Positions 1-64,000 of a stretch of DNA of 64,000 nt are shown piece by piece. Positions within the stretch are counted from its first letter, which is position 1. Each line of letters begins with the position of its first letter. Below the pieces are notes generated by a model that was given only the letters and a program-made list of their open reading frames with translations, did no database searches and had not been told where the DNA came from. The translations under genes were made by a program, and so were the position numbers. The stretch is from Nitrospiraceae bacterium (lineage in GTDB: Bacteria > Nitrospirota > Thermodesulfovibrionia > UBA6902). Location: the NCBI GenBank assembly GCA_020356065.1, contig CP070632.1, positions 354,321 to 418,320 of the forward strand, in the 5' to 3' direction.

Positions 1-7
1 AGGACAC

Positions 8-162
8 TAGAACCTATCTCAAAATTGATTTTATAAGTAATAAACCATGAATCGTCATTCCCGACTCGATCGGGAATCCAGTCTTTTCAAGATGTTCTGG
101 ATGCCCGCTTACAAACTGAGGGCATGACAAATACTGTTAAATTGATGTTGAGATAGGTTCTA
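8..162. repeat. MITE-like element with TA flanks
   Basis: A perfect 13-bp inverted repeat, GAACCTATCTCAA at 10-22 and its complement at 148-160, bounds the element. The match continues imperfectly inward. A TA dinucleotide lies directly outside each end (8-9 and 161-162), as expected for the target duplication of IS630/Tc1-type elements. Nested inside (54-129) is a second imperfect palindrome of the GTCATTCCCG / CGGGAATCCAG type. No coding capacity, so a non-autonomous element is inferred. The immediate left context is cut by the window edge. Confidence 0.7.
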
Positions 163-171
163 CTTATATCT

Positions 172-200
172 TTGACAAATTTCATGCAAAAAAATATCAT
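172..200 (+). promoter_or_regulatory. Sigma-70-like promoter for the alkD-glgP pair
   Basis: TTGACA (172-177) is followed after exactly 17 nt by TATCAT (195-200). Transcription would begin a few bases before the ATG at 211, giving a nearly leaderless message. It starts 10 bp outside the MITE-like element. The prediction rests on sequence match only. Confidence 0.5.
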
Positions 201-210
201 ATGGATCCCT

Positions 211-912
211 ATGATTACACAATTAAAAAAAGACCTCCAACAAGTGGCTGATCCGGAAAAGGCAGTCATACTGCAGCGGTTTTTCAAAACAGGGAAAGGA
301 CAATACGGTGAAGGGGACTTGTTTCTCGGTATTAAGGTTCCGGAGCAGCGAAAGATAGCAAAGAAGTATGCAACACTGACGCTGAGAGAACTCCAGGAAC
401 TGCTTTCCAGTAAATATCATGAACACCGATTGACTTCACTTCTGATTCTTGTTATTAAATATTCAGAATCAGATGAAACCGGCAAAAAGGAATTATCAGA
501 TTTCTATCTGAAAAACACGATGCATATAAACAACTGGGACCTTGTGGATGTATCAGCAGATAAAATACTTGGTCAGTATCTGTTTGAAAGAGAACGGAAA
601 ATTCTCTTTGGACTTGCACGATCGGATAATCTGTGGGAACGGCGAATAGCGGTCATGGCAACGTTTCATTTTATTAAAAATAACGATTATAAAGATTCGC
701 TAAAAATATCCGAAATACTTATAGCTGACAGGCACGATCTCATTCATAAAGCGGTGGGCTGGTTGCTGAGGGAAATTGGAAAGAGAAACCTGTTAATCGA
801 GGAAGAGTTTCTTAAGAGGCATTATAAAAAAATGCCCCGTACCATGCTCAGATATGCAATAGAAAAATTTGATCATGAGAAAAGGAGAACCTATTTAAAC
901 AATCTGGTATAA
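211..912 (+). CDS. alkD: DNA alkylation repair protein, AlkD-type DNA glycosylase
   Basis: This is a HEAT-like-repeat DNA glycosylase that excises alkylated bases such as N3- and N7-alkylpurines. The family opening RFFKTGKGQYGEGD and the active-site block NNWDLVDVSAD are present. Counted from ATG 211, the Trp and Asp of that block fall at 109 and 113, the numbers known from B. cereus AlkD. The RR pair in WERRIA and the Trp in AVGWLLREIGKR match the other lesion-binding positions. The frame is open further upstream (TTG 172, ATG 184), but those starts overlap the predicted promoter and give a non-homologous extension, so ATG 211 is preferred. The 233-aa product is of normal family length. glgP follows after 9 bp, so the two are probably cotranscribed. 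Confidence 0.88.
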   Translation: MITQLKKDLQQVADPEKAVILQRFFKTGKGQYGEGDLFLGIKVPEQRKIAKKYATLTLRELQELLSSKYHEHRLTSLLILVIKYSESDETGKKELSDFYLKNTMHINNWDLVDVSADKILGQYLFERERKILFGLARSDNLWERRIAVMATFHFIKNNDYKDSLKISEILIADRHDLIHKAVGWLLREIGKRNLLIEEEFLKRHYKKMPRTMLRYAIEKFDHEKRRTYLNNLV

Positions 913-921
913 TACGGTCTT

Positions 922-2634
922 ATGTCAATACTTGAAAACCATATTCACGAACCAAAAATTGCCTACTTCTCAATGGAAATAGGTCTGAGAGACGAGATCC
1001 CTACCTTTTCCGGTGGACTGGGCGTACTTGCAGGTGATACGGTCAAATCGGCTGCTGATCTGAACCTTCCTTTTGTCGCTGTCACACTGATCAGCCACAA
1101 AGGGTATTTTCGGCAGGAAATAGATGACAGTGGTCAACAAAGAGAATATCCCGTTGATTGGGATCCTTCAAAGTTGATGAAGCCTGCATCTGAACAGGTA
1201 TCCGTGACGATTGAGGGAAGAGTGGTAATTGTCAAGGCCTGGATATATTTCGTTGAAAGTCCCAGAGGTGGAAGTATTCCTGTCATTTATCTTGATACAA
1301 ACCATGATAAAAACAGCGATGAGGACAAAATCCTGACAGACCAGCTGTATGGCGGAGATGCAAGCTACCGAATAAAGCAGGAGGTTGTTCTGGGAATCGG
1401 CGGGGTACGCATGCTCAAAAAACTGGGGTTCCTGATTAAGAAGTATCACATGAACGAAGGACACGCTGCATTTCTCACTCTTGAACTCCTCCATAAATTC
1501 AAGAAAGACATTGAAAATGTCTGGGACGAAGAGCACATATGGGACATTGAACCTGTCAAGGACCTGTGTGTATTTACCACACACACCCCTGTTGAGGCAG
1601 GTCATGACAAGTTTACGTATGAACTGTTTAATAAGGTTTTCGGCAACTTTTTCCCTGAGAATATTATGAAAAAGCTTGCAGGTGAAAAGAATGTAAACAT
1701 GACCCTGCTGGGTTTTAACCTGAGCAACTTTGTCAATGGCGTAGCAAAGAAGCATGGTGAAGTCTCAAAGAGCATGTTTCCGGGGTATCAGATTAATGCG
1801 ATTACAAACGGCGTTCACTCCTATACATGGACGTCTGAGAGCATGAAGAAGATCTTTGACAAATACCTGCCGGGCTGGGCAAACGAGCCTGAAATATTCG
1901 TAAGGATCGGTGCGATACCTGATGATGAAATCTGGAATGCCCACCTTGAATCTAAGAAAAAGCTTATCGAATATGTAAACACGGTCTCCAATACAGATAT
2001 GGATACAGATACGCTCACTATTGGCTTTGCGAGAAGGGCAACGGCTTACAAGCGTGCTGACCTGTTATTTACCGATCTTGAGCGTCTTGAAAGAATTGGT
2101 TCCGGCAGGATCCAGGTCATTTATGCGGGTAAAGCCCATCCCAAAGATGATGAGGGGAAAAAGCTGATCAAAAACATTTATTCCCTGAGGGAAAAATTAA
2201 AAGGCAAGATTAAACTTTCTTTCATAGAGAACTACAACATGGAGATAGCCCTTAAGCTCGTATCAGGAGTTGATATCTGGCTTAACACCCCTCTGAGACC
2301 TCTTGAGGCATCAGGCACGAGCGGCATGAAAGCCGCGCATAATGGCGTCATGAATTTCAGTGTTTTAGACGGGTGGTGGATAGAGGGACATATTGAGGGT
2401 TTCACCGGCTGGGCAATAGGACCGGCCCCGACTGAGCTTGAACCCGATAAGAATATGAATAAAATAGATGCTGATGATCTGTATCACAAGCTGGAAACAA
2501 GGATCATCCCAACCTATTATGATGACCGCAAGTGCTGGATCCGCATGATGCAGAACGCTATCGGCAAGAACGCTTACTACTTCAATACCCACCGCATGAT
2601 GCGCAGATATGTAACAGAAGCGTATATACGGTAG
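922..2634 (+). CDS. glgP: Alpha-glucan (glycogen/maltodextrin) phosphorylase, short form
   Basis: Cytosolic PLP enzyme that phosphorolyses alpha-1,4-glucans to glucose-1-phosphate. The family signature EASGTSGMKAAHNG is near residue 465, and Lys470 in it is the predicted PLP Schiff-base lysine. The phosphate-site segment RRATAYKRADL and an N-terminal AYFSMEIGL / FSGGLGVLAGD block typical of the bacterial TIGR02094-like branch are also present. At 570 aa it is shorter than the 700-850 aa glucan phosphorylases and lacks the N-terminal DUF3417 part. It begins 9 bp after alkD. The short intergenic region after it (2635-2666) shows no clear terminator hairpin. Confidence 0.9.
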   Translation: MSILENHIHEPKIAYFSMEIGLRDEIPTFSGGLGVLAGDTVKSAADLNLPFVAVTLISHKGYFRQEIDDSGQQREYPVDWDPSKLMKPASEQVSVTIEGRVVIVKAWIYFVESPRGGSIPVIYLDTNHDKNSDEDKILTDQLYGGDASYRIKQEVVLGIGGVRMLKKLGFLIKKYHMNEGHAAFLTLELLHKFKKDIENVWDEEHIWDIEPVKDLCVFTTHTPVEAGHDKFTYELFNKVFGNFFPENIMKKLAGEKNVNMTLLGFNLSNFVNGVAKKHGEVSKSMFPGYQINAITNGVHSYTWTSESMKKIFDKYLPGWANEPEIFVRIGAIPDDEIWNAHLESKKKLIEYVNTVSNTDMDTDTLTIGFARRATAYKRADLLFTDLERLERIGSGRIQVIYAGKAHPKDDEGKKLIKNIYSLREKLKGKIKLSFIENYNMEIALKLVSGVDIWLNTPLRPLEASGTSGMKAAHNGVMNFSVLDGWWIEGHIEGFTGWAIGPAPTELEPDKNMNKIDADDLYHKLETRIIPTYYDDRKCWIRMMQNAIGKNAYYFNTHRMMRRYVTEAYIR

Positions 2635-2666
2635 CTGTGATTCTGCATATGCGCAAGGTTCGCTAA

Positions 2667-3062
2667 CTAGACGTCTCTTACCGCCGCGTTACCTTCCTGA
2701 TAATATTTCAGAATCTCTGTCCCTATTGTCTTGAAATTAAATGGCTCTACAATATATCCCTGAATTCCCAGCTTCATGCAATCTTTTATATGATCCCCCT
2801 GATGTGCAGCCGTACACATTATCATTGCCGTGCCCGTATCTCCATATTCTTCCCTGAATTTCTTCAGCACTGAATATCCTGTCATCAAGGGCATGTAAAT
2901 ATCCAGAATGATAATATCAGGATTCCATTTCTCGCATATCTCCAGTGCCTCCACTCCGGTGCAAGCAAATTTTTTTCCAAACGTTTCCCTTATCAGTCCC
3001 TTATCATAGAGTTTCTGAACACTCAGTTCATCTTCGGCAATCAATATTTTCAGTTTATCCAT
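2667..3062 (-). CDS. Single-domain response regulator (CheY-like) with altered switch lysine
   Basis: A stand-alone receiver domain of 131 aa. The acidic pocket E10/D11, phosphoacceptor Asp54 (IILDIYMP) and switch Thr84 (IMCTAA) are all present. The normally invariant Lys of the KP motif is replaced by Glu106 (YIVEPFNF), so phosphorylation-driven switching may be altered. It lies 32 bp downstream of the hybrid histidine kinase on the same strand and is probably its operon partner, accepting phosphate from the kinase's Hpt domain. That partnership is inferred from position. There is no output domain. Confidence 0.9.
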   Translation of the reverse strand: MDKLKILIAEDELSVQKLYDKGLIRETFGKKFACTGVEALEICEKWNPDIIILDIYMPLMTGYSVLKKFREEYGDTGTAMIMCTAAHQGDHIKDCMKLGIQGYIVEPFNFKTIGTEILKYYQEGNAAVRDV

Positions 3063-3094
3063 TATTTAAATATCTTGTGATATGTGATTATTGA

Positions 3095-6046
3095 CTACTC
3101 ATATATTACGTCAACACTGTCCAGATATTCAGAGAGCTTGCTAATACACTCATTTATATGTTCCTCAACGTCTTCACCGCTCCGTCCTGTCGCAGCATCT
3201 TCAATCTCAAGACCGATTTCAGTAATGGGTTCAAAGCCGAAGCCCCCGCCTGATCCTTTTAATGTATGTCCTATAATTCTCACCGCCTCATAGTCCCCTT
3301 TTTTCATTGCCTCCTGCATTCTTTTGATATCAGATTGTCGCTCTTCAAGATACTCAGGGACAAGCTCTTTGAGATCAGGATCTACCCGCGCTACAATCTT
3401 ATCTTTCTGATTTTCCTTATTGGTACAATGCACAGGGGTTCCGGTTGATGAATGTCTGATTACTGCCTGCATCAACAGGTCTTTCTTAATGGGTTTTGAC
3501 ATATGATCCGAATAACCGGCCCTGTAACACTTTTCAATATCTTCTGAAGAGGAATTTCCGGTCAACGCGATTATCCTTATTCCATGAACTCCATGTTCCT
3601 GTTCCCACTTCCGCATTTTCCTGACAGATGTCAATCCATCCATAACAGGCATCTGCATGTCCATGAAAACAAGATCATATGTCCCTGATGTGAACTTCTC
3701 AAATGCACTGTGTCCGTTTTCGGCAGTCTCAATAGTACAGTCATAATCTTTCAAAAATACCCGTGTCATTTTCCGGATATTTTCGTCATCATCAACAAGA
3801 AGAATATCCATCCCTTTCCTTACATGCGTTGAGCATATTACTTCATTTTTGTTCGATCGATCATCCAATACTTGACGTATCATTTTAGAAAGAACATCCC
3901 CTTTTATGGGTTTATTAACAAGAACAACGCCCTCATTCAACACACCGTGATGGGCTATTGCATCATCGGTGTACCCGGACATGAATATAACGCCTGTTTC
4001 CGGCCACTTTTTTGATAGTCGTTCAGCCAGTTCATTGCCATTCATGCCCGGCATGACCACATCTGTCAGCAGTAAATCGATCTTCTCCTTATAGGTATCG
4101 CTGATCTGTAATGCATCTTCCCCGTTTGATGCTTCCAGCACGTTATATCCAAGAGGGTTAAGCAGGTTTGCAATTACCTTCAGAATCAGCGGTTCATCAT
4201 CTACGACAAGGACTGTTTCATTTCCCGTGACATTCCTGTTAAGAGTTTCGTCGCACGTTTCTGATATGTCCCCCTCAGTTACGGGGAAATAGACTTCAAA
4301 CGATGTTCCACGTCCAGGCTCACTGTTTACATCGATATATGCTTCATGCTGCTTTACAATACCATATACAGTTGACAGTCCCATGCCAGTGCCTTTGCCA
4401 ACACCCTTTGTGCTGAAGAAGGGCTCAAATATTTTCTCTATCACAGCCTGACTCATTCCCGTCCCGGTGTCTGTTACTGACAGCATCACATAGGAACCGG
4501 GCTTCACCTTTTCATTACCGAGGAGATCTTCCTCCTTAAACTCAACTTCAGCAGTCTTTATACTCAGCTTGCCTCCATCCGGCATTGCATCACGTGCATT
4601 CACTACGAGGTTCAACAGAATCTGCTCCAGCTGCACAGGATCTGCCAGAATCTTCTGCTCCTCTATATGTGGATTAAATGAGAATGTGATATTTGCAGGA
4701 ATCAGGCGACCCAGCATTTTTGTCATGTTCTCTATGGTGTCATTAATACTCACTGCCTTCATTTCAAGCACCTGTTTACGGCTGAAGGCGAGCAGCTGTT
4801 TCGTCAGAATCGCTGCCTTTTCACCTGCCCCGTGAATCGTTTTAATATGATCCCGAACACCGTCATTCCCGGACAGTTCATTGAGGGCTATCTCACTGAA
4901 TCCGATGATAACCGACAGAATGTTGTTAAAGTCATGCGCGATACCACCAGCCAGTCGTCCGATAGAGTCCATTTTCTGGACCTGCAGAAACTGATCATGC
5001 AACTTTGCTTTTTCTTCCTCAGCTTTCTTAATATTTGTAATGTCTCTGACATCATGAATAAAACCAATCATGTTATCATTGTTGTCAAAGCGTGGAATGG
5101 TTCGAACATCAAAGTGTCTATTGAGAACAGGTTCAAAAATCTCAGCGCTTGCAGGCTCCCCTTTTTCAAGACATTTAATACCGGGACACCATTCAGGAGG
5201 CTCTTCGGTATGGTGGTAGTATGTATAGCATTTATGATATGTACTGTCCTGCCCGGAAAGACCCAAACCCTGCTCAGCAGCCTTGTTGGCCCTGAGAATA
5301 TTAAATTCCATGTCATGTATTGTGATCATATCCGTAATGGTATTAAATGTCTCTTCCCAGTCCTGCTTTGACTGGGTGATTTCTCTGGTCTGTTTATTTA
5401 TCCGTCTCGATGCACTCCAGAACCCTCCAAAAAGAACAACGTACAACAGCGAGAAACCAGATATTGTCCAGAACCATATCATTTTTTTATGGTGTGCGAT
5501 ATGTTCGTATACATAGTCGAGGTTTACATACACTTCGAATATAGCCTGTATATCGTCCTGAGAACCATACGTAATAGGGATATAGATTTCCATGATTCGT
5601 TCCGCTTTAAAAGTATTATGCAATGTGTGCTCTGTTTCTCCTGAACTGTGTGTCTCCGCAACAATTTCTCCCGTCAATACTTTTTGCAGTTCACTATTAT
5701 CATCTTCGTCAGCTGTTTTGCCGACGAGGTCCCTATTCCCAGACCATACAATCTGCTTTTCCCTGTTCCAGATCTTTACTTTTTTTATATTCTTATTTAA
5801 GGAGAGATGCTCCATACGGTGAGAAAACTTTTTATATGTGCTTCCCTTTTTAGGTTTAGTGAGCTCATCTGCCTTAAAGTGTTTCACCACATTCTGATTT
5901 ACAATATCAGCCATGTCATGTATTGCATTTTTGAACATGATCTGTTCCATGGACCTGGAGAGAAGATGTCCAAAGGCAAAACCGAACACAACCACTGCCA
6001 GTAAAGATATGATGGAATACCGTTTGACAAAATTAATTTCTTTCAT
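3095..6046 (-). CDS. Membrane hybrid sensor histidine kinase (sensor-PAS-HisKA-HATPase-REC-REC-Hpt)
   Basis: A 983-aa phosphorelay protein. Helices near residues 10-30 and 190-208 enclose a periplasmic sensor region of about 155 aa. A PAS domain (about 230-340) carries a Cys-containing segment (WCPGIKC). The kinase core has the H-box His371 (GGIAHDFNN), N-box NLVVNARDAM and G-boxes DTGTGM and GKGTGMGLS. Two receivers follow, with phospho-Asp662 (LLTDVVMP) and Asp796 (VFMDMQMP), each with intact KP lysines. A C-terminal Hpt domain has His927 (GHTLKGSGGG). All relay residues look intact, so a His-Asp-His-Asp relay ending in the adjacent CheY-like protein is plausible. The signal is unknown. Confidence 0.93.
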   Translation of the reverse strand: MKEINFVKRYSIISLLAVVVFGFAFGHLLSRSMEQIMFKNAIHDMADIVNQNVVKHFKADELTKPKKGSTYKKFSHRMEHLSLNKNIKKVKIWNREKQIVWSGNRDLVGKTADEDDNSELQKVLTGEIVAETHSSGETEHTLHNTFKAERIMEIYIPITYGSQDDIQAIFEVYVNLDYVYEHIAHHKKMIWFWTISGFSLLYVVLFGGFWSASRRINKQTREITQSKQDWEETFNTITDMITIHDMEFNILRANKAAEQGLGLSGQDSTYHKCYTYYHHTEEPPEWCPGIKCLEKGEPASAEIFEPVLNRHFDVRTIPRFDNNDNMIGFIHDVRDITNIKKAEEEKAKLHDQFLQVQKMDSIGRLAGGIAHDFNNILSVIIGFSEIALNELSGNDGVRDHIKTIHGAGEKAAILTKQLLAFSRKQVLEMKAVSINDTIENMTKMLGRLIPANITFSFNPHIEEQKILADPVQLEQILLNLVVNARDAMPDGGKLSIKTAEVEFKEEDLLGNEKVKPGSYVMLSVTDTGTGMSQAVIEKIFEPFFSTKGVGKGTGMGLSTVYGIVKQHEAYIDVNSEPGRGTSFEVYFPVTEGDISETCDETLNRNVTGNETVLVVDDEPLILKVIANLLNPLGYNVLEASNGEDALQISDTYKEKIDLLLTDVVMPGMNGNELAERLSKKWPETGVIFMSGYTDDAIAHHGVLNEGVVLVNKPIKGDVLSKMIRQVLDDRSNKNEVICSTHVRKGMDILLVDDDENIRKMTRVFLKDYDCTIETAENGHSAFEKFTSGTYDLVFMDMQMPVMDGLTSVRKMRKWEQEHGVHGIRIIALTGNSSSEDIEKCYRAGYSDHMSKPIKKDLLMQAVIRHSSTGTPVHCTNKENQKDKIVARVDPDLKELVPEYLEERQSDIKRMQEAMKKGDYEAVRIIGHTLKGSGGGFGFEPITEIGLEIEDAATGRSGEDVEEHINECISKLSEYLDSVDVIYE

Positions 6047-6286
6047 AACACTCTGACAATCCTGCTGATTCAGCTAACTCCCACAACATATTTTGTTGTA
6101 ATATGGAATGACTATCCATACATATTTATCGGGTATCCACGATTTTTCTTTAATATAGAACACATTGAAGACTTCACTCGTAAATCAATAATAGATGCAG
6201 CAGAATTTTGAGAAAAATCACATACACACTTTCTCTTACCTTAAAGATATCAGTAATAATACCGATATGATTACCAGGAAGTTACT

Positions 6287-7297
6287 GTGAATACTGATGA
6301 AATGAGCGTTAACATGAAAAATAATAACCGCTGTTTACGAACTTTGCAATTTCTGGCATTCACTGTGCTCTTGGTATGTATTCCTCTGATTACTTTTTCA
6401 TCTGAAAAATTCTATACGGTGGCGATCAGCAGTTTTAAAAATGCTGCGCCTGCAGAGAAACAGTTTGATGTTATAGCACAGAAATTAAACATAACAAATC
6501 TGGATTATCTGAGAGTAGAAAAGATCGGGAAATTCTACAGTGTACGAATCGGTAAATTTTCGGATTCCAAAGCCGCAAATAAGTTACTCAGGACAGTCAA
6601 ACCGGTACTTCCAAGAGCTATTGTCTTACACACCGGCGTAATTGATGAAAGAATTGTAAAGATGTATACGCATTCGATACCGGATCCGCAGACAAAAAAG
6701 AATAAACCCTACTCTACATCTGAATCAGCAAGGAACAAACAACGTGTGACCAGCAAAAACAAAAATATGGTTCCGGGTATTTCATCAAAAGATTCCCTTG
6801 AAGTAGCGGGATCTCCTGCTGACAATAGCGGCAATACGCGTGTTGTAAAAGATACATTAACGATAAGCCTGGATAGAGTGGCAGGTTATATTGATGACGG
6901 TGATTATGCATACGCGCTGAAGATGTTAGAATCAGAAATAGACGATCATCCGGAGGACCCTGAACTTAATGCATGGCTAGGCACAGTGCTTATTAAAATG
7001 GAAAAGCCTTTAAAGGCATTATCGCATATGGAAAAAGCCGTGAAATTAACACCTGATAGAGCTGACTACCATAATGCTATCGGGTATTCACTGCTTTTGA
7101 GCAATAGGTTTGGCGAAGCAGTTTCTTCGTTTCAGCAGGCAATAGATCTTGATCCCCAGTTTGTCGATGCCATTGCTGGTCTTTGTATCGCGCATGTCAA
7201 GGGCGGTAATAAGATAAAAGCTATGTCTGTGTATAATAATTTGAAAGACCGGGATAAAAGAATATCTGATCAGCTTCTCACATTAATTGAAAAGTAG
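6287..7297 (+). CDS. Exported SPOR-domain and TPR-repeat protein
   Basis: The 336-aa product has an uncleaved anchor or signal peptide (about residues 18-38), then a SPOR-type region (about 42-120: FYTVAISSFKNA...KFYSVRIGKF). SPOR domains bind denuded glycan strands of septal murein. A low-complexity linker follows, and the C-terminal third (about 205-330) holds TPR units with the typical A-W-L-G and P-D-x-A-D-Y-H-N-A-I-G spacing. GTG 6287 is chosen because AGGAAG sits six bases upstream; in-frame ATGs at 6302 and 6314 are alternatives. It is divergent from the kinase across a 240-bp AT-rich gap. A role in cell-envelope or division assembly is inferred. Confidence 0.75.
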   Translation: MNTDEMSVNMKNNNRCLRTLQFLAFTVLLVCIPLITFSSEKFYTVAISSFKNAAPAEKQFDVIAQKLNITNLDYLRVEKIGKFYSVRIGKFSDSKAANKLLRTVKPVLPRAIVLHTGVIDERIVKMYTHSIPDPQTKKNKPYSTSESARNKQRVTSKNKNMVPGISSKDSLEVAGSPADNSGNTRVVKDTLTISLDRVAGYIDDGDYAYALKMLESEIDDHPEDPELNAWLGTVLIKMEKPLKALSHMEKAVKLTPDRADYHNAIGYSLLLSNRFGEAVSSFQQAIDLDPQFVDAIAGLCIAHVKGGNKIKAMSVYNNLKDRDKRISDQLLTLIEK

Positions 7298-7361
7298 CCG
7301 GTAATCCAGAATCCGTGACCCAAAAAACGGTCTAAAGTCAGCGGGTCCGCTATCTTACATA

Positions 7362-10352
7362 CTACTCGTTCAGGAATTTATTTAATACCTGCTGGTTGAA
7401 GGCGGGCAAACGATTCTTTCCTTCAGATACTGTTGTTGATACAGATGATTTATTACCATATGAATAATACATTAAACCAATAATTACAAATAAGACAAAA
7501 CCTGCAGATATGTAGGACCTCGTTTTCTTCAGGAGCCTGTTTACCTTAGCATAAACAGAATCACTGTCCTCCTGTACTCTGTCTGACTCCATTACAGATT
7601 CATTTATATAATCACTCACATACATGTGCTCTTTTTTAACTCCTGTATCTGTATCAACGATGAAAATACCTCCATCTGTCCCAGTCGGTACTGTCTCTTG
7701 TGTATTGTGAGTAAACCCGGTGCGCACTGTTGATTCTTCGACACATGGGATGAAATTATGATCGTCATGGTCATCAGCAGGTGTTTCGACTGCATTCCTG
7801 CTTCCGGACAGGATTATCTCATTCAGCTTTTCCTTTGCTTCTTCAACTTTTTCTTTCACTTCCTTATCAATCCTTGTCATTAACTCTTTTTCCACTCTGG
7901 CCCTTACATTCTCTTCAACTCTCCTTCGTATCTCTTCTTCTCTCCTTCTGACTTCTTCTTCCATCTTAATTTTCACTTCTTTTATTCTTCTCCCCACTGC
8001 TTCTTCTACCTGAGTATTTGCATCATCAACTTTTTCCCGAACCTCCTGTTCCATCTGTACTATTATGTCCTCTTCTCGCTTCCTGACGTCCTCATCCACC
8101 TTCCTCCTGACCTCTTCTGCCCTCTTCATCACTTCATTTTCCACTTTGACCACAAGCTCTGCATGTACTCTTTCTCTCATATCCTCTTCAAGTCTTATTC
8201 TAAAGGCCTCTTCACTTTGCCTGACTTCTTTCTCCAGGTTTTCCTTTATCTGTTTAACTCTTTCACTGACCTCCTTTTCCACATTCGCCTTTACTTCATC
8301 CACACGTTTTTTCACGTTCTCCTCTGCTACAGCCCTCATTTCGTCTTCTTTACGACTGATCTCGTCCTGTGCCTCTATCATTGCTCTTTCCTTTGCCTGA
8401 TCGCTGAGCTCTATTTCTCTCTTTTTTACCTCTTCTTCCACTCTTACCAGGACTTCTCCTTCCATTCTTTTTCGGGCTTCTGCCTCTCTCTTCTGTATAA
8501 CCTCTTCTGCTTTCTCCCATATCTCTTTTTCAATCTGTTTAATCTCTTCTTCCACTTTCGTCCTTACATCCGCAACCCCCTCTCTCACCGCATCTTCTGA
8601 CTTCGCTTTTACCGTTTCCACATTTCTTCTTACCTCTGCTTCTGCTTCTGCTCTTATTTCCTCCTCTCTCTGCCTGATTTCTTCTTCTACTTTTGCTCTC
8701 CCATCTTCTTCCATCCTTTTCCGCAGCTCTTCCTCCCGCTTTCTCATTTCCTCTTCAACCCGTGCATTGACCTCGGCTTCCACGTCCTCTCGTATCTTCT
8801 GCTCTTGCTGTTTGACCTCCTCCTCCGCTCTATGAGCCGCCTCCGCCTCTATTTTCTCCCTTGCTGCGGCTTCCCGGCGCTGTATCTCCTCTTCTGCTTT
8901 CGCCTTTATTTCTTCTTCCAGCCTGACACGCTCCCCATCCATCCTTGCCTGCAGCTCTTCCTCCCGCTTTCTCATTTCCTCTTCAACCCGTGCATTGACC
9001 TCGGCTTCCACGTCCCCTCGTATCGTCTGCTCTTGCTGTTTGACCTCCTCCTCCGCTCTATGAGCCGCCTCCGCCTCAATTTTCTCCCTTGCTGCAGCTT
9101 CCCGGCGCTGTATCTCCTCTTCTGCTTTCGCCTTTATTTCTTCTTCCAGCTGACTCCTTATTTCTTTTTCTCTCTTTAAAACTTCCTTCTCAATCGCAGC
9201 CTTTATCTCAGCTTCATTCATTTGAGCATTGTTATCAGTTATTCCTGTATTCACGGGGGATTCCTGAATATCGATTTTTTCCTTTAAATCATCATTCTTA
9301 TGCAATATCGCTTCGGTGTCGTCAGCAGCTGATTCACCCGGTACTTCAAAAAGAATTTCCATCGGCAGCTTTTCGTGAGCCTCATCATCACCTGTTACAT
9401 AAATGAGCCCTGTACTCAACAGGGCAATAATTGTCATGCGGGTCTCATTCTTGTTGGACGATGCGAGTGACAGTATTTTTGCAAACGAATTAACACCATC
9501 GATATAGGAGAGAATATGTTTATCAGAATTGCTAAGTGTCAAGGACTTGAATATTGGCATTGGATTTTCAGATATATTGAATACCGTCGAAAGAGGCGGG
9601 CACATTTTTTCAATTAACGCAATATTACTAATTTTCTTGACGCCCTTGTATACAAGCTTTGCCGAGCTGACCTGGAGGATTATCGACTCATCTGCAGGCA
9701 ACGATCCTTCCTTAAAATCGAACGTCCCATTTTCAATATTAAACAGGCCTGTAATTATATCTTCAACCTGATACTTGACTGACCTGATAAGGTCATTCTG
9801 CTTCAGGAAACCAAGGCTGACCAGAACTTTTCCGAGTCTTTCTCCTTTCTCTGAAGCGCGCTCAGCTGCCTGCCTGAGTTGCTCGTGAGTAATCTTTTTG
9901 CGATGTATGAGTAATTGGCCCAGCCGATCGTCAAGATCAGATGAATCAGCAAATATATTGTCCCCATTGCTGATAAAAATCCTTTTTTTTACTGAACCGC
10001 TTTTTATCTCGAGAATTCCTGTCTTCTTATTCTTATTGATACCAATGAGAATATCTGCAAGTCTGAAATGATTCAGATTCCCCTTGAGATTGCCGAGTCT
10101 TTTAAATCCTGCTTTCAGATGAAATCCAACATGCTCTGTCCATACGGCTTCTGCTTTTAATTCAATTTCAGTACCGAGAATTTTTATATCAACCTGTGAC
10201 CCTTTTACCAGTGCTGGTTCATATTTTATGATTATGCTGATACCGTCTGAATAGTCCAGTACCTTACCCTTTATAACTTTAGATTCGAATGTTACTTCAC
10301 ACTCGGAGTCGATCGTGTACCTTTTAAATTTTCTTTTTTCCTGTCCGTTCAT
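7362..10352 (-). CDS. PilZ + DUF4388 protein with very long charged coiled coil and C-terminal membrane helix
   Basis: The 996-aa product begins with a PilZ-like domain (about 1-90; the RKFKRY region resembles the c-di-GMP-binding RxxxR). A DUF4388-type region follows (about 90-330; KKTGILEIKSG, ISNGDNIFA, DDRLGQLLIHRKKI). Residues about 380-850 are an almost uninterrupted E/K/R-rich coiled coil. Within it, 66 residues (402-467) are repeated at 478-543 with two changes. A single transmembrane helix near 947-966 follows, with a short tail. DUF4388 proteins commonly accompany gliding or polarity regulators, so a c-di-GMP-responsive scaffold tethered to the membrane by its C-terminus is a reasonable inference. 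Function is not established. Confidence 0.8.
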   Translation of the reverse strand: MNGQEKRKFKRYTIDSECEVTFESKVIKGKVLDYSDGISIIIKYEPALVKGSQVDIKILGTEIELKAEAVWTEHVGFHLKAGFKRLGNLKGNLNHFRLADILIGINKNKKTGILEIKSGSVKKRIFISNGDNIFADSSDLDDRLGQLLIHRKKITHEQLRQAAERASEKGERLGKVLVSLGFLKQNDLIRSVKYQVEDIITGLFNIENGTFDFKEGSLPADESIILQVSSAKLVYKGVKKISNIALIEKMCPPLSTVFNISENPMPIFKSLTLSNSDKHILSYIDGVNSFAKILSLASSNKNETRMTIIALLSTGLIYVTGDDEAHEKLPMEILFEVPGESAADDTEAILHKNDDLKEKIDIQESPVNTGITDNNAQMNEAEIKAAIEKEVLKREKEIRSQLEEEIKAKAEEEIQRREAAAREKIEAEAAHRAEEEVKQQEQTIRGDVEAEVNARVEEEMRKREEELQARMDGERVRLEEEIKAKAEEEIQRREAAAREKIEAEAAHRAEEEVKQQEQKIREDVEAEVNARVEEEMRKREEELRKRMEEDGRAKVEEEIRQREEEIRAEAEAEVRRNVETVKAKSEDAVREGVADVRTKVEEEIKQIEKEIWEKAEEVIQKREAEARKRMEGEVLVRVEEEVKKREIELSDQAKERAMIEAQDEISRKEDEMRAVAEENVKKRVDEVKANVEKEVSERVKQIKENLEKEVRQSEEAFRIRLEEDMRERVHAELVVKVENEVMKRAEEVRRKVDEDVRKREEDIIVQMEQEVREKVDDANTQVEEAVGRRIKEVKIKMEEEVRRREEEIRRRVEENVRARVEKELMTRIDKEVKEKVEEAKEKLNEIILSGSRNAVETPADDHDDHNFIPCVEESTVRTGFTHNTQETVPTGTDGGIFIVDTDTGVKKEHMYVSDYINESVMESDRVQEDSDSVYAKVNRLLKKTRSYISAGFVLFVIIGLMYYSYGNKSSVSTTVSEGKNRLPAFNQQVLNKFLNE
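8724..9149 (-). repeat. Near-identical tandem duplication inside the coiled-coil gene
   Basis: Two 198-bp copies (8952-9149 and 8724-8921), offset by 228 bp, encode the same 66 residues with only two amino-acid differences (Thr/Lys and Gly/Glu). The DNA is almost identical, including synonymous positions, which points to a recent duplication or gene conversion rather than selection on the heptad pattern alone. The rest of the coiled coil is clearly diverged. Confidence 0.85.
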
Positions 10353-10731
10353 ATGATCAGAATAATCAGTACAATTCCATATTATTGTTTTTTCGCTGAA
10401 CTGCCCCTCTTAAGTCATTTCTTCAACCGCCTGTTTTCTCTTAAACACTATCGGTATTTTTAATACATATATTAAGGTAATGATAAAAATGTGGCACAGT
10501 GTTACATTGGATTTTACGAATAGAGTGAATATGTCTGTTTGACTCTTATTGAATTGAAATTCCAGGAGAAATCTTCAGTTGGGGGGTGATTTGTTCCGCT
10601 TAACAGGAAATTATCAATTCTCATCCCTCATTATCAACGAATGGCATCTTTTTTAACATATTGAGGATTTAAGAACAGTCAATGAGAACCTGGTTCTTCC
10701 AAGCTGCAGCATTGTGTTTTTAAAAAATTAC
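10353..10731. other. Intergenic region, no gene seen
   Basis: 379 bp of AT-rich sequence between two minus-strand genes. It presumably holds the promoter of the PilZ/DUF4388 gene. No convincing reading frame, RNA gene or terminator was found. Confidence 0.6.
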
Positions 10732-12501
10732 CTAATCCTCGTGGGATGAAGCAAGGTGAGCATATTTGAGGGTTGTTTTTAAACTTTTGTGCCCTAAAAT
10801 CTTCATTACTTTATTGATCTCCACCCCTTCCATAATAAGACGAGATGCAAACGTATGACGTAAATCGCGGAAATGGAAATTTTTTATGTTAGACCTTCTG
10901 CGTGCATTTGCGAATGATTTTGAAATATTCCGGTACGGTTTACCCGTCGTATTGTTATAAAACACATAGGGGACATCTTGACGCCTTGAAATATTTATGA
11001 GAGTATATTTCAGGATGTCGTTGATTGGTATCATTCTTTCACTTTTTCCTTCCTTGTCCAGCACGATGCATCCATGATCAATGTCTACATTTTCCCATTT
11101 CAGATTGAGCAGTTCAATTTTTTTCATCCCGGTATTCAGTGCTGTGATAACGATTGATTTAAGGGGAGGTTCACAGGAATTGATAAGTTGTTCGCATTCT
11201 TCTTTTGAAAGATACCTCGGCATCATGCTGTCATCACGAAGAACATGTACCTTTTCTACATTCCCCGTATCATCTGACTCAATCGAATTATTATCAGCAT
11301 GTAATCTTTTTTTAATTGATCGTTTCCTCTGAATAATCAGCAGTTGAAAAATTACTATACATATCAACGGACCCGACAAGATAAGAAAATGCTTCCTGTT
11401 CTTAAGGTTCATGCTTATCATTCCTACATTGCTTTTTTCTGTTTCTGTATTGTTGTCAACAGCATTGATCGATGCAGATTCTGTTGACGCAGCGTAATGA
11501 GTTAAGTTTTCATCTCTGAAGAAAGGATTCTTGTCTTTTCCGTCATAAACTTTGAAACTGATAGCTTTAAGAAGTGCAAATCTTAATTCAGACCAGTAAT
11601 CATATGCCATTGCCGGGTCTGAAGATGGGAGTTCTACTGTATACGTCGGAATTTTTCTCTCTTTTCCGGCATAGTTGCCTATTGATCCGGGAAAGAAACG
11701 AAAGTCCACGAGTTTTAGAAGATTATTTGAATTGGCTTCAATGTTTAATCCCAAGAACTTTGCCCGCTGCTCTACACGAATTAGATTGTTATATTTCTGA
11801 TCACCAGGCCCGTCAAAATCTAGAAAACCCAAAGGTGCATGAATAGTAATAATTTTATCTGGCCGGTATTTATTGACCAGATAGGTTTGCAGTCTGCTTT
11901 CAGGCTCTGAACCTGCTTTTGCACCCGGATATTTTCTCGGATCTTTCTTATATTCAATCCATACTTTTTGTGCTAACTGATCCCAGTCTCTCGTGGGAAG
12001 GTTTCTGTTAGGATCCACACCATTGGCATTATGTCTGGTGTTTGCAAAAAAACCTTCAGGATTTACTATGGGAGCTATAACCAATCTGAGATCCTCGAAT
12101 TCCTGTGGATTGTCAAAAAGAATCTCTCTGACTAAATGAAAGCAAATATATATGCTCGAAGGTTCATCTCCGTGAACACCGCATAAAAGCAGATTCACAG
12201 GACTGTTGTTATTGGTATCATTAAAACCAAATTCCTGGTATAAAAGAGGATATCCCTTAGAAGAGTAATTGAATGTTGTCCAACGGTCCTGGTTACATAT
12301 GATTTCATTCCATCCAAATTGCAGAAACTTATAATTGACAGCATCACAAAAATTTCTTTTTATATGCTCCTTTGGAAGTGAACCCATTGCCGTGTTTCCT
12401 GGCAGAGCAAAGAAAACCATGATAAAGGATAATAAGAAAAAATATGTAAATCTGCATTTTGTTCTGCCTGTTGTCATTCTGCTTCTCTGTAAAAAGATCA
12501 A
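10732..12501 (-). CDS. M14 zinc carboxypeptidase fused to a tyrosine-recombinase-like domain
   Basis: 589 aa with two unrelated halves. Residues 15-40 look like a signal peptide. Residues about 55-330 form an M14 peptidase with Zn ligands H110/E113 (GVHGDEPSS) and H221, substrate motif GVDPNRNLP and catalytic Glu290 (TVELPS), as in murein-peptide amidases. A helix at about 371-389 then leads to a basic stretch and a tyrosine-recombinase catalytic domain (about 425-589). The second Arg548 (RDLRHTFAS), His571 (LGHKS) and nucleophile Tyr580 (KYAHL) are present. The first catalytic Arg is Lys460 (NTGMKKIELL), and the HxxR His is Arg545. No frameshift separates the halves. The topology would put peptidase outside and recombinase inside. 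It starts 14 bp after the M15 peptidase gene. Confidence 0.8.
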   Translation of the reverse strand: MIFLQRSRMTTGRTKCRFTYFFLLSFIMVFFALPGNTAMGSLPKEHIKRNFCDAVNYKFLQFGWNEIICNQDRWTTFNYSSKGYPLLYQEFGFNDTNNNSPVNLLLCGVHGDEPSSIYICFHLVREILFDNPQEFEDLRLVIAPIVNPEGFFANTRHNANGVDPNRNLPTRDWDQLAQKVWIEYKKDPRKYPGAKAGSEPESRLQTYLVNKYRPDKIITIHAPLGFLDFDGPGDQKYNNLIRVEQRAKFLGLNIEANSNNLLKLVDFRFFPGSIGNYAGKERKIPTYTVELPSSDPAMAYDYWSELRFALLKAISFKVYDGKDKNPFFRDENLTHYAASTESASINAVDNNTETEKSNVGMISMNLKNRKHFLILSGPLICIVIFQLLIIQRKRSIKKRLHADNNSIESDDTGNVEKVHVLRDDSMMPRYLSKEECEQLINSCEPPLKSIVITALNTGMKKIELLNLKWENVDIDHGCIVLDKEGKSERMIPINDILKYTLINISRRQDVPYVFYNNTTGKPYRNISKSFANARRRSNIKNFHFRDLRHTFASRLIMEGVEINKVMKILGHKSLKTTLKYAHLASSHED

Positions 12502-12515
12502 TTTAATACTATCCC

Positions 12516-13367
12516 TTATATATTGTCACGTACTTTGATGTGCCAGGGTTCAAAACGGACTCCAAGGAGGTTCTTCTGCGGATAACGGAGCTTGAGATAG
12601 CCCAGTTCACTGAGTTTTTTGTATACGTCTGTATGAGTAAACCTCTTTGTGAAATTTGCAGCACCAAATCCTGCCTGTCCAACGTCAAAATCACCGTTGC
12701 CATGAAACGAATAACCCGGTGGCGCAAGTGATCGTGAGGCGAGGGAGAGATTGCCATGATTCTTGTCAGCTTTGTTTAAAAACAGCAGAAACTGTTTCAT
12801 AATACCACGTATACCGGAAGTTAAAACAACCTCGTCTCCTACGAGCTGTTTTATTTTTTCATAGGTTTCAAGAGGGAGGCCCCTGTATAGATAGTTTCCG
12901 GTGTGCGGTACCTTCATAGCTTCCTTTGTCTTTATCCGATCCGTAATTTTATTCAGGGGTTTTTGACCAAGAAAGCCGTAACGCTCTGCTTCTGCATAGA
13001 AGATCATTTCCATAAATCTGATTTCCGCCTTTGAAAATTCTCCAATCCGTGAATACTTGCGGGCTATGTTGAGACCATCCTCAAAGCTTAATATTTGAAA
13101 GTTACCATGTCCCGCGTATTGCTGGAGGCGCCTTAAGCGCTTTACCGTAGATGTAAACACTTTGTATATGGCATTATCGATTTGCACATCTTCGGCATGA
13201 TATTCATTGAAGTTTTCCATTTTGTTTAAATAATCCCTTATATGATCATCAAGATTTTGTGAAGGTGTTCTGGACATGATCTCCATGTTCTTTGCAACTG
13301 CATCAGGAGTAATCCCCCATCTGATTACACCCATCGCCAATATCTTCAGAAAATCCCTTCTATTCAT
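12516..13367 (-). CDS. Tat-exported M15 (VanY-like) D,D-/L,D-carboxypeptidase
   Basis: 283 aa. The N-terminus MNRRDFLKILAMGV is a twin-arginine-type signal. The C-terminal third has the M15 zinc motifs: GYSFHGNGDFDVG (His222, Asp228) and FEPWHIKV (Glu273, His276). M15 enzymes remove C-terminal D-amino acids from murein stem peptides in the periplasm. The middle, charged helical part (about 40-150) is not recognised. Together with the downstream M14 peptidase fusion (14-bp gap) it forms a two-gene murein-peptide-trimming operon by inference. Spacing between the first Zn His and Asp is one residue shorter than in classic VanX/VanY. Confidence 0.8.
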   Translation of the reverse strand: MNRRDFLKILAMGVIRWGITPDAVAKNMEIMSRTPSQNLDDHIRDYLNKMENFNEYHAEDVQIDNAIYKVFTSTVKRLRRLQQYAGHGNFQILSFEDGLNIARKYSRIGEFSKAEIRFMEMIFYAEAERYGFLGQKPLNKITDRIKTKEAMKVPHTGNYLYRGLPLETYEKIKQLVGDEVVLTSGIRGIMKQFLLFLNKADKNHGNLSLASRSLAPPGYSFHGNGDFDVGQAGFGAANFTKRFTHTDVYKKLSELGYLKLRYPQKNLLGVRFEPWHIKVRDNI

Positions 13368-13715
13368 ATTATTAAAAAAATTTAATGCTTAGATCGGTTA
13401 CCTTAATTTTGCCTTTTCGGTTTCTGAGCATTTTTTTTATTCTACCGAATTAATCATTTCAATCGTACATGTACTTAATATGTTTTTCATTCGGTATTCA
13501 TAATTATTATCTTGAGAAAATTTTCTATCATAAATCTTCACGATGAATATGATTATAGTAATCCCCGATTTCAAATACATTCAGATTATTGACTATTTGG
13601 ACAAAATGATGCTCCGGCCCATCCGATTTGATGATATTTCGTTAAATAACAGGCACTTACATGATATTGAGAATGTTCACTCACGTAAACAGATACTGTA
13701 GTAGAAGCTGTTATT

Positions 13716-13788
13716 TGTCACCCTGAATTTATTTCAAGGTCTTACCACCCGTTGCAACACAAGATTCTGAAACAAGTTCAGAATGACA
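13716..13788. repeat. Imperfect palindromic intergenic repeat
   Basis: TGTCACCCTGAATTTATTTC on the left and GAAACAAGTTCAGAATGACA on the right are near-complementary, separated by about 30 bp. It has the same plan as the repeat inside the element at 8-162, but with a different core sequence. The rest of the 525-bp gap 13368-13893 shows only AT-rich sequence and a terminator. Confidence 0.65.
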
Positions 13789-13826
13789 GTTGTGAGAATT
13801 TTTGCTTTCCGCAACAGTACCTAATT

Positions 13827-13855
13827 AAAAAGGCAGAGCCATTTCTGACTCTACC
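13827..13855 (-). terminator. Rho-independent terminator after the PEP-CTERM gene
   Basis: On the minus strand GGTAGAG pairs with CTCTGCC (one U-G pair) and is followed by TTTTT. It lies about 40 bp past the stop codon at 13894. Confidence 0.65.
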
Positions 13856-13893
13856 TGAAATCCCCTCCGGCATTTTCTCCCCTGTGTAAAGGC

Positions 13894-14601
13894 CTATTTA
13901 TTTAATTTCTTTCTGAATCTCTTCAATCCTAATGTTGCACCACCTGCTATAAAAAGGGCTGAACTGAGTGGCTCAGGAACTACAGGGGGAGCACTGCCTC
14001 CATCCGGGCGAACGATAAAGTCAAGCTTATTATCGCTATAGAAATTATTTTTTTCAAGTGCATTATTGTATGCATTTATCAGACTCCCATGATCATTTCC
14101 ACCCTTGGCGTAAAAATTCCCCCAAACAGGATCACGAGTGGTATCAAAACTATATGAAACTGAACTTCCTCCCTGATCAAACTTTATGCCGTAAAAAGAG
14201 TTGGGGATACTTTGATTGCCGGCATTTGCCCATAATTTTGGACCTTCCGCTGCTGAAGGATTACCATCGATGAATATATTTGTGATATCATCGTATTGAG
14301 TTGTATCAGTTAGTTCAAGAATAAAGTGAGAAATGTCTTTCTTTTCAATCGAGAGATTATATTCGTAATGCCATATCAACGCGTTGAGATCGTAGGTAAT
14401 ATTCCATGAAATGATGAAAGAATATGGCCAGTTTCCACTAAGACCTCCTTCAGATTGATTGGGATCATAATCCGGAGAAAGGGAAAATGTTCTTTGATCA
14501 TGCAGATCCTCAAATTGAACACTTTCTCCATATAGACTGGCGTCTACCGATGAGACAATGCTCAACGTTAATGCCAGTATCATGAGAACTAATCGTATCA
14601 T
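13894..14601 (-). CDS. PEP-CTERM sorted exported protein
   Basis: 235 aa with an N-terminal signal peptide (about 1-22, cleavage near SVDAS) and a classic C-terminal PEP-CTERM tail: VPEP near residue 208, a hydrophobic helix (SSALFIAGGATLGL) and a basic end (KRFRKKLNK). Proteins of this kind are delivered to the surface or matrix by an exosortase, which is not in this window. The body (about 25-200) is rich in Trp, Tyr, Asn and Asp, suggesting a beta-rich extracellular domain; its family is not recognised. Its ATG overlaps the stop of the Cys-rich gene 14598-14789 by 4 bp, so the two are translationally coupled. Confidence 0.82.
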   Translation of the reverse strand: MIRLVLMILALTLSIVSSVDASLYGESVQFEDLHDQRTFSLSPDYDPNQSEGGLSGNWPYSFIISWNITYDLNALIWHYEYNLSIEKKDISHFILELTDTTQYDDITNIFIDGNPSAAEGPKLWANAGNQSIPNSFYGIKFDQGGSSVSYSFDTTRDPVWGNFYAKGGNDHGSLINAYNNALEKNNFYSDNKLDFIVRPDGGSAPPVVPEPLSSALFIAGGATLGLKRFRKKLNK

Positions 14602-14789
14602 TTCATTATCACCTGAACGGGCATTTTACATATATAAATTTCACACGTGTTATAACTTCCGCTACAGAAGAAAATGGTTTTCTCAATATCCTGACTGCTC
14701 ATCGAGTTGCAATAGCATTCTTCCAGAGGTTCCCGTAACAAGGGACATATCTTTTTACTCTCTTTCACTATCTGTACATTCATACGCAC
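14598..14789 (-). CDS. Small Cys-rich protein coupled to the PEP-CTERM gene
   Basis: 63 aa with six cysteines in a patterned arrangement (CPLLREPLEECYC, then FFCSGSYNTCEIY). I do not recognise a named family, but the spacing suggests a metal- or disulfide-stabilised miniature domain rather than chance. Its TGA overlaps the ATG of the PEP-CTERM gene (ATGA overlap at 14598-14601), the strongest sign that it is real. There is no signal peptide, so it is probably cytosolic. Confidence 0.55.
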   Translation of the reverse strand: MRMNVQIVKESKKICPLLREPLEECYCNSMSSQDIEKTIFFCSGSYNTCEIYICKMPVQVIMK

Positions 14790-15004
14790 TCCTTTTTTAA
14801 ATTTTGTCTAATATACTAAAAGCAATGTATGTGCCAGGGCGCTGGGTGAGAAATCTGAATTTAAAATCAGGATGTTAGAAGTGGCAAGGAATTTTGCGTA
14901 CTGTGTCCGCAGGCATTTTGGCACAAGTATAAGTGTGCCACGTCTCAGTATCTACTCTCTTATCAATAACTTAAATAATTAAAGATCCCCTCCCCCGGCC
15001 CACG

Positions 15005-15190
15005 TTATTCATAAATATTTGAGCCATTGGAGGTAAGCCTTAAAAAAGTTTTAAATACGGCGCAAAGCATGGGGACATGATCAATCTAAGCAATTAAACA
15101 GCATTCAAAGTGTATGCTAATGTTCTGCCGTGAAAGCCGCTCCCAAAACTTTTTTAAGGCTTACCTCCATGGCTGTGTGAATAATATGAG
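15005..15190. repeat. Cruciform element A (28-bp stem, 92-nt loop)
   Basis: The arms at 15024-15052 and 15145-15172 are complementary over 28 bp with one bulged base; their shared core is GGAGGTAAGCCTTAAAAAAG. The loop 15053-15144 is 92 nt. The outer left flank TTATTCATAAATATTTGAG matches that of element B (19554-19572) with one difference, in the same orientation. The loop matches the loop of B only after reverse complementing: 65 of 92 positions by hand count, no gaps. A non-autonomous mobile or invertible element is inferred. Confidence 0.8.
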
Positions 15191-15302
15191 CCAGCTCCTC
15201 TCGGAGCAGATCCCGGTTCGGGTCTCTGATAGGGGTTGTATCAACTTCACGCAGAATCGCTTCGACTCTGGGAAAGAGGGGTAATCGTAAAATATTATTC
15301 AA
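15117..15302 (-). CDS. Doubtful 61-aa reading frame running into element A
   Basis: A TTG directly after the stop of the DUF4382 gene opens a 61-aa frame. Its first two thirds (PRVEAILREV, DPNRDLLREELAHIIH) look protein-like, while the last third is encoded by the right arm and loop of repeat element A. It may be the remnant of an older gene into which the element inserted, or chance. No family was recognised and no ribosome binding site is obvious. Confidence 0.2.
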   Translation of the reverse strand: MNNILRLPLFPRVEAILREVDTTPIRDPNRDLLREELAHIIHTAMEVSLKKVLGAAFTAEH

Positions 15303-16379
15303 TCAAACATCATCACCTGCCTCTTCCGCTTCCTCGACCTCAACCTCTTCGGCAATGTAGTGTTCGCCATTATAATCGTTCAGCTTGACCTTAACAAACG
15401 CATCCTTTTCCAGGTTACCCTCAACTTCAGCATTCTTATAATCTACGATTATGGTCTTGTTAGGTTGATACAATAATGAAAATATACTTTTAATAATATC
15501 AAGCTTTGAAACCGTTCCTTCCATTTTCAGGTAAATACCAGAAGCAATAACAGGCCCCTGATTAAAGTCAATACTCATACTCTTCACGATAACTTCCAGG
15601 TTATCTGATTTTGCAAGGTTAAGAAGGTTTTCAATATCTTCCTTTTCCACATCAGCGTACGATACAATTAAATCCCCGCTCCCCGTCGTTAATGTAAATT
15701 CTTTCTTTTCACTGCCCACAGCGGTAACATAACCGGATATGGCTTTTTTATATCCGTTTTCATGTTTCTTATCAACATCGGACTTATTAAGCGGAGAAAC
15801 TTTAATTGTCACAGAGCACCCTGATATATCGTCATTCACCACTTCAAACTTCTTGAGATCAAAGTCAAGGACAACATCCTCGGTCTTATTTTGCACTACT
15901 TTTACATTTCCGTTCATGTCCATAAAACAGTTTGTCTCATTTTCTTTTTCAATACATTGAAGAATATTGGGATTGTCATGCTGATCCTTGTGGGATGTGA
16001 ACCGGCAGGGAACATCTTCATCAAGCTGATTTGTTAACATTACATCCTGGGAAAATTCAATATGAATTCTGTTATAGTTTCCGGTTCTGCAATTATTGAC
16101 ATCCAGGAACTGAATCGTGGAAGAAAGGTCCGTGATATCCAGATCCTCCGGATTATAAAATTCACACACAGTGTCTGTTCCTGTATGTAACAGCTGAACA
16201 CCATTAATTGTTACCTCGACATGTTTGTAGTCTGCCGTTATATCATCGGTAACATAGAGAGCCACATTTCCCGTAGAGGAACGATCACCTGTACTCCCGC
16301 TGTCACCGCATGATATCCGCAGTACAGAACCCGATAGAAGAATCGAAATGCCACATAAAATGTATATGATTTTCTTCAT
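15303..16379 (-). CDS. Exported DUF4382-type protein
   Basis: 358 aa. An N-terminal signal (about 1-24) ends in RISCGDSGS, close to but not a perfect lipobox, so a lipoprotein is possible. Residues about 35-180 (ALYVTDDITADYKHVEVTI, NYNRIHIEF) fit the DUF4382 family of envelope or extracellular proteins. About 185-340 contains two repeats of a small beta domain (ISGYVTAVGSEKKEFTL, then VEGNLEKDAFVKVKL) like DUF5666. The C-terminus is strongly acidic. Biochemical function is unknown. Upstream is a 370-bp region with remains of the broken regulator. Confidence 0.7.
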   Translation of the reverse strand: MKKIIYILCGISILLSGSVLRISCGDSGSTGDRSSTGNVALYVTDDITADYKHVEVTINGVQLLHTGTDTVCEFYNPEDLDITDLSSTIQFLDVNNCRTGNYNRIHIEFSQDVMLTNQLDEDVPCRFTSHKDQHDNPNILQCIEKENETNCFMDMNGNVKVVQNKTEDVVLDFDLKKFEVVNDDISGCSVTIKVSPLNKSDVDKKHENGYKKAISGYVTAVGSEKKEFTLTTGSGDLIVSYADVEKEDIENLLNLAKSDNLEVIVKSMSIDFNQGPVIASGIYLKMEGTVSKLDIIKSIFSLLYQPNKTIIVDYKNAEVEGNLEKDAFVKVKLNDYNGEHYIAEEVEVEEAEEAGDDV

Positions 16380-16579
16380 CTCCTTACTCCTTTATTTAAG
16401 TGATTTTTACAAACACAATGATAATACAATACCCCTTTATGGAGTACAATACCGTGATTGATCCATTAGCCGTACCTGTCGACACAGTTTATCTGGAAAA
16501 GCAGGTGCGAAGCAATTATAAAGAACATTGATAAACATTCAGGAATGATAGAAGAAGATACAAAAATCCATATGGAATT

Positions 16580-17889
16580 ATGAACGATATTACTGCCGGA
16601 CAGAATGAACTGGGAAATGAAGATATGAATAATGAAGATATGAATGTTGATCTCAAAAAAATTATGAGAATGAGGTAAAGGCTTCATTTATTGACAATCT
16701 GACCGGTTTATTCAATCATGGTTTTTTTCAACTGGCACTGGACCTGGAGATGAAGAGGTCCCGTAGATGTGGAAAGCCATTTACCCTTGCCCTGATCGAT
16801 GTTGATTCGTTCGCATTTTACAACAGGCAAAATGGTCCCGCCAAAGCCGACAGGACCTTAAAGGAAATAGCCGATATCATAAAAAAGAACGTCCGTGATG
16901 TAGATGTGGCAGCGAGATATTCGGGAGAAGCATTTGCCATAATTCTCACTGAATGCACGCCAGGAGATGCAGCCCATGTTATGGAAAGAATCAGACAGGA
17001 TGTAGAACTGCGCGAAGGGGAACATACGACAATAAGCATCGGAATTGCCGATTATCCTGCTTCTGCTGATATAAAAGAGACCTTTCTCAGGAAAGCAGAA
17101 GAGACTCTGGACAAAGCCAAGATTCTAGGGAAAAACAGAGTAACCATCTTCAGGAAAGAGGAGTATCAGCTCTGTGATCATGCCCCGCGGATATTGATAG
17201 TTGATGATGAACCAAAGAATATAAAATTGCTGGAAGCCTTTCTTATCCCCTTTAACTATGAACTGTTAAAGGCCGAAAATGGTGAAGATGCATTGACGAT
17301 TATTGACAGAACACAGGTAGATCTGGTGCTGCTGGATGTCATGATGCCTATTATGGACGGTTACGAAGTATGCCGCCGTATCAAGGCAACTGACACCACT
17401 CGCATGATCCCGGTCATAATGGTAACGGCTTTGGATGATACAGATGCCAGATTAAAGGCTATTGAGATGGGTGCTGATGATTTTATCACCAAACCGCCCA
17501 ACAGAGTTGAGCTGCAGGCCAGGGTAAAATCACTGGTAAAAGTAAAATTACTCAACAACACGTTGACCAGCCTTGAGAGCGTACTGTTCTCCCTCGCAAA
17601 CACGGTTGAGGCCAAAGATGAATATACCAGTGGACATACATTGAGAGTTTCGGATTTGGCAGTTGCGCTTGGGAAAAAGCTGGATCTGCCTCATACTGAT
17701 ATTAACGCAATTAAAATCGGGGGCATCATTCATGACGTTGGCAAAATCGGGGTGCCCAAGTCCATTATAAATAAGCCAGGACAACTGGATCCCGAGGAAT
17801 TCAAGATCATGCAGTCCCATCCTTATATCGGGTATAAGATATGCATGCCATCCCAACTCCTCATGATCTCTTTATATCAGGTGTTCTGA
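16580..17889 (+). pseudogene. Broken GGDEF-REC-HD-GYP regulator
   Basis: The frame from ATG 16750 lacks the start of its GGDEF domain. That start is encoded immediately upstream in the same frame (NLTGLFNHGFFQLALDLE) without a usable start codon. The preceding frame from ATG 16580 runs into the A7 run at 16655-16661 (CTC AAA AAA ATT) and stops at 16678; a -1 shift at the run restores a continuous protein. Signs of still earlier breaks go back to about 16454. The GGDEF site is SGEAF (residues 58-62 from 16750), so diguanylate cyclase activity is unlikely. A receiver with Asp196 follows. The HD-GYP domain keeps HD (328-329) but ends after about 80 residues, losing the GYP half. Decay is favoured over programmed frameshifting. 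Confidence 0.7.
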
Positions 17890-17938
17890 GATACTCCTGA
17901 TACAGGTTTAATTCCCTGCGGATAAATAGAGATACCCT

Positions 17939-19291
17939 CTACTTACATTTTACTGTGGTAACCGTATCAACCCCTTCTATTCCTTTACCATCGATGGTTT
18001 CCCCTATTAAATAAGCTTCTGTATCACCGCACATTATGCCCGTATCATGAGTTTTGAAGTGTAATACAAGATCGGGAAGTCCATCCTCATTTATATCTTC
18101 ATAGTGACCTTTACCATGAGATTCTTTGGCTCCATCTGATTCAAACACCATGGACTCTGATCCAAACCTGATAGTCAGCGGGGCTATGGTAGTGACATCA
18201 CAATTGTTTGAGTTCAGAACAGCAACAGGGATTACACCCTTTGAACGGGGGTTTATCGTATTTTCCAGGCTGTCAGGTTTAATATCTATATACACGGGTA
18301 AACACTTCGTCTCTGTGAATTCTGTAAAAATCTGCACATGATTCTGGCTTACATCAGTAATATAGATATCCCCAAATCCGTCAATCGCTACTCCCGCAGG
18401 ATAAATGAACTGACCGTCCTTGTATCCAAAGGAGCCCCACATCATCAAGAAATTACCATCGGTATCAAATTTCTGAATTCTATAGTTTAATGAATCTGCC
18501 ACATATACTTCTCCCTGCCTGTTCACGGTAATTCCAGAGGGTGAAAAGAAATGCCCCTCCCTGTTGCCGCCAAAACCCCATTTAGTGATAAACTTATTGT
18601 TTGCATCAAACTTTTGAATTCGGTTGTTATTTTTCTCAGACACAAAGACATTCCCCTTGTTATCAACAGCTATACCAAAGGGATGAATGAACTGACCGTC
18701 ATCTGCACCATACGTTCCCCATGAGGTTATAAAGACGCCATCTGCATCAAACTTCTGAATGCGATGATTATAGCGGTCAACGACATAGACGTCATCAACG
18801 CTGTCTATTGCTATTCCGACAGGATTTGCGAACTGACCATCACCAGAACCATAGGATCCCCATGTGGTTAAAAAGATGCCGTCTGCATCAAATTTCTGAA
18901 CACGATGATTATGGAGATCAATTACATAGACGTCATCATAGCTGTCTAATGCTATTGCAACAGGATTTGCGAACTGACCATCACCAGAACCATAGGATCC
19001 CCATTTGGTCATAAAGTTGCCATCTGGATCGAATTTCTGAACACGGGAATTACGTTGATCAACTATATAAATATTGGCCCTGCTATCAAATGCTACGTTC
19101 CAGGGCCCGTTAAAATGACCATCACCTGAACCGGTCTGCCCCCATTTTGCAACGAAGTCCGGTATATCTGCTCCATAGACATGACCGCACATTACCGTTG
19201 TTATAAGAAGCATTCCGATTATGAGATACAAGATAACCAATGCAATATTCTTTTTTGAACAGGCCGTATACGTTCTCAGAATTAATGTCAT
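17939..19291 (-). CDS. Exported NHL-repeat beta-propeller protein
   Basis: 450 aa. A hydrophobic signal lies at about 16-40, then six NHL units (about 45-330) of the form W-G-x-x-G-x-x-x-G-Q-F-x-x-P-x-G-I-A-V-D ... V-x-D-x-x-N-x-R-I-Q-K-F-D. These suffice for one six-bladed propeller. The C-terminal 120 residues form a separate domain (YIDIKPDSLENTINPRSKG, INEDGLPDLVLHF, DTEAYLIGET) seen attached to other secreted repeat proteins, with a calcium-site-like Asp/Asn cluster. Strong DNA similarity between blades 1-3 indicates recent internal amplification. It is likely a secreted or surface binding protein; the ligand is unknown. Confidence 0.85.
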   Translation of the reverse strand: MTLILRTYTACSKKNIALVILYLIIGMLLITTVMCGHVYGADIPDFVAKWGQTGSGDGHFNGPWNVAFDSRANIYIVDQRNSRVQKFDPDGNFMTKWGSYGSGDGQFANPVAIALDSYDDVYVIDLHNHRVQKFDADGIFLTTWGSYGSGDGQFANPVGIAIDSVDDVYVVDRYNHRIQKFDADGVFITSWGTYGADDGQFIHPFGIAVDNKGNVFVSEKNNNRIQKFDANNKFITKWGFGGNREGHFFSPSGITVNRQGEVYVADSLNYRIQKFDTDGNFLMMWGSFGYKDGQFIYPAGVAIDGFGDIYITDVSQNHVQIFTEFTETKCLPVYIDIKPDSLENTINPRSKGVIPVAVLNSNNCDVTTIAPLTIRFGSESMVFESDGAKESHGKGHYEDINEDGLPDLVLHFKTHDTGIMCGDTEAYLIGETIDGKGIEGVDTVTTVKCK

Positions 19292-19553
19292 TTGCCTATC
19301 CTCCTTTTTTCAAGATCGCACCAATAAAGCAATCTCTATTATCTCAATTATGTAAAGGATCTCCAGTAATGTATAAAACACAGTAACCTCCAGGGCAATG
19401 TCTGTCCTTACTCTATTGTCTTACAGGCATGTCAGGAATAACTGTGATTAGGGACACAAATATTTTTATCCATTATGTGTATTGAAAGGCGCAGAAAAAA
19501 ATATGTTTATGTTGCAGAAAGGAGATATGGGCCCTTGATATATCTACCCCGTA

Positions 19554-19735
19554 TTATTCATAAATAATTGAGTCATGGGGGGAGGCTTTAAAAAAGTTTT
19601 GGGATCGGCTATCACAGCAGAACGTGAGCATATTCTTTAAGCGTTGATGTTATGAAAATATTGATGATATCCTCTTGCATTGCACCGTATTCAAAACTTT
19701 TTTAAAGCCTCCCCCCATGACTGTGCATAATATGG
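19554..19735. repeat. Cruciform element B (30-bp perfect stem, 92-nt loop)
   Basis: The arms 19571-19600 and 19693-19722 are perfectly complementary over 30 bp (core GGGGGGAGGCTTTAAAAAAG). The loop 19601-19692 is 92 nt, the same length as in element A, and matches A's loop only in reverse complement. The outer flanks match those of A in direct orientation. It sits in the 600-bp gap 19292-19890, which otherwise holds only a solo repeat arm. Confidence 0.85.
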
Positions 19736-19804
19736 GTTAAAAAACATCCGAAATATTCGCAATCCAATTTTTATATCGAGAATCCGTCCCCTTATGAAAA
19801 AACT

Positions 19805-19838
19805 CTGGATTCCCGCTCAACAGACTGCGGGAATGACA
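19805..19838. repeat. Solo arm of the GTCATTCCCG-type repeat
   Basis: CTGGATTCCCGCTCAACAGA continues to GCGGGAATGACAA. It matches the right arm of the palindrome nested in the element at 8-162, but no good left arm is present. Likely a degenerate copy. Confidence 0.55.
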
Positions 19839-19890
19839 AACAAAGGAGTATATGATGATCCCGATGCAGAGCATCGAGGAATTCTTTTGA

Positions 19891-21285
19891 TTAAAATGAT
19901 AACAGGTATTCAGCAAGATTAATGTTGTATTTGTGAGGATCGAGTGTTTTTAGAATACTCTTTGCATATTCCCCTGACTGGTCTCTTTCTGCAAGGTCAA
20001 CGGTAAACCCATCGACTTTTTCTCCGGATCTGTCGACAATAATCAGGACCTTTGGCCTGTCGGTATATTTCGTATTACTTTCGCAGACAATGCCCATCTC
20101 TCCTGAATCAAGAAGAACCAATGAACCTGCAGGGTACAATCCAACCATGTGGATAAACAGATTAAGCAGACGCGGATCATAGGAGTGTGATGTTTCCATC
20201 ATCTTGCGGACTGCTTCATCAGGTGAAAGGGGAATCCTCTGGTACACCCTCGAAGAAGTCATTGCATCATAACGGTCGGCAATAGTGACAATATTTGAGT
20301 ACACGTCCAGCGCCATAGGGTGCCTTATTTCCGGATAACCTGAATGCTTGCTGCTCATATGGTGTTCCATGGAAACTATGGCATTAGATATTATTGAATT
20401 GTCAGGTTCTTTCAGCCTCAGCAATGAAAGCGCCCCTAAATAGGGGTGTGTCTTCATCACCTTCCACTCTTCTTCCGTAAAGTCAGAAGGCTTGTTCAGA
20501 ATTTCGCTCGGAATGGCAGTCTTGCCAATATCATGGAAAAGAGCCGCAAAACCTAATTCCACAAGGGCCTTACGTTTTAATCCAATCCTCTGGCCCATCG
20601 AGATTGAAAGGACACTGACATTCACACTGTGATGATAGGTATATTCATCAAACTCTTTAATTGCGCTTAAGCCGAAGAGCAGCTGTTCTTCATTAAAAAG
20701 AGCATCGACAATTGTTCCAACGACTCTCTTTGCCGATTTAACACTGACATTTTCTTTGGACTCCACTTTAGACATAAGCCCTTTTACAAAAGATACGGCA
20801 TTAAAGTAAGACCTTATAACTGTCCTCCTTCTGTCGTTTTCTTCTTCCCTGATGTATTTCAATCTATCCACTTCGATACTCTGTATATTCTTGAGGGATA
20901 CTTTTAATGACTCAAAAGGATCATCCTGATATGCTGCATCGGTAAATATCTTAAGGAACTCTTTAACATCATCCATGCCGAGTTGAGAGATGAAAGCGAC
21001 ACTCCCTAGATCCCTTCTGACAAATTCCTTCGCGAGGTCATCAAGGATAATTGAAGACTTCGAAGAAAATTTTACCCTTGTATTATTCAGATAGAATAGA
21101 TCACCTATCAGGTCTATTTTCTGGATTCCATCATGTTCGATAAGCGGATTCATGAGGTTAAGAAATACCTCAATTGAACTTATCACAACAGCATTATCAA
21201 TATCATGGAATTGACCCTGTTTAAGAACAATTGCAAGTTTCTTCAGAACATCTTCGATAATGATATCGTCTGCTTTTTCATTCAT
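19891..21285 (-). CDS. HD-GYP domain phosphodiesterase with novel N-terminal module
   Basis: 464 aa, cytosolic. The C-terminal half is a complete HD-GYP domain: HHSVNVS (218-219), FHDIGK (His251-Asp252), EHH (308-309), GYP (316-318) and the downstream DRYDAMTSSRVYQ block. This predicts cleavage of c-di-GMP or a related dinucleotide. The N-terminal 200 residues are not a known sensor domain but resemble the N-terminus of the adjacent HEAT-repeat protein (VAFISQLGMDDVKEFLKIF here, LTFIKGIPRDEVGDFLKIL there). The start overlaps the end of that gene by 8 bp, so the two are cotranscribed and probably act together. Confidence 0.88.
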   Translation of the reverse strand: MNEKADDIIIEDVLKKLAIVLKQGQFHDIDNAVVISSIEVFLNLMNPLIEHDGIQKIDLIGDLFYLNNTRVKFSSKSSIILDDLAKEFVRRDLGSVAFISQLGMDDVKEFLKIFTDAAYQDDPFESLKVSLKNIQSIEVDRLKYIREEENDRRRTVIRSYFNAVSFVKGLMSKVESKENVSVKSAKRVVGTIVDALFNEEQLLFGLSAIKEFDEYTYHHSVNVSVLSISMGQRIGLKRKALVELGFAALFHDIGKTAIPSEILNKPSDFTEEEWKVMKTHPYLGALSLLRLKEPDNSIISNAIVSMEHHMSSKHSGYPEIRHPMALDVYSNIVTIADRYDAMTSSRVYQRIPLSPDEAVRKMMETSHSYDPRLLNLFIHMVGLYPAGSLVLLDSGEMGIVCESNTKYTDRPKVLIIVDRSGEKVDGFTVDLAERDQSGEYAKSILKTLDPHKYNINLAEYLLSF

Positions 21286-22927
21286 TCTTTATCTTCTTAA
21301 TAGCCCCCAATACATTTTTTCGTAAGAGCGTGTTCTTTGATTGCTGTAACTTCAAGAGAGGATCAAGCGCTTCTTTAACTCCCATCACCCCGAGAGCATA
21401 GGCAGCGGCTGCCCTGGACTCAGTGTTTTTCGCTTTTTTGAAAAAGGTCTTTTTATTGAGTGTCCTCAATGCCAGATCAATAACATCGTCATCTTTCCAC
21501 TTTGAAAGGGTAATAAAGAGATCTCTTTTTTCTCTATAACTCCTGCCAGCAAAGTTTTTGCTGCCAATTTCATCAATGATGATCTGTTTGGCAGCTGGAG
21601 TCCCGATAGTCCCAATTGCACTGATTGACGCCAGGCTTACCATGATATCAGGATCATTGAGGCGATGCGCGATTGCAGTTAAATTCTTGTCAGTTCCCAT
21701 CGCACCGAGTGCATTCAGGGCCTCTATTTTTACTTGCTTGTCAGGGTGTCCAGCGACATTTTCTATAAATTCCAATGCAGACCTGTCCCCGATCTGCCTG
21801 AGTATATGAAGAATATTCCTGACCAGATTCCATCTGCTATCATTCAGATAATGAGCGAGAACAGGAATATCTTCCCTGCCGAGTTCAGAAAGTATATGTG
21901 TCAAGATCTTCTCGGCAGAATTATTTTTCGTCTCACCGAGGATCTCGACAAGGTGAGGGATCGCATCCCTGCTAAAAAAACCGGCAAGCTCGAGTAAGAC
22001 GTCATTTCCCCACTTGCTTTTTTCCTCAACTGCACAGCCGAAGAGTTTGATGAATTCACCAGTGTTGATAACATCCAGTGCACCCTGCAAAAAGGGATTA
22101 ACTTCCTGGCCGTACACACTTCCGTCAATACCGTTCTTTAATTTTCTTACAATATCTCTCATGTCTGTCAGATTCTTATGTTTCATCGAATAGTTAATAA
22201 ACATAACAAAAATATTAGCTATCGAGTCATAATCGTTTTTGTTATGTGCAAGAAACAGCATCTCGAAGAGCAGGCTGACCATCTTTGGAAGTCTTTCTTT
22301 GGAGGAGATTTCAAGGTCACGCAGTATATTCATGCGGTCCTCCTCAGTGAACGGAGCAGCATCCCTGTGCGACACCTCTGCAAGATTTACGGTATCTTTA
22401 TAGGCACTCATGATTTCATCCTTCCCGGCAGAATGATGCTTTACATATTCAACGGCGGTAGTCTCATAGTTTTCATCTTCCAGAAGAAAATCATTATCTA
22501 CGACATACAGAATAAGCTGAAATTCCCGCTCCCACATTAATGTCACGATGTCCTCTTCAGGGATCTCAGCCTGGAAATCAGTGGAAAGAATTTTTAAAAA
22601 ATCTCCTACCTCATCTCTTGGAATACCCTTGATAAAAGTCAGTTCCCTTATGCCGTCCTTAAATAACAGCAGCGCAAGGCTCTCATCTCTATTCTTGTTA
22701 TAATACACATTCTCTTCGTTGAAGATAATGTCATATTGCTTTAACTTTAGGGTAAGCTCATCATTGATATCGAGGTACGAATTAAGTTTCGTATAGATCC
22801 GGTCGATGGTGGCTAGGTACACAGGATTATTGGATGGATAGAGTCTCAGGTTTTTCCTGGATCGTTCAATGTCCAAAAGTAAGTCTTTAATTTCTTCCAA
22901 GTTCACCTGACCATGCTCGTGTATCAT
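21278..22927 (-). CDS. HEAT-repeat protein partnered with the HD-GYP protein
   Basis: 549 aa, no signal or membrane segment. The N-terminal 150 residues form the module shared with the downstream HD-GYP protein. Residues about 300-549 are HEAT/PBS-lyase-type repeats (ALEFIENVAGHPDKQVKIEA, LNALGAMG, ISAIGTIG, YALGVMGVKEALDPLLKL), which form an alpha-solenoid for protein binding. The coupled arrangement suggests it targets or regulates the HD-GYP phosphodiesterase; that is inference. The upstream gap to 23256 has no recognisable gene. Confidence 0.8.
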   Translation of the reverse strand: MIHEHGQVNLEEIKDLLLDIERSRKNLRLYPSNNPVYLATIDRIYTKLNSYLDINDELTLKLKQYDIIFNEENVYYNKNRDESLALLLFKDGIRELTFIKGIPRDEVGDFLKILSTDFQAEIPEEDIVTLMWEREFQLILYVVDNDFLLEDENYETTAVEYVKHHSAGKDEIMSAYKDTVNLAEVSHRDAAPFTEEDRMNILRDLEISSKERLPKMVSLLFEMLFLAHNKNDYDSIANIFVMFINYSMKHKNLTDMRDIVRKLKNGIDGSVYGQEVNPFLQGALDVINTGEFIKLFGCAVEEKSKWGNDVLLELAGFFSRDAIPHLVEILGETKNNSAEKILTHILSELGREDIPVLAHYLNDSRWNLVRNILHILRQIGDRSALEFIENVAGHPDKQVKIEALNALGAMGTDKNLTAIAHRLNDPDIMVSLASISAIGTIGTPAAKQIIIDEIGSKNFAGRSYREKRDLFITLSKWKDDDVIDLALRTLNKKTFFKKAKNTESRAAAAYALGVMGVKEALDPLLKLQQSKNTLLRKNVLGAIKKIKNE

Positions 22928-23256
22928 GCCATTAAATATGAAAGTGTTCCTGTTGTCTATGCATATGAAATATCTCTTGGTTCATTACGCCTCAAAAATC
23001 ACCACAAACAGAATATTAATTATTTGCATCAGCAGTGATTTAATTCTGCAATATACCATAGTACTAAATTTTAGCAAATCTACTTTAATTGTTGGTAGAA
23101 TGAGCCATTTTCTTATTATTATTTCATTCTTTTACATAAAATGTTTATATGCAAAAGATACATGAGAAAAAAGAGGGGCATGAAGAAATTGAAATGGATG
23201 AACATGAAGCGCGAACTGCTATTTAACAGCACGTAAGCAGAATGCTGTGCACATAA
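22928..23256. other. AT-rich intergenic region with a possible 24-aa leader peptide
   Basis: Most of this interval is very AT-rich and shows no credible gene. Near its right end (about 23162-23236) a short plus-strand frame opens after a GAGGGG sequence and encodes a basic peptide containing MKKLKWMNMKRELLFNS. It stops just before the hairpin at 23257-23289. It could be a small peptide or the 3' part of a small RNA, but chance cannot be excluded. Confidence 0.3.
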
Positions 23257-23289
23257 AAAAAGGACAAGAAATGTTATCTTGTCCTTTTT
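23257..23289. terminator. Bidirectional rho-independent terminator
   Basis: A 13-bp perfect stem (23257-23269 with 23277-23289; AAAAAGGACAAGA) with a 7-nt loop, ending in T runs on both strands. On the minus strand it lies 44 bp after the stop of the Gly/Ser-rich gene at 23334. Confidence 0.85.
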
Positions 23290-23333
23290 ATTCGGGCATA
23301 CAGTTTTCTATATTGTATTTATTTCTCCATCAT

Positions 23334-24026
23334 CTATATTTCCATACCAGAGTTAATGATTTGATATTCATTACGCCAATTGTTCATGGCTCTCTCGATT
23401 TCCCTGGTTCGTTCAGCAATTCTATTCCGGTCAGGGTTGTCATTGTCAAGTTCACTACTCATCTCATCAAGGTTCTCGTTCAGTCGATTTTGTTCCTGGA
23501 TCATATTGCGAATACGTTCTCTCATCTGCTCTTTCTGGTCGTCGTTCAGGACCTGCATAAACCGATTATGTTCCTCCTGCATCTGGCGTATTCTGTTTTG
23601 CAGCTTTTCCCGTTCCATTTTGACATTGTTAATATTAAAATCTCTTCCCCGGGTAACCTGGACCATGTTCTGTGCCTGAAGACAGGCAATATTCGCTACT
23701 TCTAAACACGTTTTTGCCTGAGTATGCTGTTGCTCCGTAGCCTGAATGCGCTGTTGAACCTGTTTCTGTGTCGATATTTGCTTGCCGCTTTGCTGTTTTT
23801 CATCACCGCTCCCGCCTTTCATTGAGTGACCACTGCCGCTGTCTCCTCCACTTCCACTGCCTCCGCCATTGCCGCTGTCTCCTCCACTTCCACTACCTCC
23901 GCCATTGCCGCCGTCTCCGCCGCTGCCTCCGCCGCTACCGCCAGATGCTGAGATCGGTGACATCGGGGCAGAGATGATCAGTGTTAAGGACAGAATCATG
24001 ATTATTAAAATTGTCCAATTCTTCAT
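23334..24026 (-). CDS. Secreted Gly/Ser-rich protein with C-terminal coiled coil
   Basis: 230 aa. Signal peptide about 1-27, then about 45 residues of near-perfect GGSGSGGDSGNG repeats, a Gln/Lys/His-rich linker (QKQVQQRIQATEQQHTQ) with two cysteines (CLEVANIAC), and a strongly helical, Glu/Arg/Gln/Asn-rich C-terminus (about 135-225) that should form a coiled coil. I do not recognise the family. The flexible spacer plus coiled coil suggests a surface or periplasmic structural protein. A strong terminator follows. Confidence 0.7.
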   Translation of the reverse strand: MKNWTILIIMILSLTLIISAPMSPISASGGSGGGSGGDGGNGGGSGSGGDSGNGGGSGSGGDSGSGHSMKGGSGDEKQQSGKQISTQKQVQQRIQATEQQHTQAKTCLEVANIACLQAQNMVQVTRGRDFNINNVKMEREKLQNRIRQMQEEHNRFMQVLNDDQKEQMRERIRNMIQEQNRLNENLDEMSSELDNDNPDRNRIAERTREIERAMNNWRNEYQIINSGMEI

Positions 24027-24385
24027 GTTGCCTCCTTGTTGCCAAAATGTTAAAAAAAACGTCCTGTCTATGTCATCTATATATCACTTAAATCTCAGAC
24101 GTTCTATTTAATTTATTTATTACTATTATAAGAAAATTTAATATGTCCCGTAAATTCTGGAGAAAAACCAGACAGTTCAAAGGTAGGACGGCAGCCACGG
24201 AGGGAGTGGCTGCCGCTTACGAAAAGTGAGATTAATTATTGGGCATATCTATTATCGGTCAGTCCTGAAAATTACCAAATAGGAATTATCCTTTTTTTTA
24301 CATAAGGAAAATACCTATAGCCACTCCATCAGGTATGCCTGGTTTTTAAATAAAAAAAGAGAATCAAAGATCACCGATATGTTGT
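24027..24385. other. Intergenic region with a perfect hairpin
   Basis: A 10-bp perfect stem CGGCAGCCAC / GTGGCTGCCG (24189-24198 and 24206-24215) stands out in otherwise AT-rich sequence. No T-run follows on either strand, so it is not a standard terminator; it may be an RNA-processing structure or small repeat. No gene was seen. Confidence 0.5.
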
Positions 24386-24937
24386 TTATTTTTCGGAATG
24401 ATCTGCTTTTTTTGAGGAACGTAAAAACCTCGTGATTCTTTCAACATTATCGAGGTTCTTTCCAAAATCAACAAATGTACTCTTTGCAGAAGGTCTGCTG
24501 GATACTTCTATCTCTGTCATTTCTTCGTTTCCGGTCAGTCTGAAATAAATTTCATCACTCCAGGTTTTCCAGTTAATACCGGTAGCGGCCCTTATTTCAC
24601 CGGTATCTCGGCTCTGTGATATGATGTGACACCGGTGAATGGTCTTTAATGACTGAATGCAGAGGCTGAATGCCTGTTCATAAGGCATCCCTGTTGTCAC
24701 ATGTCGAACCTGATGAATACCATAGTCATGCATGGATGTACCTGCCATAACTTTTCTGCTTAATGATTTATGCAGCGATATCAGGATGTAAGCAGTCAAC
24801 GTCCCGAACATCAGACCTGAAAGAACAGCATTAATTATTGCATCTTTCATCTCTCCATGAAGTAAAGAAAAGATGCCTGTCAGCAAACCAAAAGGGATTC
24901 CGGAAAGCAGAAGAATTTTCAGAAACAGATTTTTCAT
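24386..24937 (-). CDS. Small membrane protein with conserved cytosolic domain, unknown function
   Basis: 183 aa. Two transmembrane helices (about 5-27 and 33-55) are followed by a soluble domain (about 75-175) with the segments AFSLCIQSLKTI, TGINWKTWSDEIYFRL and TEIEVSSRPSAKSTFVDFGK. This layout recalls small inner-membrane proteins carrying a DUF1499-like fold, but the match is only by impression. Single gene, bounded by hairpins and repeats. Confidence 0.6.
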   Translation of the reverse strand: MKNLFLKILLLSGIPFGLLTGIFSLLHGEMKDAIINAVLSGLMFGTLTAYILISLHKSLSRKVMAGTSMHDYGIHQVRHVTTGMPYEQAFSLCIQSLKTIHRCHIISQSRDTGEIRAATGINWKTWSDEIYFRLTGNEEMTEIEVSSRPSAKSTFVDFGKNLDNVERITRFLRSSKKADHSEK

Positions 24938-24976
24938 TTATCCCGTATTCTACCCCACAATATTCAGGAATAAATT

Positions 24977-25128
24977 AAGTAAAGCAGGTTTGCCAGAAAA
25001 ACGAATTTGGAGTGGCAATACCTGATCAATCGTTAAAAAAAAATATATATGAACAAACTATATATGCTTTTGTTTTATAAATGCATCATATTCATTTAAT
25101 TCGTTTTTCTGGCAAACCTGCTTTACTT
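24977..25128. repeat. Element C: 31-bp perfect inverted repeat
   Basis: The arms 24977-25007 and 25098-25128 are perfectly complementary (31 bp; core GTAAAGCAGGTTTGCCAGAA) around a 90-nt AT-rich loop. Just outside lie TATTCAGGAATAA and TTCATGAATAAT, recalling the TTATTCATAAATA flank of elements A and B. The stem and loop sequences are unrelated to A and B. The remaining gap to 25356 holds nothing recognisable. Confidence 0.8.
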
Positions 25129-25356
25129 CATGAATAATCATAGCTAGTAATCAATATGAATTCCCGTCAACTGCTGGACATTCAGGCTCATAGCAAATAT
25201 TGATCTTAAGCATCCGCCTTCTGAATTCACCGAAATCACAATACACACATCATATTGCAGCTTATCAAATCATGATACCCTGCATAAAAAAAGACGTTAC
25301 TGAATTGTCAGGAAATTATTGAGGGGGTCTATCCGGATCCAGAAACAAAGACGGTA

Positions 25357-26544
25357 TTACTCAGTTGCTGTTGCAGCCTCTCTCTCAGCCTTTGCCTTTG
25401 CCCTGGCCGCCTGTTTGGCATCATATAAGCTGAGCACCTCTGCGTAATTGAACGTTCCCGTGATCGCACAGACAGGGCATTTCGCAGCACATATTCCGCA
25501 ACCTATGCATTTATCCTGATCAATGGCATGCACTTTTTTCAGTTCACCCGAAGCAGCGTTCACCGGGCATACCTTGGCACAGGCATGACAACCGATACAT
25601 TTTTCGGTTACAAATGCCTTCGGTCTTTTTGGGATATGATCAACAATTGCATTCGTAGGGCACTTTTTAACACACAGACCGCAGACCTTGCATTTATCCA
25701 GGTCAATGGTGGACAGAAAGTTCTCCACACGGGGAGCATTATAGGGGCAGACTTTAACGCACAGGCCGCAGGATATACACCCTGTCTGGCAGTTCTTTTT
25801 TGTGACAGGGCCTTTATCCTTTGAGTGACATAAAACAAGCACCTCTTTTGCGAGTGGCAGGATTTCGATAACATTTGTGGGACAGGTCTGGGCACACACG
25901 CCACAGGCTGTACACTTTACGGGATCGACAACCGGAAGGCTGTCTTCACTCATACGGATGGCATCAAATGGACAGGCCCGAGAACAGGATCCATATCCAA
26001 GACAGCCATACAGGCATGATTTATCACCGCCGCTTGCAAGAATTGCCGCCCTGCAGTCCTTGACCCCCTCGTATTTAAACCTGCGTTTGGATTTCGAACA
26101 GCCGCCCTGGCAGAATATCCTGGCAATTTTCGGTTCCGTCTGTTCCATTACTTTACCGGTGATTCTTGCAACCGCCTCAGCTGTAGCAGCACCGCCGGGC
26201 GTGCATAAGGTGGGTTTCACATCAGGGTCAGTAACAACCGCCTCTGCATACTGACGGCAACCCGGGTAGCCGCAGGCGCCACAATGTGCATGTGCAAGCG
26301 CCTCAGAGACCTGGTCAACTCTGGGGTCTTCTTTCACGGCAAACTTCTTTGCAGCAAAAGCCAGCCCTATACCAAAGAGAGCGCTGATTCCCAGTAAAAA
26401 AACTGCCGTGAATTTGACAAGTTCAATAAGGTCTACAGATTCCCGCGCTTCAACACCTCCTCCGACTCCAAGCATGGGAAGTGGGATATTGTTGATTGAT
26501 TGAAAAAAATCTGATATGAAATTTAAAATATTAAGATCCATCAT
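25357..26544 (-). CDS. rnfB: Rnf complex subunit B, with seven predicted [4Fe-4S] clusters
   Basis: RnfB receives electrons from ferredoxin and feeds the membrane Rnf complex (ferredoxin:NAD+ oxidoreductase, H+ or Na+ pumping). 395 aa, N-terminal membrane helix about 42-66, then the Fes motif HCGACGYPGC (Cys88, 91, 96, 114). Next comes a CX3CX5CX3CP cluster (177-191) and five ferredoxin CX2CX2CX3CP motifs starting at 211, 257, 285, 316 and 346. An Ala/Lys-rich tail ends the protein. E. coli-type RsxB/RnfB has about 190 aa and fewer clusters; long cluster-rich forms occur in anaerobes. Last gene of rnfCDGEAB, 104 bp after rnfA. Confidence 0.95.
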   Translation of the reverse strand: MMDLNILNFISDFFQSINNIPLPMLGVGGGVEARESVDLIELVKFTAVFLLGISALFGIGLAFAAKKFAVKEDPRVDQVSEALAHAHCGACGYPGCRQYAEAVVTDPDVKPTLCTPGGAATAEAVARITGKVMEQTEPKIARIFCQGGCSKSKRRFKYEGVKDCRAAILASGGDKSCLYGCLGYGSCSRACPFDAIRMSEDSLPVVDPVKCTACGVCAQTCPTNVIEILPLAKEVLVLCHSKDKGPVTKKNCQTGCISCGLCVKVCPYNAPRVENFLSTIDLDKCKVCGLCVKKCPTNAIVDHIPKRPKAFVTEKCIGCHACAKVCPVNAASGELKKVHAIDQDKCIGCGICAAKCPVCAITGTFNYAEVLSLYDAKQAARAKAKAEREAATATE

Positions 26545-26565
26545 CTCGTTTACCTCGAATCAGTT

Positions 26566-26637
26566 AGTAGGTAGTAGTCAGTAGTTAGGGGAGCTAAGTT
26601 AGATCTTTTTCCCTGACTACCAACTACTATCTATCGG
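26566..26637. repeat. Low-complexity imperfect inverted repeat between rnfA and rnfB
   Basis: AGTAGGTAGTAGTCAGTAGT on the left and ACTACCAACTACTATCTA on the right are near-complementary. The sequence is a degenerate repeat of TAGTAG/TCAG units. No terminator T-run is present. Confidence 0.5.
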
Positions 26638-26648
26638 CTACTTTTGAA

Positions 26649-27236
26649 TTACAGCGTAATAAGCCCGGAAAACCCGGTAAATGCCAGAGCTATCAGTCCG
26701 GCAATAATAAACGAAATAGGCAGACCCTTAAACGGGGCCGGCACATCAGCAACTTCAAGTTTCTCACGAATGCTTGCCATAATGACCAGGGCAAGAGCAA
26801 AACCAAGTCCTGATCCAAGTCCAAATGCAATGCTCTCAAAAAAACTGTAATGTTCTCCTGCGTTAATCAGGGGTACTGCCAGTATGATGCAGTTGGTTGT
26901 GATCAGCGCAAGATACACTCCAAGTTTGTAATAGAGGGTCGGACTGACCTTCTTCATGATCGTATCTGCCGACTGTACAAATGCAGCAACGATTCCAATA
27001 AAAATAATGATCTTCAGGAAGGTAATATCGAGAGGGATCATTACATATTCATACACCACCCAGCTCAATGCAGCGCTTACGACCATAACCGCAGTAAACG
27101 TGATGCTCATTCCTACAGCGGTCTCCATCTTTCTTGAAACTCCGAAGAAAATGCAGAGTCCGAGGAAGCGGGTAAACACAAAGTTGTTTATTAAAGATGC
27201 TGCTATAACGAGTTCAAACAGTTTGCCGAATTCCAT
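26649..27236 (-). CDS. rnfA: Rnf complex subunit A
   Basis: Integral membrane subunit of Rnf, 195 aa, six predicted helices. It opens with the conserved VIAASLINNFVFTRFLGLC region; RnfA and RnfE are inverted-topology homologues that together hold a [2Fe-2S] cluster in the membrane. Its cysteine (GLC, near residue 27) in the first helix fits that role. The protein ends PFKGLPISFIIAGLIALAF as usual. It lies 18 bp after rnfE. Confidence 0.95.
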   Translation of the reverse strand: MEFGKLFELVIAASLINNFVFTRFLGLCIFFGVSRKMETAVGMSITFTAVMVVSAALSWVVYEYVMIPLDITFLKIIIFIGIVAAFVQSADTIMKKVSPTLYYKLGVYLALITTNCIILAVPLINAGEHYSFFESIAFGLGSGLGFALALVIMASIREKLEVADVPAPFKGLPISFIIAGLIALAFTGFSGLITL

Positions 27237-27254
27237 ATCAATACCTCCGCAATA

Positions 27255-27881
27255 CTAGACTCCTGATGCTCCTTTTCCTCCAAAAAATCTCATGTCAATC
27301 CAGTTGAAAAATCCCATCAGCAGACCTACTGCCAGAAACCCTCCTGCAGGCAGGATCATAATTAACAAAGGATTCCCCGAAACAAAAGAGTATCCCCACA
27401 GCTCTCCTTTTCCAAGAAGCTCCCGGAAAAAACTGATAACGATCATAGCCAGCAAAAAACCAACACCCATGCCAAAACCATCAATCGCAGAGGGAAGAAG
27501 CCGGTTCTTGCTGGCAAACACTTCCGCCCTTGCAAATATCGATGCAAATGCAACTATGATCTGTATATACAGCCCAATCTCTTTATATACAGCCCGTGCA
27601 TACGTTGCCATCAGCATATCTATAATCGTAACATAACCCGCAATCACAAGCATGAAGATCGGTATCCTGATTTTTGGATGAATGAAGCTTCGTATAAGAG
27701 AAACCGTTACGTTAACCATTGTCTGAACAAATACGACAGAAACACCCAGGGCCACCCCATTTTTCATACCATTAGTAACGGCAATGGACGGGCACAGACT
27801 GATTGCCATGCGGAATATGGTGTTCTCGCCAAACATCCCGTTTTTTAATAACTCCCAATTGCTTTTCTGACTAACACTCAT
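27255..27881 (-). CDS. rnfE: Rnf complex subunit E
   Basis: 208 aa, six-helix membrane protein homologous to RnfA. The conserved FRMAISLCPSIAVTNGMKNG region near the N-terminus carries the helix cysteine expected for the membrane [2Fe-2S] site. The start overlaps the rnfG stop by 4 bp, indicating translational coupling. The product is of usual length. Confidence 0.95.
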   Translation of the reverse strand: MSVSQKSNWELLKNGMFGENTIFRMAISLCPSIAVTNGMKNGVALGVSVVFVQTMVNVTVSLIRSFIHPKIRIPIFMLVIAGYVTIIDMLMATYARAVYKEIGLYIQIIVAFASIFARAEVFASKNRLLPSAIDGFGMGVGFLLAMIVISFFRELLGKGELWGYSFVSGNPLLIMILPAGGFLAVGLLMGFFNWIDMRFFGGKGASGV

Positions 27882-28522
27882 TGCATCACCTCTTTTGACA
27901 GTTTCTCCTGCAGCATTTCCACACCCTTTTTTACTCCATCTTCAGTTACGGCACGGGAAGAGATGGTTGCCCCTGTTATCGCCGCAATTTTATCTTCTGT
28001 TTCCCCTTTAATCACAACAAGGTTGTCCGCGCCCTTCCCCTCAAACTGATTAAGAAAATAATCTTTTTCAATTTCATCACCCAGCCCTGGTGTTTCAGCG
28101 TGGCTGAGCACGCTGATTTTTCTTAAAACAAAATCCCTGTCAACAGATGCCAGTATATGGATATAGCTGGAATACCCCTTTCCATACCCTTCCGCAATAT
28201 ACCCGATGTCTTCGGGGTTGAGGCATTTTGTCTCCTCTTTCATTTCCCCGGTTTTTTCATCCTTGACAGTACTGATTTTCAGTTCTCCGCATTTCCTTGC
28301 AGCATAATATTCTGCATGTTTCTCATGGGGGTGCCAGTCCCCGATTTTATCAACCTTGTCTGCTTCAGGCATCATGAGCTTGAGTGCCGCTTCTTTTTCT
28401 TCCTTGGCCTTCTGAAACATGATCGGAGACGTCTTTGCGTACACAAATGCCATAACGAGACCCCCGATGACGTACAGCACGACGAGGTTAAACGTTATTT
28501 TGATCATTTCACCGGTGTTCAT
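27878..28522 (-). CDS. rnfG: Rnf complex subunit G (covalent FMN subunit)
   Basis: 214 aa, one N-terminal helix (about 12-30) and a periplasmic FMN-binding domain. The attachment motif is TGATISS, with Thr186 the predicted phosphoester-linked residue, which belongs to the S/TGAT consensus. SVLSHAETPGLGDEI is the second conserved segment. Overlaps of 4 bp with both rnfD and rnfE show a tight operon. Confidence 0.94.
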   Translation of the reverse strand: MNTGEMIKITFNLVVLYVIGGLVMAFVYAKTSPIMFQKAKEEKEAALKLMMPEADKVDKIGDWHPHEKHAEYYAARKCGELKISTVKDEKTGEMKEETKCLNPEDIGYIAEGYGKGYSSYIHILASVDRDFVLRKISVLSHAETPGLGDEIEKDYFLNQFEGKGADNLVVIKGETEDKIAAITGATISSRAVTEDGVKKGVEMLQEKLSKEVMQ

Positions 28523-29523
28523 TTCTTCTGCTCCTTGACAGCACCAAACAGGTCCGGTTTCACCGCTCTGTCAATCAGAGGCGCAAAACAGTTCATCAGT
28601 AATATGGCAAACATCACGCCCTCAGGAAAACCTCCCTTGAGTCGTATCAGCATCGTAATGGCCCCGCACCCGATACCATAAATCAGCTGACCCTTTCTCA
28701 CGGTTGGACCACTGACATAATCAGTGGCCATAAAAAAAGCCCCGAGTATAAGACTGCCACTGAGAATATGGATCAAAGGGTCACCCGTAAAAAGCCCTTC
28801 CCCTCCAAACACCCATGCCAGTGCTCCAACGGTAGCCACATATGAAACAGGTATGTGCCATGTGATATATCCCCTTGCAAGAAGCAGTGCCGCACCTATC
28901 AGCAGGGCTATGGCTGAGGTTTCACCAAGAGAGCCGGCAGTGCTTCCCATAAAAAGGCTTTTATACAGTTCTGTCTTACTCCCGAAGACTTCCATAAGCC
29001 GGACCAGTCCCTCTTCCTTTAAAATACCCAGCGGGGTTGCGGTAGTCTTTGCGTCCATATCTATAAATTTGGCAGTAGGCTCGGTCCACGTGGTCAGGAG
29101 TTTCGGGAACGATATTAACAGAAACGCCCTGCCAATAAGCGCAGGATTAAAAATATTATATCCCAGTCCTCCAAATAGCAGCTTGGTAATAACGATAGCT
29201 ATGAAGGATCCGATTATTGGGATAAAAAATGGCGATGACGCCGGGAGGTTCAGTCCCAGTAAAAGACCCGTTAAAAAAGCGCTGCCGTCACCGATCGTTG
29301 TCTTCTTTTTGAGACTGACCTGGAAAGCATGCTCAAACAGGACTGATGCGACGATACAGAGTCCTGTTACATACACTGCCCGGGGACCAAAGTAATAGAC
29401 CGACATGATAAAGGCAGGAAGCAGCGAAAGGTTAACGGTCCACATAATACGGCCTACGGTTTCCTTGCCTCTAATGTGCGGACTGACTGATACTACCAGT
29501 TCATGCGTTTTTGCTTCTGCCAT
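28519..29523 (-). CDS. rnfD: Rnf complex subunit D (covalent FMN, membrane)
   Basis: 334 aa polytopic membrane subunit. The FMN-attachment Thr is Thr163 in TTATPLGIL. Other family segments include FGGLGYNIFNPALIGRAFLL and FFMATDYVSGPTVRKGQLIY. RnfD with RnfG relays electrons across the membrane and is homologous to NqrB. It follows rnfC after a 139-bp AT-rich, repeat-like spacer and overlaps rnfG. Confidence 0.95.
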   Translation of the reverse strand: MAEAKTHELVVSVSPHIRGKETVGRIMWTVNLSLLPAFIMSVYYFGPRAVYVTGLCIVASVLFEHAFQVSLKKKTTIGDGSAFLTGLLLGLNLPASSPFFIPIIGSFIAIVITKLLFGGLGYNIFNPALIGRAFLLISFPKLLTTWTEPTAKFIDMDAKTTATPLGILKEEGLVRLMEVFGSKTELYKSLFMGSTAGSLGETSAIALLIGAALLLARGYITWHIPVSYVATVGALAWVFGGEGLFTGDPLIHILSGSLILGAFFMATDYVSGPTVRKGQLIYGIGCGAITMLIRLKGGFPEGVMFAILLMNCFAPLIDRAVKPDLFGAVKEQKK

Positions 29524-29662
29524 TTACTTTCCTCAAACCAAAAATTAAAAGATAAAAAATGCGGTATTTCAATTAAATTTTTCCTTAATTTTGATTTCTT
29601 ATTTTTATTTTTCATCTTCATGATTCTTACTTCTTATTTCTTCGTTCTTACTTCTCACTTAT

Positions 29663-30973
29663 CTACGGTTTCACCTGTGACTTTGCAAGCCTGATAAACT
29701 GCACCATCGGTCTCTTTGAGGGACAGACGAAAGCACATGAACCACACTCAAAACAGTCAAATAGATTATAGTCTTTCGCTTCCTCAAAAAATTCCTTTTC
29801 CGACAGGATACTTAACATTGACGGATTAAGTCCCATCGGACATACATCAATACAGCTTCCACATCTTATGCATGCCGTATAATCATCAGATGTGACATAC
29901 TCCGATTCGGTCATGACAAGAATGCCCGAAGTACCTTTTACCACAGGAACATCAAGGGTCCACTGTGCAAAACCCATCATTGGTCCCCCGGCTATTACCT
30001 TTACCGCGCCTTCAACGAGACCTCCGCACTGTTCAACAACTTCTGACATAAGCGTGCCGATCCTGATATTCATATTGGCCGGTTCCCTGATTCCATTACC
30101 GGTAATGGTCACCACTCTTTCAATGAGCGGTTTACCATGGCGGACCGCATCATACACGGCAAGAGCGGTACCGACATTCTGGACAACTACGCCCACATCC
30201 ATAGGGAGCCCCTTGCTCGGCACTTCCCTTCCCTTTACCGCCCTGATCAGCATTTTTTCAGCGCCCTGTGGATATTTAATTTCCAGAGGCCAGACCGTTA
30301 TGTTTTCTTCTCCGGATACAACATCACTCATCGCTTCAATTGCATCAGGTTTATTTACTTCAATACCGATATGCCCCTCATGAACGCCAAGAGACTTCAT
30401 TATGATCTTCAGACCTTCAACTACTTCTTTTGGATGCTCCACCATAAGCCTGTGGTCAGCGGTCAGATACGGCTCACACTCGGCACCGTTAATAATTACC
30501 GCATCAATTTTTTTCTCTTTCGGCGGCGAAAGCTTCACGTTGGTCGGGAATGCGGCTCCACCCATTCCTACAATCCCCGCCTCTTTAATCATATTCTTGA
30601 TTTCATCAGGACCCAGGTTCATGTAGTCAGGATGTTCATTAAATGTTACCGCTTCATCCTTACCATCACTCTCGATCACAATCGACTGCACCATTTTGCC
30701 GGCAGTACTGGGGAAATCGGCTATGGTGATGACTTTTCCTGAAAGGGAGGAATGGACAGGGGATGACACAAAACCTGAAGTTGAACCGATTACCTGGCCT
30801 CTTTTCACCTCATCTCCGATACTTACTTCAGGCTGAGCAGGTGCGCCAATATGCTGGCTGACAGGCACGACTACTCTCTGGGGCAGTTTAGCATCGGTAA
30901 TCGTTTTTCCAGATGCGAGCTCTTTGTTGTATTCAGGATGTATGCCTCTGTCAAACGTAGCCATCTTTGCCAT
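29663..30973 (-). CDS. rnfC: Rnf complex subunit C (NADH/FMN-binding)
   Basis: 436 aa peripheral subunit that exchanges electrons with NAD(H). It shows the flavin/NADH region GMGGAAFPTNVKL, VINGAECEPYLTADHRLM, an SLBB-type domain, and two C-terminal [4Fe-4S] motifs (CIRCGSCIDVCP and CFECGSCAFVCP). First gene of the rnfCDGEAB operon. The 185-bp region before it is divergent to lptC and presumably holds promoters for both. Confidence 0.95.
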   Translation of the reverse strand: MAKMATFDRGIHPEYNKELASGKTITDAKLPQRVVVPVSQHIGAPAQPEVSIGDEVKRGQVIGSTSGFVSSPVHSSLSGKVITIADFPSTAGKMVQSIVIESDGKDEAVTFNEHPDYMNLGPDEIKNMIKEAGIVGMGGAAFPTNVKLSPPKEKKIDAVIINGAECEPYLTADHRLMVEHPKEVVEGLKIIMKSLGVHEGHIGIEVNKPDAIEAMSDVVSGEENITVWPLEIKYPQGAEKMLIRAVKGREVPSKGLPMDVGVVVQNVGTALAVYDAVRHGKPLIERVVTITGNGIREPANMNIRIGTLMSEVVEQCGGLVEGAVKVIAGGPMMGFAQWTLDVPVVKGTSGILVMTESEYVTSDDYTACIRCGSCIDVCPMGLNPSMLSILSEKEFFEEAKDYNLFDCFECGSCAFVCPSKRPMVQFIRLAKSQVKP

Positions 30974-31173
30974 AAAAACCTCAAAAGAAATTATGGAATT
31001 ACCAGAGAAAAGTATTAAGTTTAGCTTATAGTAGTATAAAATCTGTTATTAGCGGTTATTACAAGCAAAACGTACTATAAATAACATTTTACAAAGTCAA
31101 AGTCAAGATAACAGTCCTTAGCATTTTCCTTGCCAGAACTTTACATGACACATGCCCTGTGATACACTATGGT

Positions 31174-31692
31174 ATGATGAGGACCAGACTGCCTTTCATT
31201 CTCTTATTTTTCTTAGTAATCGGCACCTTTGCAATCGTTAATTTCAGCGGAAAAAGCGTAAATATCAGCCCCTCTTACCGTACATCATTAATGAAAGACC
31301 TGTTTCTCATTCATAAGGAAGATGGTAACATCAAATGGGAGCTTTCAGCTGACAGAGCATTAATACCGATAGAGCAGGAAAAAATATATCTTAATGATCT
31401 AAAACTGAAGATCAACCGGCAGCCGAACATCTTTATGACCAGTGGCAGCGGAACATATGAAGTGGAAAACGGGGACATCACCCTGAATACACCTGTTAAA
31501 ATAACAATGGAGGATGCAACATTCAAAACAAACACTGTCACGTGGAACAAATCGGATGACTTTATTTTTACTGATGATGACGTACAGTTCTCGGGCAGAA
31601 AATTTAACATCACCGGAATCGGCCTGACTGCGCAGCTGGGCAAAGAACAAGTAAGGATCATGAATAATGTTAAAGCTGTTTTCTATCGTTAA
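31174..31692 (+). CDS. lptC: LPS export protein LptC
   Basis: Bitopic inner-membrane subunit that passes LPS from LptB2FG to periplasmic LptA. One N-terminal helix, then a beta-jellyroll of about 140 aa (LFLIHKEDGNIKWELSADRA, TSGSGTYEVENGDITL). Primary identification is by family pattern plus direct linkage to lptA and lptB. The frame is open from a GTG at 31159; ATG 31174 (or 31177) is preferred because nothing supports a ribosome site for the GTG, but this is not certain. The 3' end overlaps lptA by 26 bp. Confidence 0.85.
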   Translation: MMRTRLPFILLFFLVIGTFAIVNFSGKSVNISPSYRTSLMKDLFLIHKEDGNIKWELSADRALIPIEQEKIYLNDLKLKINRQPNIFMTSGSGTYEVENGDITLNTPVKITMEDATFKTNTVTWNKSDDFIFTDDDVQFSGRKFNITGIGLTAQLGKEQVRIMNNVKAVFYR

Positions 31693-32146
31693 TTATATAT
31701 TTGTCATCTTCATATTGAACATCTCTGTATATGCTTCTGAACATGAGGGCAATAAGGAGAAACAGCCCATAGTCATCACATCTGAAACACTTACCGCTGA
31801 TAACAGAGACCATACCGCAATATTTGAAAATTCGGTAGTTGCAAAGACCGATGATTTCACCATTTATTCCGACAGGATGACTGTGTACAGCGATGAGGGT
31901 GCAAACGCAATAAAAAAGATTCATGCAACGGGTCATGTAAAAGTATATAAAAGCGAAACGGTATTATTTGCTGATGAAGCCGAATACTTTGCCGATGAAG
32001 AGAAAATCATATTTACTGGAAGTCCAAGAGCAGTGCAAAAAGGAAACGTCATAACCGGATCTGAAATTATTTTTTTTCTTGAAGATGAACGTGCAATTGT
32101 TCAAAAAAGCAGGGTTGTGTTAAAAAACAAAAAAGAATTAAATTAA
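31667..32146 (+). CDS. lptA: LPS transport protein LptA (OstA-like)
   Basis: 159 aa periplasmic protein with signal peptide (about 1-21, ISVYASEHE). The OstA-type repeats include ITSETLTADNRDHTAIFENSV, IYSDRMTVYSDEG, ATGHVKVYKSETVLFADEA and FTGSPRAVQKGNVITGSEI. It bridges LptC and LptD in LPS export. The stop codon overlaps the ATG of lptB by 1 bp. Confidence 0.92.
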   Translation: MLKLFSIVNYIFVIFILNISVYASEHEGNKEKQPIVITSETLTADNRDHTAIFENSVVAKTDDFTIYSDRMTVYSDEGANAIKKIHATGHVKVYKSETVLFADEAEYFADEEKIIFTGSPRAVQKGNVITGSEIIFFLEDERAIVQKSRVVLKNKKELN

Positions 32147-32868
32147 TGCACTCTCTTGAGGTAACAGGCCTGAAAAAAAGTTATAACGGAAAAGGCGTGG
32201 TATCTGATATTTCGTTACAGATAAGTTCAGGCGAAGTTGTCGGGCTGCTCGGTCCTAACGGTGCGGGTAAAACCACGACGTTTTATATGATACTGGGTCT
32301 CATTATTCCTGATGACGGTGAAATATCTCTTGACGGAGAAAATATAAACAGCTCCCCCATGTTTAAAAGAGCCAGAAAGGGTATCGGGTACCTGCCCCAG
32401 GAAGCCTCTATCTTCAGAAAATTAAAGGTGGAAGACAATATCAGGGCCGTCCTTGAAATTGCTGATACTGATAATACAACGAGGCAGGAAAAACTTGAAA
32501 ACATTCTTGAGGAGTTCAATCTCCATTCTATCGCTAAAAGCCAGAGCTACCATCTCTCAGGGGGAGAGAGACGCAAAGTTGAAATAGCCAGGGCACTCGC
32601 GGTTGACCCCGTGTTCATTCTTCTTGATGAACCTTTTGCTGGTATTGATCCAATTGCAGTGAATGACCTGAAAACGACGCTCAGACTGCTTACAAAAAAA
32701 GGGATCGGCCTTGTAATAACCGACCATAATGTACGTGACACTTTATCTATTACTGACAGGGCATATATAATAAGTGATGGCCGCATTCTTGCTCATGGAG
32801 TACCATCTGAACTTGTTTCAAATGATCTGGTCAGGAAGAGTTACTTAGGAGAGGAGTTTACACTATAA
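32146..32868 (+). CDS. lptB: LPS export ABC transporter ATPase LptB
   Basis: 240 aa ABC ATPase that powers LPS extraction. Walker A GPNGAGKTTTFYMILG, Q-loop LPQEASIFRKL, signature LSGGERRKVEIARAL, Walker B FILLDEPFAGIDP and switch His (ITDHNVRDTL) are all intact. The ARKGIGYLPQEASIF segment is typical for LptB. It is flanked by lptA and rpoN, the arrangement found in many Gram-negative genomes. Confidence 0.96.
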   Translation: MHSLEVTGLKKSYNGKGVVSDISLQISSGEVVGLLGPNGAGKTTTFYMILGLIIPDDGEISLDGENINSSPMFKRARKGIGYLPQEASIFRKLKVEDNIRAVLEIADTDNTTRQEKLENILEEFNLHSIAKSQSYHLSGGERRKVEIARALAVDPVFILLDEPFAGIDPIAVNDLKTTLRLLTKKGIGLVITDHNVRDTLSITDRAYIISDGRILAHGVPSELVSNDLVRKSYLGEEFTL

Positions 32869-34310
32869 TGGCAATGGAACAACGACTGGAACTCAAGCTC
32901 GCTCAGAAACTTATATTAACACCACAGTTGCAGCAATCCATAAAGCTGCTGCAGCTTCCCCTCCTTGAACTTTCGCAGGATATTAACCAGGAATTGATGA
33001 ATAATCCCCTGCTTGAGGAAGGCATGGAAAAGGAACCCGAAGGCAATGCAACATCAGGTACAGCGCAGGATGAGGAAAAATTTCAGCAGCCGTCCGAAGA
33101 CGCTGAAGCCCCACTGGAAAAAATCTTCGGGTTTACAACAGACAACTACTTTGAGGAAAGAGAAAGTGACGGAAGAGACTTTGGTTATTTCGGTGAGGCC
33201 GCCGAAGAGACCATTTCCCCGTTTGAGAGAAACAGTGTCAAAGCTGATCTGTATGCACACCTTCTGTGGCAGTTAAGACTTTCGCCAATCCCCCCATCAT
33301 TAGGCAGGACAGCTGAAATAATAATTAATAATCTCAATGATGACGGATATCTGCAGGCCTCAATGGAAGAAATCACCGGCAGTGCAGACGTTGATGAGAC
33401 AACCGCTGAAGAAGCCCTTCGATATATCCAGGCATTTGATCCGGCAGGTGTCGGGGCCAGAAATCTCCAGGAATGCCTGCTGCTTCAACTGGAGCCTCTT
33501 GGCCTGAAGAACACACTTGTAGAGGAGATACTTACTGACTACTTCAAGGAACTGGAAGGAAAGAAATACAAACAGCTCGCTACCAGCCTGAAGATACCCA
33601 TTAACGATGTTCTGGCAGCAATAAAGATCATTGAAGGTCTTGAGCCCAGACCGGGGAGAAATTATTCCAGTGATGAACCAATCCATATTATCCCTGATGT
33701 TTACGTTGAGGAGTCAGAAGGGAAGTTCATTATCACTCTAAATGACGAAGGAATCCCAAAATTAAGACTCTCCAATTATTACAGAAAACTCCTTACCAAC
33801 AAGAAGTCTCTGGGTACGGAGGAAAAACAGTTTCTGGAAGAAAAGCTCAGATCTGCAATATGGTTACTGCGAAGCCTCGATCAAAGAAATAAGACGATCT
33901 ACCGGGTCACAGAGAGCATACTGAAATTTCAGGAGGACTTTTTCAGAAGAGGTGCAAAATTTTTGAAACCGTTAAACTTACGGGACGTTGCTGAAGATCT
34001 GGGTATGCATGAAAGTACAATAAGCAGGGTCACATCCAATAAATACATCCAATGTCCTCAGGGCCTCCTTAATTTCAGATATTTCTTCAGCAATGCAGTA
34101 CCATCGTCAACAGGTGACATATCATCTTCAATAGTGAAGGACATGATAAAAAAGATTGTTTCAGAGGAAGATACCTCTCATCCTTTGAATGATCAGAAGA
34201 TTGTTGATCTGCTCAAAGAAAAAGGGATATCTGTCGCACGAAGAACAGCTGCAAAATACAGGGAGGAGTTAAAGATTCCCTCACACTTAAAACGAAAAAA
34301 GTGGTTTTAA
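32868..34310 (+). CDS. rpoN: RNA polymerase sigma-54 factor
   Basis: 480 aa. Region I is Gln/Leu-rich (LILTPQLQQSIKLLQLPLLE), and an acidic linker (about 50-115) follows. The core-binding region and the HTH block (VAEDLGMHESTISRVTSNKY) are present, and the RpoN box ARRTAAKYREELKIPSHLKR is near the C-terminus. It directs transcription from -24/-12 promoters with AAA+ activators. It starts on the last base of the lptB stop codon. Confidence 0.97.
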   Translation: MAMEQRLELKLAQKLILTPQLQQSIKLLQLPLLELSQDINQELMNNPLLEEGMEKEPEGNATSGTAQDEEKFQQPSEDAEAPLEKIFGFTTDNYFEERESDGRDFGYFGEAAEETISPFERNSVKADLYAHLLWQLRLSPIPPSLGRTAEIIINNLNDDGYLQASMEEITGSADVDETTAEEALRYIQAFDPAGVGARNLQECLLLQLEPLGLKNTLVEEILTDYFKELEGKKYKQLATSLKIPINDVLAAIKIIEGLEPRPGRNYSSDEPIHIIPDVYVEESEGKFIITLNDEGIPKLRLSNYYRKLLTNKKSLGTEEKQFLEEKLRSAIWLLRSLDQRNKTIYRVTESILKFQEDFFRRGAKFLKPLNLRDVAEDLGMHESTISRVTSNKYIQCPQGLLNFRYFFSNAVPSSTGDISSSIVKDMIKKIVSEEDTSHPLNDQKIVDLLKEKGISVARRTAAKYREELKIPSHLKRKKWF

Positions 34311-34418
34311 TTCAGTTATTGATTGCTCGTAATTAATTATTGGTTATTCGTTATTGCACATCAGATCATTCCATATAACAATTAACCAGTAACATTTCCC
34401 ATATAAAGGAGGAACTCA

Positions 34419-34934
34419 ATGAACATTATTATCAACTGCAGACAGATGGATTTAACAAATACCCTTAAAGACTATGCAGAAGATAAGATCAGCAAGTTCA
34501 GTAAATACCTTAACAATATAACCGAAGCAAACGTCATCCTGAGTGTTGAAAAATACAGACACAAGGCTGAAGTCCACCTCAAGGTAAACGGTTCGATAAT
34601 ACAGGCCGAAAGCATCACCGGTGAAATGTACTCATCAATTGATGACGTAGTGGAAAAACTGGCCCGCCAGGTAAGGAAGTATAAAGATAAAACAGTGAGC
34701 CAGAGAAAGAGCAAGAGCAAGGCTGAACCTCCTCCGGTATCTGCAGATACGCTCCCCTCCATAATAAAAAACAAGTCGTACGACATTAAACCCATGAGTG
34801 TTGAAGAGGCCGGGATGCAGATGGATCTGCTGGACAGGACTTTTTTTGTATTCACAAATGCATCTTCAGGTGATATCAATGTCTTATATAAGAGAAATGA
34901 TGGAAATTTCGGTTTAATCGAACCGTTAAAGTAA
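34419..34934 (+). CDS. hpf: Ribosome hibernation-promoting factor, long form
   Basis: 171 aa. The N-terminal S30AE domain (about 1-100: NTLKDYAEDKISKFSKYL, EVHLKVNG) binds the 30S decoding region. The C-terminal dimerisation domain (about 115-171: IIKNKSYDIKPMSVEEAGMQ, FFVFTNASSGDINVLYKRND) makes this a long-form HPF forming 100S dimers without RMF. AAAGGAGG lies just before the ATG. Position behind rpoN and before rapZ is the classical order. Confidence 0.95.
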   Translation: MNIIINCRQMDLTNTLKDYAEDKISKFSKYLNNITEANVILSVEKYRHKAEVHLKVNGSIIQAESITGEMYSSIDDVVEKLARQVRKYKDKTVSQRKSKSKAEPPPVSADTLPSIIKNKSYDIKPMSVEEAGMQMDLLDRTFFVFTNASSGDINVLYKRNDGNFGLIEPLK

Positions 34935-35803
34935 TGGCTTCCACTGTAAAACAGACGTATTCAATTATACTGACCGGATTATCAGGATCGGGTAAAACTG
35001 TCGCGCTTAATGCTTTTGAAGACAGTGGTTTTTTCTGCGTTGATAACCTGCCCATGTCGCTTATGGAAATAATGATGGGCGAGAGCAAAAAAACACCCGG
35101 CAGGTCAAAAGTAGCCATTGGCGTGGATATCAGGGAGAAAAAGAACTGGAAGGACTTTCCTGCATCCGTTGCATCCCTGAGAAAAAAATACAAAGTCAAG
35201 ATAATATTCCTTGAGGCCAATGATAAAGCCATTATCAGCAGATTCAAGGAAACACGAAGGCCGCATCCTCTGGGACTGAATGATTTAAAAAAAGCGGTAC
35301 ACCGGGAAATAAAACTGCTGTCGCCCATACGACAGGAAGCAGACACCATTATAGACACCTCAGCTTTCACTCCTCACCAGCTAAGAAAGTATATTACGGA
35401 ATCATATCTCAAGAAAACCCGTAAAGAGATGATTATCAACCTTGTCTCATTTGGCTTTAAATATGGAATTCCTGTTGAAGCAGATCTGCTCTTTGACGTA
35501 AGGTTTTTGCCTAATCCTTATTTCATAGGGGAATTAAGACATTTCCCGGGCACATCTCCAAAAGTAAAAAAATTTGTTTTGTCCCGGCATCAGACCAGGG
35601 AGTTCCTTGAAAAGTTATATCCCCTGCTTGACTATATTATCCCTTTTTACAAGCAGGAAGGGAGAAGTTACCTCACGATAGGGATCGGCTGTACAGGAGG
35701 CATGCACCGTTCTCCCGCTGTTGCTCAGGAAATAGAAAAGGCACTGCAGAAGAAAAAATTAAGGACAACTCTTTCCAATCGTGATATAAAGGAGTCCTCT
35801 TAA
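34934..35803 (+). CDS. rapZ: RapZ-family RNase adapter / nucleotide-binding protein
   Basis: 289 aa. P-loop GLSGSGKTVALNAFEDSGF, then FCVDNLP, and the C-terminal TIGIGCTGGMHRSPAVAQ, all hallmarks of the RapZ/YvcJ family. In enterobacteria RapZ steers RNase E to the GlmZ small RNA; elsewhere it is linked to envelope and competence control. The usual Arg after GCTGG is Met here (GCTGGMHRS). Its ATG overlaps the hpf stop by one base. Confidence 0.94.
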   Translation: MASTVKQTYSIILTGLSGSGKTVALNAFEDSGFFCVDNLPMSLMEIMMGESKKTPGRSKVAIGVDIREKKNWKDFPASVASLRKKYKVKIIFLEANDKAIISRFKETRRPHPLGLNDLKKAVHREIKLLSPIRQEADTIIDTSAFTPHQLRKYITESYLKKTRKEMIINLVSFGFKYGIPVEADLLFDVRFLPNPYFIGELRHFPGTSPKVKKFVLSRHQTREFLEKLYPLLDYIIPFYKQEGRSYLTIGIGCTGGMHRSPAVAQEIEKALQKKKLRTTLSNRDIKESS

Positions 35804-35807
35804 AAAA

Positions 35808-35946
35808 GACAAATGACAAAGCTCACATGTCAAATAAATGTCAAATGTATTCATGTTGATAAAACATTGAATCCAATTCGATCAGTCTATTATTTTTATC
35901 TTTTGTCGTTTGGGATTTCATTTGACAATTGGACTTTGACATTTGT
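35808..35946. repeat. Low-complexity inverted spacer repeat (TGTCAAATG units)
   Basis: GACAAATGACAAAGCTCACA and TGTCAAATAAATGTCAAATG on the left are matched in inverse orientation by CATTTGACAATTGGACTTTG and ACATTTGT on the right (35919-35946). It fills the rapZ-desulfurase gap and reaches to 10 bp before the preferred start codon of the next gene. Confidence 0.6.
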
Positions 35947-35955
35947 AATTCAATA

Positions 35956-37080
35956 ATGCTCCCTCTCTATCTGGATAATAATGCAACCACACCTGTCGAT
36001 CCTGAGGTGATCAGAGTTATGACAAAGTGCCTCAGGGATAATTACGGTAATCCCTCCAGCAGTCACGACCGGGGTTTGGAGGCAAAACAGGTACTGGAAA
36101 ATGCACGAGTGAAAGTAGCGCAACTGATAGGGGCGCTGCCCGATGAGATCGTATTTACGTCCGGTGGAACAGAATCAAATAATATGGCCATATTAGGGAC
36201 TGCATCGAGGTTTCAATCGGGTCATATTATCTCTTCATGTATTGAGCATCCTTCGGTTGCAAATCCTGTAAAGCACCTTGAGGGTCTTGGCTTCGAGGTA
36301 ACATATCTTCCTGTTGACAGACATGGAATTGTCAGTCCTGATCACCTAAAAAAGCAGATAACAGCAAAGACTGTTCTCATAACAGTAATGCATGCCAATA
36401 ATGAAACAGGGACGATACAGCCAATATCTGAAATTGGAACGATAGCCAGGGAAAAAGGGATACCCTTTCATTGTGATGCTGCCCAGTCCGTCGGCAAAAT
36501 ACCCGTACATGTGAGAAGATTGAAAACCGATTTAATGACAATTGTTTCACACAAATTCTACGGTCCGAAGGGGACGGGAGCTTTATACATAAAGCAGGGA
36601 ATAAAGCTTAAAGCCATTATGTTCGGTGCTTCTCATGAAAAGGGCCTCAGACCGGGAACGGAGAACATACCCTCTATAGCAGGCCTGGGAAAAGCATGTG
36701 AACTTGCCGGAGATGGAATAAAAAAAAGGGGTGATGACATGAAAACTCTCACCAGATTTTTTTATAATGAGCTGCGACGTCAGGTTCCCGGCATGAAACT
36801 GAATGGACATCCTACAAAAAGACTTCCCAATACACTGAATATATCATTCCCGGGCGTCCAGGGTTCGATGCTGCTGCATCGGCTTAAACATGATATTGAG
36901 GCCTCTACCGGCTCTGCGTGTCATGAAGGCACACACACACCTTCGTCTGTTTTAAGTGCAATGGGACTGGGAAAGACTGAAGCGCTGGGGGCGGTAAGGT
37001 TAAGCCTGGGCAGGAACACATCGGAGAGGCAAATCAAAAAAGCGGTTAAAGCTATTGTAAAAGCTTACAGGAGTTTCTAA
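35956..37080 (+). CDS. Cysteine desulfurase (NifS/IscS family)
   Basis: 374 aa PLP enzyme that takes sulfur from cysteine for Fe-S clusters, thiamin or tRNA thiolation. MLPLYLDNNATTPVDPEV opening, aspartate/His region FHCDAAQSVGK, PLP-lysine Lys200 (SHKFYGPKGTGALYI) and active-site Cys322 (GSACHEGTHTPSS) are present. The loop reads ACHEG rather than ACSSG of IscS, so it is a NifS-like relative and I leave the symbol open. ATG 35956 is chosen because the in-frame TTG at 35929 lies inside the spacer repeat. The 3' end overlaps the convergent M16 gene by 29 bp. Confidence 0.9.
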   Translation: MLPLYLDNNATTPVDPEVIRVMTKCLRDNYGNPSSSHDRGLEAKQVLENARVKVAQLIGALPDEIVFTSGGTESNNMAILGTASRFQSGHIISSCIEHPSVANPVKHLEGLGFEVTYLPVDRHGIVSPDHLKKQITAKTVLITVMHANNETGTIQPISEIGTIAREKGIPFHCDAAQSVGKIPVHVRRLKTDLMTIVSHKFYGPKGTGALYIKQGIKLKAIMFGASHEKGLRPGTENIPSIAGLGKACELAGDGIKKRGDDMKTLTRFFYNELRRQVPGMKLNGHPTKRLPNTLNISFPGVQGSMLLHRLKHDIEASTGSACHEGTHTPSSVLSAMGLGKTEALGAVRLSLGRNTSERQIKKAVKAIVKAYRSF

Positions 37081-38308
37081 GGCTGCTATCATTCACAGGG
37101 CCGTACACTGTTACCGCGATAGGACTTTCCCGCACAATCCTCTCTGAAAGAGTTCTGATATCATCAATTGTTACGCCATCAACCATCTTTATAATCTCAT
37201 CGGGAGCGAAATACTTACCATAGTATATTTCCTGTTTGGCAATATTGGTCATCATGTTGCTTGTAGACTCAAGGGCAAGAATAAGGTTCCCCTTAAGCTG
37301 GGACTTTGCCCGCTTCAGTTCCTCAGCAGTTACGGAAGCTGCAAGGTTCATCACCTCATCAACTGTAATATTAATAACCTCACTGACATGCCTCTTGTCG
37401 GTACCGGCATAAACAGACCAGATGCCCGTGTCAATATAAGAGATATGATAGGAGTAAATTGAATATACCAGGCCTTTTTTCTCCCTCACGTTCTGAAACA
37501 GTCTGGAACTGAAACCGGAACCAAGGATAGTATTCAGCAGATGCATCGCATATCTGTCATCACTGCTGTACGGTATACCTTTCAAGCCGAGGCAGATATG
37601 TGCTTCTGAAAGGTCCTTTGGAATCACCTTTACCCCTCCTGAAAATTCCGGGGCAGTGATCTCCTTTTTTGTACTGTTCCTTGTAAGGTTTCCTATTCCC
37701 CGATTCAGATGCTCAACAAGTCTTCCTTCATTAAACTTTCCGCTGCATGCAATAATTATATTTTCAGTCCCATAATGTTTTTCAATATGACCGATGAGGT
37801 CACTTCTCCTGAAGGATCCTATGGTTTCCCGCTTGCCAAGCACTGTCTGTCCGAGATCTTCTTCACCCCATATATTTCTTGAAAAAAGTTCAAATACAAT
37901 ATCCGATGGGGTGTCTTCTACCATGCTTATTTCTTCATTAATGATGCCTTTTTCCTTTTCAATATCCTCATCAGGAAATGTTGAGTTAAGAAATATGTCT
38001 GTGAGAAGATCAAGAGCGCTATCAATAAATTCGTTAAGGACTTTGACATAATATAATGTGTACTCTGTAGAGGTAACGGCATTCAGTTCGCCGCCCAGCG
38101 AATCAATATCCATGGCAATGTCCTCTGCAGAGCGTTTTTCGGTACCTTTAAAAAACATGTGCTCCAGAAAGTGAGAGACACCGCTTTTCACCGGCTCTTC
38201 ATATCGGGACCCCACCTTGACCCAGATACCTATGCATACGGAATGCATCTCCTCAGCTTTTTCCATAACCAGCGGAATACCATTTATCAGTTTTGCTTTC
38301 TTAAACAT
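37052..38308 (-). CDS. M16 family zinc peptidase (pitrilysin-like)
   Basis: 418 aa. Inverted zinc motif HFLEH (His46, Glu49, His50) followed by MFFKGT and the downstream ligand region EDIEKEKGIINEEISM, typical for processing-peptidase-like bacterial M16B enzymes. The C-terminal inactive half contains GFSSRLFQNVREKKGLVYSI. Soluble, with no signal peptide. In many genomes this gene sits next to pnp, as here. Confidence 0.93.
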   Translation of the reverse strand: MFKKAKLINGIPLVMEKAEEMHSVCIGIWVKVGSRYEEPVKSGVSHFLEHMFFKGTEKRSAEDIAMDIDSLGGELNAVTSTEYTLYYVKVLNEFIDSALDLLTDIFLNSTFPDEDIEKEKGIINEEISMVEDTPSDIVFELFSRNIWGEEDLGQTVLGKRETIGSFRRSDLIGHIEKHYGTENIIIACSGKFNEGRLVEHLNRGIGNLTRNSTKKEITAPEFSGGVKVIPKDLSEAHICLGLKGIPYSSDDRYAMHLLNTILGSGFSSRLFQNVREKKGLVYSIYSYHISYIDTGIWSVYAGTDKRHVSEVINITVDEVMNLAASVTAEELKRAKSQLKGNLILALESTSNMMTNIAKQEIYYGKYFAPDEIIKMVDGVTIDDIRTLSERIVRESPIAVTVYGPVNDSSLRNSCKLLQ

Positions 38309-38496
38309 AATGTCTATTGAATGTATACTATGCAGTTATCGGGCAGCCAGAGAGTCACATGCAGGCTTAACGTAATTATACGGTGAAACAGGAAAAAAAT
38401 ATAGGTCAGGCATTCACTTTTGTTAATGTGACTATTAGTGAATTAAATGATGTCTGGTGCGGCAGGCTCATCACAGACATGGGCACATGGATATGA

Positions 38497-40584
38497 TCAG
38501 GAGACTCCCTGTTCCTTCATCGCTTCTTTTCTGCTCAGGCGTATCCGGCCCATTTTGTCAATCTCTATGACCTTCACATCAACAGCCTCGCCCTCTTTCA
38601 GGACATCTGTGACTTTTGCAATTCTTTCTTCGGCAATCTGTGAGATGTGAAGCAAGCCCTCTGTCCCCGGAAGAATTTCAACAAAGGCTCCGAAATCCAC
38701 AATTCTCTTGACCTTTCCATGATAAATCTTGCCAAGTTCAGCCTCGGCAACTATTCCTTCAATAATACTGATCGCCTTTTGTGCAGATTCTTCATCTACT
38801 GAAGCGATATTAATGCTTCCTGAGTCATCTATATCGATCTTCACACCTGTTTCTTCAACGATGCCCCTGATCACCTTGCCGCCGGTGCCTATCACGTCCC
38901 TTATCTTGTCTGTCTTTATTTTCATGGTGAAAATTCTGGGTGCATGTGTTGCAAGGGTGTCCCTGGGAGCAGCAAGTATGCCTGCCATCTTATCGAGAAT
39001 ATGCATCCTTCCCTGTCTGGCCTGGTTCAGTGCTGTCTCCATGATTTCCCTGGAAACACCGCTTATTTTCACATCCATCTGAAAGGCGGTGATACCTTTT
39101 TTCGTGCCGGTAACCTTGAAATCCATATCACCAAGATGGTCTTCCAGCCCCAGTATATCCGTAAGAACAACAGTTTTATCTCCCTCTTTTATAAGTCCCA
39201 TGGCAATTCCTGCAACAGGTGCCTTAATGGGAACGCCTGCATCCATAAGTGCCAGAGTACCGCCGCACACCGTTGCCATGGAAGATGACCCATTGGACTC
39301 CAAAATATCTGAAACTATTCTTATGGTATACGGGAAATCCGTTTTCTGTGGAAGCACAGACTTTAAGGCACGCTCGGCAAGCATGCCATGACCGATTTCT
39401 CTTCTTCCGGCAGACCTGAGGAACTTTACTTCGCCGACACTGAAGGGAGGGAAATTATAATGAAGCATAAATGCCTTTTTTGATTCTCCTTCCAGTGCAT
39501 CAATCCTCTGCTCATCATCAGAGGTTCCCAGAGTTACAACTGCCAATGCCTGGGTTTCCCCCCTTACAAAAAGCGATGATCCATGTGCCCTCGGAAGTAT
39601 GCCTACATCTGAACTTATTTTTCTGACCTCATCAGGTTTACGGCCGTCAGCCCTTATCCCTTTTTCAAGTATCATGTTTCTGACCAGGTTCTTTTCTATC
39701 TTTTTAAAGGCAGCGGATATATTTCTCGAAATATCTTCTTCCCCGGTATTTATCTCCTCCATAACAGAGCTGAGAATACTGTCAAGTGCCTCCTGTCTCT
39801 GAAGCTTATCAGGGATAACAATGGCCTCCCTGATCCTGTCCAGGGCAATATCTGAAACAGAGCTGATGAGGTCATCATCTGTCTTTGGAGGGGTAATGCC
39901 CCTTTTTGCTTTACCTGCTTTGGAAACGAGATCTTTCTGTACTTCAATGACCCGGCGTATCTCTGTATGTGCCAGGTCCAGGGCTTCAAGTAACACCGCC
40001 TCGGAAACCTCATTTCCGCCGCCTTCCACCATCATGACCGCTTCTTCTGTACCGGCCACAACCAGGCTGTAGTCGCATTCTTCGATTTCTTTCAGATCAG
40101 GATTGACAACAAATGATTCGCCGACAATTCCTATTCTTACAGCACCTACGGGTCCGTCAAACGGGATATCAGATATGCTCAGGGCCGCAGACATCGCAAT
40201 AATCCCCAGTATATCCGAGATGTTCTCATCACCAAAGGAAAGCACGGAAATTATCCCCTGTGTTTCAGAGTAAAAACCGTCAGGGAAAAGAGGTCTTATG
40301 GGTCTGTCTATGAGACGGGATGTGAGGGTCTCTTTCTCCCCGGGCCTGCCTTCTCTTTTAAAAAAACCTCCCGGTATTTTTCCTGCAGCGTAAGCTTTTT
40401 CCTGGTAATCAATCGTGAGGGGAAAAAAATCTATGTCTTCTCTTACTTCTTTTTTAGCAACAGCTGTTGCAAGGACAACGGTGTCACCGTACGTGGCAAC
40501 AACCGATCCATCCGCCTGTTTTGCAAAACGTCCGGTTTCAAGATTAAGAGTTTTGCCTTTGACGTCAATCTCAACATTTGTCAT
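38497..40584 (-). CDS. pnp: Polynucleotide phosphorylase
   Basis: 695 aa 3'-5' exoribonuclease / polymerase. Two RNase PH domains (RLIDRPIRPLFPDGF in the first; GMLAERALKSVLP and SSMATVCGGTLALMDAG in the second), a KH domain (IRDVIGTGGKVIRGIVEETG) and an S1 domain (VDFGAFVEILPGTEGLLHIS) occur in the standard order. Follows rpsO with a 5-bp gap, the conserved rpsO-pnp operon. Confidence 0.97.
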   Translation of the reverse strand: MTNVEIDVKGKTLNLETGRFAKQADGSVVATYGDTVVLATAVAKKEVREDIDFFPLTIDYQEKAYAAGKIPGGFFKREGRPGEKETLTSRLIDRPIRPLFPDGFYSETQGIISVLSFGDENISDILGIIAMSAALSISDIPFDGPVGAVRIGIVGESFVVNPDLKEIEECDYSLVVAGTEEAVMMVEGGGNEVSEAVLLEALDLAHTEIRRVIEVQKDLVSKAGKAKRGITPPKTDDDLISSVSDIALDRIREAIVIPDKLQRQEALDSILSSVMEEINTGEEDISRNISAAFKKIEKNLVRNMILEKGIRADGRKPDEVRKISSDVGILPRAHGSSLFVRGETQALAVVTLGTSDDEQRIDALEGESKKAFMLHYNFPPFSVGEVKFLRSAGRREIGHGMLAERALKSVLPQKTDFPYTIRIVSDILESNGSSSMATVCGGTLALMDAGVPIKAPVAGIAMGLIKEGDKTVVLTDILGLEDHLGDMDFKVTGTKKGITAFQMDVKISGVSREIMETALNQARQGRMHILDKMAGILAAPRDTLATHAPRIFTMKIKTDKIRDVIGTGGKVIRGIVEETGVKIDIDDSGSINIASVDEESAQKAISIIEGIVAEAELGKIYHGKVKRIVDFGAFVEILPGTEGLLHISQIAEERIAKVTDVLKEGEAVDVKVIEIDKMGRIRLSRKEAMKEQGVS

Positions 40585-40589
40585 TCATT

Positions 40590-40859
40590 CTACTTTCTTA
40601 ATCCAAGCTCCTTAACAAGCCTGTCATATCTTTCTTTGTTAGTTGTTTTAAGGTAGCTCAAAAGCTTGCGCCTCTGACCAACCAGTTTCAATAGTCCTCT
40701 TCGTGAGTGATGATCTTTTTTATGAGACTGAAAATGATCATTCAGGACCAGAAGCCTTTTACTTAACAGGGCTATCTGTACCTCCGGGGATCCTGTATCA
40801 CTCTCATGCAGTTTATACTGTTTGATAATATCTTCTTTTTGATCTTTTGCTAATGGCAT
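40590..40859 (-). CDS. rpsO: Ribosomal protein uS15
   Basis: 89 aa, full length. Conserved segments [36 protein letters not shown] and [13 protein letters not shown] are present. It binds 16S rRNA early in 30S assembly and commonly autoregulates through the mRNA leader; no specific leader structure was identified in the 224 bp upstream. Confidence 0.97.
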
Positions 40860-41083
40860 AATTCACCTTCCTGTTTTAAAGAGATAAATAATAACACATG
40901 ACCAATACCGATGTAAAGCATCGAACTGTTTAATTATCAACATTAATTTAGTATATAAAATCACGCCGATAAAGAACAGTACATTAAGCAATTGCCACAT
41001 CCCACATAAAGAAAATCTAATAAAAACTCACGTAATGACCGAAAAGATTGTATGGGCATTGACAATTTAAAAGGAGAATACAT

Positions 41084-42340
41084 ATGAAAAAAATATTTGT
41101 CCTTGACACGAATGTTCTGATACATGATCCTGAGGCTTTTCTCTATTTTGCCGACAACGAAGTAGTGTTGCCAATTACGGTAATTGAAGAGCTGGACAAG
41201 CTGAAAAGGGGGAACGGGGAAATACCTTTTTCTGCACGGCAGGCCCTGAGATTAGTGGACCATTACAGAGAAACAGGAAAACTCTCCGCCGGAGTTAATC
41301 TTCCTGGTGAGGGTACTCTCAGGGTTGAAGTTAAGGAAAACAGTCATCTTCACAAGTCTTCAAATGACAACAGGATAATTTCAACCGCGGTAACCATTGC
41401 CAATAACGGATGCAAAGGCCAGCCGGTAATTCTGGTATCAAAGGACACCTCCGTCAGGATAAAAGCCGATTCACTCGGCCTGTTGACCCAGGACTACTTA
41501 AAAGACAAGACCACGGTATTTCAGAAATTCGGTAACATCCGTTATGATGAATCTCAATCTGATGAAATTACTTCAGTGCGGTATATTCAGTCAGGAGACA
41601 AAATATTCAGGGCCTATGGTGAAGATAAAATGGAACTTATCAGGAGACAGCGTTCAATAATGAGCATATTTCCAAAAAATATCGAGCAGGAGTGCGCAAT
41701 CGATGCGCTACTATCAACGTCGACAAATGTCGTCGCCCTTACAGGCAGAGCAGGCACGGGAAAAACTCTGCTGGCCATTGCTGCAGGACTTCATTTCTGC
41801 ACCAAAACTTCTCACAATGATTATGCAAAAAAATATGAACAGGTCATGGTTGCAAGGCCGATCGTGCCTCTCGGAAATGACATCGGATTCCTGCCGGGTG
41901 ACTTGGTAGAAAAACTGCACCCCTGGATGCAGCCGATCTATGATAATCTCGATGTGATAGTCAACACATCAGATGAAAAGGTTGACGGGAAAGACACTGA
42001 CTACAGGAGCTCCGATTACCTGATTGAATCAGACATCATCCATATAGAACCGCTTACCTATATCAGGGGACGAAGCCTTCCCAGGCGGTTCCTTATCATT
42101 GATGAGGCCCAGAACCTGAGACCCCTTGACGTGAAAACGATCATCACACGCTGCGGTGAAGGAACAAAGGTGGTTTTTACCGGTGACCTTGAGCAGATCG
42201 ACTCCCCCTTTCTCGATGCTGCTTCAAACGGTCTGGCGTATCTCATAAACCGGTTCATCCAGGAAGAAAACTTCTGCTATCTCAATATGAAACAGAGTGC
42301 CCGGTCTGCACTGGCTGAACAGGCTGCAGCTTTGCTGTAG
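41084..42340 (+). CDS. phoH: PIN-PhoH fusion ATPase (PhoH2-like)
   Basis: 418 aa. N-terminal PIN ribonuclease domain (about 1-135; FVLDTNVLIHDPEAF with the acidic residues of the PIN site) is joined to a PhoH-type ATPase with Walker A TGRAGTGKTLLAIAAGL and Walker B FLIIDEAQNL. PhoH2 proteins are RNA helicase-ribonucleases. AAAGGAG stands upstream of the ATG. Single gene. Confidence 0.93.
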   Translation: MKKIFVLDTNVLIHDPEAFLYFADNEVVLPITVIEELDKLKRGNGEIPFSARQALRLVDHYRETGKLSAGVNLPGEGTLRVEVKENSHLHKSSNDNRIISTAVTIANNGCKGQPVILVSKDTSVRIKADSLGLLTQDYLKDKTTVFQKFGNIRYDESQSDEITSVRYIQSGDKIFRAYGEDKMELIRRQRSIMSIFPKNIEQECAIDALLSTSTNVVALTGRAGTGKTLLAIAAGLHFCTKTSHNDYAKKYEQVMVARPIVPLGNDIGFLPGDLVEKLHPWMQPIYDNLDVIVNTSDEKVDGKDTDYRSSDYLIESDIIHIEPLTYIRGRSLPRRFLIIDEAQNLRPLDVKTIITRCGEGTKVVFTGDLEQIDSPFLDAASNGLAYLINRFIQEENFCYLNMKQSARSALAEQAAALL

Positions 42341-42423
42341 AAAATACGTGCCCAAAACTTACATGAATTAATGGAGCAGTGAATTAATGTGCATTCCCCG
42401 TTCAACATGCAGACTGATCCTTT

Positions 42424-42675
42424 TTAAATTTTATATTCATCGTATATAGCTTTCCGTACCAGACAGGTGCAAAAAAATGAATTCCCGAATGGCAGCCGAT
42501 AGGAGCATGACTCCGTCTCCTGACATTCAACAAAGTACACTTTATCCTCTACTTTACGGGTAACTTTGCAGAGTTCTTTTCTTTCTTCATACAAACATGA
42601 AAAATCCTTTTCACACTTTGTCGTTTTTTTTATTATCGAGTCATTAACTTTAAATTTCATACGCACCTTTCTCAA
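42424..42675 (-). CDS. Small Cys-rich protein of unknown function
   Basis: 83 aa with eight cysteines in a regular arrangement: KCEKDFSCL, ELCKV, FVECQETESCSYRLPFG and FFCTCLVRKAIY. The pattern C-x5-C-...-C-...-C-x5-C-...-C-x-C looks like a conserved metal-binding or disulfide fold and is unlikely to be chance. No signal peptide; the N-terminus is basic and includes an in-frame second Met (MKFKVND) that may be the real start. Family name not known to me. Confidence 0.6.
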   Translation of the reverse strand: MRKVRMKFKVNDSIIKKTTKCEKDFSCLYEERKELCKVTRKVEDKVYFVECQETESCSYRLPFGNSFFCTCLVRKAIYDEYKI

Positions 42676-43029
42676 TACTTGGATGTTGTTTCGTTTTAAT
42701 AATTTATACCTATTACATACTACGGTAACATCGAACTGTCAAGTTTAATTACTTCATTGGTCCATAATTATTTGTCATACTAAACAGACGTGACAAGAGA
42801 ATTATCTTCAAAATATAACCAGATTCAATTTTTCTGATATGTGAAAGGAAGTATGGAAGTGCTGTCGCACCTGACTAATATCAAGTATCAATAATATCAT
42901 GGTCAATTTCATTGATCAGCAAGATAACTTTCTATTTATCCTGAGAATTAATCTTTTAATACGGATATGGCCTGAAACTGATAATCACTGATATAATAGT
43001 CAGATGTTTATGCATGCAGGATAGTCAAT
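42676..43029. other. Intergenic region, nothing recognised
   Basis: 354 bp of AT-rich sequence between the Cys-rich gene and the first gene remnant. No gene, RNA or convincing regulatory element was seen. Confidence 0.5.
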
Positions 43030-43248
43030 ATGAAAAATGAAGAAAAAGCAAAAGAGCAACTCATAAAAGAGTCAGCGAAGCTGCACAGAGAATATATACA
43101 AGTAAAAGAAGAAACCAAACGTAAGAAGAAAGAGAAAACAGTAGTTCAATTGGATGAAACATTTAAGAATCTTATAGATAGTTTTAACGAAGTGATTTAC
43201 CGTGCAAACCCGAAAACACTTCATGCAACATTCGTGATCAAGACATAT
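43030..43248 (+). pseudogene. Remnant of a PAS-domain signalling protein
   Basis: The first 72 codons encode a charged coiled coil (EKAKEQLIKESAKLHREYIQ) followed by the opening of a PAS domain (DETFKNLIDSFNEVIYRANP, then ATFV), the usual linker-PAS arrangement of sensor kinases. After about 43248 the frame turns into unrelated sequence and stops at 43296, where sequence of another gene fragment on the opposite strand begins. It is therefore an internal piece of a larger gene cut by a rearrangement. Confidence 0.55.
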
Positions 43249-43420
43249 GAGAGTAGCCCCAACAGAGCTAATAATTTCAATATCTGGATTAATTAACAAT
43301 AATATTCCAGGGATGATACTAACGCCCCACCACTTCGGATTGATCTTTTCTCTTATCAAACAGATAGTCTGAAGGATAAATCCTAAAGGAAGCATTAAAA
43401 GAGGCAGGGCAAGAATTTAC
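43246..43420 (-). pseudogene. Remnant of a multi-helix membrane protein
   Basis: On the minus strand a continuous hydrophobic segment includes ILALPLLMLPLGFILQTICL, a loop REKINPKWWGV and a second helix SIIPGILLLINPDIEIISSV. Loop and helix pattern are typical of a real membrane protein. The segment ends near 43246 where the plus-strand PAS remnant begins, and upstream it is closed by a stop codon. I do not recognise the family. Confidence 0.45.
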
Positions 43421-43484
43421 TTGCTAATCGTCTGTTAGTTTTGTATCCTCTTACTACTTAGCAAAATCTATTATCGGGCAAGAA

Positions 43485-44419
43485 ATGGAAAGTCTGTATA
43501 GTATTCTTATTGTTGAAGACGATAAAGGCATAAGCGGTCTTTATCAAAAGATATTGCAGCGGGCAGGTTATATAACGGAGTCTGTTTTCATGGGTTCTGA
43601 TGCTATTTCAAAAGCACTGAAGGATGAACACTTCCTTATGCTACTTGATTATGACCTGCCTGATATGAATGGTTTCAAATTATCAAGACTTTGAGAGAAA
43701 AAGAATATAGCATGCCTTTTATTGTTATAACAGGTCGTGGCAATGAGGCAATAGCTATTGAAATGATGAAGCTTGGAGCACAGGACTATATAGTTAAGGG
43801 GACAAATGTAATGAATGATTTGCCTACTATAATAAAGAGAACTATTAATAAGCTGACCTTGGAGAGTAAGCTGGAAGCTTCAGAAAAAGCTCTTAAGAAT
43901 CGCGTTGAAGAACTATCCGCTCTTCACATGTTAAGCAGAAAAATCGGCACAAATCTTGAACTGAAATGTATGGTCAATGCCGCACTCGAAGGAATCGTTT
44001 CAATTATTAATCCTGATATGACGCTTTTATTTAATCGGTATAAAGAAAATCTTTTATTGTTAGGTATAAAAGCGAATACATTAAAATACCAGCATACTGA
44101 AACTAAAACACACTATGTAGGGGAATGTCTTTGTGGTTTGGCAGTTTCCAGTGGGATGTCTGTGTACTCGAAAGATATTTTTTCTGATTCCAGGTGTACG
44201 TGGGAGGAATGCAAGAAAGCAGGTTTGAAATCTTTCGCCGCATTACCTTTAATAATTAATGGAGAAATAATTGGAGTCTTGGGACTGGCCTCTGGAACAG
44301 AAACTGATTTTGAAGAGCGAGATTCTTTTTTGGAGACCCTTGCTGGACAAGTTGCTATCGGATTGGAAAACGCAAGGCTATATGAACAAGTAAAAGAAAA
44401 ATTAATTAAATCCTGTTAG
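43485..44419 (+). pseudogene. Frameshifted response regulator: REC + GAF
   Basis: The frame from 43485 encodes the first half of a receiver (ILIVEDDKGISGLYQKILQ, LLDYDLPDMNG) and stops at 43694. The second half (MPFIVITGRGNE, LGAQDYIVKG) plus a GAF domain (about 43900-44390) continues in another frame from 43691. A one-base insertion near 43672 would join them into FQIIKTLREKEYSMPF, which aligns without a gap to the intact paralogue at 51082-51852. The GAF domain is followed at once by a stop (LYEQVKEKLIKSC), where related kinases continue. Confidence 0.7.
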
Positions 44420-44632
44420 TTATTTAACATAATTAAATTTTTATCTTTAATATGTTAATCCCTGAAGATCATTCATGACAGGATAATTGAATTAACCTGC
44501 AATCTTCATCAAGTCTGAAGATAATGTATATTGTATCATCCAAAATGGGATAAACAGAATATCCCTGACTCTGAGATATTATTAATAAACGGAGAGCATC
44601 GTTAATTCTGAAAATTATTATTATATAACTGA

Positions 44633-45001
44633 ATGCATTACTGGCTAGCTGCAAACATAATTGTCCTGACACATCTTGGATTTATCATCTTTGTTACCTT
44701 TGGGGGACTGTTATTACTGAGAAGCAGAAAATGGGCATGGGTTCATCTTCCCTCGGCAATCTGGGGATCAACGGTTGAGTTCATGGGATGGATATGCCCT
44801 CTGACACCACTTGAAAACCGGCTGCGTGAAAAAGGAGGGCATGAAATATACAGTGAGGATTTTATCGAACACTATATCATGCCGATTATATATCCGTCAG
44901 GATATACGAGAGGGTTTCAAATAGTTCTTGGAGTATCAGTAATTGTCATTAATGCTGTTCTATACTCGTGGGCTTTTAAGAGACGTAGGAGCATTATGTA
45001 G
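44633..45001 (+). CDS. DUF2784 membrane protein
   Basis: 122 aa with three predicted helices (about 5-28, 35-55, 95-115). The segments LTPLENRLREKGG, FIEHYIMPIIYPSGYTRGFQ and a WGSTVEFMGWICPLTP block identify the DUF2784 family of small bacterial inner-membrane proteins. Function unknown. Convergent with rnhB, 44 bp apart. Confidence 0.85.
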   Translation: MHYWLAANIIVLTHLGFIIFVTFGGLLLLRSRKWAWVHLPSAIWGSTVEFMGWICPLTPLENRLREKGGHEIYSEDFIEHYIMPIIYPSGYTRGFQIVLGVSVIVINAVLYSWAFKRRRSIM

Positions 45002-45045
45002 GGGCATGTTCCAACCCGCCCTACAGCACGTCAATAAACGCCTCA

Positions 45046-45690
45046 TTACCCAAACGTCAGCTTCACATCTTTCACCTTATTAAAACTCCTCCTGTGAATC
45101 GGACATGGGCCGTGTTCATTAATCAGTTCCATGTGGGCCTTTGTTGAATATCCTTTATGGCTTTTAAATTTATATACAGGGTATTTCTCATGAAAGTCCA
45201 TCATAATATCGTCCCTTACAACTTTAGCGACAATAGATGCAGCTGCTATGGAAGCGCTCACAGACTCACCTTTACACATTGATTTCTGCACAATCCCGAC
45301 TCTGGTCAGTTTGACAGCATCAATCAGCAGTATATCGGGCTTCAATGTTAAGTCCTGCACCGCAGTTATCATTGCTGATTTTGTAGCTTCGAGAATATTG
45401 ATCTCATCAATGACGTCAGGCCCTATGATCCCTACCCCGATTGATTCAGCATTGTGAAAGATGTCCCAGAAGAGTTTCTTGCGTTCCTTTTCAGAAGTCT
45501 TTTTTGAGTCCCTGATTCCGGGCAATATACATCCCGACGGAAGTATCACAGCAGCAGCTACAACAGGGCCGGCCAGTGGACCCCTGCCTGCTTCGTCAAT
45601 TCCCGCAATCACAGGGTAATGTTCCCTTATGTCATTATCAAATTGAAAAATGGGTGGAACACCAGTATCCAGGGATTTATTCCGGTTCAT
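45046..45690 (-). CDS. rnhB: Ribonuclease HII
   Basis: 214 aa. Catalytic acidic residues lie in GIDEAGRGPLAGPV, in ILLIDAVKL and nearby; ESVSASIAAASIVAKVVRD and the terminal YKSHKGY-like block (YKFKSHKGYSTKAH) are conserved. It cleaves the RNA strand of hybrids and single ribonucleotides in DNA. Downstream of rplS as in many genomes, but separated by a terminator and a 217-bp spacer. Confidence 0.95.
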   Translation of the reverse strand: MNRNKSLDTGVPPIFQFDNDIREHYPVIAGIDEAGRGPLAGPVVAAAVILPSGCILPGIRDSKKTSEKERKKLFWDIFHNAESIGVGIIGPDVIDEINILEATKSAMITAVQDLTLKPDILLIDAVKLTRVGIVQKSMCKGESVSASIAAASIVAKVVRDDIMMDFHEKYPVYKFKSHKGYSTKAHMELINEHGPCPIHRRSFNKVKDVKLTFG

Positions 45691-45846
45691 TACAGATCAT
45701 ATTATAATGATTTTTTCTGGCTTATTGGGAGATAAAGCTTTAATTACAAATTTCAAATTACAAAAAAACAGAAATAACAATCTCTTTGAATTGGCATTTG
45801 AGCTTTGACATTGGATATTTTTCCATATCGTCAACATATGATTACG

Positions 45847-45884
45847 AAAAAAGAGAGGCATGGATTGATATAATCCATACCTCT
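45847..45884 (-). terminator. Terminator of the rpsP-khpA-trmD-rplS operon
   Basis: On the minus strand AGAGGTATGGATT pairs with AATCCATGCCTCT (one U-G pair) and is followed by six T residues. It lies just after the rplS stop codon and before rnhB. Confidence 0.8.
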
Positions 45885-45907
45885 TAACTTTTCACCTGCT
45901 ATAACTT

Positions 45908-46255
45908 TTATCTGTTAAATGCTTTTTCCTTGACCTTGGCAGCCTTCCCTTTTTTACCACGCAGGTAATAAAGCTTGGCCCTTCGAACATCACCCTGTTT
46001 TACCACCTTTATACTCTCGATCAGGGGTGAATTAATGGGAAACACTTTTTCAACACCGACTCCATAGGAAATCTTCCTTACCATAAAGGTCTCACGTGTA
46101 CCGCTCCCTCTTCTGCCGATCACAATTCCGGTGAATGTCTGGATCCTTTCCTTTTCCCCTTCCTTGATCTTCATGTTCACGCTTATTGTATCACCAACCC
46201 TGAATGGAGGGACCTCTTTTTTATACTGCTCTTCCACTGATTTTAATGCATTCAT
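45908..46255 (-). CDS. rplS: Ribosomal protein bL19
   Basis: 115 aa, full length. Conserved [40 protein letters not shown] and [20 protein letters not shown]. It sits at the 30S-50S interface. Last gene of the operon with trmD, khpA and rpsP. Confidence 0.97.
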
Positions 46256-46315
46256 CTCATTCCTCCTGCGTTACAAAGGATAATTTAAATTCTCATCAAT
46301 AGTTGATACCATGTA

Positions 46316-47053
46316 CTAATTATTTTCTTCCGACGATATCTCGACAATCAGTTTTTTATCCGATTCATCAAGTTTTATACGGTCCAGCATATCGGGCCTG
46401 ACTTTCAGTGTCGTTCTTAATGCCTGCTTTCTCCGCCACCGTCTGATCTCTTCATGGTTGCCCGACAGCAGAACATCCGGAACCGTCATATTCCTGAACT
46501 CCCTGGGTCTTGTGTACTGGGGATATTCAAGCAGTCCTGAAGAAAAAGACTCATCTTCGACCGACCTTTCATCTCCAACCGCTCCCGGGATCAACCGGGT
46601 AACGGCATCTATTATAACCAAAGCAGCCAGTTCTCCGCCAGTCATTACATAATCGCCGATCGAGACCTCTTCATCAACCAGATGTTTCACTCTTTCATCC
46701 ACCCCCTCATAACGTCCGCAAATGAATGTCAGTCTTCTGGTTTCCCCTGCAAAAGATTCTGCCTTTCTCTGATCAAAGGGATTCCCCTGAGGACTGAGGA
46801 GGATTACCTTCCTTGCCTGTCCGTCCTTCTCGAGATATTCAATCGCACTGAAAATCGGCTCGGGCTTGAAGACCATGCCCGCGCCTCCTCCATACGGGTA
46901 GTCATCCACTGTCCTGTGAACATCTGTGGTAAAGTCTCTGATATTGAGAATACATACATCAAGCAGGTTATTCTCCCTCGCCCTTTTCAGAATGCTCTCA
47001 TTAAGATAGGCGGTAATGACATCAGGGAAGAGAGTTAAGACATCACATTTCAT
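46316..47053 (-). CDS. trmD: tRNA (guanine-37-N1) methyltransferase
   Basis: 245 aa SPOUT-family enzyme. [30 protein letters not shown] and [19 protein letters not shown] form the trefoil-knot SAM site. It methylates G37 next to the anticodon to prevent frameshifting. It is preceded by a strong hairpin (47075-47103) and not, as usual, by rimM. Confidence 0.97.
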
Positions 47054-47074
47054 TTTCAGATTACAGACAATTCT

Positions 47075-47103
47075 AAAGGAGAAGGGGGCTGCCCTTCTCC
47101 TTT
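47075..47103. promoter_or_regulatory. 12-bp perfect hairpin between khpA and trmD
   Basis: AAAGGAGAAGGG (47075-47086) is complementary to CCCTTCTCCTTT (47092-47103) with a 5-nt loop. On the minus strand no T-run follows, so it is more likely an RNA-processing or translation-control structure than a terminator. It lies 22 bp upstream of the trmD start, where rimM is normally found. Confidence 0.6.
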
Positions 47104-47137
47104 ATATTTAAAAATAAAAATTTTCTGATGTTCAGAA

Positions 47138-47380
47138 TTATTCGAGAATTTCCAGAACACAGCGTTTACCGAGCTTTGTACCGGCAGCACTCAAAATCGT
47201 CCTGATAGCCCTTGCTGTCTTGCCCTGTTTTCCGATAACCTTACCAAGATCACTAGTGGCAACACGCAATTCATAGACAGTGGTCCTTTCACCATCAACT
47301 TCAGCAACTGATACTTCCTCCGGTTTGTCCACCAGAGCCTTTGAAATATCCTCGATCAGTGATTTCATGTCCACCTCCAT
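47138..47380 (-). CDS. khpA: KH-domain RNA-binding protein KhpA
   Basis: 80 aa, one KH domain with the GxxG loop as GKQG in [19 protein letters not shown]. In Gram-positives KhpA with KhpB controls cell division and small-RNA action. It is 18 bp downstream of rpsP. The genome region ends this operon with trmD and rplS. Confidence 0.95.
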
Positions 47381-47398
47381 TTGAACCAGGGCTGATTA

Positions 47399-47635
47399 TT
47401 ACAGGCCCGATATTTTCAAAAGTTTGCTAACAGTAGAACTTGGCTGAGCTCCACAGCCAAGCCAGTACCTGGCCCTCTCGGTATCTATTTTAATTTCCGA
47501 TGGTTCTTTCAGTGGATCATAGGTGCCGATGATTTCGATAAACGGACCGTCCCGTCTCTTGCGGGAGTCAGCCACAATTACCCTGTAAAAAGGCTTTTTC
47601 TTCGCACCTTTTCTAGTTAGTCTAATCTTTACCAA
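47399..47635 (-). CDS. rpsP: Ribosomal protein bS16
   Basis: 78 aa, full length. [40 protein letters not shown] and the [20 protein letters not shown] block are conserved. First gene of the operon; ffh lies 83 bp upstream on the same strand, the normal order. Confidence 0.97.
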
Positions 47636-47718
47636 TTTACTTCCTCCGTCTCAATGGATATTAATATACAGGATCCAACAATAGTATTCAAGATACTAAA
47701 CTGAAGCCTGATTCATTA

Positions 47719-49038
47719 TTAGAATTTGAACTGAGGCATCCCAAAGCCCTTGCCGCGCTTCATTTTTTTCATCATCTTTTTCATCTGGAGGTGCTGTTTG
47801 ACCAGTCGGTTAACATCAGCCACAGTAGTACCACTTCCGGCGGCAATCCGCTTTTTTCGACTGCCGTTGAGTATAACATAATTTCTTCTTTCCTGCATCG
47901 TCATGGACGATATTATGGCTTCTACCCTGACAAAGGCCCTGTCATCAATATTGACACCCTTTAACTGTTTTCCAAGACCCGGGATCATGCTTAAAAGACT
48001 TTCAAGCGAACCCATTTTTTTTATCTGTTTTATCTGGGTTATGAGGTCCTCAAATGTAAACCTGTCCTTTTTGAGCTTGCCTTCAAGCTTAAGCGCCTCT
48101 TCAAGGCTTACCGCTTCCTGGGCCTTTTCTACAAGTGTTACAACATCGCCCATGCCCAGAATCCTGGAAGCCATTCTTTCGGGATGAAACGGCTCCAGAA
48201 AGTCTATCTTTTCACCTACGCCGATAAGTTTGATGGGTTTCCCTGTAACTGTAACGATTGACAGGGCCGCTCCACCACGGGCGTCTCCATCCATTTTTGT
48301 AAGAATTACACCCTGGAGGTCCAATCGTTCATTAAATGACTCCGAAATATTCACAGCATCCTGTCCCGTCATCGCGTCAGCAACAAGCAGGATCTCCGAT
48401 GGGGAGGCCTCGCGTTTAATATTTTCAAGTTCTCTCATCAGATCATCATCAACATGAAGTCTGCCGGCAGTATCAAGGATCATAATATCCCTGCCCTCGA
48501 GCCTTGCCATTTTTAGGGCATCGGGGAAAATGCTTACCGGATCATCTCCCGGCCGTGTAGCATACACAGGCACATCAATCTGAGCCCCGAGGGAGATAAG
48601 CTGATCAATGGCTGCCGGCCTGCCTGTATCCATTGCGACAAGCATGGGCCTTTTGCCGTCTTTTTTGAAATTATTGGCAAGCTTTGCAGAAGTCGTTGTT
48701 TTCCCCGAACCATGAAGACCGACAAGCATGATGACCGTGGGAGGATTTGGGGAGAGGTTGATCTTGCTGTGCCCTCCTCCCATGAGAGCACAGAGTTCAT
48801 CATTTACTATTTTTACAACCTGCTGCCCCGGGGTTATGCTCTCAAGGACCTCTCTGCCCACAGCCCTTTCCCTGACCTTATCAACAAAACCCTTCACTAC
48901 CTTGAAATTCACATCGGCTTCAAGCAGGGCCATCCTGATCTCCTTAAGGGCAGCAATAACATCTTCTTCCTTGAGAAGCCCGCGGCCCTTAATTTTCTTA
49001 AAGATGCCTTCCAGTCTGTCGGATAATGATTCAAACAT
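47719..49038 (-). CDS. ffh: Signal recognition particle protein Ffh
   Basis: 439 aa GTPase. N domain, G domain with P-loop GLHGSGKTTTSAKLA, DTAGRLHVDDDLM and TKMDGDARGGAALS, and a methionine-rich M domain (MTMQERRNYVILNGSRKKRI, ending in KKMMKKMKRGKGFGMPQFKF). It delivers nascent membrane proteins to FtsY. No 4.5S RNA gene was seen nearby. Confidence 0.97.
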   Translation of the reverse strand: MFESLSDRLEGIFKKIKGRGLLKEEDVIAALKEIRMALLEADVNFKVVKGFVDKVRERAVGREVLESITPGQQVVKIVNDELCALMGGGHSKINLSPNPPTVIMLVGLHGSGKTTTSAKLANNFKKDGKRPMLVAMDTGRPAAIDQLISLGAQIDVPVYATRPGDDPVSIFPDALKMARLEGRDIMILDTAGRLHVDDDLMRELENIKREASPSEILLVADAMTGQDAVNISESFNERLDLQGVILTKMDGDARGGAALSIVTVTGKPIKLIGVGEKIDFLEPFHPERMASRILGMGDVVTLVEKAQEAVSLEEALKLEGKLKKDRFTFEDLITQIKQIKKMGSLESLLSMIPGLGKQLKGVNIDDRAFVRVEAIISSMTMQERRNYVILNGSRKKRIAAGSGTTVADVNRLVKQHLQMKKMMKKMKRGKGFGMPQFKF

Positions 49039-49071
49039 TGTTCAGCTGCAGGGGCGAACAGCCGATCGCTC

Positions 49072-49998
49072 CTACTTTTTAAAATTGTCCTCTATGTATT
49101 TCTCAGCTGCTATGGCAGCTATGGCACCGTCCCCCACTGCTGTGGCAATCTGCTTTGTAATTTTTGAGCGCATATCGCCGGCCGCAAAAATGCCGGGCGC
49201 TGACGTTGCCAAATTCTCATCAGTGATAATATAGTTATTTTCATCGAGATTCGCCGTTCCGGCCAGAAATTCCGTGTTGGGATCAAAACCGATATAAATA
49301 AAAACTCCCTCAACTTCCAGAGAAGTGAGCTCTCCGGTTTTTACATTCTTTACAAGCAGGGATGTGACACCCTTCTCATCTCCTTCAATTTTTTCGGGAA
49401 CAGAGTCCCAGACAAGTTTGATTTTCGGATCTGAAAAGGCCCTGTCCTGCAGAATCTTCTCCGCCCTCAGGTTATCTCTCCTGTGCACGATGTACACCAC
49501 CTCTGCAAATTTTGTCAAAAAAAGACCTTCCTGCACTGCTGAATCTCCACCGCCGATAACAGCAATTTTTGCTCCCTTGAAAAAAGCTCCGTCGCAGGTT
49601 GCACAGTAAGATACCCCTTTGCCGCGGAATTCGTCTTCACCCTCTATTTTCAGTTTCCGCGGGTGTCCACCTGAAGCCAGTATCACGCTTTTCGACTCAA
49701 TCTCCTGACCATCCTCAAGTATTACCTTTTTAATATTACCATTGAACGATATGCGGATGACCGTACCCTGCGTTATTTCAAGTCCGAATTTGGTAGCCTG
49801 CTGCTCCATTTTCCGGGCAAGATCAGTACCGGCAACTCCTTCTTCAAAGCCCGGATAATTCTCTATCCATTCCGTGATCGTCACTGTTCCCCCGGTCAAT
49901 CCCTTTTCAATGAGAAGAGATTTTAATCTGGCCCTGGAAGTATAAAGCCCTGCTGTCAGGCCAGCAGGGCCTCCCCCGATAATTATTACGTCATGCAT
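49072..49998 (-). CDS. trxB: Thioredoxin reductase
   Basis: 308 aa FAD/NADPH enzyme. FAD motif IIIGGGPAGLTAGLYTSRA, redox-active YCATCDGAFF (Cys132/Cys135), NADPH motif VIGGGDSAVQEGLFL and the C-terminal GIFAAGDMRSKITKQIATA. It reduces the thioredoxin encoded 12 bp upstream on the same strand. Confidence 0.96.
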   Translation of the reverse strand: MHDVIIIGGGPAGLTAGLYTSRARLKSLLIEKGLTGGTVTITEWIENYPGFEEGVAGTDLARKMEQQATKFGLEITQGTVIRISFNGNIKKVILEDGQEIESKSVILASGGHPRKLKIEGEDEFRGKGVSYCATCDGAFFKGAKIAVIGGGDSAVQEGLFLTKFAEVVYIVHRRDNLRAEKILQDRAFSDPKIKLVWDSVPEKIEGDEKGVTSLLVKNVKTGELTSLEVEGVFIYIGFDPNTEFLAGTANLDENNYIITDENLATSAPGIFAAGDMRSKITKQIATAVGDGAIAAIAAEKYIEDNFKK

Positions 49999-50010
49999 GA
50001 TTATCTTTGA

Positions 50011-50340
50011 TTATCCCAGAAATGAGTCTATCTTTGATTTTAGCTGGGCCTTGGGTACAGCTCCTACTACCTGGTCTTTGACTTCTCCGCCTTTAAAAAA
50101 CATCAAGGTAGGAATGCCTCGAATTCCATATTTACTTGCGAGGTCAGGATTTTCATCTGTATTGACCTTGGCAAAAACAACATTGCCTTCATACTCTTTC
50201 GCAAGCTCTTCCACAACAGGAGCTACTATTTTACATGGACCGCACCACGTTGCCCAGAAATCAACCATAACCAGATTCTCAGATTGAAGAACCACCTGAT
50301 CAAAAGTCTCACCCGTAACGCTTGTAACTGCATCTGACAT
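50011..50340 (-). CDS. trxA: Thioredoxin
   Basis: 109 aa with the classic active site [15 protein letters not shown] (Cys33/Cys36) and cis-Pro in [13 protein letters not shown]. General disulfide reductase of the cytosol. Forms a two-gene operon with trxB; GGAGG lies before the ATG. Confidence 0.97.
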
Positions 50341-50527
50341 ATGAATGACCTCCTTTTATAGTTGTATCAAACCTTAATTATATTGATTGCATATACACTT
50401 TGTCAATTTTGGCGATATCATTATTTCATCACGGATACGACATGATCTCTCATCCGGAACAGGCATAATATAAATGATCTGTGGTAAAATCTGACCGTTA
50501 CTTTATTTAAGAAAGCGGGAGGCAACA

Positions 50528-50908
50528 GTGGCAGAGATAAGAAGCCGGGAACAGGAACCGGTCCCGGGCATAACGTATTCGGAAATCCATATTCCTGATG
50601 AAAGCATACTCGGAACGGGCACATTTATTACCGTGCTGGAAGAAGGTGCATTCGGCAAAAAAAATCCTATTATAAGTTCGGTCATGAATGAACCGGTTTT
50701 TGTGCTCATTTTAAGCCTGAATATCGCGATTGCATCTGCTACCGCAATGATCGGAAAATCTCAAAATACCCCTCCCCTTGACCGCAAGGTCTTTAACATA
50801 CCAAAAAATATTGACAGCACAGGAGTTCTCAGCTTTGAAGTCAGTTTTAAAGACTGGGACATTATCGGGATAGATTTAAACGGCAAGAAACTGGCAAACG
50901 CAGAGTAA
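50528..50908 (+). CDS. Conserved-looking hypothetical protein
   Basis: 126 aa of unknown function. A good GGGAGG ribosome site supports the GTG start at 50528. The N-terminal half is polar (VPGITYSEIHIPDES), the middle has a hydrophobic stretch (PVFVLILSLNIAIASATAMI, about 57-77) that could be a membrane helix or a buried core strand, and the C-terminus is beta-like (LSFEVSFKDWDIIGIDLNGK). I do not recognise the family. Stand-alone gene divergent from trxA. Confidence 0.6.
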   Translation: MAEIRSREQEPVPGITYSEIHIPDESILGTGTFITVLEEGAFGKKNPIISSVMNEPVFVLILSLNIAIASATAMIGKSQNTPPLDRKVFNIPKNIDSTGVLSFEVSFKDWDIIGIDLNGKKLANAE

Positions 50909-50970
50909 CAGCGAAGCTGTTGAAACGAGATGGTTAATCCTGACCAGTAATAATCAATACTGCAGATATC

Positions 50971-51852
50971 CTACTTGTCAGCCTTTCCCTTCATTTTATG
51001 GATGTTGCTGGACACTTTCTGTAAATTGTCCTTCAGACCGCTTAAATTGCGATAGATATCTCCAGCCATTTCAGTGAGATTCTAAAGGTCCTTTTTATTG
51101 GAAATGAATTCCCTTAACATCTCCCCACGGTCAGTGACATCAGATGCGTAAAGCATTAACATGTCATCGTCTATTGCCATCCATATAGCATCCCATATCT
51201 TTTTATCCGCTTCAAAAATTAATTTATACTCACTGCCATTCTCCAATTTGACAGGAGGAGCACACCAGGGACACGGAGAATCTGAATTGTTACTGCAGCA
51301 TATACATTTGTTACCGGATACCACACCTGCTCTATACGCAGCTGCGTTAGATGCAAGTATCTCATTTGTTAACGGATTCATTAATACGGCTATATAAGGC
51401 ATACCTTCAAGCAGCAACTGATTAAAAGACGCTTTCTGCTGAAGAGTTTCCTCTGCCTGTTGTACACTTTTCTCCCAGTTAATGGTAGACATAATAGACC
51501 TGATTTTATCCGGGAGATATTCAACAAATCCATCATCTTTGATGATATAATCGATTGCTCCCCGTTTCATCATATCTACTGCTACGTTCTCGTTTCCTGC
51601 GCCCGTAACAAGCACAAACGGAACATGGCTGTTTTTCTTTGAAAGCTCTTCTATTACTTCCTTTCCTGTCATATCGGGCAAACTGTAATCAAGAAGCAGG
51701 AGCGAGTCCTGACAATCTGAAAATTTATCAATGGCGGCTGCTCCGCTCAAGGCTCCTTCAGTTTTAAATCCTTCTCTCTGCAAAATCTTTTGCATAAGAT
51801 TATTCAAGCTTACATCATCTTCAGTAACAATTATTGTGGATACATTACTCAT
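50971..51852 (-). CDS. REC-PAS response regulator with in-frame amber codon
   Basis: The main product (51082-51852, 256 aa) has a receiver (TIIVTEDD, phospho-Asp in LLLDYSLPDMTG, KR...DYIIKDDG) and a PAS-like domain with a Cys cluster (CICCSNNSDSPCPWCAPP). It stops at a TAG (51082-51084). The same frame then stays open for 36 codons (NLTEMAGDIYRNLSGLKDNL, then HKMKGKADK) to a second TAG at 50971. That tail resembles the beginning of a histidine-kinase dimerisation helix. Either the protein was shortened by a nonsense mutation or the amber is read through; the first is more likely. Paralogue of the frameshifted gene at 43485. Confidence 0.75.
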
Positions 51853-51955
51853 GACCTAAGAACCCCTCTCTGTTCTTATAATAAAGCCCCCATCATTAAT
51901 AGTTACCACTATATTGTAAATTCCTTATAATGTCAATATAATTCTGTTTAAAAGG

Positions 51956-53254
51956 CTATTTCTTTCTTAATGCCTCTTTAACCGTCTTGATTGCACAAAA
52001 ATCACCGCACATACTGCACACCTGCGACTCAGTTGGGGGGATCTCAGATCGGTAACTCCTCACTTTTTCAGGGTTAAGTGAAAGCTCTATCTGGCCGTTC
52101 CAGTCAAGTGCCTTTCTTCGTCTGGCCATTTCATTATCAATATCAATGGCCCCCTTCACCCCTTTTGCGATGTCCGCGGCATGGGCAGCAAGCTTTGATG
52201 CTATAACACCCTCTTTCACATCATCTATATTCGGAAGCCTTATATGTTCTGCAGGCGTAACATAACACAGAAAATCAGCCCCGGCAGCACCTCCGACAGC
52301 GCCCCCGATGGCTGCTGAAATATGATCATACCCCATCCCGATATCAGTAACTAAAGGACCCAGAACATAAAAAGGGGCACCTCTGCATATCTCTTTCTGC
52401 ATTTTAATATTCAGCTCCACCTGGTTCAGCGGTACATGTCCGGGACCCTCTATTATCACCTGTATCCCCTCCTTTAGTGCCCTGTTACGAAGCTCACCAA
52501 GCGTAATAAGCTCATCTATCTGTGTCCTGTCCGTTGCGTCTGACAGACAGCCCGGACGGGCGCCGTCGCCAAGACTCAAAGTGAGATCGTACTTTCCGGA
52601 TATTTCAAGCAGTCTGTCATAATGTTCATATAGGGGATTTTCCCTGTCATTGTATATCATCCATTCCACGAGAAAGGCCCCGCCCCTGCTCACGATATCA
52701 AGGATCCTGCCGTCTTCCCGCAACGTCTCTATCGTTTTTCTGGTTAATCCGCAATGGACCGTGATAAAATCCACTCCCTCTTCAGCATGGCTTTCAATCG
52801 CTCCGAAGAGGTCATCAACGCTCATCTTTGCGATTGAACCCTTGTCCTCTGCTGCCTTGGCAACAGCCTCATAAATAGGTACCGTACCGACCGATACTGT
52901 AGATTTTCTCATGAGAAGCTTTCTTATGTCTTTTATCGGACCGCCTGTTGAGAGGTCCATAACAGCATCTGCACCATATTTGATTAGAACGTCCAGTTTT
53001 TCCATCTCTTCATCCAGAGATATCCTGTCCCGGGAAGTTCCGATGTTGGCGTTGATTTTTGTCCTCAGGCCTTTTCCAATTCCCAGCGGTTTTATGTCAT
53101 GAGATGCATTTCTTGATATGACGGTCAATCCTTCTGCAATATCCTGGGACAACTGCTCAGCAGACACTCGCTCTTCACGTGCAACCTCCTTTACTTCTTC
53201 AGTAATAATACCTTCTCTGGCAAGTTCAATCCTGGTTTTGTTTAACCTAGCCAT
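51956..53254 (-). CDS. thiC: Phosphomethylpyrimidine synthase
   Basis: 432 aa radical SAM enzyme that makes HMP-P from AIR. INANIGTSRD near residue 67, STGGPIKDIR, GDGARPGCLSDATDRTQI and the C-terminal cluster motif CSMCGDFCA. Last gene of the thiamin operon, 1 bp after thiE. The length fits the shorter bacterial forms without the long N-terminal extension of E. coli ThiC. Confidence 0.97.
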   Translation of the reverse strand: MARLNKTRIELAREGIITEEVKEVAREERVSAEQLSQDIAEGLTVISRNASHDIKPLGIGKGLRTKINANIGTSRDRISLDEEMEKLDVLIKYGADAVMDLSTGGPIKDIRKLLMRKSTVSVGTVPIYEAVAKAAEDKGSIAKMSVDDLFGAIESHAEEGVDFITVHCGLTRKTIETLREDGRILDIVSRGGAFLVEWMIYNDRENPLYEHYDRLLEISGKYDLTLSLGDGARPGCLSDATDRTQIDELITLGELRNRALKEGIQVIIEGPGHVPLNQVELNIKMQKEICRGAPFYVLGPLVTDIGMGYDHISAAIGGAVGGAAGADFLCYVTPAEHIRLPNIDDVKEGVIASKLAAHAADIAKGVKGAIDIDNEMARRRKALDWNGQIELSLNPEKVRSYRSEIPPTESQVCSMCGDFCAIKTVKEALRKK

Positions 53255-53255
53255 G

Positions 53256-53891
53256 TTAAGCTCCTGTTATATTTATTAGTTCCTGTGACGTTCCTTTTAT
53301 ATCATCAGACAGCAGAATCTCACGGATCATTGCAACTCCATGAACACCTGACTCCCTTACATCCCTGATCCTGTTTCTTTTTATTCCTCCTATGGCAAAT
53401 ACAGGAATGGTTATATTCCTGCATACTTTCTTCAACGCCTCAGTTCCCACAGGTAAGCCATACCGCATCTTGGAAGGCGTTTTAAATACAGGGCCAAACG
53501 TTATGAAGTCAGCCCCTCCTTTTTCTGCATCTCCTGCCTCCTTAAGGGAGTGGGTTGAAACGCATATTAAAAGTCTTTTTTTCACCGTATCCCTTACGCT
53601 GGCGACAGGGATGCTGTTTTGTGTCAGATGCACTCCGTCAGCCCCAACTGCAAGCGCAATATCAAACCTGTCATTGATAAACAGCTTTACCTTATGTGCA
53701 CTGGTCAATTTTCTCATTTTATACGCCAGCGCTAAAAGCGGTCTTGTGCTGAGATCCTTTTCTCTGAGTTGAACCGCCCTGATCCCTCCCATTAAAGCCT
53801 TTCTCACAGCAGTAATGAGTGATGAGTTATGAGTAATAAGCTTTCTATCTGTTATCAGGTACAATTTAAAATCAATAATCTTCCTGCCCAT
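53256..53891 (-). CDS. thiE: Thiamin-phosphate synthase
   Basis: 211 aa TIM-barrel enzyme coupling HMP-PP and thiazole phosphate. YLITDR near the N-terminus, GIRAVQLREKDLSTR, INDRFDIALAVGADGVHLTQ, FGPVFKTPSK and a C-terminal FAIGGI motif. Residues of the segment THNSSLIT, right after YLITDRKLI, are encoded by a simple DNA repeat (53812-53840) and look like an in-frame insertion. The start lies 14 bp after thiG. Confidence 0.93.
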   Translation of the reverse strand: MGRKIIDFKLYLITDRKLITHNSSLITAVRKALMGGIRAVQLREKDLSTRPLLALAYKMRKLTSAHKVKLFINDRFDIALAVGADGVHLTQNSIPVASVRDTVKKRLLICVSTHSLKEAGDAEKGGADFITFGPVFKTPSKMRYGLPVGTEALKKVCRNITIPVFAIGGIKRNRIRDVRESGVHGVAMIREILLSDDIKGTSQELINITGA

Positions 53892-53905
53892 TCCCCTTTA
53901 CCTTT

Positions 53906-54676
53906 TTACAGCATACCCTCTATCGGACTGCTTGCAGTTGCATAGAGCTTCCTGTCGATTCTCCCGGCGGTAAACGCAAGACGGCCCGCTTTTACCGCGT
54001 GGTTCATGGCAGTAGCCATTGCTATCGGATCTTTTGCCCCTGCAATCGCGGTATTCAGCAAAACGGCATCGCATCCCAGTTCCATGGCAACAGCAACATC
54101 AGATGCCGTTCCGACACCCGCATCCACAATTACCGGAACAGTGGCCTGCTCAAGGATGATCTTGATATTATAGGGATTTCTGATTCCCAGCCCTGAGCCG
54201 ATCGGCGCAGCCAGGGGCATTACAGCAGCCGCACCTGCGTCAACAAGACGCTTCGCCATTATGGGATCATCATTGATATAAGGCAGCACTATAAAACCCT
54301 CTTTGGCGAGTATTTCAGTCGCCTGCAGCGTAGCGCATACATCCGGAAACAACGTTTTCTCATCTCCTATGACCTCAAGCTTTATAAGATCTGATATCCC
54401 TGTCTCCCGGGCAATCCGTGAGTACCTCAGTGCATCTTCCACAGTGAAACATCCTGCCGTATTAGGTAAGATCTTATACTTCTGTGGATCTATATAATCG
54501 AGCAGGTTGTCTGACTTATTATCAAATATATTGGTCCTTCTTACCGCAACAGTAACTACATCAGCACCCGAAGCTTCGATTGCCAGCTTTGTCTCTTGAA
54601 AGTCCTTATACTTGCCTGTACCCACCCACAGTCTCGATTTAAACTCGATACCTTTGATAATAAGATTGTCTGTCAT
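53906..54676 (-). CDS. thiG: Thiazole synthase
   Basis: 256 aa TIM barrel. [64 protein letters not shown] and [20 protein letters not shown] are all standard. It joins DXP, dehydroglycine and ThiS-thiocarboxylate sulfur into the thiazole. Downstream of thiS. Confidence 0.97.
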
Positions 54677-54769
54677 GATGCTCCCTCTTAATACTGGTTT
54701 TTCGTTACTCGGTACAACTCACTTGATACAGTTTTCTTGTTATTTGAAATTTAAAATTTAAGATTTTCT

Positions 54770-54970
54770 TCACCCGCCTCCTACAAAATTAACTATCTCT
54801 ACTTTATCACCGTCTTTTAAAACACAGGTATGATAATCATTTTTCTTAATGATGCTGAGGTTGACTTCAACAGCAACCCTGGCCGGTGCAATCATGAGAT
54901 ACCCGAGCAGACCTTCAACCGTCAGGTCGTCCTGAATATCAGTTTTTTTGCCATTCAAAGTGAGTGTCAT
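54770..54970 (-). CDS. thiS: Sulfur carrier protein ThiS
   Basis: 66 aa ubiquitin-like protein with the required Gly-Gly C-terminus; here it ends NFVGGG, with three glycines. The tail is adenylated and thiocarboxylated to donate sulfur to ThiG. The ThiF adenylating enzyme is not in the window. A 93-bp AT-rich spacer separates it from thiG. Confidence 0.94.
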   Translation of the reverse strand: MTLTLNGKKTDIQDDLTVEGLLGYLMIAPARVAVEVNLSIIKKNDYHTCVLKDGDKVEIVNFVGGG

Positions 54971-55049
54971 ATTATTTCTCTTCTATAATGAGGCCCTCGG
55001 AAAGTCTTCATTTGGCAATTCCTCAGTTTGTTTGCACATTGCTTTCATA

Positions 55050-56363
55050 TCAGGAATGAATGTCCCTCTTTCCCTGTTCTACAAGCTTCATTTTATCTGT
55101 TAATCCATTGGAACTTTTTGCAATTTCTTCCTTCAAACGTTTTTCCAGATCTTCTTTTACATCCTCAGAACAGCAATCCTCGATATACTCTTTCAGTGAG
55201 AGAAGTGCATTTTCATGACACAGCTTTTTCATGTGTTCGTTCTGTGCAAGTTTTCTGAACTGTTCACCGCTCCTGCCTTCCCTGTAGCAGGCAGTACACA
55301 GGCTGGGAATCATGCCCATTTCAGCAATATTGCGTACAATATCTTCAAGGCTTCGGTTATCCCCGATCTCAAACTGTTCTGTATCGCCTTTTTCAATATA
55401 TCCCCAGGGGCTTGTCCTGGAGCCTGCCGATATCTGTGATGCTCCCATGGAAAGCAGCTCATCTCTCAGACCTGAACGTTCTCTCGTTGAGACAACAACA
55501 CCCACATAAGGCAGGGCCAGCCTGTAAATGGCCACTATTTTTTTTAAATCTTCATCTGATACCCTGTATGTATCAACATTCACTTTTGATCCCTCTGCCG
55601 GCTGCAGTCGGGGAACGGAAAGCGTATGAGGTCCGAATCCGTATTTACTTATTAACCTCCTGCTATGGGCTATTAAGGCTCCAACTTCCCAGCGCCAGTC
55701 ATACAGTCCAAGAAGCACACCCATACCCACATCTTCAAAACCGGCCTCTATGGCCCTGTCCATAACATTCAGTCTTGACGCATAATCTGCTTTTGTACCG
55801 GTTTGATGCAAATATCTGTATGAGGGTATATGATACGTCTCCTGAAAACACTGGTACACGCCTATACCGCTTGCTTTAAGTCTCTTAAATTCATCAACAC
55901 TCATGGGAGCAGTGTTGGCATGCAATATTCTTATATCAGTTCTCTTGTATATGGCTTCGATTATTTTTTCAAGATAATCTATCCCTGTATGCTTTGCATG
56001 CTCACTTGCAACAAGGAGGAGCCGCCTGTACCCCTTGCCGGACAGAAATTCCGCTTCCTGCAAAACCTCATCAACAGTAAGACTCTTTCTCCTGGCATCC
56101 CTGTTGCCGGACCTGAAACCGCAGTAAAGGCAATCATTCATGCATTCATTAGAAATATAAAGAGGAGCAAAGAGCACTACTCTTTTGCCGTAGACTTTTT
56201 CCTTTATCCGGTTTGCAGTGTCGAATACCTCTTCCCAGATTTCTCTGTCATGTAAATAAATTAAAGCTGATACCTCTTTCAGGTTGAGAACATGCAGGTC
56301 AAGAGACTTGGCAAGGATCTCCCTGATAAACTCTTTGTTACTGTCACCATGCATGCTTTTCAT
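55050..56363 (-). CDS. HydG-type radical SAM tyrosine lyase in ThiH position
   Basis: Radical SAM motif CMNDCLYC, then SEHAKHTGIDYLEKIIEAIY, FQETYHIPSYRYLHQTGTK and GPHTLSVPRLQPAEG, all close to HydG/ThiH tyrosine lyases that release dehydroglycine and p-cresol. The C-terminus has CTACYREGRSGEQF and a third Cys exactly 22 residues later (CX2CX22C), the hallmark of HydG's second cluster, absent from ThiH. Yet the gene is first in a TPP-controlled thi operon and no ThiH is present, so it may supply dehydroglycine for the thiazole. The frame is open to 56480, but that part is riboswitch and terminator, so ATG 56363 (or 56354) is the start. Confidence 0.85.
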   Translation of the reverse strand: MKSMHGDSNKEFIREILAKSLDLHVLNLKEVSALIYLHDREIWEEVFDTANRIKEKVYGKRVVLFAPLYISNECMNDCLYCGFRSGNRDARRKSLTVDEVLQEAEFLSGKGYRRLLLVASEHAKHTGIDYLEKIIEAIYKRTDIRILHANTAPMSVDEFKRLKASGIGVYQCFQETYHIPSYRYLHQTGTKADYASRLNVMDRAIEAGFEDVGMGVLLGLYDWRWEVGALIAHSRRLISKYGFGPHTLSVPRLQPAEGSKVNVDTYRVSDEDLKKIVAIYRLALPYVGVVVSTRERSGLRDELLSMGASQISAGSRTSPWGYIEKGDTEQFEIGDNRSLEDIVRNIAEMGMIPSLCTACYREGRSGEQFRKLAQNEHMKKLCHENALLSLKEYIEDCCSEDVKEDLEKRLKEEIAKSSNGLTDKMKLVEQGKRDIHS

Positions 56364-56370
56364 ATTATCC

Positions 56371-56416
56371 AAAAAAAACCGTATTCCCGGAATGGCATTT
56401 GCCAAAGGAAATACGG
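56371..56416 (-). terminator. Riboswitch-controlled intrinsic terminator
   Basis: On the minus strand CCGTATT pairs with AATACGG, extended by an inner GGCAAATGCC-type hairpin, and is followed by eight T residues (56371-56378). It sits between the TPP aptamer and the first operon gene, so ligand binding would be expected to favour its formation and stop transcription. Confidence 0.8.
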
Positions 56417-56424
56417 AATGTTCT

Positions 56425-56595
56425 ATCGTTTCCCTTTCCTTCGCTGGAATTAACCAGTTCAGGTTCAGAGGGTCTCCCACTTCAGAACACAGATTAAAGA
56501 TATCAGAACACAGATTTATTCTTTTATCTAAGGTCTGCGCTCTGGGCTCTGAGTTCTGTCAGTGAAACTCTCAGGCTATGCCTCCCCTAGGGTAG
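56425..56595 (-). promoter_or_regulatory. TPP (THI-box) riboswitch
   Basis: Minus-strand reading gives ACCCTAGGGGAGGC, then GCCTGAGAG (CTGAGA at 56569-56574), and after a long P3 arm ACCCTCTGAACCTGAACTGG and TTAATTCCAGCGAAGG. These are the conserved parts of the thiamin pyrophosphate aptamer. The P3 region between CTGAGA and ACCC is about 95 nt and includes a 14-bp direct repeat (TCAGAACACAGATT on the plus strand at 56482-56495 and 56503-56516). It controls the thi operon through the downstream terminator. Confidence 0.92.
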
Positions 56596-56696
56596 AAATA
56601 AAGTATACATCCCGATTTCATGTGTGTCAAGCTATGCATTATAATTCGCAAACCTATATCTTCTAAAAAAAAGTATATTTAAGTAAAATATTCAAC

Positions 56697-57575
56697 GTGT
56701 ATATTTTTCTAATATTTTTTTTATCGATTCTCTTCTCCCCGGATTATATTGAAGCATCAGGAGCATTTCCTGTTTATTCAGATCATGGATACCTCATAGG
56801 TAAAAACAGATCCTATATCCTGGGCAAAGGTGAAACCCTGATCGAGCTGGCGAGGATGTATGATACAGGATATAACGAAATCGTGGATGCCAATAAAAAT
56901 ATCGATCCATGGGTGCCGGGAAAAGGAACAGCCGTGACAATTCCGACATCCTGGCTTCTCCCGGAATTAATAGATAATGGGATCATCATCAATCTGGCGG
57001 AGTTGAGACTGTATTTTTTCTTCTCTTTGCGGGAAGCCAGGTACATCAAGACGTACCCCATAGGAATTGGACGAGAGGGCTTTAATACTCCGACAGGCGA
57101 TTTCAGTATCACCCTGAAGATGAAGGACCCGATATGGAAAGTACCCGAAACTTCCAGAAGGGAAAATCCGGAGCTTCCTCTCTATGTGCTACCGGGACCG
57201 GACAATCCCCTGGGAGAGTACTGGCTGCAGCTTTCTGTAGATACCTACGGAATCCACGGTACGAACAGGCCTTATGGGATAGGGAGAAGAGTCAGTCAGG
57301 GATGTATAAGGCTTTATCCCGAAGATATAAAGGATTTATACAATTATGTTACTCCGGGAACACCAGTAAAAATTATCAGTGAGCCGGTAAAGGTAGGAAT
57401 ACACAATGATCAGATCTATATCGAGGTCCATGCCTCTGACCTGACTGAGTCAGAGCTTATTAATATGGTGATTAAAAAACTTCACGGGAAGCACCTGTTA
57501 AAAGATATAAACACTGCTTTAATGATTAAATCAATAAAAAGTGCAACAGGGCTTCCCGCTTTAATATCCAATTAA
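56697..57575 (+). CDS. L,D-transpeptidase (ErfK/YbiS/YcfS/YnhG family) with LysM
   Basis: 292 aa exported enzyme. Signal peptide about 1-20, LysM-type murein-binding domain about 40-83 (YILGKGETLIELARMYDTGY), then the YkuD catalytic domain with His187 (YGIHGTN) and nucleophile Cys203 (RVSQGCIRL). It forms 3-3 murein crosslinks or attaches Lpp-like lipoproteins to murein. A candidate substrate, the Ala-rich lipoprotein, is encoded directly downstream in convergent orientation. GTG 56697 is the start. Confidence 0.93.
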   Translation: MYIFLIFFLSILFSPDYIEASGAFPVYSDHGYLIGKNRSYILGKGETLIELARMYDTGYNEIVDANKNIDPWVPGKGTAVTIPTSWLLPELIDNGIIINLAELRLYFFFSLREARYIKTYPIGIGREGFNTPTGDFSITLKMKDPIWKVPETSRRENPELPLYVLPGPDNPLGEYWLQLSVDTYGIHGTNRPYGIGRRVSQGCIRLYPEDIKDLYNYVTPGTPVKIISEPVKVGIHNDQIYIEVHASDLTESELINMVIKKLHGKHLLKDINTALMIKSIKSATGLPALISN

Positions 57576-57881
57576 TTACTTCTGTTGTTTCATTTCAAAT
57601 GCCTTGACCGCCTTTTCAGCTGAGCTTTCTGCACTGTCTGCAGCACGTTCTGCCCTGTTGGCAGCTCTCTCTGCTCTGTCGGCAGCAGCCTCGGAACGGT
57701 CAGCTTCACTTGTTGCCTTGCTTGCAGAAGCAGATGCACTTTCTGCGGATGCCTTTGCATCTTTAGCATTATCCAAGGCACTGTCAAGCAACGCTTTATC
57801 TTCCGGTTCCAATGTATACTTTGTTGTACATCCTGCCAGAGCCAGAATAAGCACCATGAGAAAAATAGACACAATTTTCAT
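57576..57881 (-). CDS. Ala-rich coiled-coil lipoprotein (Lpp-like)
   Basis: 101 aa. A good lipobox LALAGC puts the lipidated cysteine at residue 18. The mature part is almost purely helical, rich in Ala, Ser, Asp and Arg in regular heptads (AERAANRAERAADSAESSAE), and ends FEMKQQK with a Lys near the C-terminus, as in Braun's lipoprotein, whose terminal Lys is linked to murein. Conversion of that analogy into function is inference, supported by the neighbouring L,D-transpeptidase. Confidence 0.85.
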   Translation of the reverse strand: MKIVSIFLMVLILALAGCTTKYTLEPEDKALLDSALDNAKDAKASAESASASASKATSEADRSEAAADRAERAANRAERAADSAESSAEKAVKAFEMKQQK

Positions 57882-58191
57882 GTAATCCCTCCTTTCGCTT
57901 GTTTTTTAATAGATACATAAACATATTCTGTTCCGTTTTGCAAGTATTTTTTAGACTAATGCTGGCTTGTGTTTTTCAGCCCATATTTTTCTTGATTCTT
58001 ATTATTACGGCAGGCATGGAAAAAAGGGTATTCATCGATACAATAGAGATAACTGTCTAGAAAAAACTGCCCGGATGTGAATAAAAGCTGAAAAGATGAA
58101 TATAATAAATCTTATCTCATGTAACGATTTTTTTTAGCCTGTTTATCGTAAGGTAAGAACTATCCGCACCAGACTCGCTGTACATAAAAAT
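57882..58191. other. Intergenic region, nothing recognised
   Basis: 310 bp of AT-rich sequence between the lipoprotein and aconitase genes, presumably holding the lipoprotein promoter. No gene, hairpin terminator or repeat was clear. Confidence 0.5.
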
Positions 58192-60111
58192 TCAGGATTT
58201 GTTTTTCACGTAGTTAAGCAATCCACCCGCAAGAATAATCTCGCGCTGTCTCTGTGTAAGTCTGTGTTCAGATGAAAAGGTTTTGCCCGACGTTTTATCA
58301 ATAAACGTAATAGTGTCTGCATTTTTCACCTCTTCTGCCAATGAAGGAAACTCAACCACTCTTCCCTCTTGAAGAAAGTTATATATCTCAGGCGTGAGCA
58401 TTAAGGGAATGATACCGAAATTAATAAGGTTGTCTTTATGGATACGGGCAAATGACTTTGCAAATACAACCTTTATTCCAAGATACATGGGAGCAAGGGC
58501 TGCATGCTCCCTGCTCGACCCCTGACCGTAATTATTCCCTCCGACAACAATACCGCCATCCGATTCTTTTGCTCTGGAGATAAACTCACTGTCTATTTTT
58601 GAAAATACGTATTCTGAAATAGCCGGAATATTTGACCTGAGCGGAAGAATCTTGGCCCCGGCCGGCATAATATCGTCAGTGGTAATGTTATCTCCAACCT
58701 TTATTATGACGCGGGAAGTGAGAGACTCTTCAAGAGGCGACTTTACTGGGAAGGGTTTGATATTTGGACCCCTTTCAACCATAACCTTTTCAGGTTCTTT
58801 TGACGGAGGAATGATCATGGCATCATCGATTATGTACCTGTCGGGCAGAGGAATCACAATGGGTCCGTTCAACACTTCTGCGGGGTCGGTTATTGCACCT
58901 GTGATCGCAGATACTGATGCGGTCACTGGACTGCACAAATATGACTGGTCATTCGGAGTACCACTTCTTCCGGGGAAGTTCCTGTTAAATGTTCTTAGGG
59001 TCACAGCTCCGGTAGGAGGCGACTGTCCCATCCCGATACAGGGACCGCAGGTGCTCTCAAGTATCCTGGCACCGGCAGATACAAGATCGGCAAGAGCACC
59101 GTTTCCAGATACCATCTGTAATGTCTGGCGTGACCCGGGACTGATCGTAAGGCTTACATCCGGGTGTACTTTTTTCCCTTTGAGAATCTTTGCGGAAACC
59201 ATCAAATCAGCATATGAGGAATTTACACAACTTCCAATGCATACCTGTTTTACGGGTATGCCCTTTACATCCTGTACCGTCCTGATATTATCAGGACTGG
59301 AGGGTGCTGCTACAAGCGGCGCAAGGGTATCAAGGTTGACTTCTCTCTCTTCGTCATAAACGGCATCAGTGTCAGGAACGAGCTCGACCCAATCATCTTC
59401 TCGTCCCTGGGCTTTCAGGAAAGCCCTCGTCTGGTCATCAGACGGAAAGACCGATGAGGTGGCACCCAGCTCAGCACCCATATTGGTAATAGTCGCTCTC
59501 TCAGGAACGGTAAGGTCCTTGAGCGCTTCCCCTGTATATTCAATAATCTTTCCCACTCCTCCTTTGACGCTGAGCTGTCTTAACACATCGAGGATAATGT
59601 CTTTTGCACTCACCCCTTTTTTCAACGATCCTTTCAGGTTCATCTTAACCACTTTTGGCATAACAAGCCAGAATGGTTCTCCGGCCATGGCAAGAGCAAC
59701 ATTCAGTCCTCCGGCACCGATCGCAAGCATACCAAGAGCACCGGCATTTGGTGTATGGCTGTCCGATCCGAGCAGTGTCTGACCGGGTCTTGCAAAACGC
59801 TCAAGATGGACCTGGTGGCATATGCCGTTTCCGGGCCTTGAAAAAAACACACCGTATTTACTCGCAATTGTCTGGAGAAAACGGTGGTCATCAGCATTTT
59901 CAAAACCTGACTGGAGGGTATTATGGTCCACATAACTGACCGAAACCTTTGTTCTGACGTGCGGGATGCCCATCGCTTCAAACTCAAGATAGGCCATTGT
60001 GCCGGTTGCGTCCTGGGTCAAGGTCTGGTCTATTGATACGGCTATCTCGTTTCCGGCTTTCATCTCCCCTTCAGCAAGATGTGACGATATAAGTTTCTGT
60101 GCTACATTCAT
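58192..60111 (-). CDS. acn: Aconitate hydratase
   Basis: 639 aa. [4Fe-4S] ligands Cys295 (CIGSCVNSSYADL), Cys355 and Cys358 (ESTCGPCIGMGQSP), active-site blocks GSDSHTPNAGALGMLAIGAG, NRNFPGRSGTPNDQ and the C-terminal swivel domain with VVGGNNYGQGSSREHAALAP. It interconverts citrate and isocitrate. It is of the shorter aconitase type found in many anaerobes, about 640 aa against about 890 for E. coli AcnA. Confusion with homoaconitase or isopropylmalate isomerase is unlikely because both domains are fused and motifs fit aconitase. Confidence 0.93.
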   Translation of the reverse strand: MNVAQKLISSHLAEGEMKAGNEIAVSIDQTLTQDATGTMAYLEFEAMGIPHVRTKVSVSYVDHNTLQSGFENADDHRFLQTIASKYGVFFSRPGNGICHQVHLERFARPGQTLLGSDSHTPNAGALGMLAIGAGGLNVALAMAGEPFWLVMPKVVKMNLKGSLKKGVSAKDIILDVLRQLSVKGGVGKIIEYTGEALKDLTVPERATITNMGAELGATSSVFPSDDQTRAFLKAQGREDDWVELVPDTDAVYDEEREVNLDTLAPLVAAPSSPDNIRTVQDVKGIPVKQVCIGSCVNSSYADLMVSAKILKGKKVHPDVSLTISPGSRQTLQMVSGNGALADLVSAGARILESTCGPCIGMGQSPPTGAVTLRTFNRNFPGRSGTPNDQSYLCSPVTASVSAITGAITDPAEVLNGPIVIPLPDRYIIDDAMIIPPSKEPEKVMVERGPNIKPFPVKSPLEESLTSRVIIKVGDNITTDDIMPAGAKILPLRSNIPAISEYVFSKIDSEFISRAKESDGGIVVGGNNYGQGSSREHAALAPMYLGIKVVFAKSFARIHKDNLINFGIIPLMLTPEIYNFLQEGRVVEFPSLAEEVKNADTITFIDKTSGKTFSSEHRLTQRQREIILAGGLLNYVKNKS

Positions 60112-60196
60112 ATGTAAAATCCTCCGAATTTATTAACAATCATGAAGAAAATAAGCTGTCACACCATAAACGGTTGTCGAGGCAAGATGTACAGAT

Positions 60197-60661
60197 TTAA
60201 CCATGCTGCTTAAACTGAACCAATTTGTCATTGATCATATCATTGGCCTTCAGCATTATTTCTTTTTCACTCTTATAAGATAACGTTTTTAAAGCCTCTT
60301 CAATGGGAAACCATTTTGCTTCATCAACTTCGTGATCGTGGTCATCAGTGCTTCCGCTGATATACTTTAAAAGATACAGGTGGACCGTCTTATGAATCTT
60401 CAACATATCGCTTTTTAGAAAGTACCAGTATGAAATCTCTCCGATTTTTTCTATGAGTTTACCTGTGAGTCCTGTTTCTTCCCGTACCTCCCGAAGAGCA
60501 GTCTCTGTGGGTTTTTCGCCTCTGTCAATAATTCCCTTGGGCAGACACCATGCATTCTTCCCCCTCACCAGCACAAGCACCACCTCGATGCCCTTTTCCG
60601 ATACCCGTGATATAACTCCGCCTGAAGATATGAGCTTCTTTATTTCAGGTGGTCTGCTCAT
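60197..60661 (-). CDS. Nudix hydrolase
   Basis: 154 aa with a complete Nudix box: Gly43, Glu49, REVREETG at 57-64 (GX5EX7REUXEEXGU). The substrate cannot be told; the sequence around it (CLPKGIIDRGEKP, TVHLYLLKYISG) resembles diadenosine-polyphosphate or (deoxy)nucleotide pyrophosphatases. It is 7 bp downstream of rseP and may share its transcript. Confidence 0.92.
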   Translation of the reverse strand: MSRPPEIKKLISSGGVISRVSEKGIEVVLVLVRGKNAWCLPKGIIDRGEKPTETALREVREETGLTGKLIEKIGEISYWYFLKSDMLKIHKTVHLYLLKYISGSTDDHDHEVDEAKWFPIEEALKTLSYKSEKEIMLKANDMINDKLVQFKQHG

Positions 60662-60668
60662 GTAATAA

Positions 60669-61775
60669 TTACGGAATAACAGTTTTTTGAAACCAGGGGA
60701 CGATGACTCTTACCGTATCGTTATAAAGTACAAAAAATATCAATAACAGAAGCAGGGTCATCCCTACCTTGTTGGCAGCCACCATGACTTTTTCACTTAT
60801 CGGTTTTCCTCTGATCGCCTCTATGATAAAGAACATTACATGCCCTCCATCAAGAACAGGCACAGGCAGCAGATTTAAGATTGCCAGGTTAATACTGATT
60901 ATCGCAATAAAATTGAAATACGTAAAAACTCCTACAGACGCGGCCTTGGCAGCAGCGTCCACAATGAGGATGGGACCTCCTATCTGCTTTGCTGATACCG
61001 TCCCGGCAAACAGCCTGACAACAACGTCCAGTGTAAGTACACACCATTCATATACAGCCTGTACCGCCTTAAAGGGAGCTGAAAAAATACTGTCACTCTT
61101 GATAACCTTTGCATTGAACTTTTTTGATATACCTATCCTGCCGATGGTCGTCTCTTCACCCTGTTCATTCTTGACCTTCGTAGGTTCCGGTACAATTTTG
61201 ACAGGTAACAGTTCTTCTCCCCTTCTGACTTGCAGGACAAGTTCCTTGCCTGGATTTCTGGAAAATATGTCAGCCATCTCATTCCAGTCTCTGACAGACT
61301 CTCCATTAATCGACACAATAGTGTCATCCTTAACTAACCCTGCCTTCATTGCGGGAGAGTCTTCCATAACACTCTCAAGCGTAGTAGTGATGCTGTCCAG
61401 TTTGGGGATCGCTACGGGAAAGTCTGTACTCAGGAACACCACGAATATGATATATGCCAGAACAAGGTTAAAAACCGGGCCCGCAAGAACTATTGATGCC
61501 CTTTTCCATACTGTCTGATTATTGAATGCCCGGGGCTTGTCTTCTTCTGATATTTCCTCTCCCGGCTCTTCACCAAGAGGTTTAACATAGCCTCCGAGAG
61601 GAATTGCCGACAGGAGGTATTCCGTTTCCCCGACTTTTTTGCCAAGGATCTTGGGGCCGAATCCGAGTGAAAATTTCATCACCTTAACGCCGACAAGCTT
61701 GGCCAATATAAAATGCCCGAGTTCATGAAAAAAGATCAGCAATCCAAATAAAATAACCGCCCAAATAAATGTCAT
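60669..61775 (-). CDS. rseP: RIP metalloprotease RseP / site-2 protease
   Basis: 368 aa membrane-embedded zinc protease. HELGH at residues 17-21 in the first helix, the conserved LGFGPKILGKKVGETEY region, one PDZ domain (about 120-200), and the third-ligand motif NLLPVPVLDGGHVMFF near the C-terminus. It cleaves anti-sigma factors or remnant signal peptides. It has one PDZ rather than the two of E. coli RseP. Overlaps dxr by 4 bp. Confidence 0.95.
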   Translation of the reverse strand: MTFIWAVILFGLLIFFHELGHFILAKLVGVKVMKFSLGFGPKILGKKVGETEYLLSAIPLGGYVKPLGEEPGEEISEEDKPRAFNNQTVWKRASIVLAGPVFNLVLAYIIFVVFLSTDFPVAIPKLDSITTTLESVMEDSPAMKAGLVKDDTIVSINGESVRDWNEMADIFSRNPGKELVLQVRRGEELLPVKIVPEPTKVKNEQGEETTIGRIGISKKFNAKVIKSDSIFSAPFKAVQAVYEWCVLTLDVVVRLFAGTVSAKQIGGPILIVDAAAKAASVGVFTYFNFIAIISINLAILNLLPVPVLDGGHVMFFIIEAIRGKPISEKVMVAANKVGMTLLLLLIFFVLYNDTVRVIVPWFQKTVIP

Positions 61776-62929
61776 AATTTAATTTCTCCATTCAGCAATT
61801 CATTTGCTTTTACTTTTGCCCACTCCGAGGCCTGTAGTACCTCTTCTATTGTTTCATATTCTTTTACTTTATGGCTATCCATTGTTTCTGATACTACCCT
61901 GGTTATATCCGGAAAAGATATTTTGTCATCAAGGAATGCATCCACCGCAACTTCATTCGCGGCATTTAAAACGCACGGCATGGTGCCTCCTGAAATCAGT
62001 GCCCTGTATGTTAAATCAATTGACGGATACTTCTCCCTGTCAGGCTCTTCAAATGTAAGTTTACGTATCTCTGCAAGGTTAAGCGACGGCAATACATCTC
62101 CAAACCTTTCAGGGTAGGACAGTGCGTAACTGATTGGTCCTTTCATGTCAGGAAGAGACAGCTGGGCGATTATGCTGCTGTCAATGAACTCCACCATTGA
62201 ATGGACAATACTCTGGGGATGAATGATGATCCCGATCTTTTCTACCGGCAGGTCAAAAAGCCATTTGGCCTCGATCACCTCAAGTCCCTTGTTCATCAGG
62301 GTGGCTGAATCGATAGTTATTTTCCTTCCCATTTCCCAGTTCGGATGTCTCAGAGCCTCGGCAGATGTAACGGTATTGAGTTCAGACAGACTCCTGTCCC
62401 GAAACGCTCCTCCTGACGCAGTGAGAATTACTCTTGTTACTTCTTCCATGTCTCTTCCGTGAAGACACTGGAAAACCGCGCTGTGTTCACTGTCAACAGG
62501 CAGGATATGTACTCCATGTCCGGCAGCTTCGGCCATTATGAGTTTACCCGCCATCACAAGAGCCTCCTTTGTTGCAAGCGCTATGTCCTTGCCCGCCCTT
62601 ATAGCTCTGTATGTGGGTATAAGACCGGGAGAACCCACTATGGATGAAACAACCATGTCAGACGTCTCCATGGTAGCAGCCGCAACCAAACCATCTTCCC
62701 CTGAAAGAATCTCAACCGGGAGGTTCTTCTTTTTAAGCTCTTCTGCTGCTGCTGTGTCATATACTGCCACCAGATCAGGTTTAAATGAATGAATTTGTGA
62801 TTCAAGCAGACTGATATTATTTCTCGCTGCAAGAGCACAGACTTTAAACCTCTGAGGATTACGGCCTACAACCTCTAGTGTATTTCGGCCTATAGAACCT
62901 GTTGATCCAAGAACCGACAGTGTTTTCAC
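61772..62929 (-). CDS. dxr: 1-deoxy-D-xylulose 5-phosphate reductoisomerase
   Basis: 385 aa. NADPH motif LGSTGSIGRNTLEVV, metal/substrate block ILPVDSEHSAVFQCL, LTASGGAFRDRS, HPNWEMGRKITIDSATLMNK and NAANEVAVDAFLD. It commits DXP to the MEP isoprenoid pathway, which feeds UppS in the same operon. DXP is also a thiazole precursor for the thi genes in this window. Confidence 0.97.
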   Translation of the reverse strand: MKTLSVLGSTGSIGRNTLEVVGRNPQRFKVCALAARNNISLLESQIHSFKPDLVAVYDTAAAEELKKKNLPVEILSGEDGLVAAATMETSDMVVSSIVGSPGLIPTYRAIRAGKDIALATKEALVMAGKLIMAEAAGHGVHILPVDSEHSAVFQCLHGRDMEEVTRVILTASGGAFRDRSLSELNTVTSAEALRHPNWEMGRKITIDSATLMNKGLEVIEAKWLFDLPVEKIGIIIHPQSIVHSMVEFIDSSIIAQLSLPDMKGPISYALSYPERFGDVLPSLNLAEIRKLTFEEPDREKYPSIDLTYRALISGGTMPCVLNAANEVAVDAFLDDKISFPDITRVVSETMDSHKVKEYETIEEVLQASEWAKVKANELLNGEIKL

Positions 62930-63750
62930 AAAAACCTCACAATAAAATAAAGTGCCGGACCGGCAACCAGAAATCCGTCAATCTTATCAAGAAATCCTCC
63001 GTGTCCCGGTATCAGATTTCCGGAGTCCTTCACCCCTGCGTCTCTTTTAAACATTGATTCTATGAGATCTCCCAGAACAGTAGCGAGTCCAAGGGCCACA
63101 CCTGTTGCAGCGGCACCAGATGCTGAAAGGCCCTGGATATTCATGACGATAGTTATCATTACAGCGCCGGCAGATCCTCCCAGGAGACTGCCAAATGCAC
63201 CTTCCATGGTCTTGTTGGGACTCACGGAGGGGAACAGTTTGTGTTTACCAAGATACTTCCCTATATAATATGCCATGCTGTCAGCAAACCATACCGATAC
63301 ATACAACAAGAAAATATATTCTACCCCTGCGTCAATCCGGAGAAACCACTGGAAACTGAGAAATATCCCGATATAAAAGAATCCTGTACCGAGAGGGCCA
63401 ATCTCTGACATGCTTCCTTCAGGAGTCTGACGGTCGAATAATCTCAAGAGAAAGAGAGCAAGAAAACCTAAAAATAACGCCTCTAAAAAAAACTCGGAAT
63501 GTAGACAGATAATATAAAAAATACCGCCGCCAATTAATACTCCCGGAATAATAAATCGATTTCTCAGGCCATACATCGTATAAAACTCATTCATTGCCAT
63601 AACACAGACAACGGTAAGAAGGGCGAGAAAGTAAGGCATCGGCGGTAGATAATACAGATAGACAGCAAGCACGGGCAATATTGCAGCGGCAACCACAATC
63701 CTTTTCCAGTTAAAGTCTGAGGCTGTCTTTTCAGACATATATATTTCCAT
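62926..63750 (-). CDS. cdsA: Phosphatidate cytidylyltransferase
   Basis: 274 aa polytopic membrane enzyme making CDP-diacylglycerol. The C-terminal signature SPNKTMEGAFGSLLGG and LGDLIESMFKRDAGVKDSGN, ending with PGHGGFLDKIDG, is intact. Overlaps dxr by 4 bp. The gene order uppS-cdsA-dxr-rseP is classical. Confidence 0.96.
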   Translation of the reverse strand: MEIYMSEKTASDFNWKRIVVAAAILPVLAVYLYYLPPMPYFLALLTVVCVMAMNEFYTMYGLRNRFIIPGVLIGGGIFYIICLHSEFFLEALFLGFLALFLLRLFDRQTPEGSMSEIGPLGTGFFYIGIFLSFQWFLRIDAGVEYIFLLYVSVWFADSMAYYIGKYLGKHKLFPSVSPNKTMEGAFGSLLGGSAGAVMITIVMNIQGLSASGAAATGVALGLATVLGDLIESMFKRDAGVKDSGNLIPGHGGFLDKIDGFLVAGPALYFIVRFL

Positions 63751-63852
63751 TAGTTCTTCTATTCATATATTGTCACAGTGGCTGTTTTAAGCAACTACAT
63801 ACATTCCATATATCGAGACAGAAATTTCCTGAAAATGTCTTTATGATCTGAC

Positions 63853-64000
63853 TCATCTGTTGCCCGGCAGTGCTCCATATCTTCGTTCCCTGATTTTAAA
63901 TTCCTCAATCGCCTTCCTGAATTCCTCCTTGCCAAAATCAGGCCAGAGTGTGTCAGTGAAATAAAATTCAGAATAAGCCGATTGCCACAGCAGGAAATTA
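63853..64000 (-). CDS. uppS: Isoprenyl (undecaprenyl diphosphate) synthase, C-terminal part
   Basis: Only the last 48 codons are in the window; the frame runs off the right edge. They read [20 protein letters not shown] then [10 protein letters not shown] and [12 protein letters not shown], the well-conserved end of UppS. It makes the C55 lipid carrier for murein and LPS sugar units. It lies about 100 bp upstream of cdsA on the same strand. Confidence 0.93.

Follow-up and report, generated by a model that had tools for sequence, protein, structure and literature searches.

An apparent in-frame fusion of an MpaA-like M14 peptidase, a predicted transmembrane segment and a probably recombination-dead integrase domain in a Nitrospiraceae bacterium

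The window (the whole 64,000-nucleotide stretch of Nitrospiraceae DNA that was analysed) contains a minus-strand gene that appears to place a cell-wall peptidase and the catalytic (CAT) domain of a tyrosine recombinase in a single polypeptide. The locus raises the question of whether the two halves belong to one gene and, if so, whether the product is a membrane signalling protein, as a preliminary description of the sequence had proposed, or an evolutionary accident. The explanation we favor, with a probability of roughly 0.58, is a lineage-specific fusion that yields a membrane-anchored murein peptidase with a recombination-dead tail as a passenger. The features are listed in Table 1, and residues are numbered throughout according to the 589-aa frame.

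Continuity of the fused frame

The 589-codon frame contains no internal stop. Pfam profiles and hydropathy arrange the protein, from the N- to the C-terminus, as a signal-like segment, an MpaA-like M14 peptidase, a transmembrane segment and a tyrosine-recombinase CAT domain. Both the uninterrupted frame and this order of parts had been read from the sequence in the preliminary description, and both are borne out here, with an N-terminus that is signal-like. The ATG is a likelier start than the upstream TTG because the sequence reads GAGAAG a few bases before it. Throughout the M14, linker and integrase parts, the fused frame has codon scores like those of coding sequence, and the scores of the other five frames are well below. 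In the linker, stops are present in the other two forward frames, and the chance of an open 50-codon frame at the linker composition is P ~0.009. By these sequence measures, the joining of the frame is beyond chance and the fusion looks real.

Such a frame could also come from an assembly chimera, or from a local sequencing error through which an M14 gene and an integrase pseudogene were run together. The architecture is seen in a single genome, whose completeness is 95% and whose contamination is 1.6%. However, this genome is one 3.17-Mb contig in which the M14-integrase junction is single-copy and no chimera-causing repeat is present, the frame and its coding-like codon scores continue through the linker, and the genome holds no other copy of this integrase to misjoin. 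We regard an artefact of this kind as unlikely.

Table 1 Features of the fused gene and its upstream neighbour in the window (coordinates are window positions).
Feature	Coordinates	Strand	Remarks
VanY-type D,D-carboxypeptidase	12516..13367	-	Tat-like N-terminus; PF02557, 5.6e-10; directly upstream of M14
Fused gene, longest frame	10732..12501	-	TTG 12501 start; 589 aa
Fused gene, likely extent	10732..12477	-	ATG 12477 start; 581 aa
Signal-like N-terminal hydrophobic segment	12376..12477	-	residues about 9-42
MpaA-like M14 zinc peptidase and variable C-tail	11440..12375	-	residues about 43-354
Predicted transmembrane segment FLILSGPLICIVIFQLLIIQ	11329..11388	-	residues 372-391; followed by basic stretch RKRSIKKR
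Tyrosine-recombinase CAT domain	10735..11292	-	residues about 404-589; PF00589

Over 19-residue stretches, the hydropathy of the fused protein is highest at FLILSGPLICIVIFQLLII (residues 372-390, mean Kyte-Doolittle value 2.74), and the second hydropathy peak is found at residues 15-40. Applied to the former and to the basic stretch that follows it, the positive-inside rule predicts that the M14 half lies outside and the integrase domain inside. The AlphaFold2 (AF2) model has a helix at residues 379-399 at low pLDDT. Among 100 relatives, no homologue of residues 350-412 was found, and the transmembrane segment therefore appears to be new; nor is the linker a copy of any other sequence in the genome or in the relatives.

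The peptidase half and its VanY partner

Residues 78-222 match Pfam Peptidase_M14 (PF00246) above the cut-off (2.1e-13), and the likeness to other M14 tails stops near residues 354-357. All the catalytic residues expected of an M14 enzyme had been reported to be present; the zinc and catalytic residues H110, E113, H221, and E290 are indeed invariant across an alignment of 10 M14 sequences. MpaA is a cytoplasmic enzyme. The M14 fold and catalytic motifs are common to the fused protein and MpaA (murein tripeptide amidase; PDB 4axv, 5hxd), and 4axv is the best sequence match of the M14 half among solved structures. The fused M14 differs from MpaA by its signal-like N-terminus, its pairing with VanY and its score against the NCBIfam MpaA profile (4.9e-21, 74.8 bits), which is under the equivalog cut-off of 157 and places it outside the MpaA equivalog. 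The relatives of the M14 half also carry an N-terminal hydrophobic segment.

The VanY gene ends 38 bases before the start of the M14 half. By gene order, M14 is the usual genomic neighbour of VanY in the order, with the two adjoining in six of the eight related loci. A second VanY-M14 pair is located near 1440 kb of the same genome, and its M14 (L002) is tail-less. The VanY-M14 pairs of Thermodesulfovibrionia and relatives (L002 and L079-L084) share the gene order and 52-63% M14 identity with the locus studied here, whereas all of them are without the transmembrane segment and the integrase tail. The M14 tree places the fused copy beside that of G046, from another family of the same order (split support 96), and away from the L002 type, which suggests that the two M14 types of the genome are paralogues of long standing. 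In two congeners, the matching VanY (82% DNA identity) has no M14 behind it; therefore, this M14 copy appears to be dispensable in the genus.

The fused M14 departs at seven of the 119 sites on which the other nine sequences agree, compared with 0-7 for the others. Its branch has an omega of 0.137 against a background of 0.109, which is not a significant difference. On this sequence evidence, the M14 half is under normal constraint, and the enzyme has probably kept its activity while gaining a membrane anchor.

The integrase-derived domain

The CAT domain was assigned to its fold and family by the Pfam Phage_integrase profile (PF00589; residues 430-586, 1.8e-27, 96.6 bits) together with the AF2 model. 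pLDDT is 91-97 across most of residues 431-580, the M14 part is partly confident, and the transmembrane region is low; on this basis, the CAT domain is confidently modelled as folded. A Foldseek search with the model matched the XerA, P2, and HP1 integrases (TMt at most 0.72, CAT-only chains), and the fold is shared with XerA/XerC-like CAT domains (PDB 5hxy, 4a8e). Intact integrases from the class and phylum, which are about 350-400 aa long, share 50-60% identity with the CAT half over their C-terminal half. With the tyrosine integrases of Nitrospirota (for example L012, L013, L061, and L062; 50-60% identity), the fold and R548, H571, and Y580 are held in common.

All 35 aligned relatives have the full catalytic set of R, E, K, H, R, H, and Y, while the fused copy is without three of the seven. 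Specifically, the first arginine is replaced (R460K), the TKN motif at residues 484-486, which carries the catalytic lysine of the beta2-beta3 hairpin near residue 485, reads EGK, and the HxxR histidine is replaced (H545R); E463, R548, H571, and Y580 are retained. The alignment is in agreement with the preliminary description on Lys460, Arg545 and the retention of Arg548, His571, and Tyr580, and adds to it the altered TKN motif and the absent core-binding half. A neighbouring lysine might substitute for the catalytic one, in view of a one-residue deletion near the EGK hairpin. Since homology to integrases starts at about residues 402-411, the protein has neither the N-terminal nor the core-binding part of an integrase. 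Compared with tyrosine integrases, the fused protein is without the core-binding half, R460, the TKN lysine, the HxxR His545 and the C-terminal tail, and its CAT domain is attached to a predicted periplasmic enzyme. An active tyrosine recombinase has the full R-E-K-H-R-H/W-Y set and a core-binding domain; here the set is incomplete and the domain absent, and it is very unlikely that the CAT domain works as a recombinase. Preferential loss of active-site residues was considered and rejected (3 of 7 active-site residues changed, against 8 of 44 at the remaining conserved positions; no significant difference, Fisher p=0.16).

Changes are found at 11 of 51 family-invariant residues of the CAT half, compared with 0-3 in its own subfamily and 13-16 in two distant outgroups at the same positions. 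Its terminal branch is also the longest in the tree, at 0.96 substitutions per site, the next being about 0.52. In the branch model, omega is 0.17-0.185 against a background of 0.077 (2dlnL ~4.9), and a model with omega=1 along the entire branch is rejected (2dlnL ~40). From these sequence analyses, the CAT half is evolving faster, yet a wholly neutral branch is rejected. Because the branch includes time spent as a free integrase, a short recent neutral phase remains compatible with these values; by a hand estimate, roughly two nonsense changes would be expected from such a phase, and none is seen.

These rates bear on the possibility of pure neutral decay, according to which the tail is a pseudogene fragment that is read through by chance and is being lost. 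The accelerated CAT branch and the substitutions at invariant sites are what decay would produce, and the congeners that have no copy of this M14, together with a paralogue that could supply its function, are consistent with loss. On the other hand, the CAT region of about 555 bp has no stop or frameshift despite 72-83 amino-acid differences from its nearest relatives, and omega=1 is rejected for the branch as a whole. Pure decay thus seems quite improbable. The stop-free CAT region, the rejected omega=1 and the folded AF2 model are hints that the tail may be kept as more than a passenger, although part of the branch dates from its time as a free integrase.

Distribution, possible role and surroundings

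No second M14-integrase fusion was found among 101 relatives, 37 genomes from the family, 47 from the order and a 396-genome sample of the phylum. The 80 M14 loci of named genomes, which include 8 relatives from the order, likewise had no transmembrane segment or integrase tail; the named relatives are Nitrospirota, mostly Thermodesulfovibrionia MAGs. As the paralogue in the same genome, the eight order relatives and the 80 database loci are all tail-less, with neither helix nor integrase, the fusion is species-specific as far as visible. Single-sequence scans of genome contigs and of viral sequences gave no relatives, phage and plasmid collections gave distant integrases or MpaA-like matches only, and no plasmid record covered at least 80% of the query. 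In the source genome there is no donor copy of the integrase; the only other PF00589 matches found are two short fragments adjoining masked stretches, at 3084797-3085213 (L059) and 2695277-2695645 (L060) of contig G000:C1, and one XerC/D-like gene.

In the literature searched, nothing relevant on M14/recombinase fusions or membrane integrases was found, and the statement in the preliminary description that no described system of this architecture was known holds for the sequences and literature covered. The absence of the fusion from close relatives, which had been named there as grounds for refutation, is what we observed: none of the relatives searched is fused, and conservation fails. This absence does not make the fusion an artefact, and the locus is a warning against taking a striking architecture from a single genome for a conserved system.

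The proposal of a membrane signalling protein is retained in part. The architecture, the predicted topology and the loss of catalytic residues agree with it, but an established system does not follow, as no fused relative was found among those searched and the core-binding partner is lost. It can be put as a membrane-tethered one-component regulator, with an outer M14 that would bind murein peptides or trim them and an inner, catalytically dead CAT that would bind DNA to repress or activate genes. The hydropathy and charge pattern fit the layout of transmembrane regulators (extracytoplasmic domain, one transmembrane segment, cytoplasmic domain) in a predicted topology, the segment and its charges being suited to an N-out/C-in orientation, and the CAT domain is predicted to be folded, stop-free and with omega below 1. 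ToxR, CadC, and TcpP have winged-helix DNA-binding domains in a domain order that is the reverse of that in the fused protein, and unlike it they have established regulons. With the fused protein, as its topology is predicted, they share a periplasmic domain, a single transmembrane segment and a cytoplasmic domain in one chain (PMC10269533). The survey of transmembrane transcription regulators makes no mention of an integrase or recombinase (PMC10269533). A precedent is offered by MrpR (YopR), the master repressor of phage SPbeta, which likewise has a recombinase fold with active-site losses and a retained tyrosine (PMC10516654), and the idea of a regulator is therefore respectable. However, MrpR lost a different set of residues, keeps its core-binding domain, which is missing here, and has demonstrated DNA binding; the features described for it do not include a membrane helix or a fused enzyme (PMC10516654).

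Other observations stand against a regulator. The fusion is confined to one species among the genomes searched, whereas a conserved architecture would be expected of a transmembrane transcription regulator and was not seen in the order relatives, the phylum sample or the 80 M14 loci. The CAT net charge is also lower: its 189 aa carry +4, in part because of an acidic linker, and the nine relatives for which charges were counted carry +7 to +15. The changed conserved sites include the active-site TKN hairpin, and no target site or regulon supports regulation. We thus consider a one-component regulator unlikely. The fuller analogy, a new kind of membrane-tethered regulator in which a periplasmic murein peptidase would sense cell-wall peptides and control a dead-recombinase DNA-binding domain, appears decidedly unlikely. 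If the protein is made and binds DNA, it would represent an early stage in the conversion of a mobile-element integrase fragment into a membrane-tethered switch for cell-wall genes.

Because the fusion was found in one species only, it is most likely an evolutionary accident. For the favored anchored peptidase with a passenger tail, the ancestor would have been a periplasmic MpaA-like M14 murein-peptide peptidase that partnered VanY. A genomic tyrosine integrase would have supplied its C-terminal half, joined in frame behind the peptidase when a deletion or rearrangement linked the M14 gene to what was left of an integrated element. The novel stretch of about 50 codons between them would happen to encode a transmembrane helix whose inside flank is positively charged. 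The product would be anchored in the inner membrane with M14 outside and CAT inside. The CAT domain would fold, be unable to recombine DNA and serve chiefly as an anchor or passenger. With the core-binding domain gone, its binding to DNA, if any, would probably be weak. Even with a passenger tail, the locus offers a clear in-frame fusion that would give a periplasmic enzyme a new transmembrane anchor.

On the far side of the fused gene from VanY, window positions 7362-10352 encode a protein of 996 aa. It has PilZ and DUF4388 domains, a hydrophobic segment near the C-terminus and a very long region that is rich in Glu/Arg/Lys and resembles a coiled coil. A probable PEP-CTERM-type surface protein (Pfam match under the cut-off) is encoded at 13894-14601; its DNA matches, at 79% identity, a stretch of the congener G002 that is not on the VanY contig of that genome. 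An Rfam scan of window positions 7000-20000 gave no match. Two dispersed repeats lie nearby. One of about 140 bp (13690-13830) has three other long copies in the genome and more in congeners, and the other, a MITE-like palindromic repeat of about 190 bp (14998-15188) with perfect 25-nt inverted arms, is present in about 28 copies in the source genome and in many in two congeners.

Follow-up and report, generated by a model that had tools for sequence, protein, structure and literature searches.

We found that a family of small hairpin elements, represented by elements A and B in the 64,000-nt stretch of DNA analysed here (the window), carries its central loop in two orientations relative to its own outer ends. 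The loop lies backwards in about 40% of the scored copies from three related genomes, its orientation is unrelated to loop sequence, and the two arms of each copy have been homogenised. These elements are transposase-less IS1380-type hairpin MITEs, the loops of which have probably been flipped and the arms made alike by template switching or by recombination between the arms.

Elements A and B

Element A (copy L016) spans positions 14999-15190 of the window and element B (copy L001) positions 19548-19736, neither being assigned to a strand. The 92-nt loops described in the earlier note stand, but alignment with other copies places the true ends of both hairpins slightly outside those first drawn. 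The arms of A (15028-15052, plus strand, and 15145-15169, minus strand) pair perfectly over 25 bp, or over about 29 bp if one interruption is allowed, and those of B (19571-19601, plus, and 19692-19722, minus) pair perfectly over 31 bp. Both loops are bounded by ...GTTTT/AAAAC... arm junctions. The loop of A (15053-15144, minus strand) has its G-end, GGGAGCGGC, on the right, the minus strand being the G-strand, and the loop of B (19601-19692, plus strand; 92 nt by the boundary rule of A) has it on the left. The outer ends follow the same order in both elements, with a LONG end on the left (CCCACGTTATTCATAAATATTTGAGCC in A) and a SHORT end on the right (reverse complement CTCATATTATTCACACAGCC in A). 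Accordingly scored, A is in state SHORT, its loop G-end adjoining the SHORT outer end, and B is in state LONG. The 4-mers flanking A are CCGG on the left and CCAG on the right, alike at three of four positions. When folded as single-stranded DNA, both elements are far more stable than their shuffles (z -7.4 for A and -8.6 for B).

With one loop reverse-complemented, A and B agree at 65 of 92 positions, against 21 of 92 in direct orientation; in 20,000 shuffles the agreement averaged 23.2 positions and never exceeded 40. The left flanks (TTATTCATAAATATTTGAG and TTATTCATAAATAATTGAG) are identical at 18 of 19 positions in direct orientation, and the right flanks are also alike in that orientation. 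The observation that first drew attention to this pair, loops alike only when inverted between flanks that are directly alike, is thus confirmed.

Other repeats lie in the same window. Immediately to the right of B, at 19774-19900, is a dispersed repeat (CTGGATTCCCGCTCAACAGACTGCGGGAATGACAAA) with many copies in the two sister genomes introduced below. Two 213-nt near-tandem copies, 97% identical, occupy 8710-9150 within a long repetitive region, and an inverted-repeat element at 8-162 has 24-nt arms that are 88% complementary, TAGAACCTATCTCAAAA ends and an inner CCCGACTCGATCGGGA hairpin.

A family of IS1380-type MITEs

The window belongs to the genome of an uncultured Nitrospirota bacterium of the class Thermodesulfovibrionia (G000; 3.17 Mb in a single contig). 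A whole-genome search found about 29 copies of the A/B family there, and about 24 and 8 scorable copies are present in two fragmented genomes of the same genus, G001 and G002 (public records CALZMZ and CALZJD; Thermodesulfovibrionia, Nitrospirota). The small mobile family suspected from A and B alone therefore exists, and extends to two sister species. No copies were found in G003, a third genome of the genus, and one old copy, L048, resides in another genus of the family. When the arm-gap-arm pattern was searched across 84,980 genomes, the A/B loop was restricted to Thermodesulfovibrionia among the 80 matches listed; the other matches among these 80 are unrelated chance hairpins and were rejected as family members.

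A complete copy consists of a 4-bp target duplication, an outer end, an arm, the loop, the inverted arm and the other outer end. The consensus arm, ATGGAGGTAAGCCTTAAAAAAGTTTT, is about 30 bp long and nearly perfect. The loop is conserved, measures 90-92 nt, starts with GGGAGCGGC and finishes with GCGCCGTATTC, and may stand in either orientation. The subterminal outer ends are distinguishable as SHORT (CCCACATTATTCACACAGCC) or LONG (CCCACATTATTCATAAATATTTGAGCC), and differ in both length and sequence in nearly all copies. Symmetric flanks are thus ruled out, and the asymmetry noticed in A and B was kept once more copies were aligned. One copy in G001 (L117, contig C13 near 31693) is a near-perfect palindrome with two SHORT ends and symmetrical flanking bases (CCAGCCCGGATTATTCACACGGCCAGGGGAGG...), as if arm conversion had extended through the whole element. 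Genus g14 of the same taxonomic family has further hairpin MITEs, which bear TTAACCCACATTATTCATAAA ends but differ in their inner arms (L047, L049, L053, L057, L061 and L065).

The copies have the features of a MITE: they are about 190-200 bp long, number about 29 in G000, lack coding capacity and end in terminal inverted repeats (CCCACATTATTCA-like on both sides). Of 43 scorable copies, 14 have the same 4-mer on either side (mean 4.0 and maximum 11 in 5000 shuffles), with YTAR as the 4-bp target duplication consensus. Moreover, locus L046 of a relative (G023) has the same left end, a right end TGAATAAAGTGGG and, between them, the remnant of an IS1380 transposase, which matches PF13701 (E=3e-66) and, under the curated cut-off, NF033539 (E=5e-47). 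From the shared ends, the 4-bp target duplications and the DDE transposase of this relative, the A/B family is, as judged by sequence, a non-autonomous IS1380-type MITE. The same inverted ends, 4-bp duplication and DDE transposase speak against the IS200/IS605-like, Y1 hairpin-processing element that the earlier note had considered, elements of that type having neither inverted ends nor a target duplication. No match to the PF13701 profile was found in G000-G003, nor any match to the L046 protein in the carrier genomes, possibly because the source was lost or lies in a masked stretch. A resident source of transposase defines a currently mobile MITE rather than a MITE as such, and the A/B family is probably now stranded.

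The loop occurs in both orientations

Each copy was scored by which of its two outer ends, LONG or SHORT, lies next to the loop G-end. LONG:SHORT counts were 13:16 in G000, 8:16 in G001 and 0:8 in G002, some truncated copies included, and 12:14, 7:12 and 0:7 when only full loops were counted. Orientation is therefore not fixed, and the inversion relative to the flanks proposed for one pair recurs in a large share of the collected copies.

State shows no association with loop lineage. Nearest neighbours in loop sequence shared their state at a rate of 0.58 in G000 (0.48 when shuffled, p=0.22) and 0.60 in G001 (0.52, p=0.34). On a 52-copy loop tree, parsimony required 17 state changes against 15.7 with shuffled labels; the loop trees are weakly resolved, and such counts do not give the number of inversions. 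In addition, near-identical loops are found in opposite states (L071/L075, 93.5%; L059/L070, 91.3%). Since state is unrelated to loop sequence, a fixed orientation, two simple subfamilies and insertion in opposite directions are all inadequate, and we rejected two fixed-orientation subfamilies as a full account. The LONG copies L009, L013 and L072 are flanked by identical 4-bp target duplications, so each was inserted as a single unit, and such copies argue against exchange between copies. A safe lower bound is one inversion in each of three lineages, namely type I loops, type II loops and family C described below. As a point against the mechanism favoured below, the arms of flipped copies are better by a small margin only (p=0.09), and the divergence of these copies is hardly greater (p=0.07).

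Arms are homogenised within copies

The arms co-evolve within each copy. Arm identity was 0.895 within copies and 0.804 between copies in G000, and 0.942 and 0.839 in G001; none of 5000 permutations reached these differences in either genome. A gapped permutation test was used, as gapless alignment inflates the counts of shared changes when the lengths of A runs shift the frame. Private changes are found in both arms of single copies, for example GGAGGAGG in L063 and AAACAAG in L077.

A second hairpin family, family C (copies among L255-L269), has the outer ends of A/B and a common loop start, GGAGCGGC, with unrelated arms. Nearly all its copies are in G000. Its member in the window (L232/L263; 24954-25143, no strand assigned) is the third hairpin MITE there with IS1380-type ends. 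This copy is in state LONG and has a 90-nt loop, flanking 4-mers CTAC and CTAG, and arms at 24974-25007 and 25098-25131 that are 97% complementary over 34 bp and unlike those of A and B. Across the family we scored five LONG copies, eight clear SHORT copies and three weak calls.

The arms of family C carry markers of the side on which they lie. SHORT-state copies usually have TATGCCGG...GAATT by the G-end and CATACCGT...GTATT by the other end. Three LONG copies have arms that are internal recombinants of these markers: L264 has the SHORT end plus TATGCC followed by GTAAAAACGTATT, and L262 and L266 have the LONG end plus CGTAC or CACACC followed by GAAAAACGA. Conversion of the arms is complete in L263, the copy in the window. 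Exchange thus appears to have taken place inside the arms, at points that differ between copies, as read from a small set of copies.

Orthologous sites and gene context

The sole orthologous insertion pair found, L006 in G000 and L043 in G001, has flanks about 83% identical and is LONG in both genomes; no site was seen in both states in this one comparison. For A and B, neither empty-site nor opposite-state orthologues were found: the context to the left of A is conserved in G002, with homology ending 50 bp before A, and the gene to the right of B is conserved in G003, with homology ending at the gene. L003 and L106 were considered as orthologues in opposite directions, as one flank is common and the elements are reversed, but the distances differ and they are probably separate insertions.

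The earlier note had also suggested a switch. A search of A and B for sigma-70-like promoters found none within the elements. The loop gave neither a consensus RNA structure nor covariation, nor any Rfam family above cut-off (a single match, to a plant miRNA, is attributable to chance). A functional RNA in the loop was rejected on these RNA results, and a regulatory switch function is unsupported.

There is a suggestive association between gene context and state. Copies between convergent genes are SHORT in 14 of 16 cases (2 LONG:14 SHORT), and copies in other contexts are 17:17 (Fisher p=0.013; genome-stratified p=0.005, from crude gene calls and with a test chosen after seeing the data). The signal comes from G000 (p=0.005) and is absent in G001. 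We regard this association only as a lead, which would fit an effect of transcription on template switching (PMC8604942). It is conceivable, if doubtful, that inversion is ongoing in resident copies and depends on transcription through the element or on fork direction, each copy being a reversible recorder of transcription at its site. In that case, copies between convergent genes would keep the ancestral state and the others would approach an even mixture.

How the loop may be inverted

Template switching between short inverted repeats in yeast coding genes makes the arms identical and inverts the spacer, reversibly (PMC8604942). Arm homogenisation together with spacer inversion is this published signature, and it favours template switching or recombination for the MITEs. 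A replication or repair polymerase would switch from one arm onto the inverted copy of that arm, traverse the loop backwards and return to its original template within the other arm; alternatively, a crossover would take place between the two arms. Either event would leave the 92-nt loop inverted relative to the outer ends and the two arms identical. No dedicated enzyme would be needed. Because the inversion would be reversible, old copies would drift to an even mixture of orientations. We suppose that it takes place in resident copies and is neutral, a neutral by-product of hairpin instability being the default. Points against template switching or arm recombination are that no site was seen in both states, L006 and L043 being alike, and that the 92-nt loop is far longer than the inverted spacers of yeast coding genes, which are short and involve 2-5 bp of change (PMC8604942), though inversions in chloroplasts reach 164 bp.

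The same chemistry need not recur in residents. A few inversions may have occurred in master copies, with both forms then multiplied by the transposase; we consider this possible, though clearly less probable than repeated flipping. The star-like relations of the copies and the weakly resolved loop phylogeny would suit it, the parsimony result (17 against 15.7) being unable to decide. The shared state of L006 and L043 in two species and the single state of all eight scorable G002 copies also agree with it. However, flips must have occurred separately in at least three lineages (the type I loops of G000, the type II loops of G001 and family C), in none of which does state depend on loop sequence, and the breakpoints inside the arms differ among the LONG copies of family C.

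It is rather unlikely that the loop flips during the IS1380-type transposition cycle, for example in an excised intermediate, and not in resident copies. Constancy of state at the L006/L043 site and the intact target duplications that LONG copies may bear are compatible with such timing. Against it, private changes that appear in both arms of a unique copy imply that one arm was copied into the other while the element was resident, and the flipped share is highest in G000, which has the oldest copies, and zero in G002, although this is a trend only.

An inverton, a phase switch in which the arms would be recognition sites for a serine or tyrosine recombinase that inverts the loop, appears very improbable. 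The elements do match its geometry, as inverton inverted repeats measure 10-40 nt (PMC11892184) and the arms here, 25-31 bp long, enclose only a short segment; the association of state with gene context in G000 also speaks for it. A tyrosine-recombinase domain (PF00589) is encoded 2.5 kb from A, without any tie to the arms. It forms the C-terminal part of a 589-aa ORF (10732-12501, minus strand) that also contains a zinc-carboxypeptidase-like domain (PF00246), an unusual fusion. Nevertheless, two families with unrelated arms both flip, and the points of recombination inside the arms of family C are variable, where a single core would be expected of a site-specific enzyme. Furthermore, A and B contain no promoter-like site, and the copies are dispersed and many of them decayed. 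Finally, joining of the loop in the wrong orientation at assembly can practically be discarded: hairpins are hard to assemble and two of the three genomes are fragmented, but arms of 30 bp are shorter than ordinary reads, which anchor the loop to its flank, and mixed states occur in both element families and in two assemblies that were made independently, of which one is a single contig.

Comparison with known systems

Loop flipping of this kind has been described mainly in plant chloroplasts and in yeast, and these hairpin MITEs apparently provide a clean instance of it in a bacterium. Spacer inversion is usually inferred from single sites, and some 60 mobile hairpin copies with recognisable ends would allow the frequency of loop flipping, the extent of arm-to-arm copying and the effect of transcription or replication direction to be measured. 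The internal orientation of a palindromic MITE is, moreover, an unreliable marker of insertion direction or subfamily.

In the published literature, we found no matching description of hairpin-bearing IS1380 MITEs or of bacterial loop inversion. The A/B family resembles IS1380-family insertion sequences and derived MITEs (DDE_Tnp_1_4/NF033539) in its CCCACATTATTCA ends, common with L046, and in its short target duplication. It differs from the insertion sequences in lacking a transposase gene, in its internal hairpin and invertible loop, and in that no transposase of that family was found in the carrier genomes. Like invertons, it has a short stretch of DNA that is flanked by inverted repeats within the 10-40 nt range and occurs in two orientations. 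Unlike them, it is a dispersed multicopy MITE with no linked enzyme, promoter or regulated gene and with variable recombination points inside the arms.

The likeness to template switching at short inverted repeats (the Ripley model; quasipalindrome correction) is closer, as arms become identical and the spacer is inverted reversibly. The extent of template switching is affected by transcription and replication direction (PMC8604942). Here, unlike in the yeast cases, the spacer measures 92 nt instead of a few bases, the arms are parts of a multicopy MITE in a bacterial host, and inversion events are deduced from the comparison of copies. Small chloroplast inversions also affect non-coding hairpins, occur in both loop orientations and show no phylogenetic signal. 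Such non-coding inversions are common in chloroplasts; in Styrax, the loops measure 4-164 bp and the stems 6-28 bp, sizes that overlap with ours (PMC8893999). Comparisons in chloroplasts are made between plants at one orthologous site at a time, whereas the MITEs described here provide dozens of dispersed copies.
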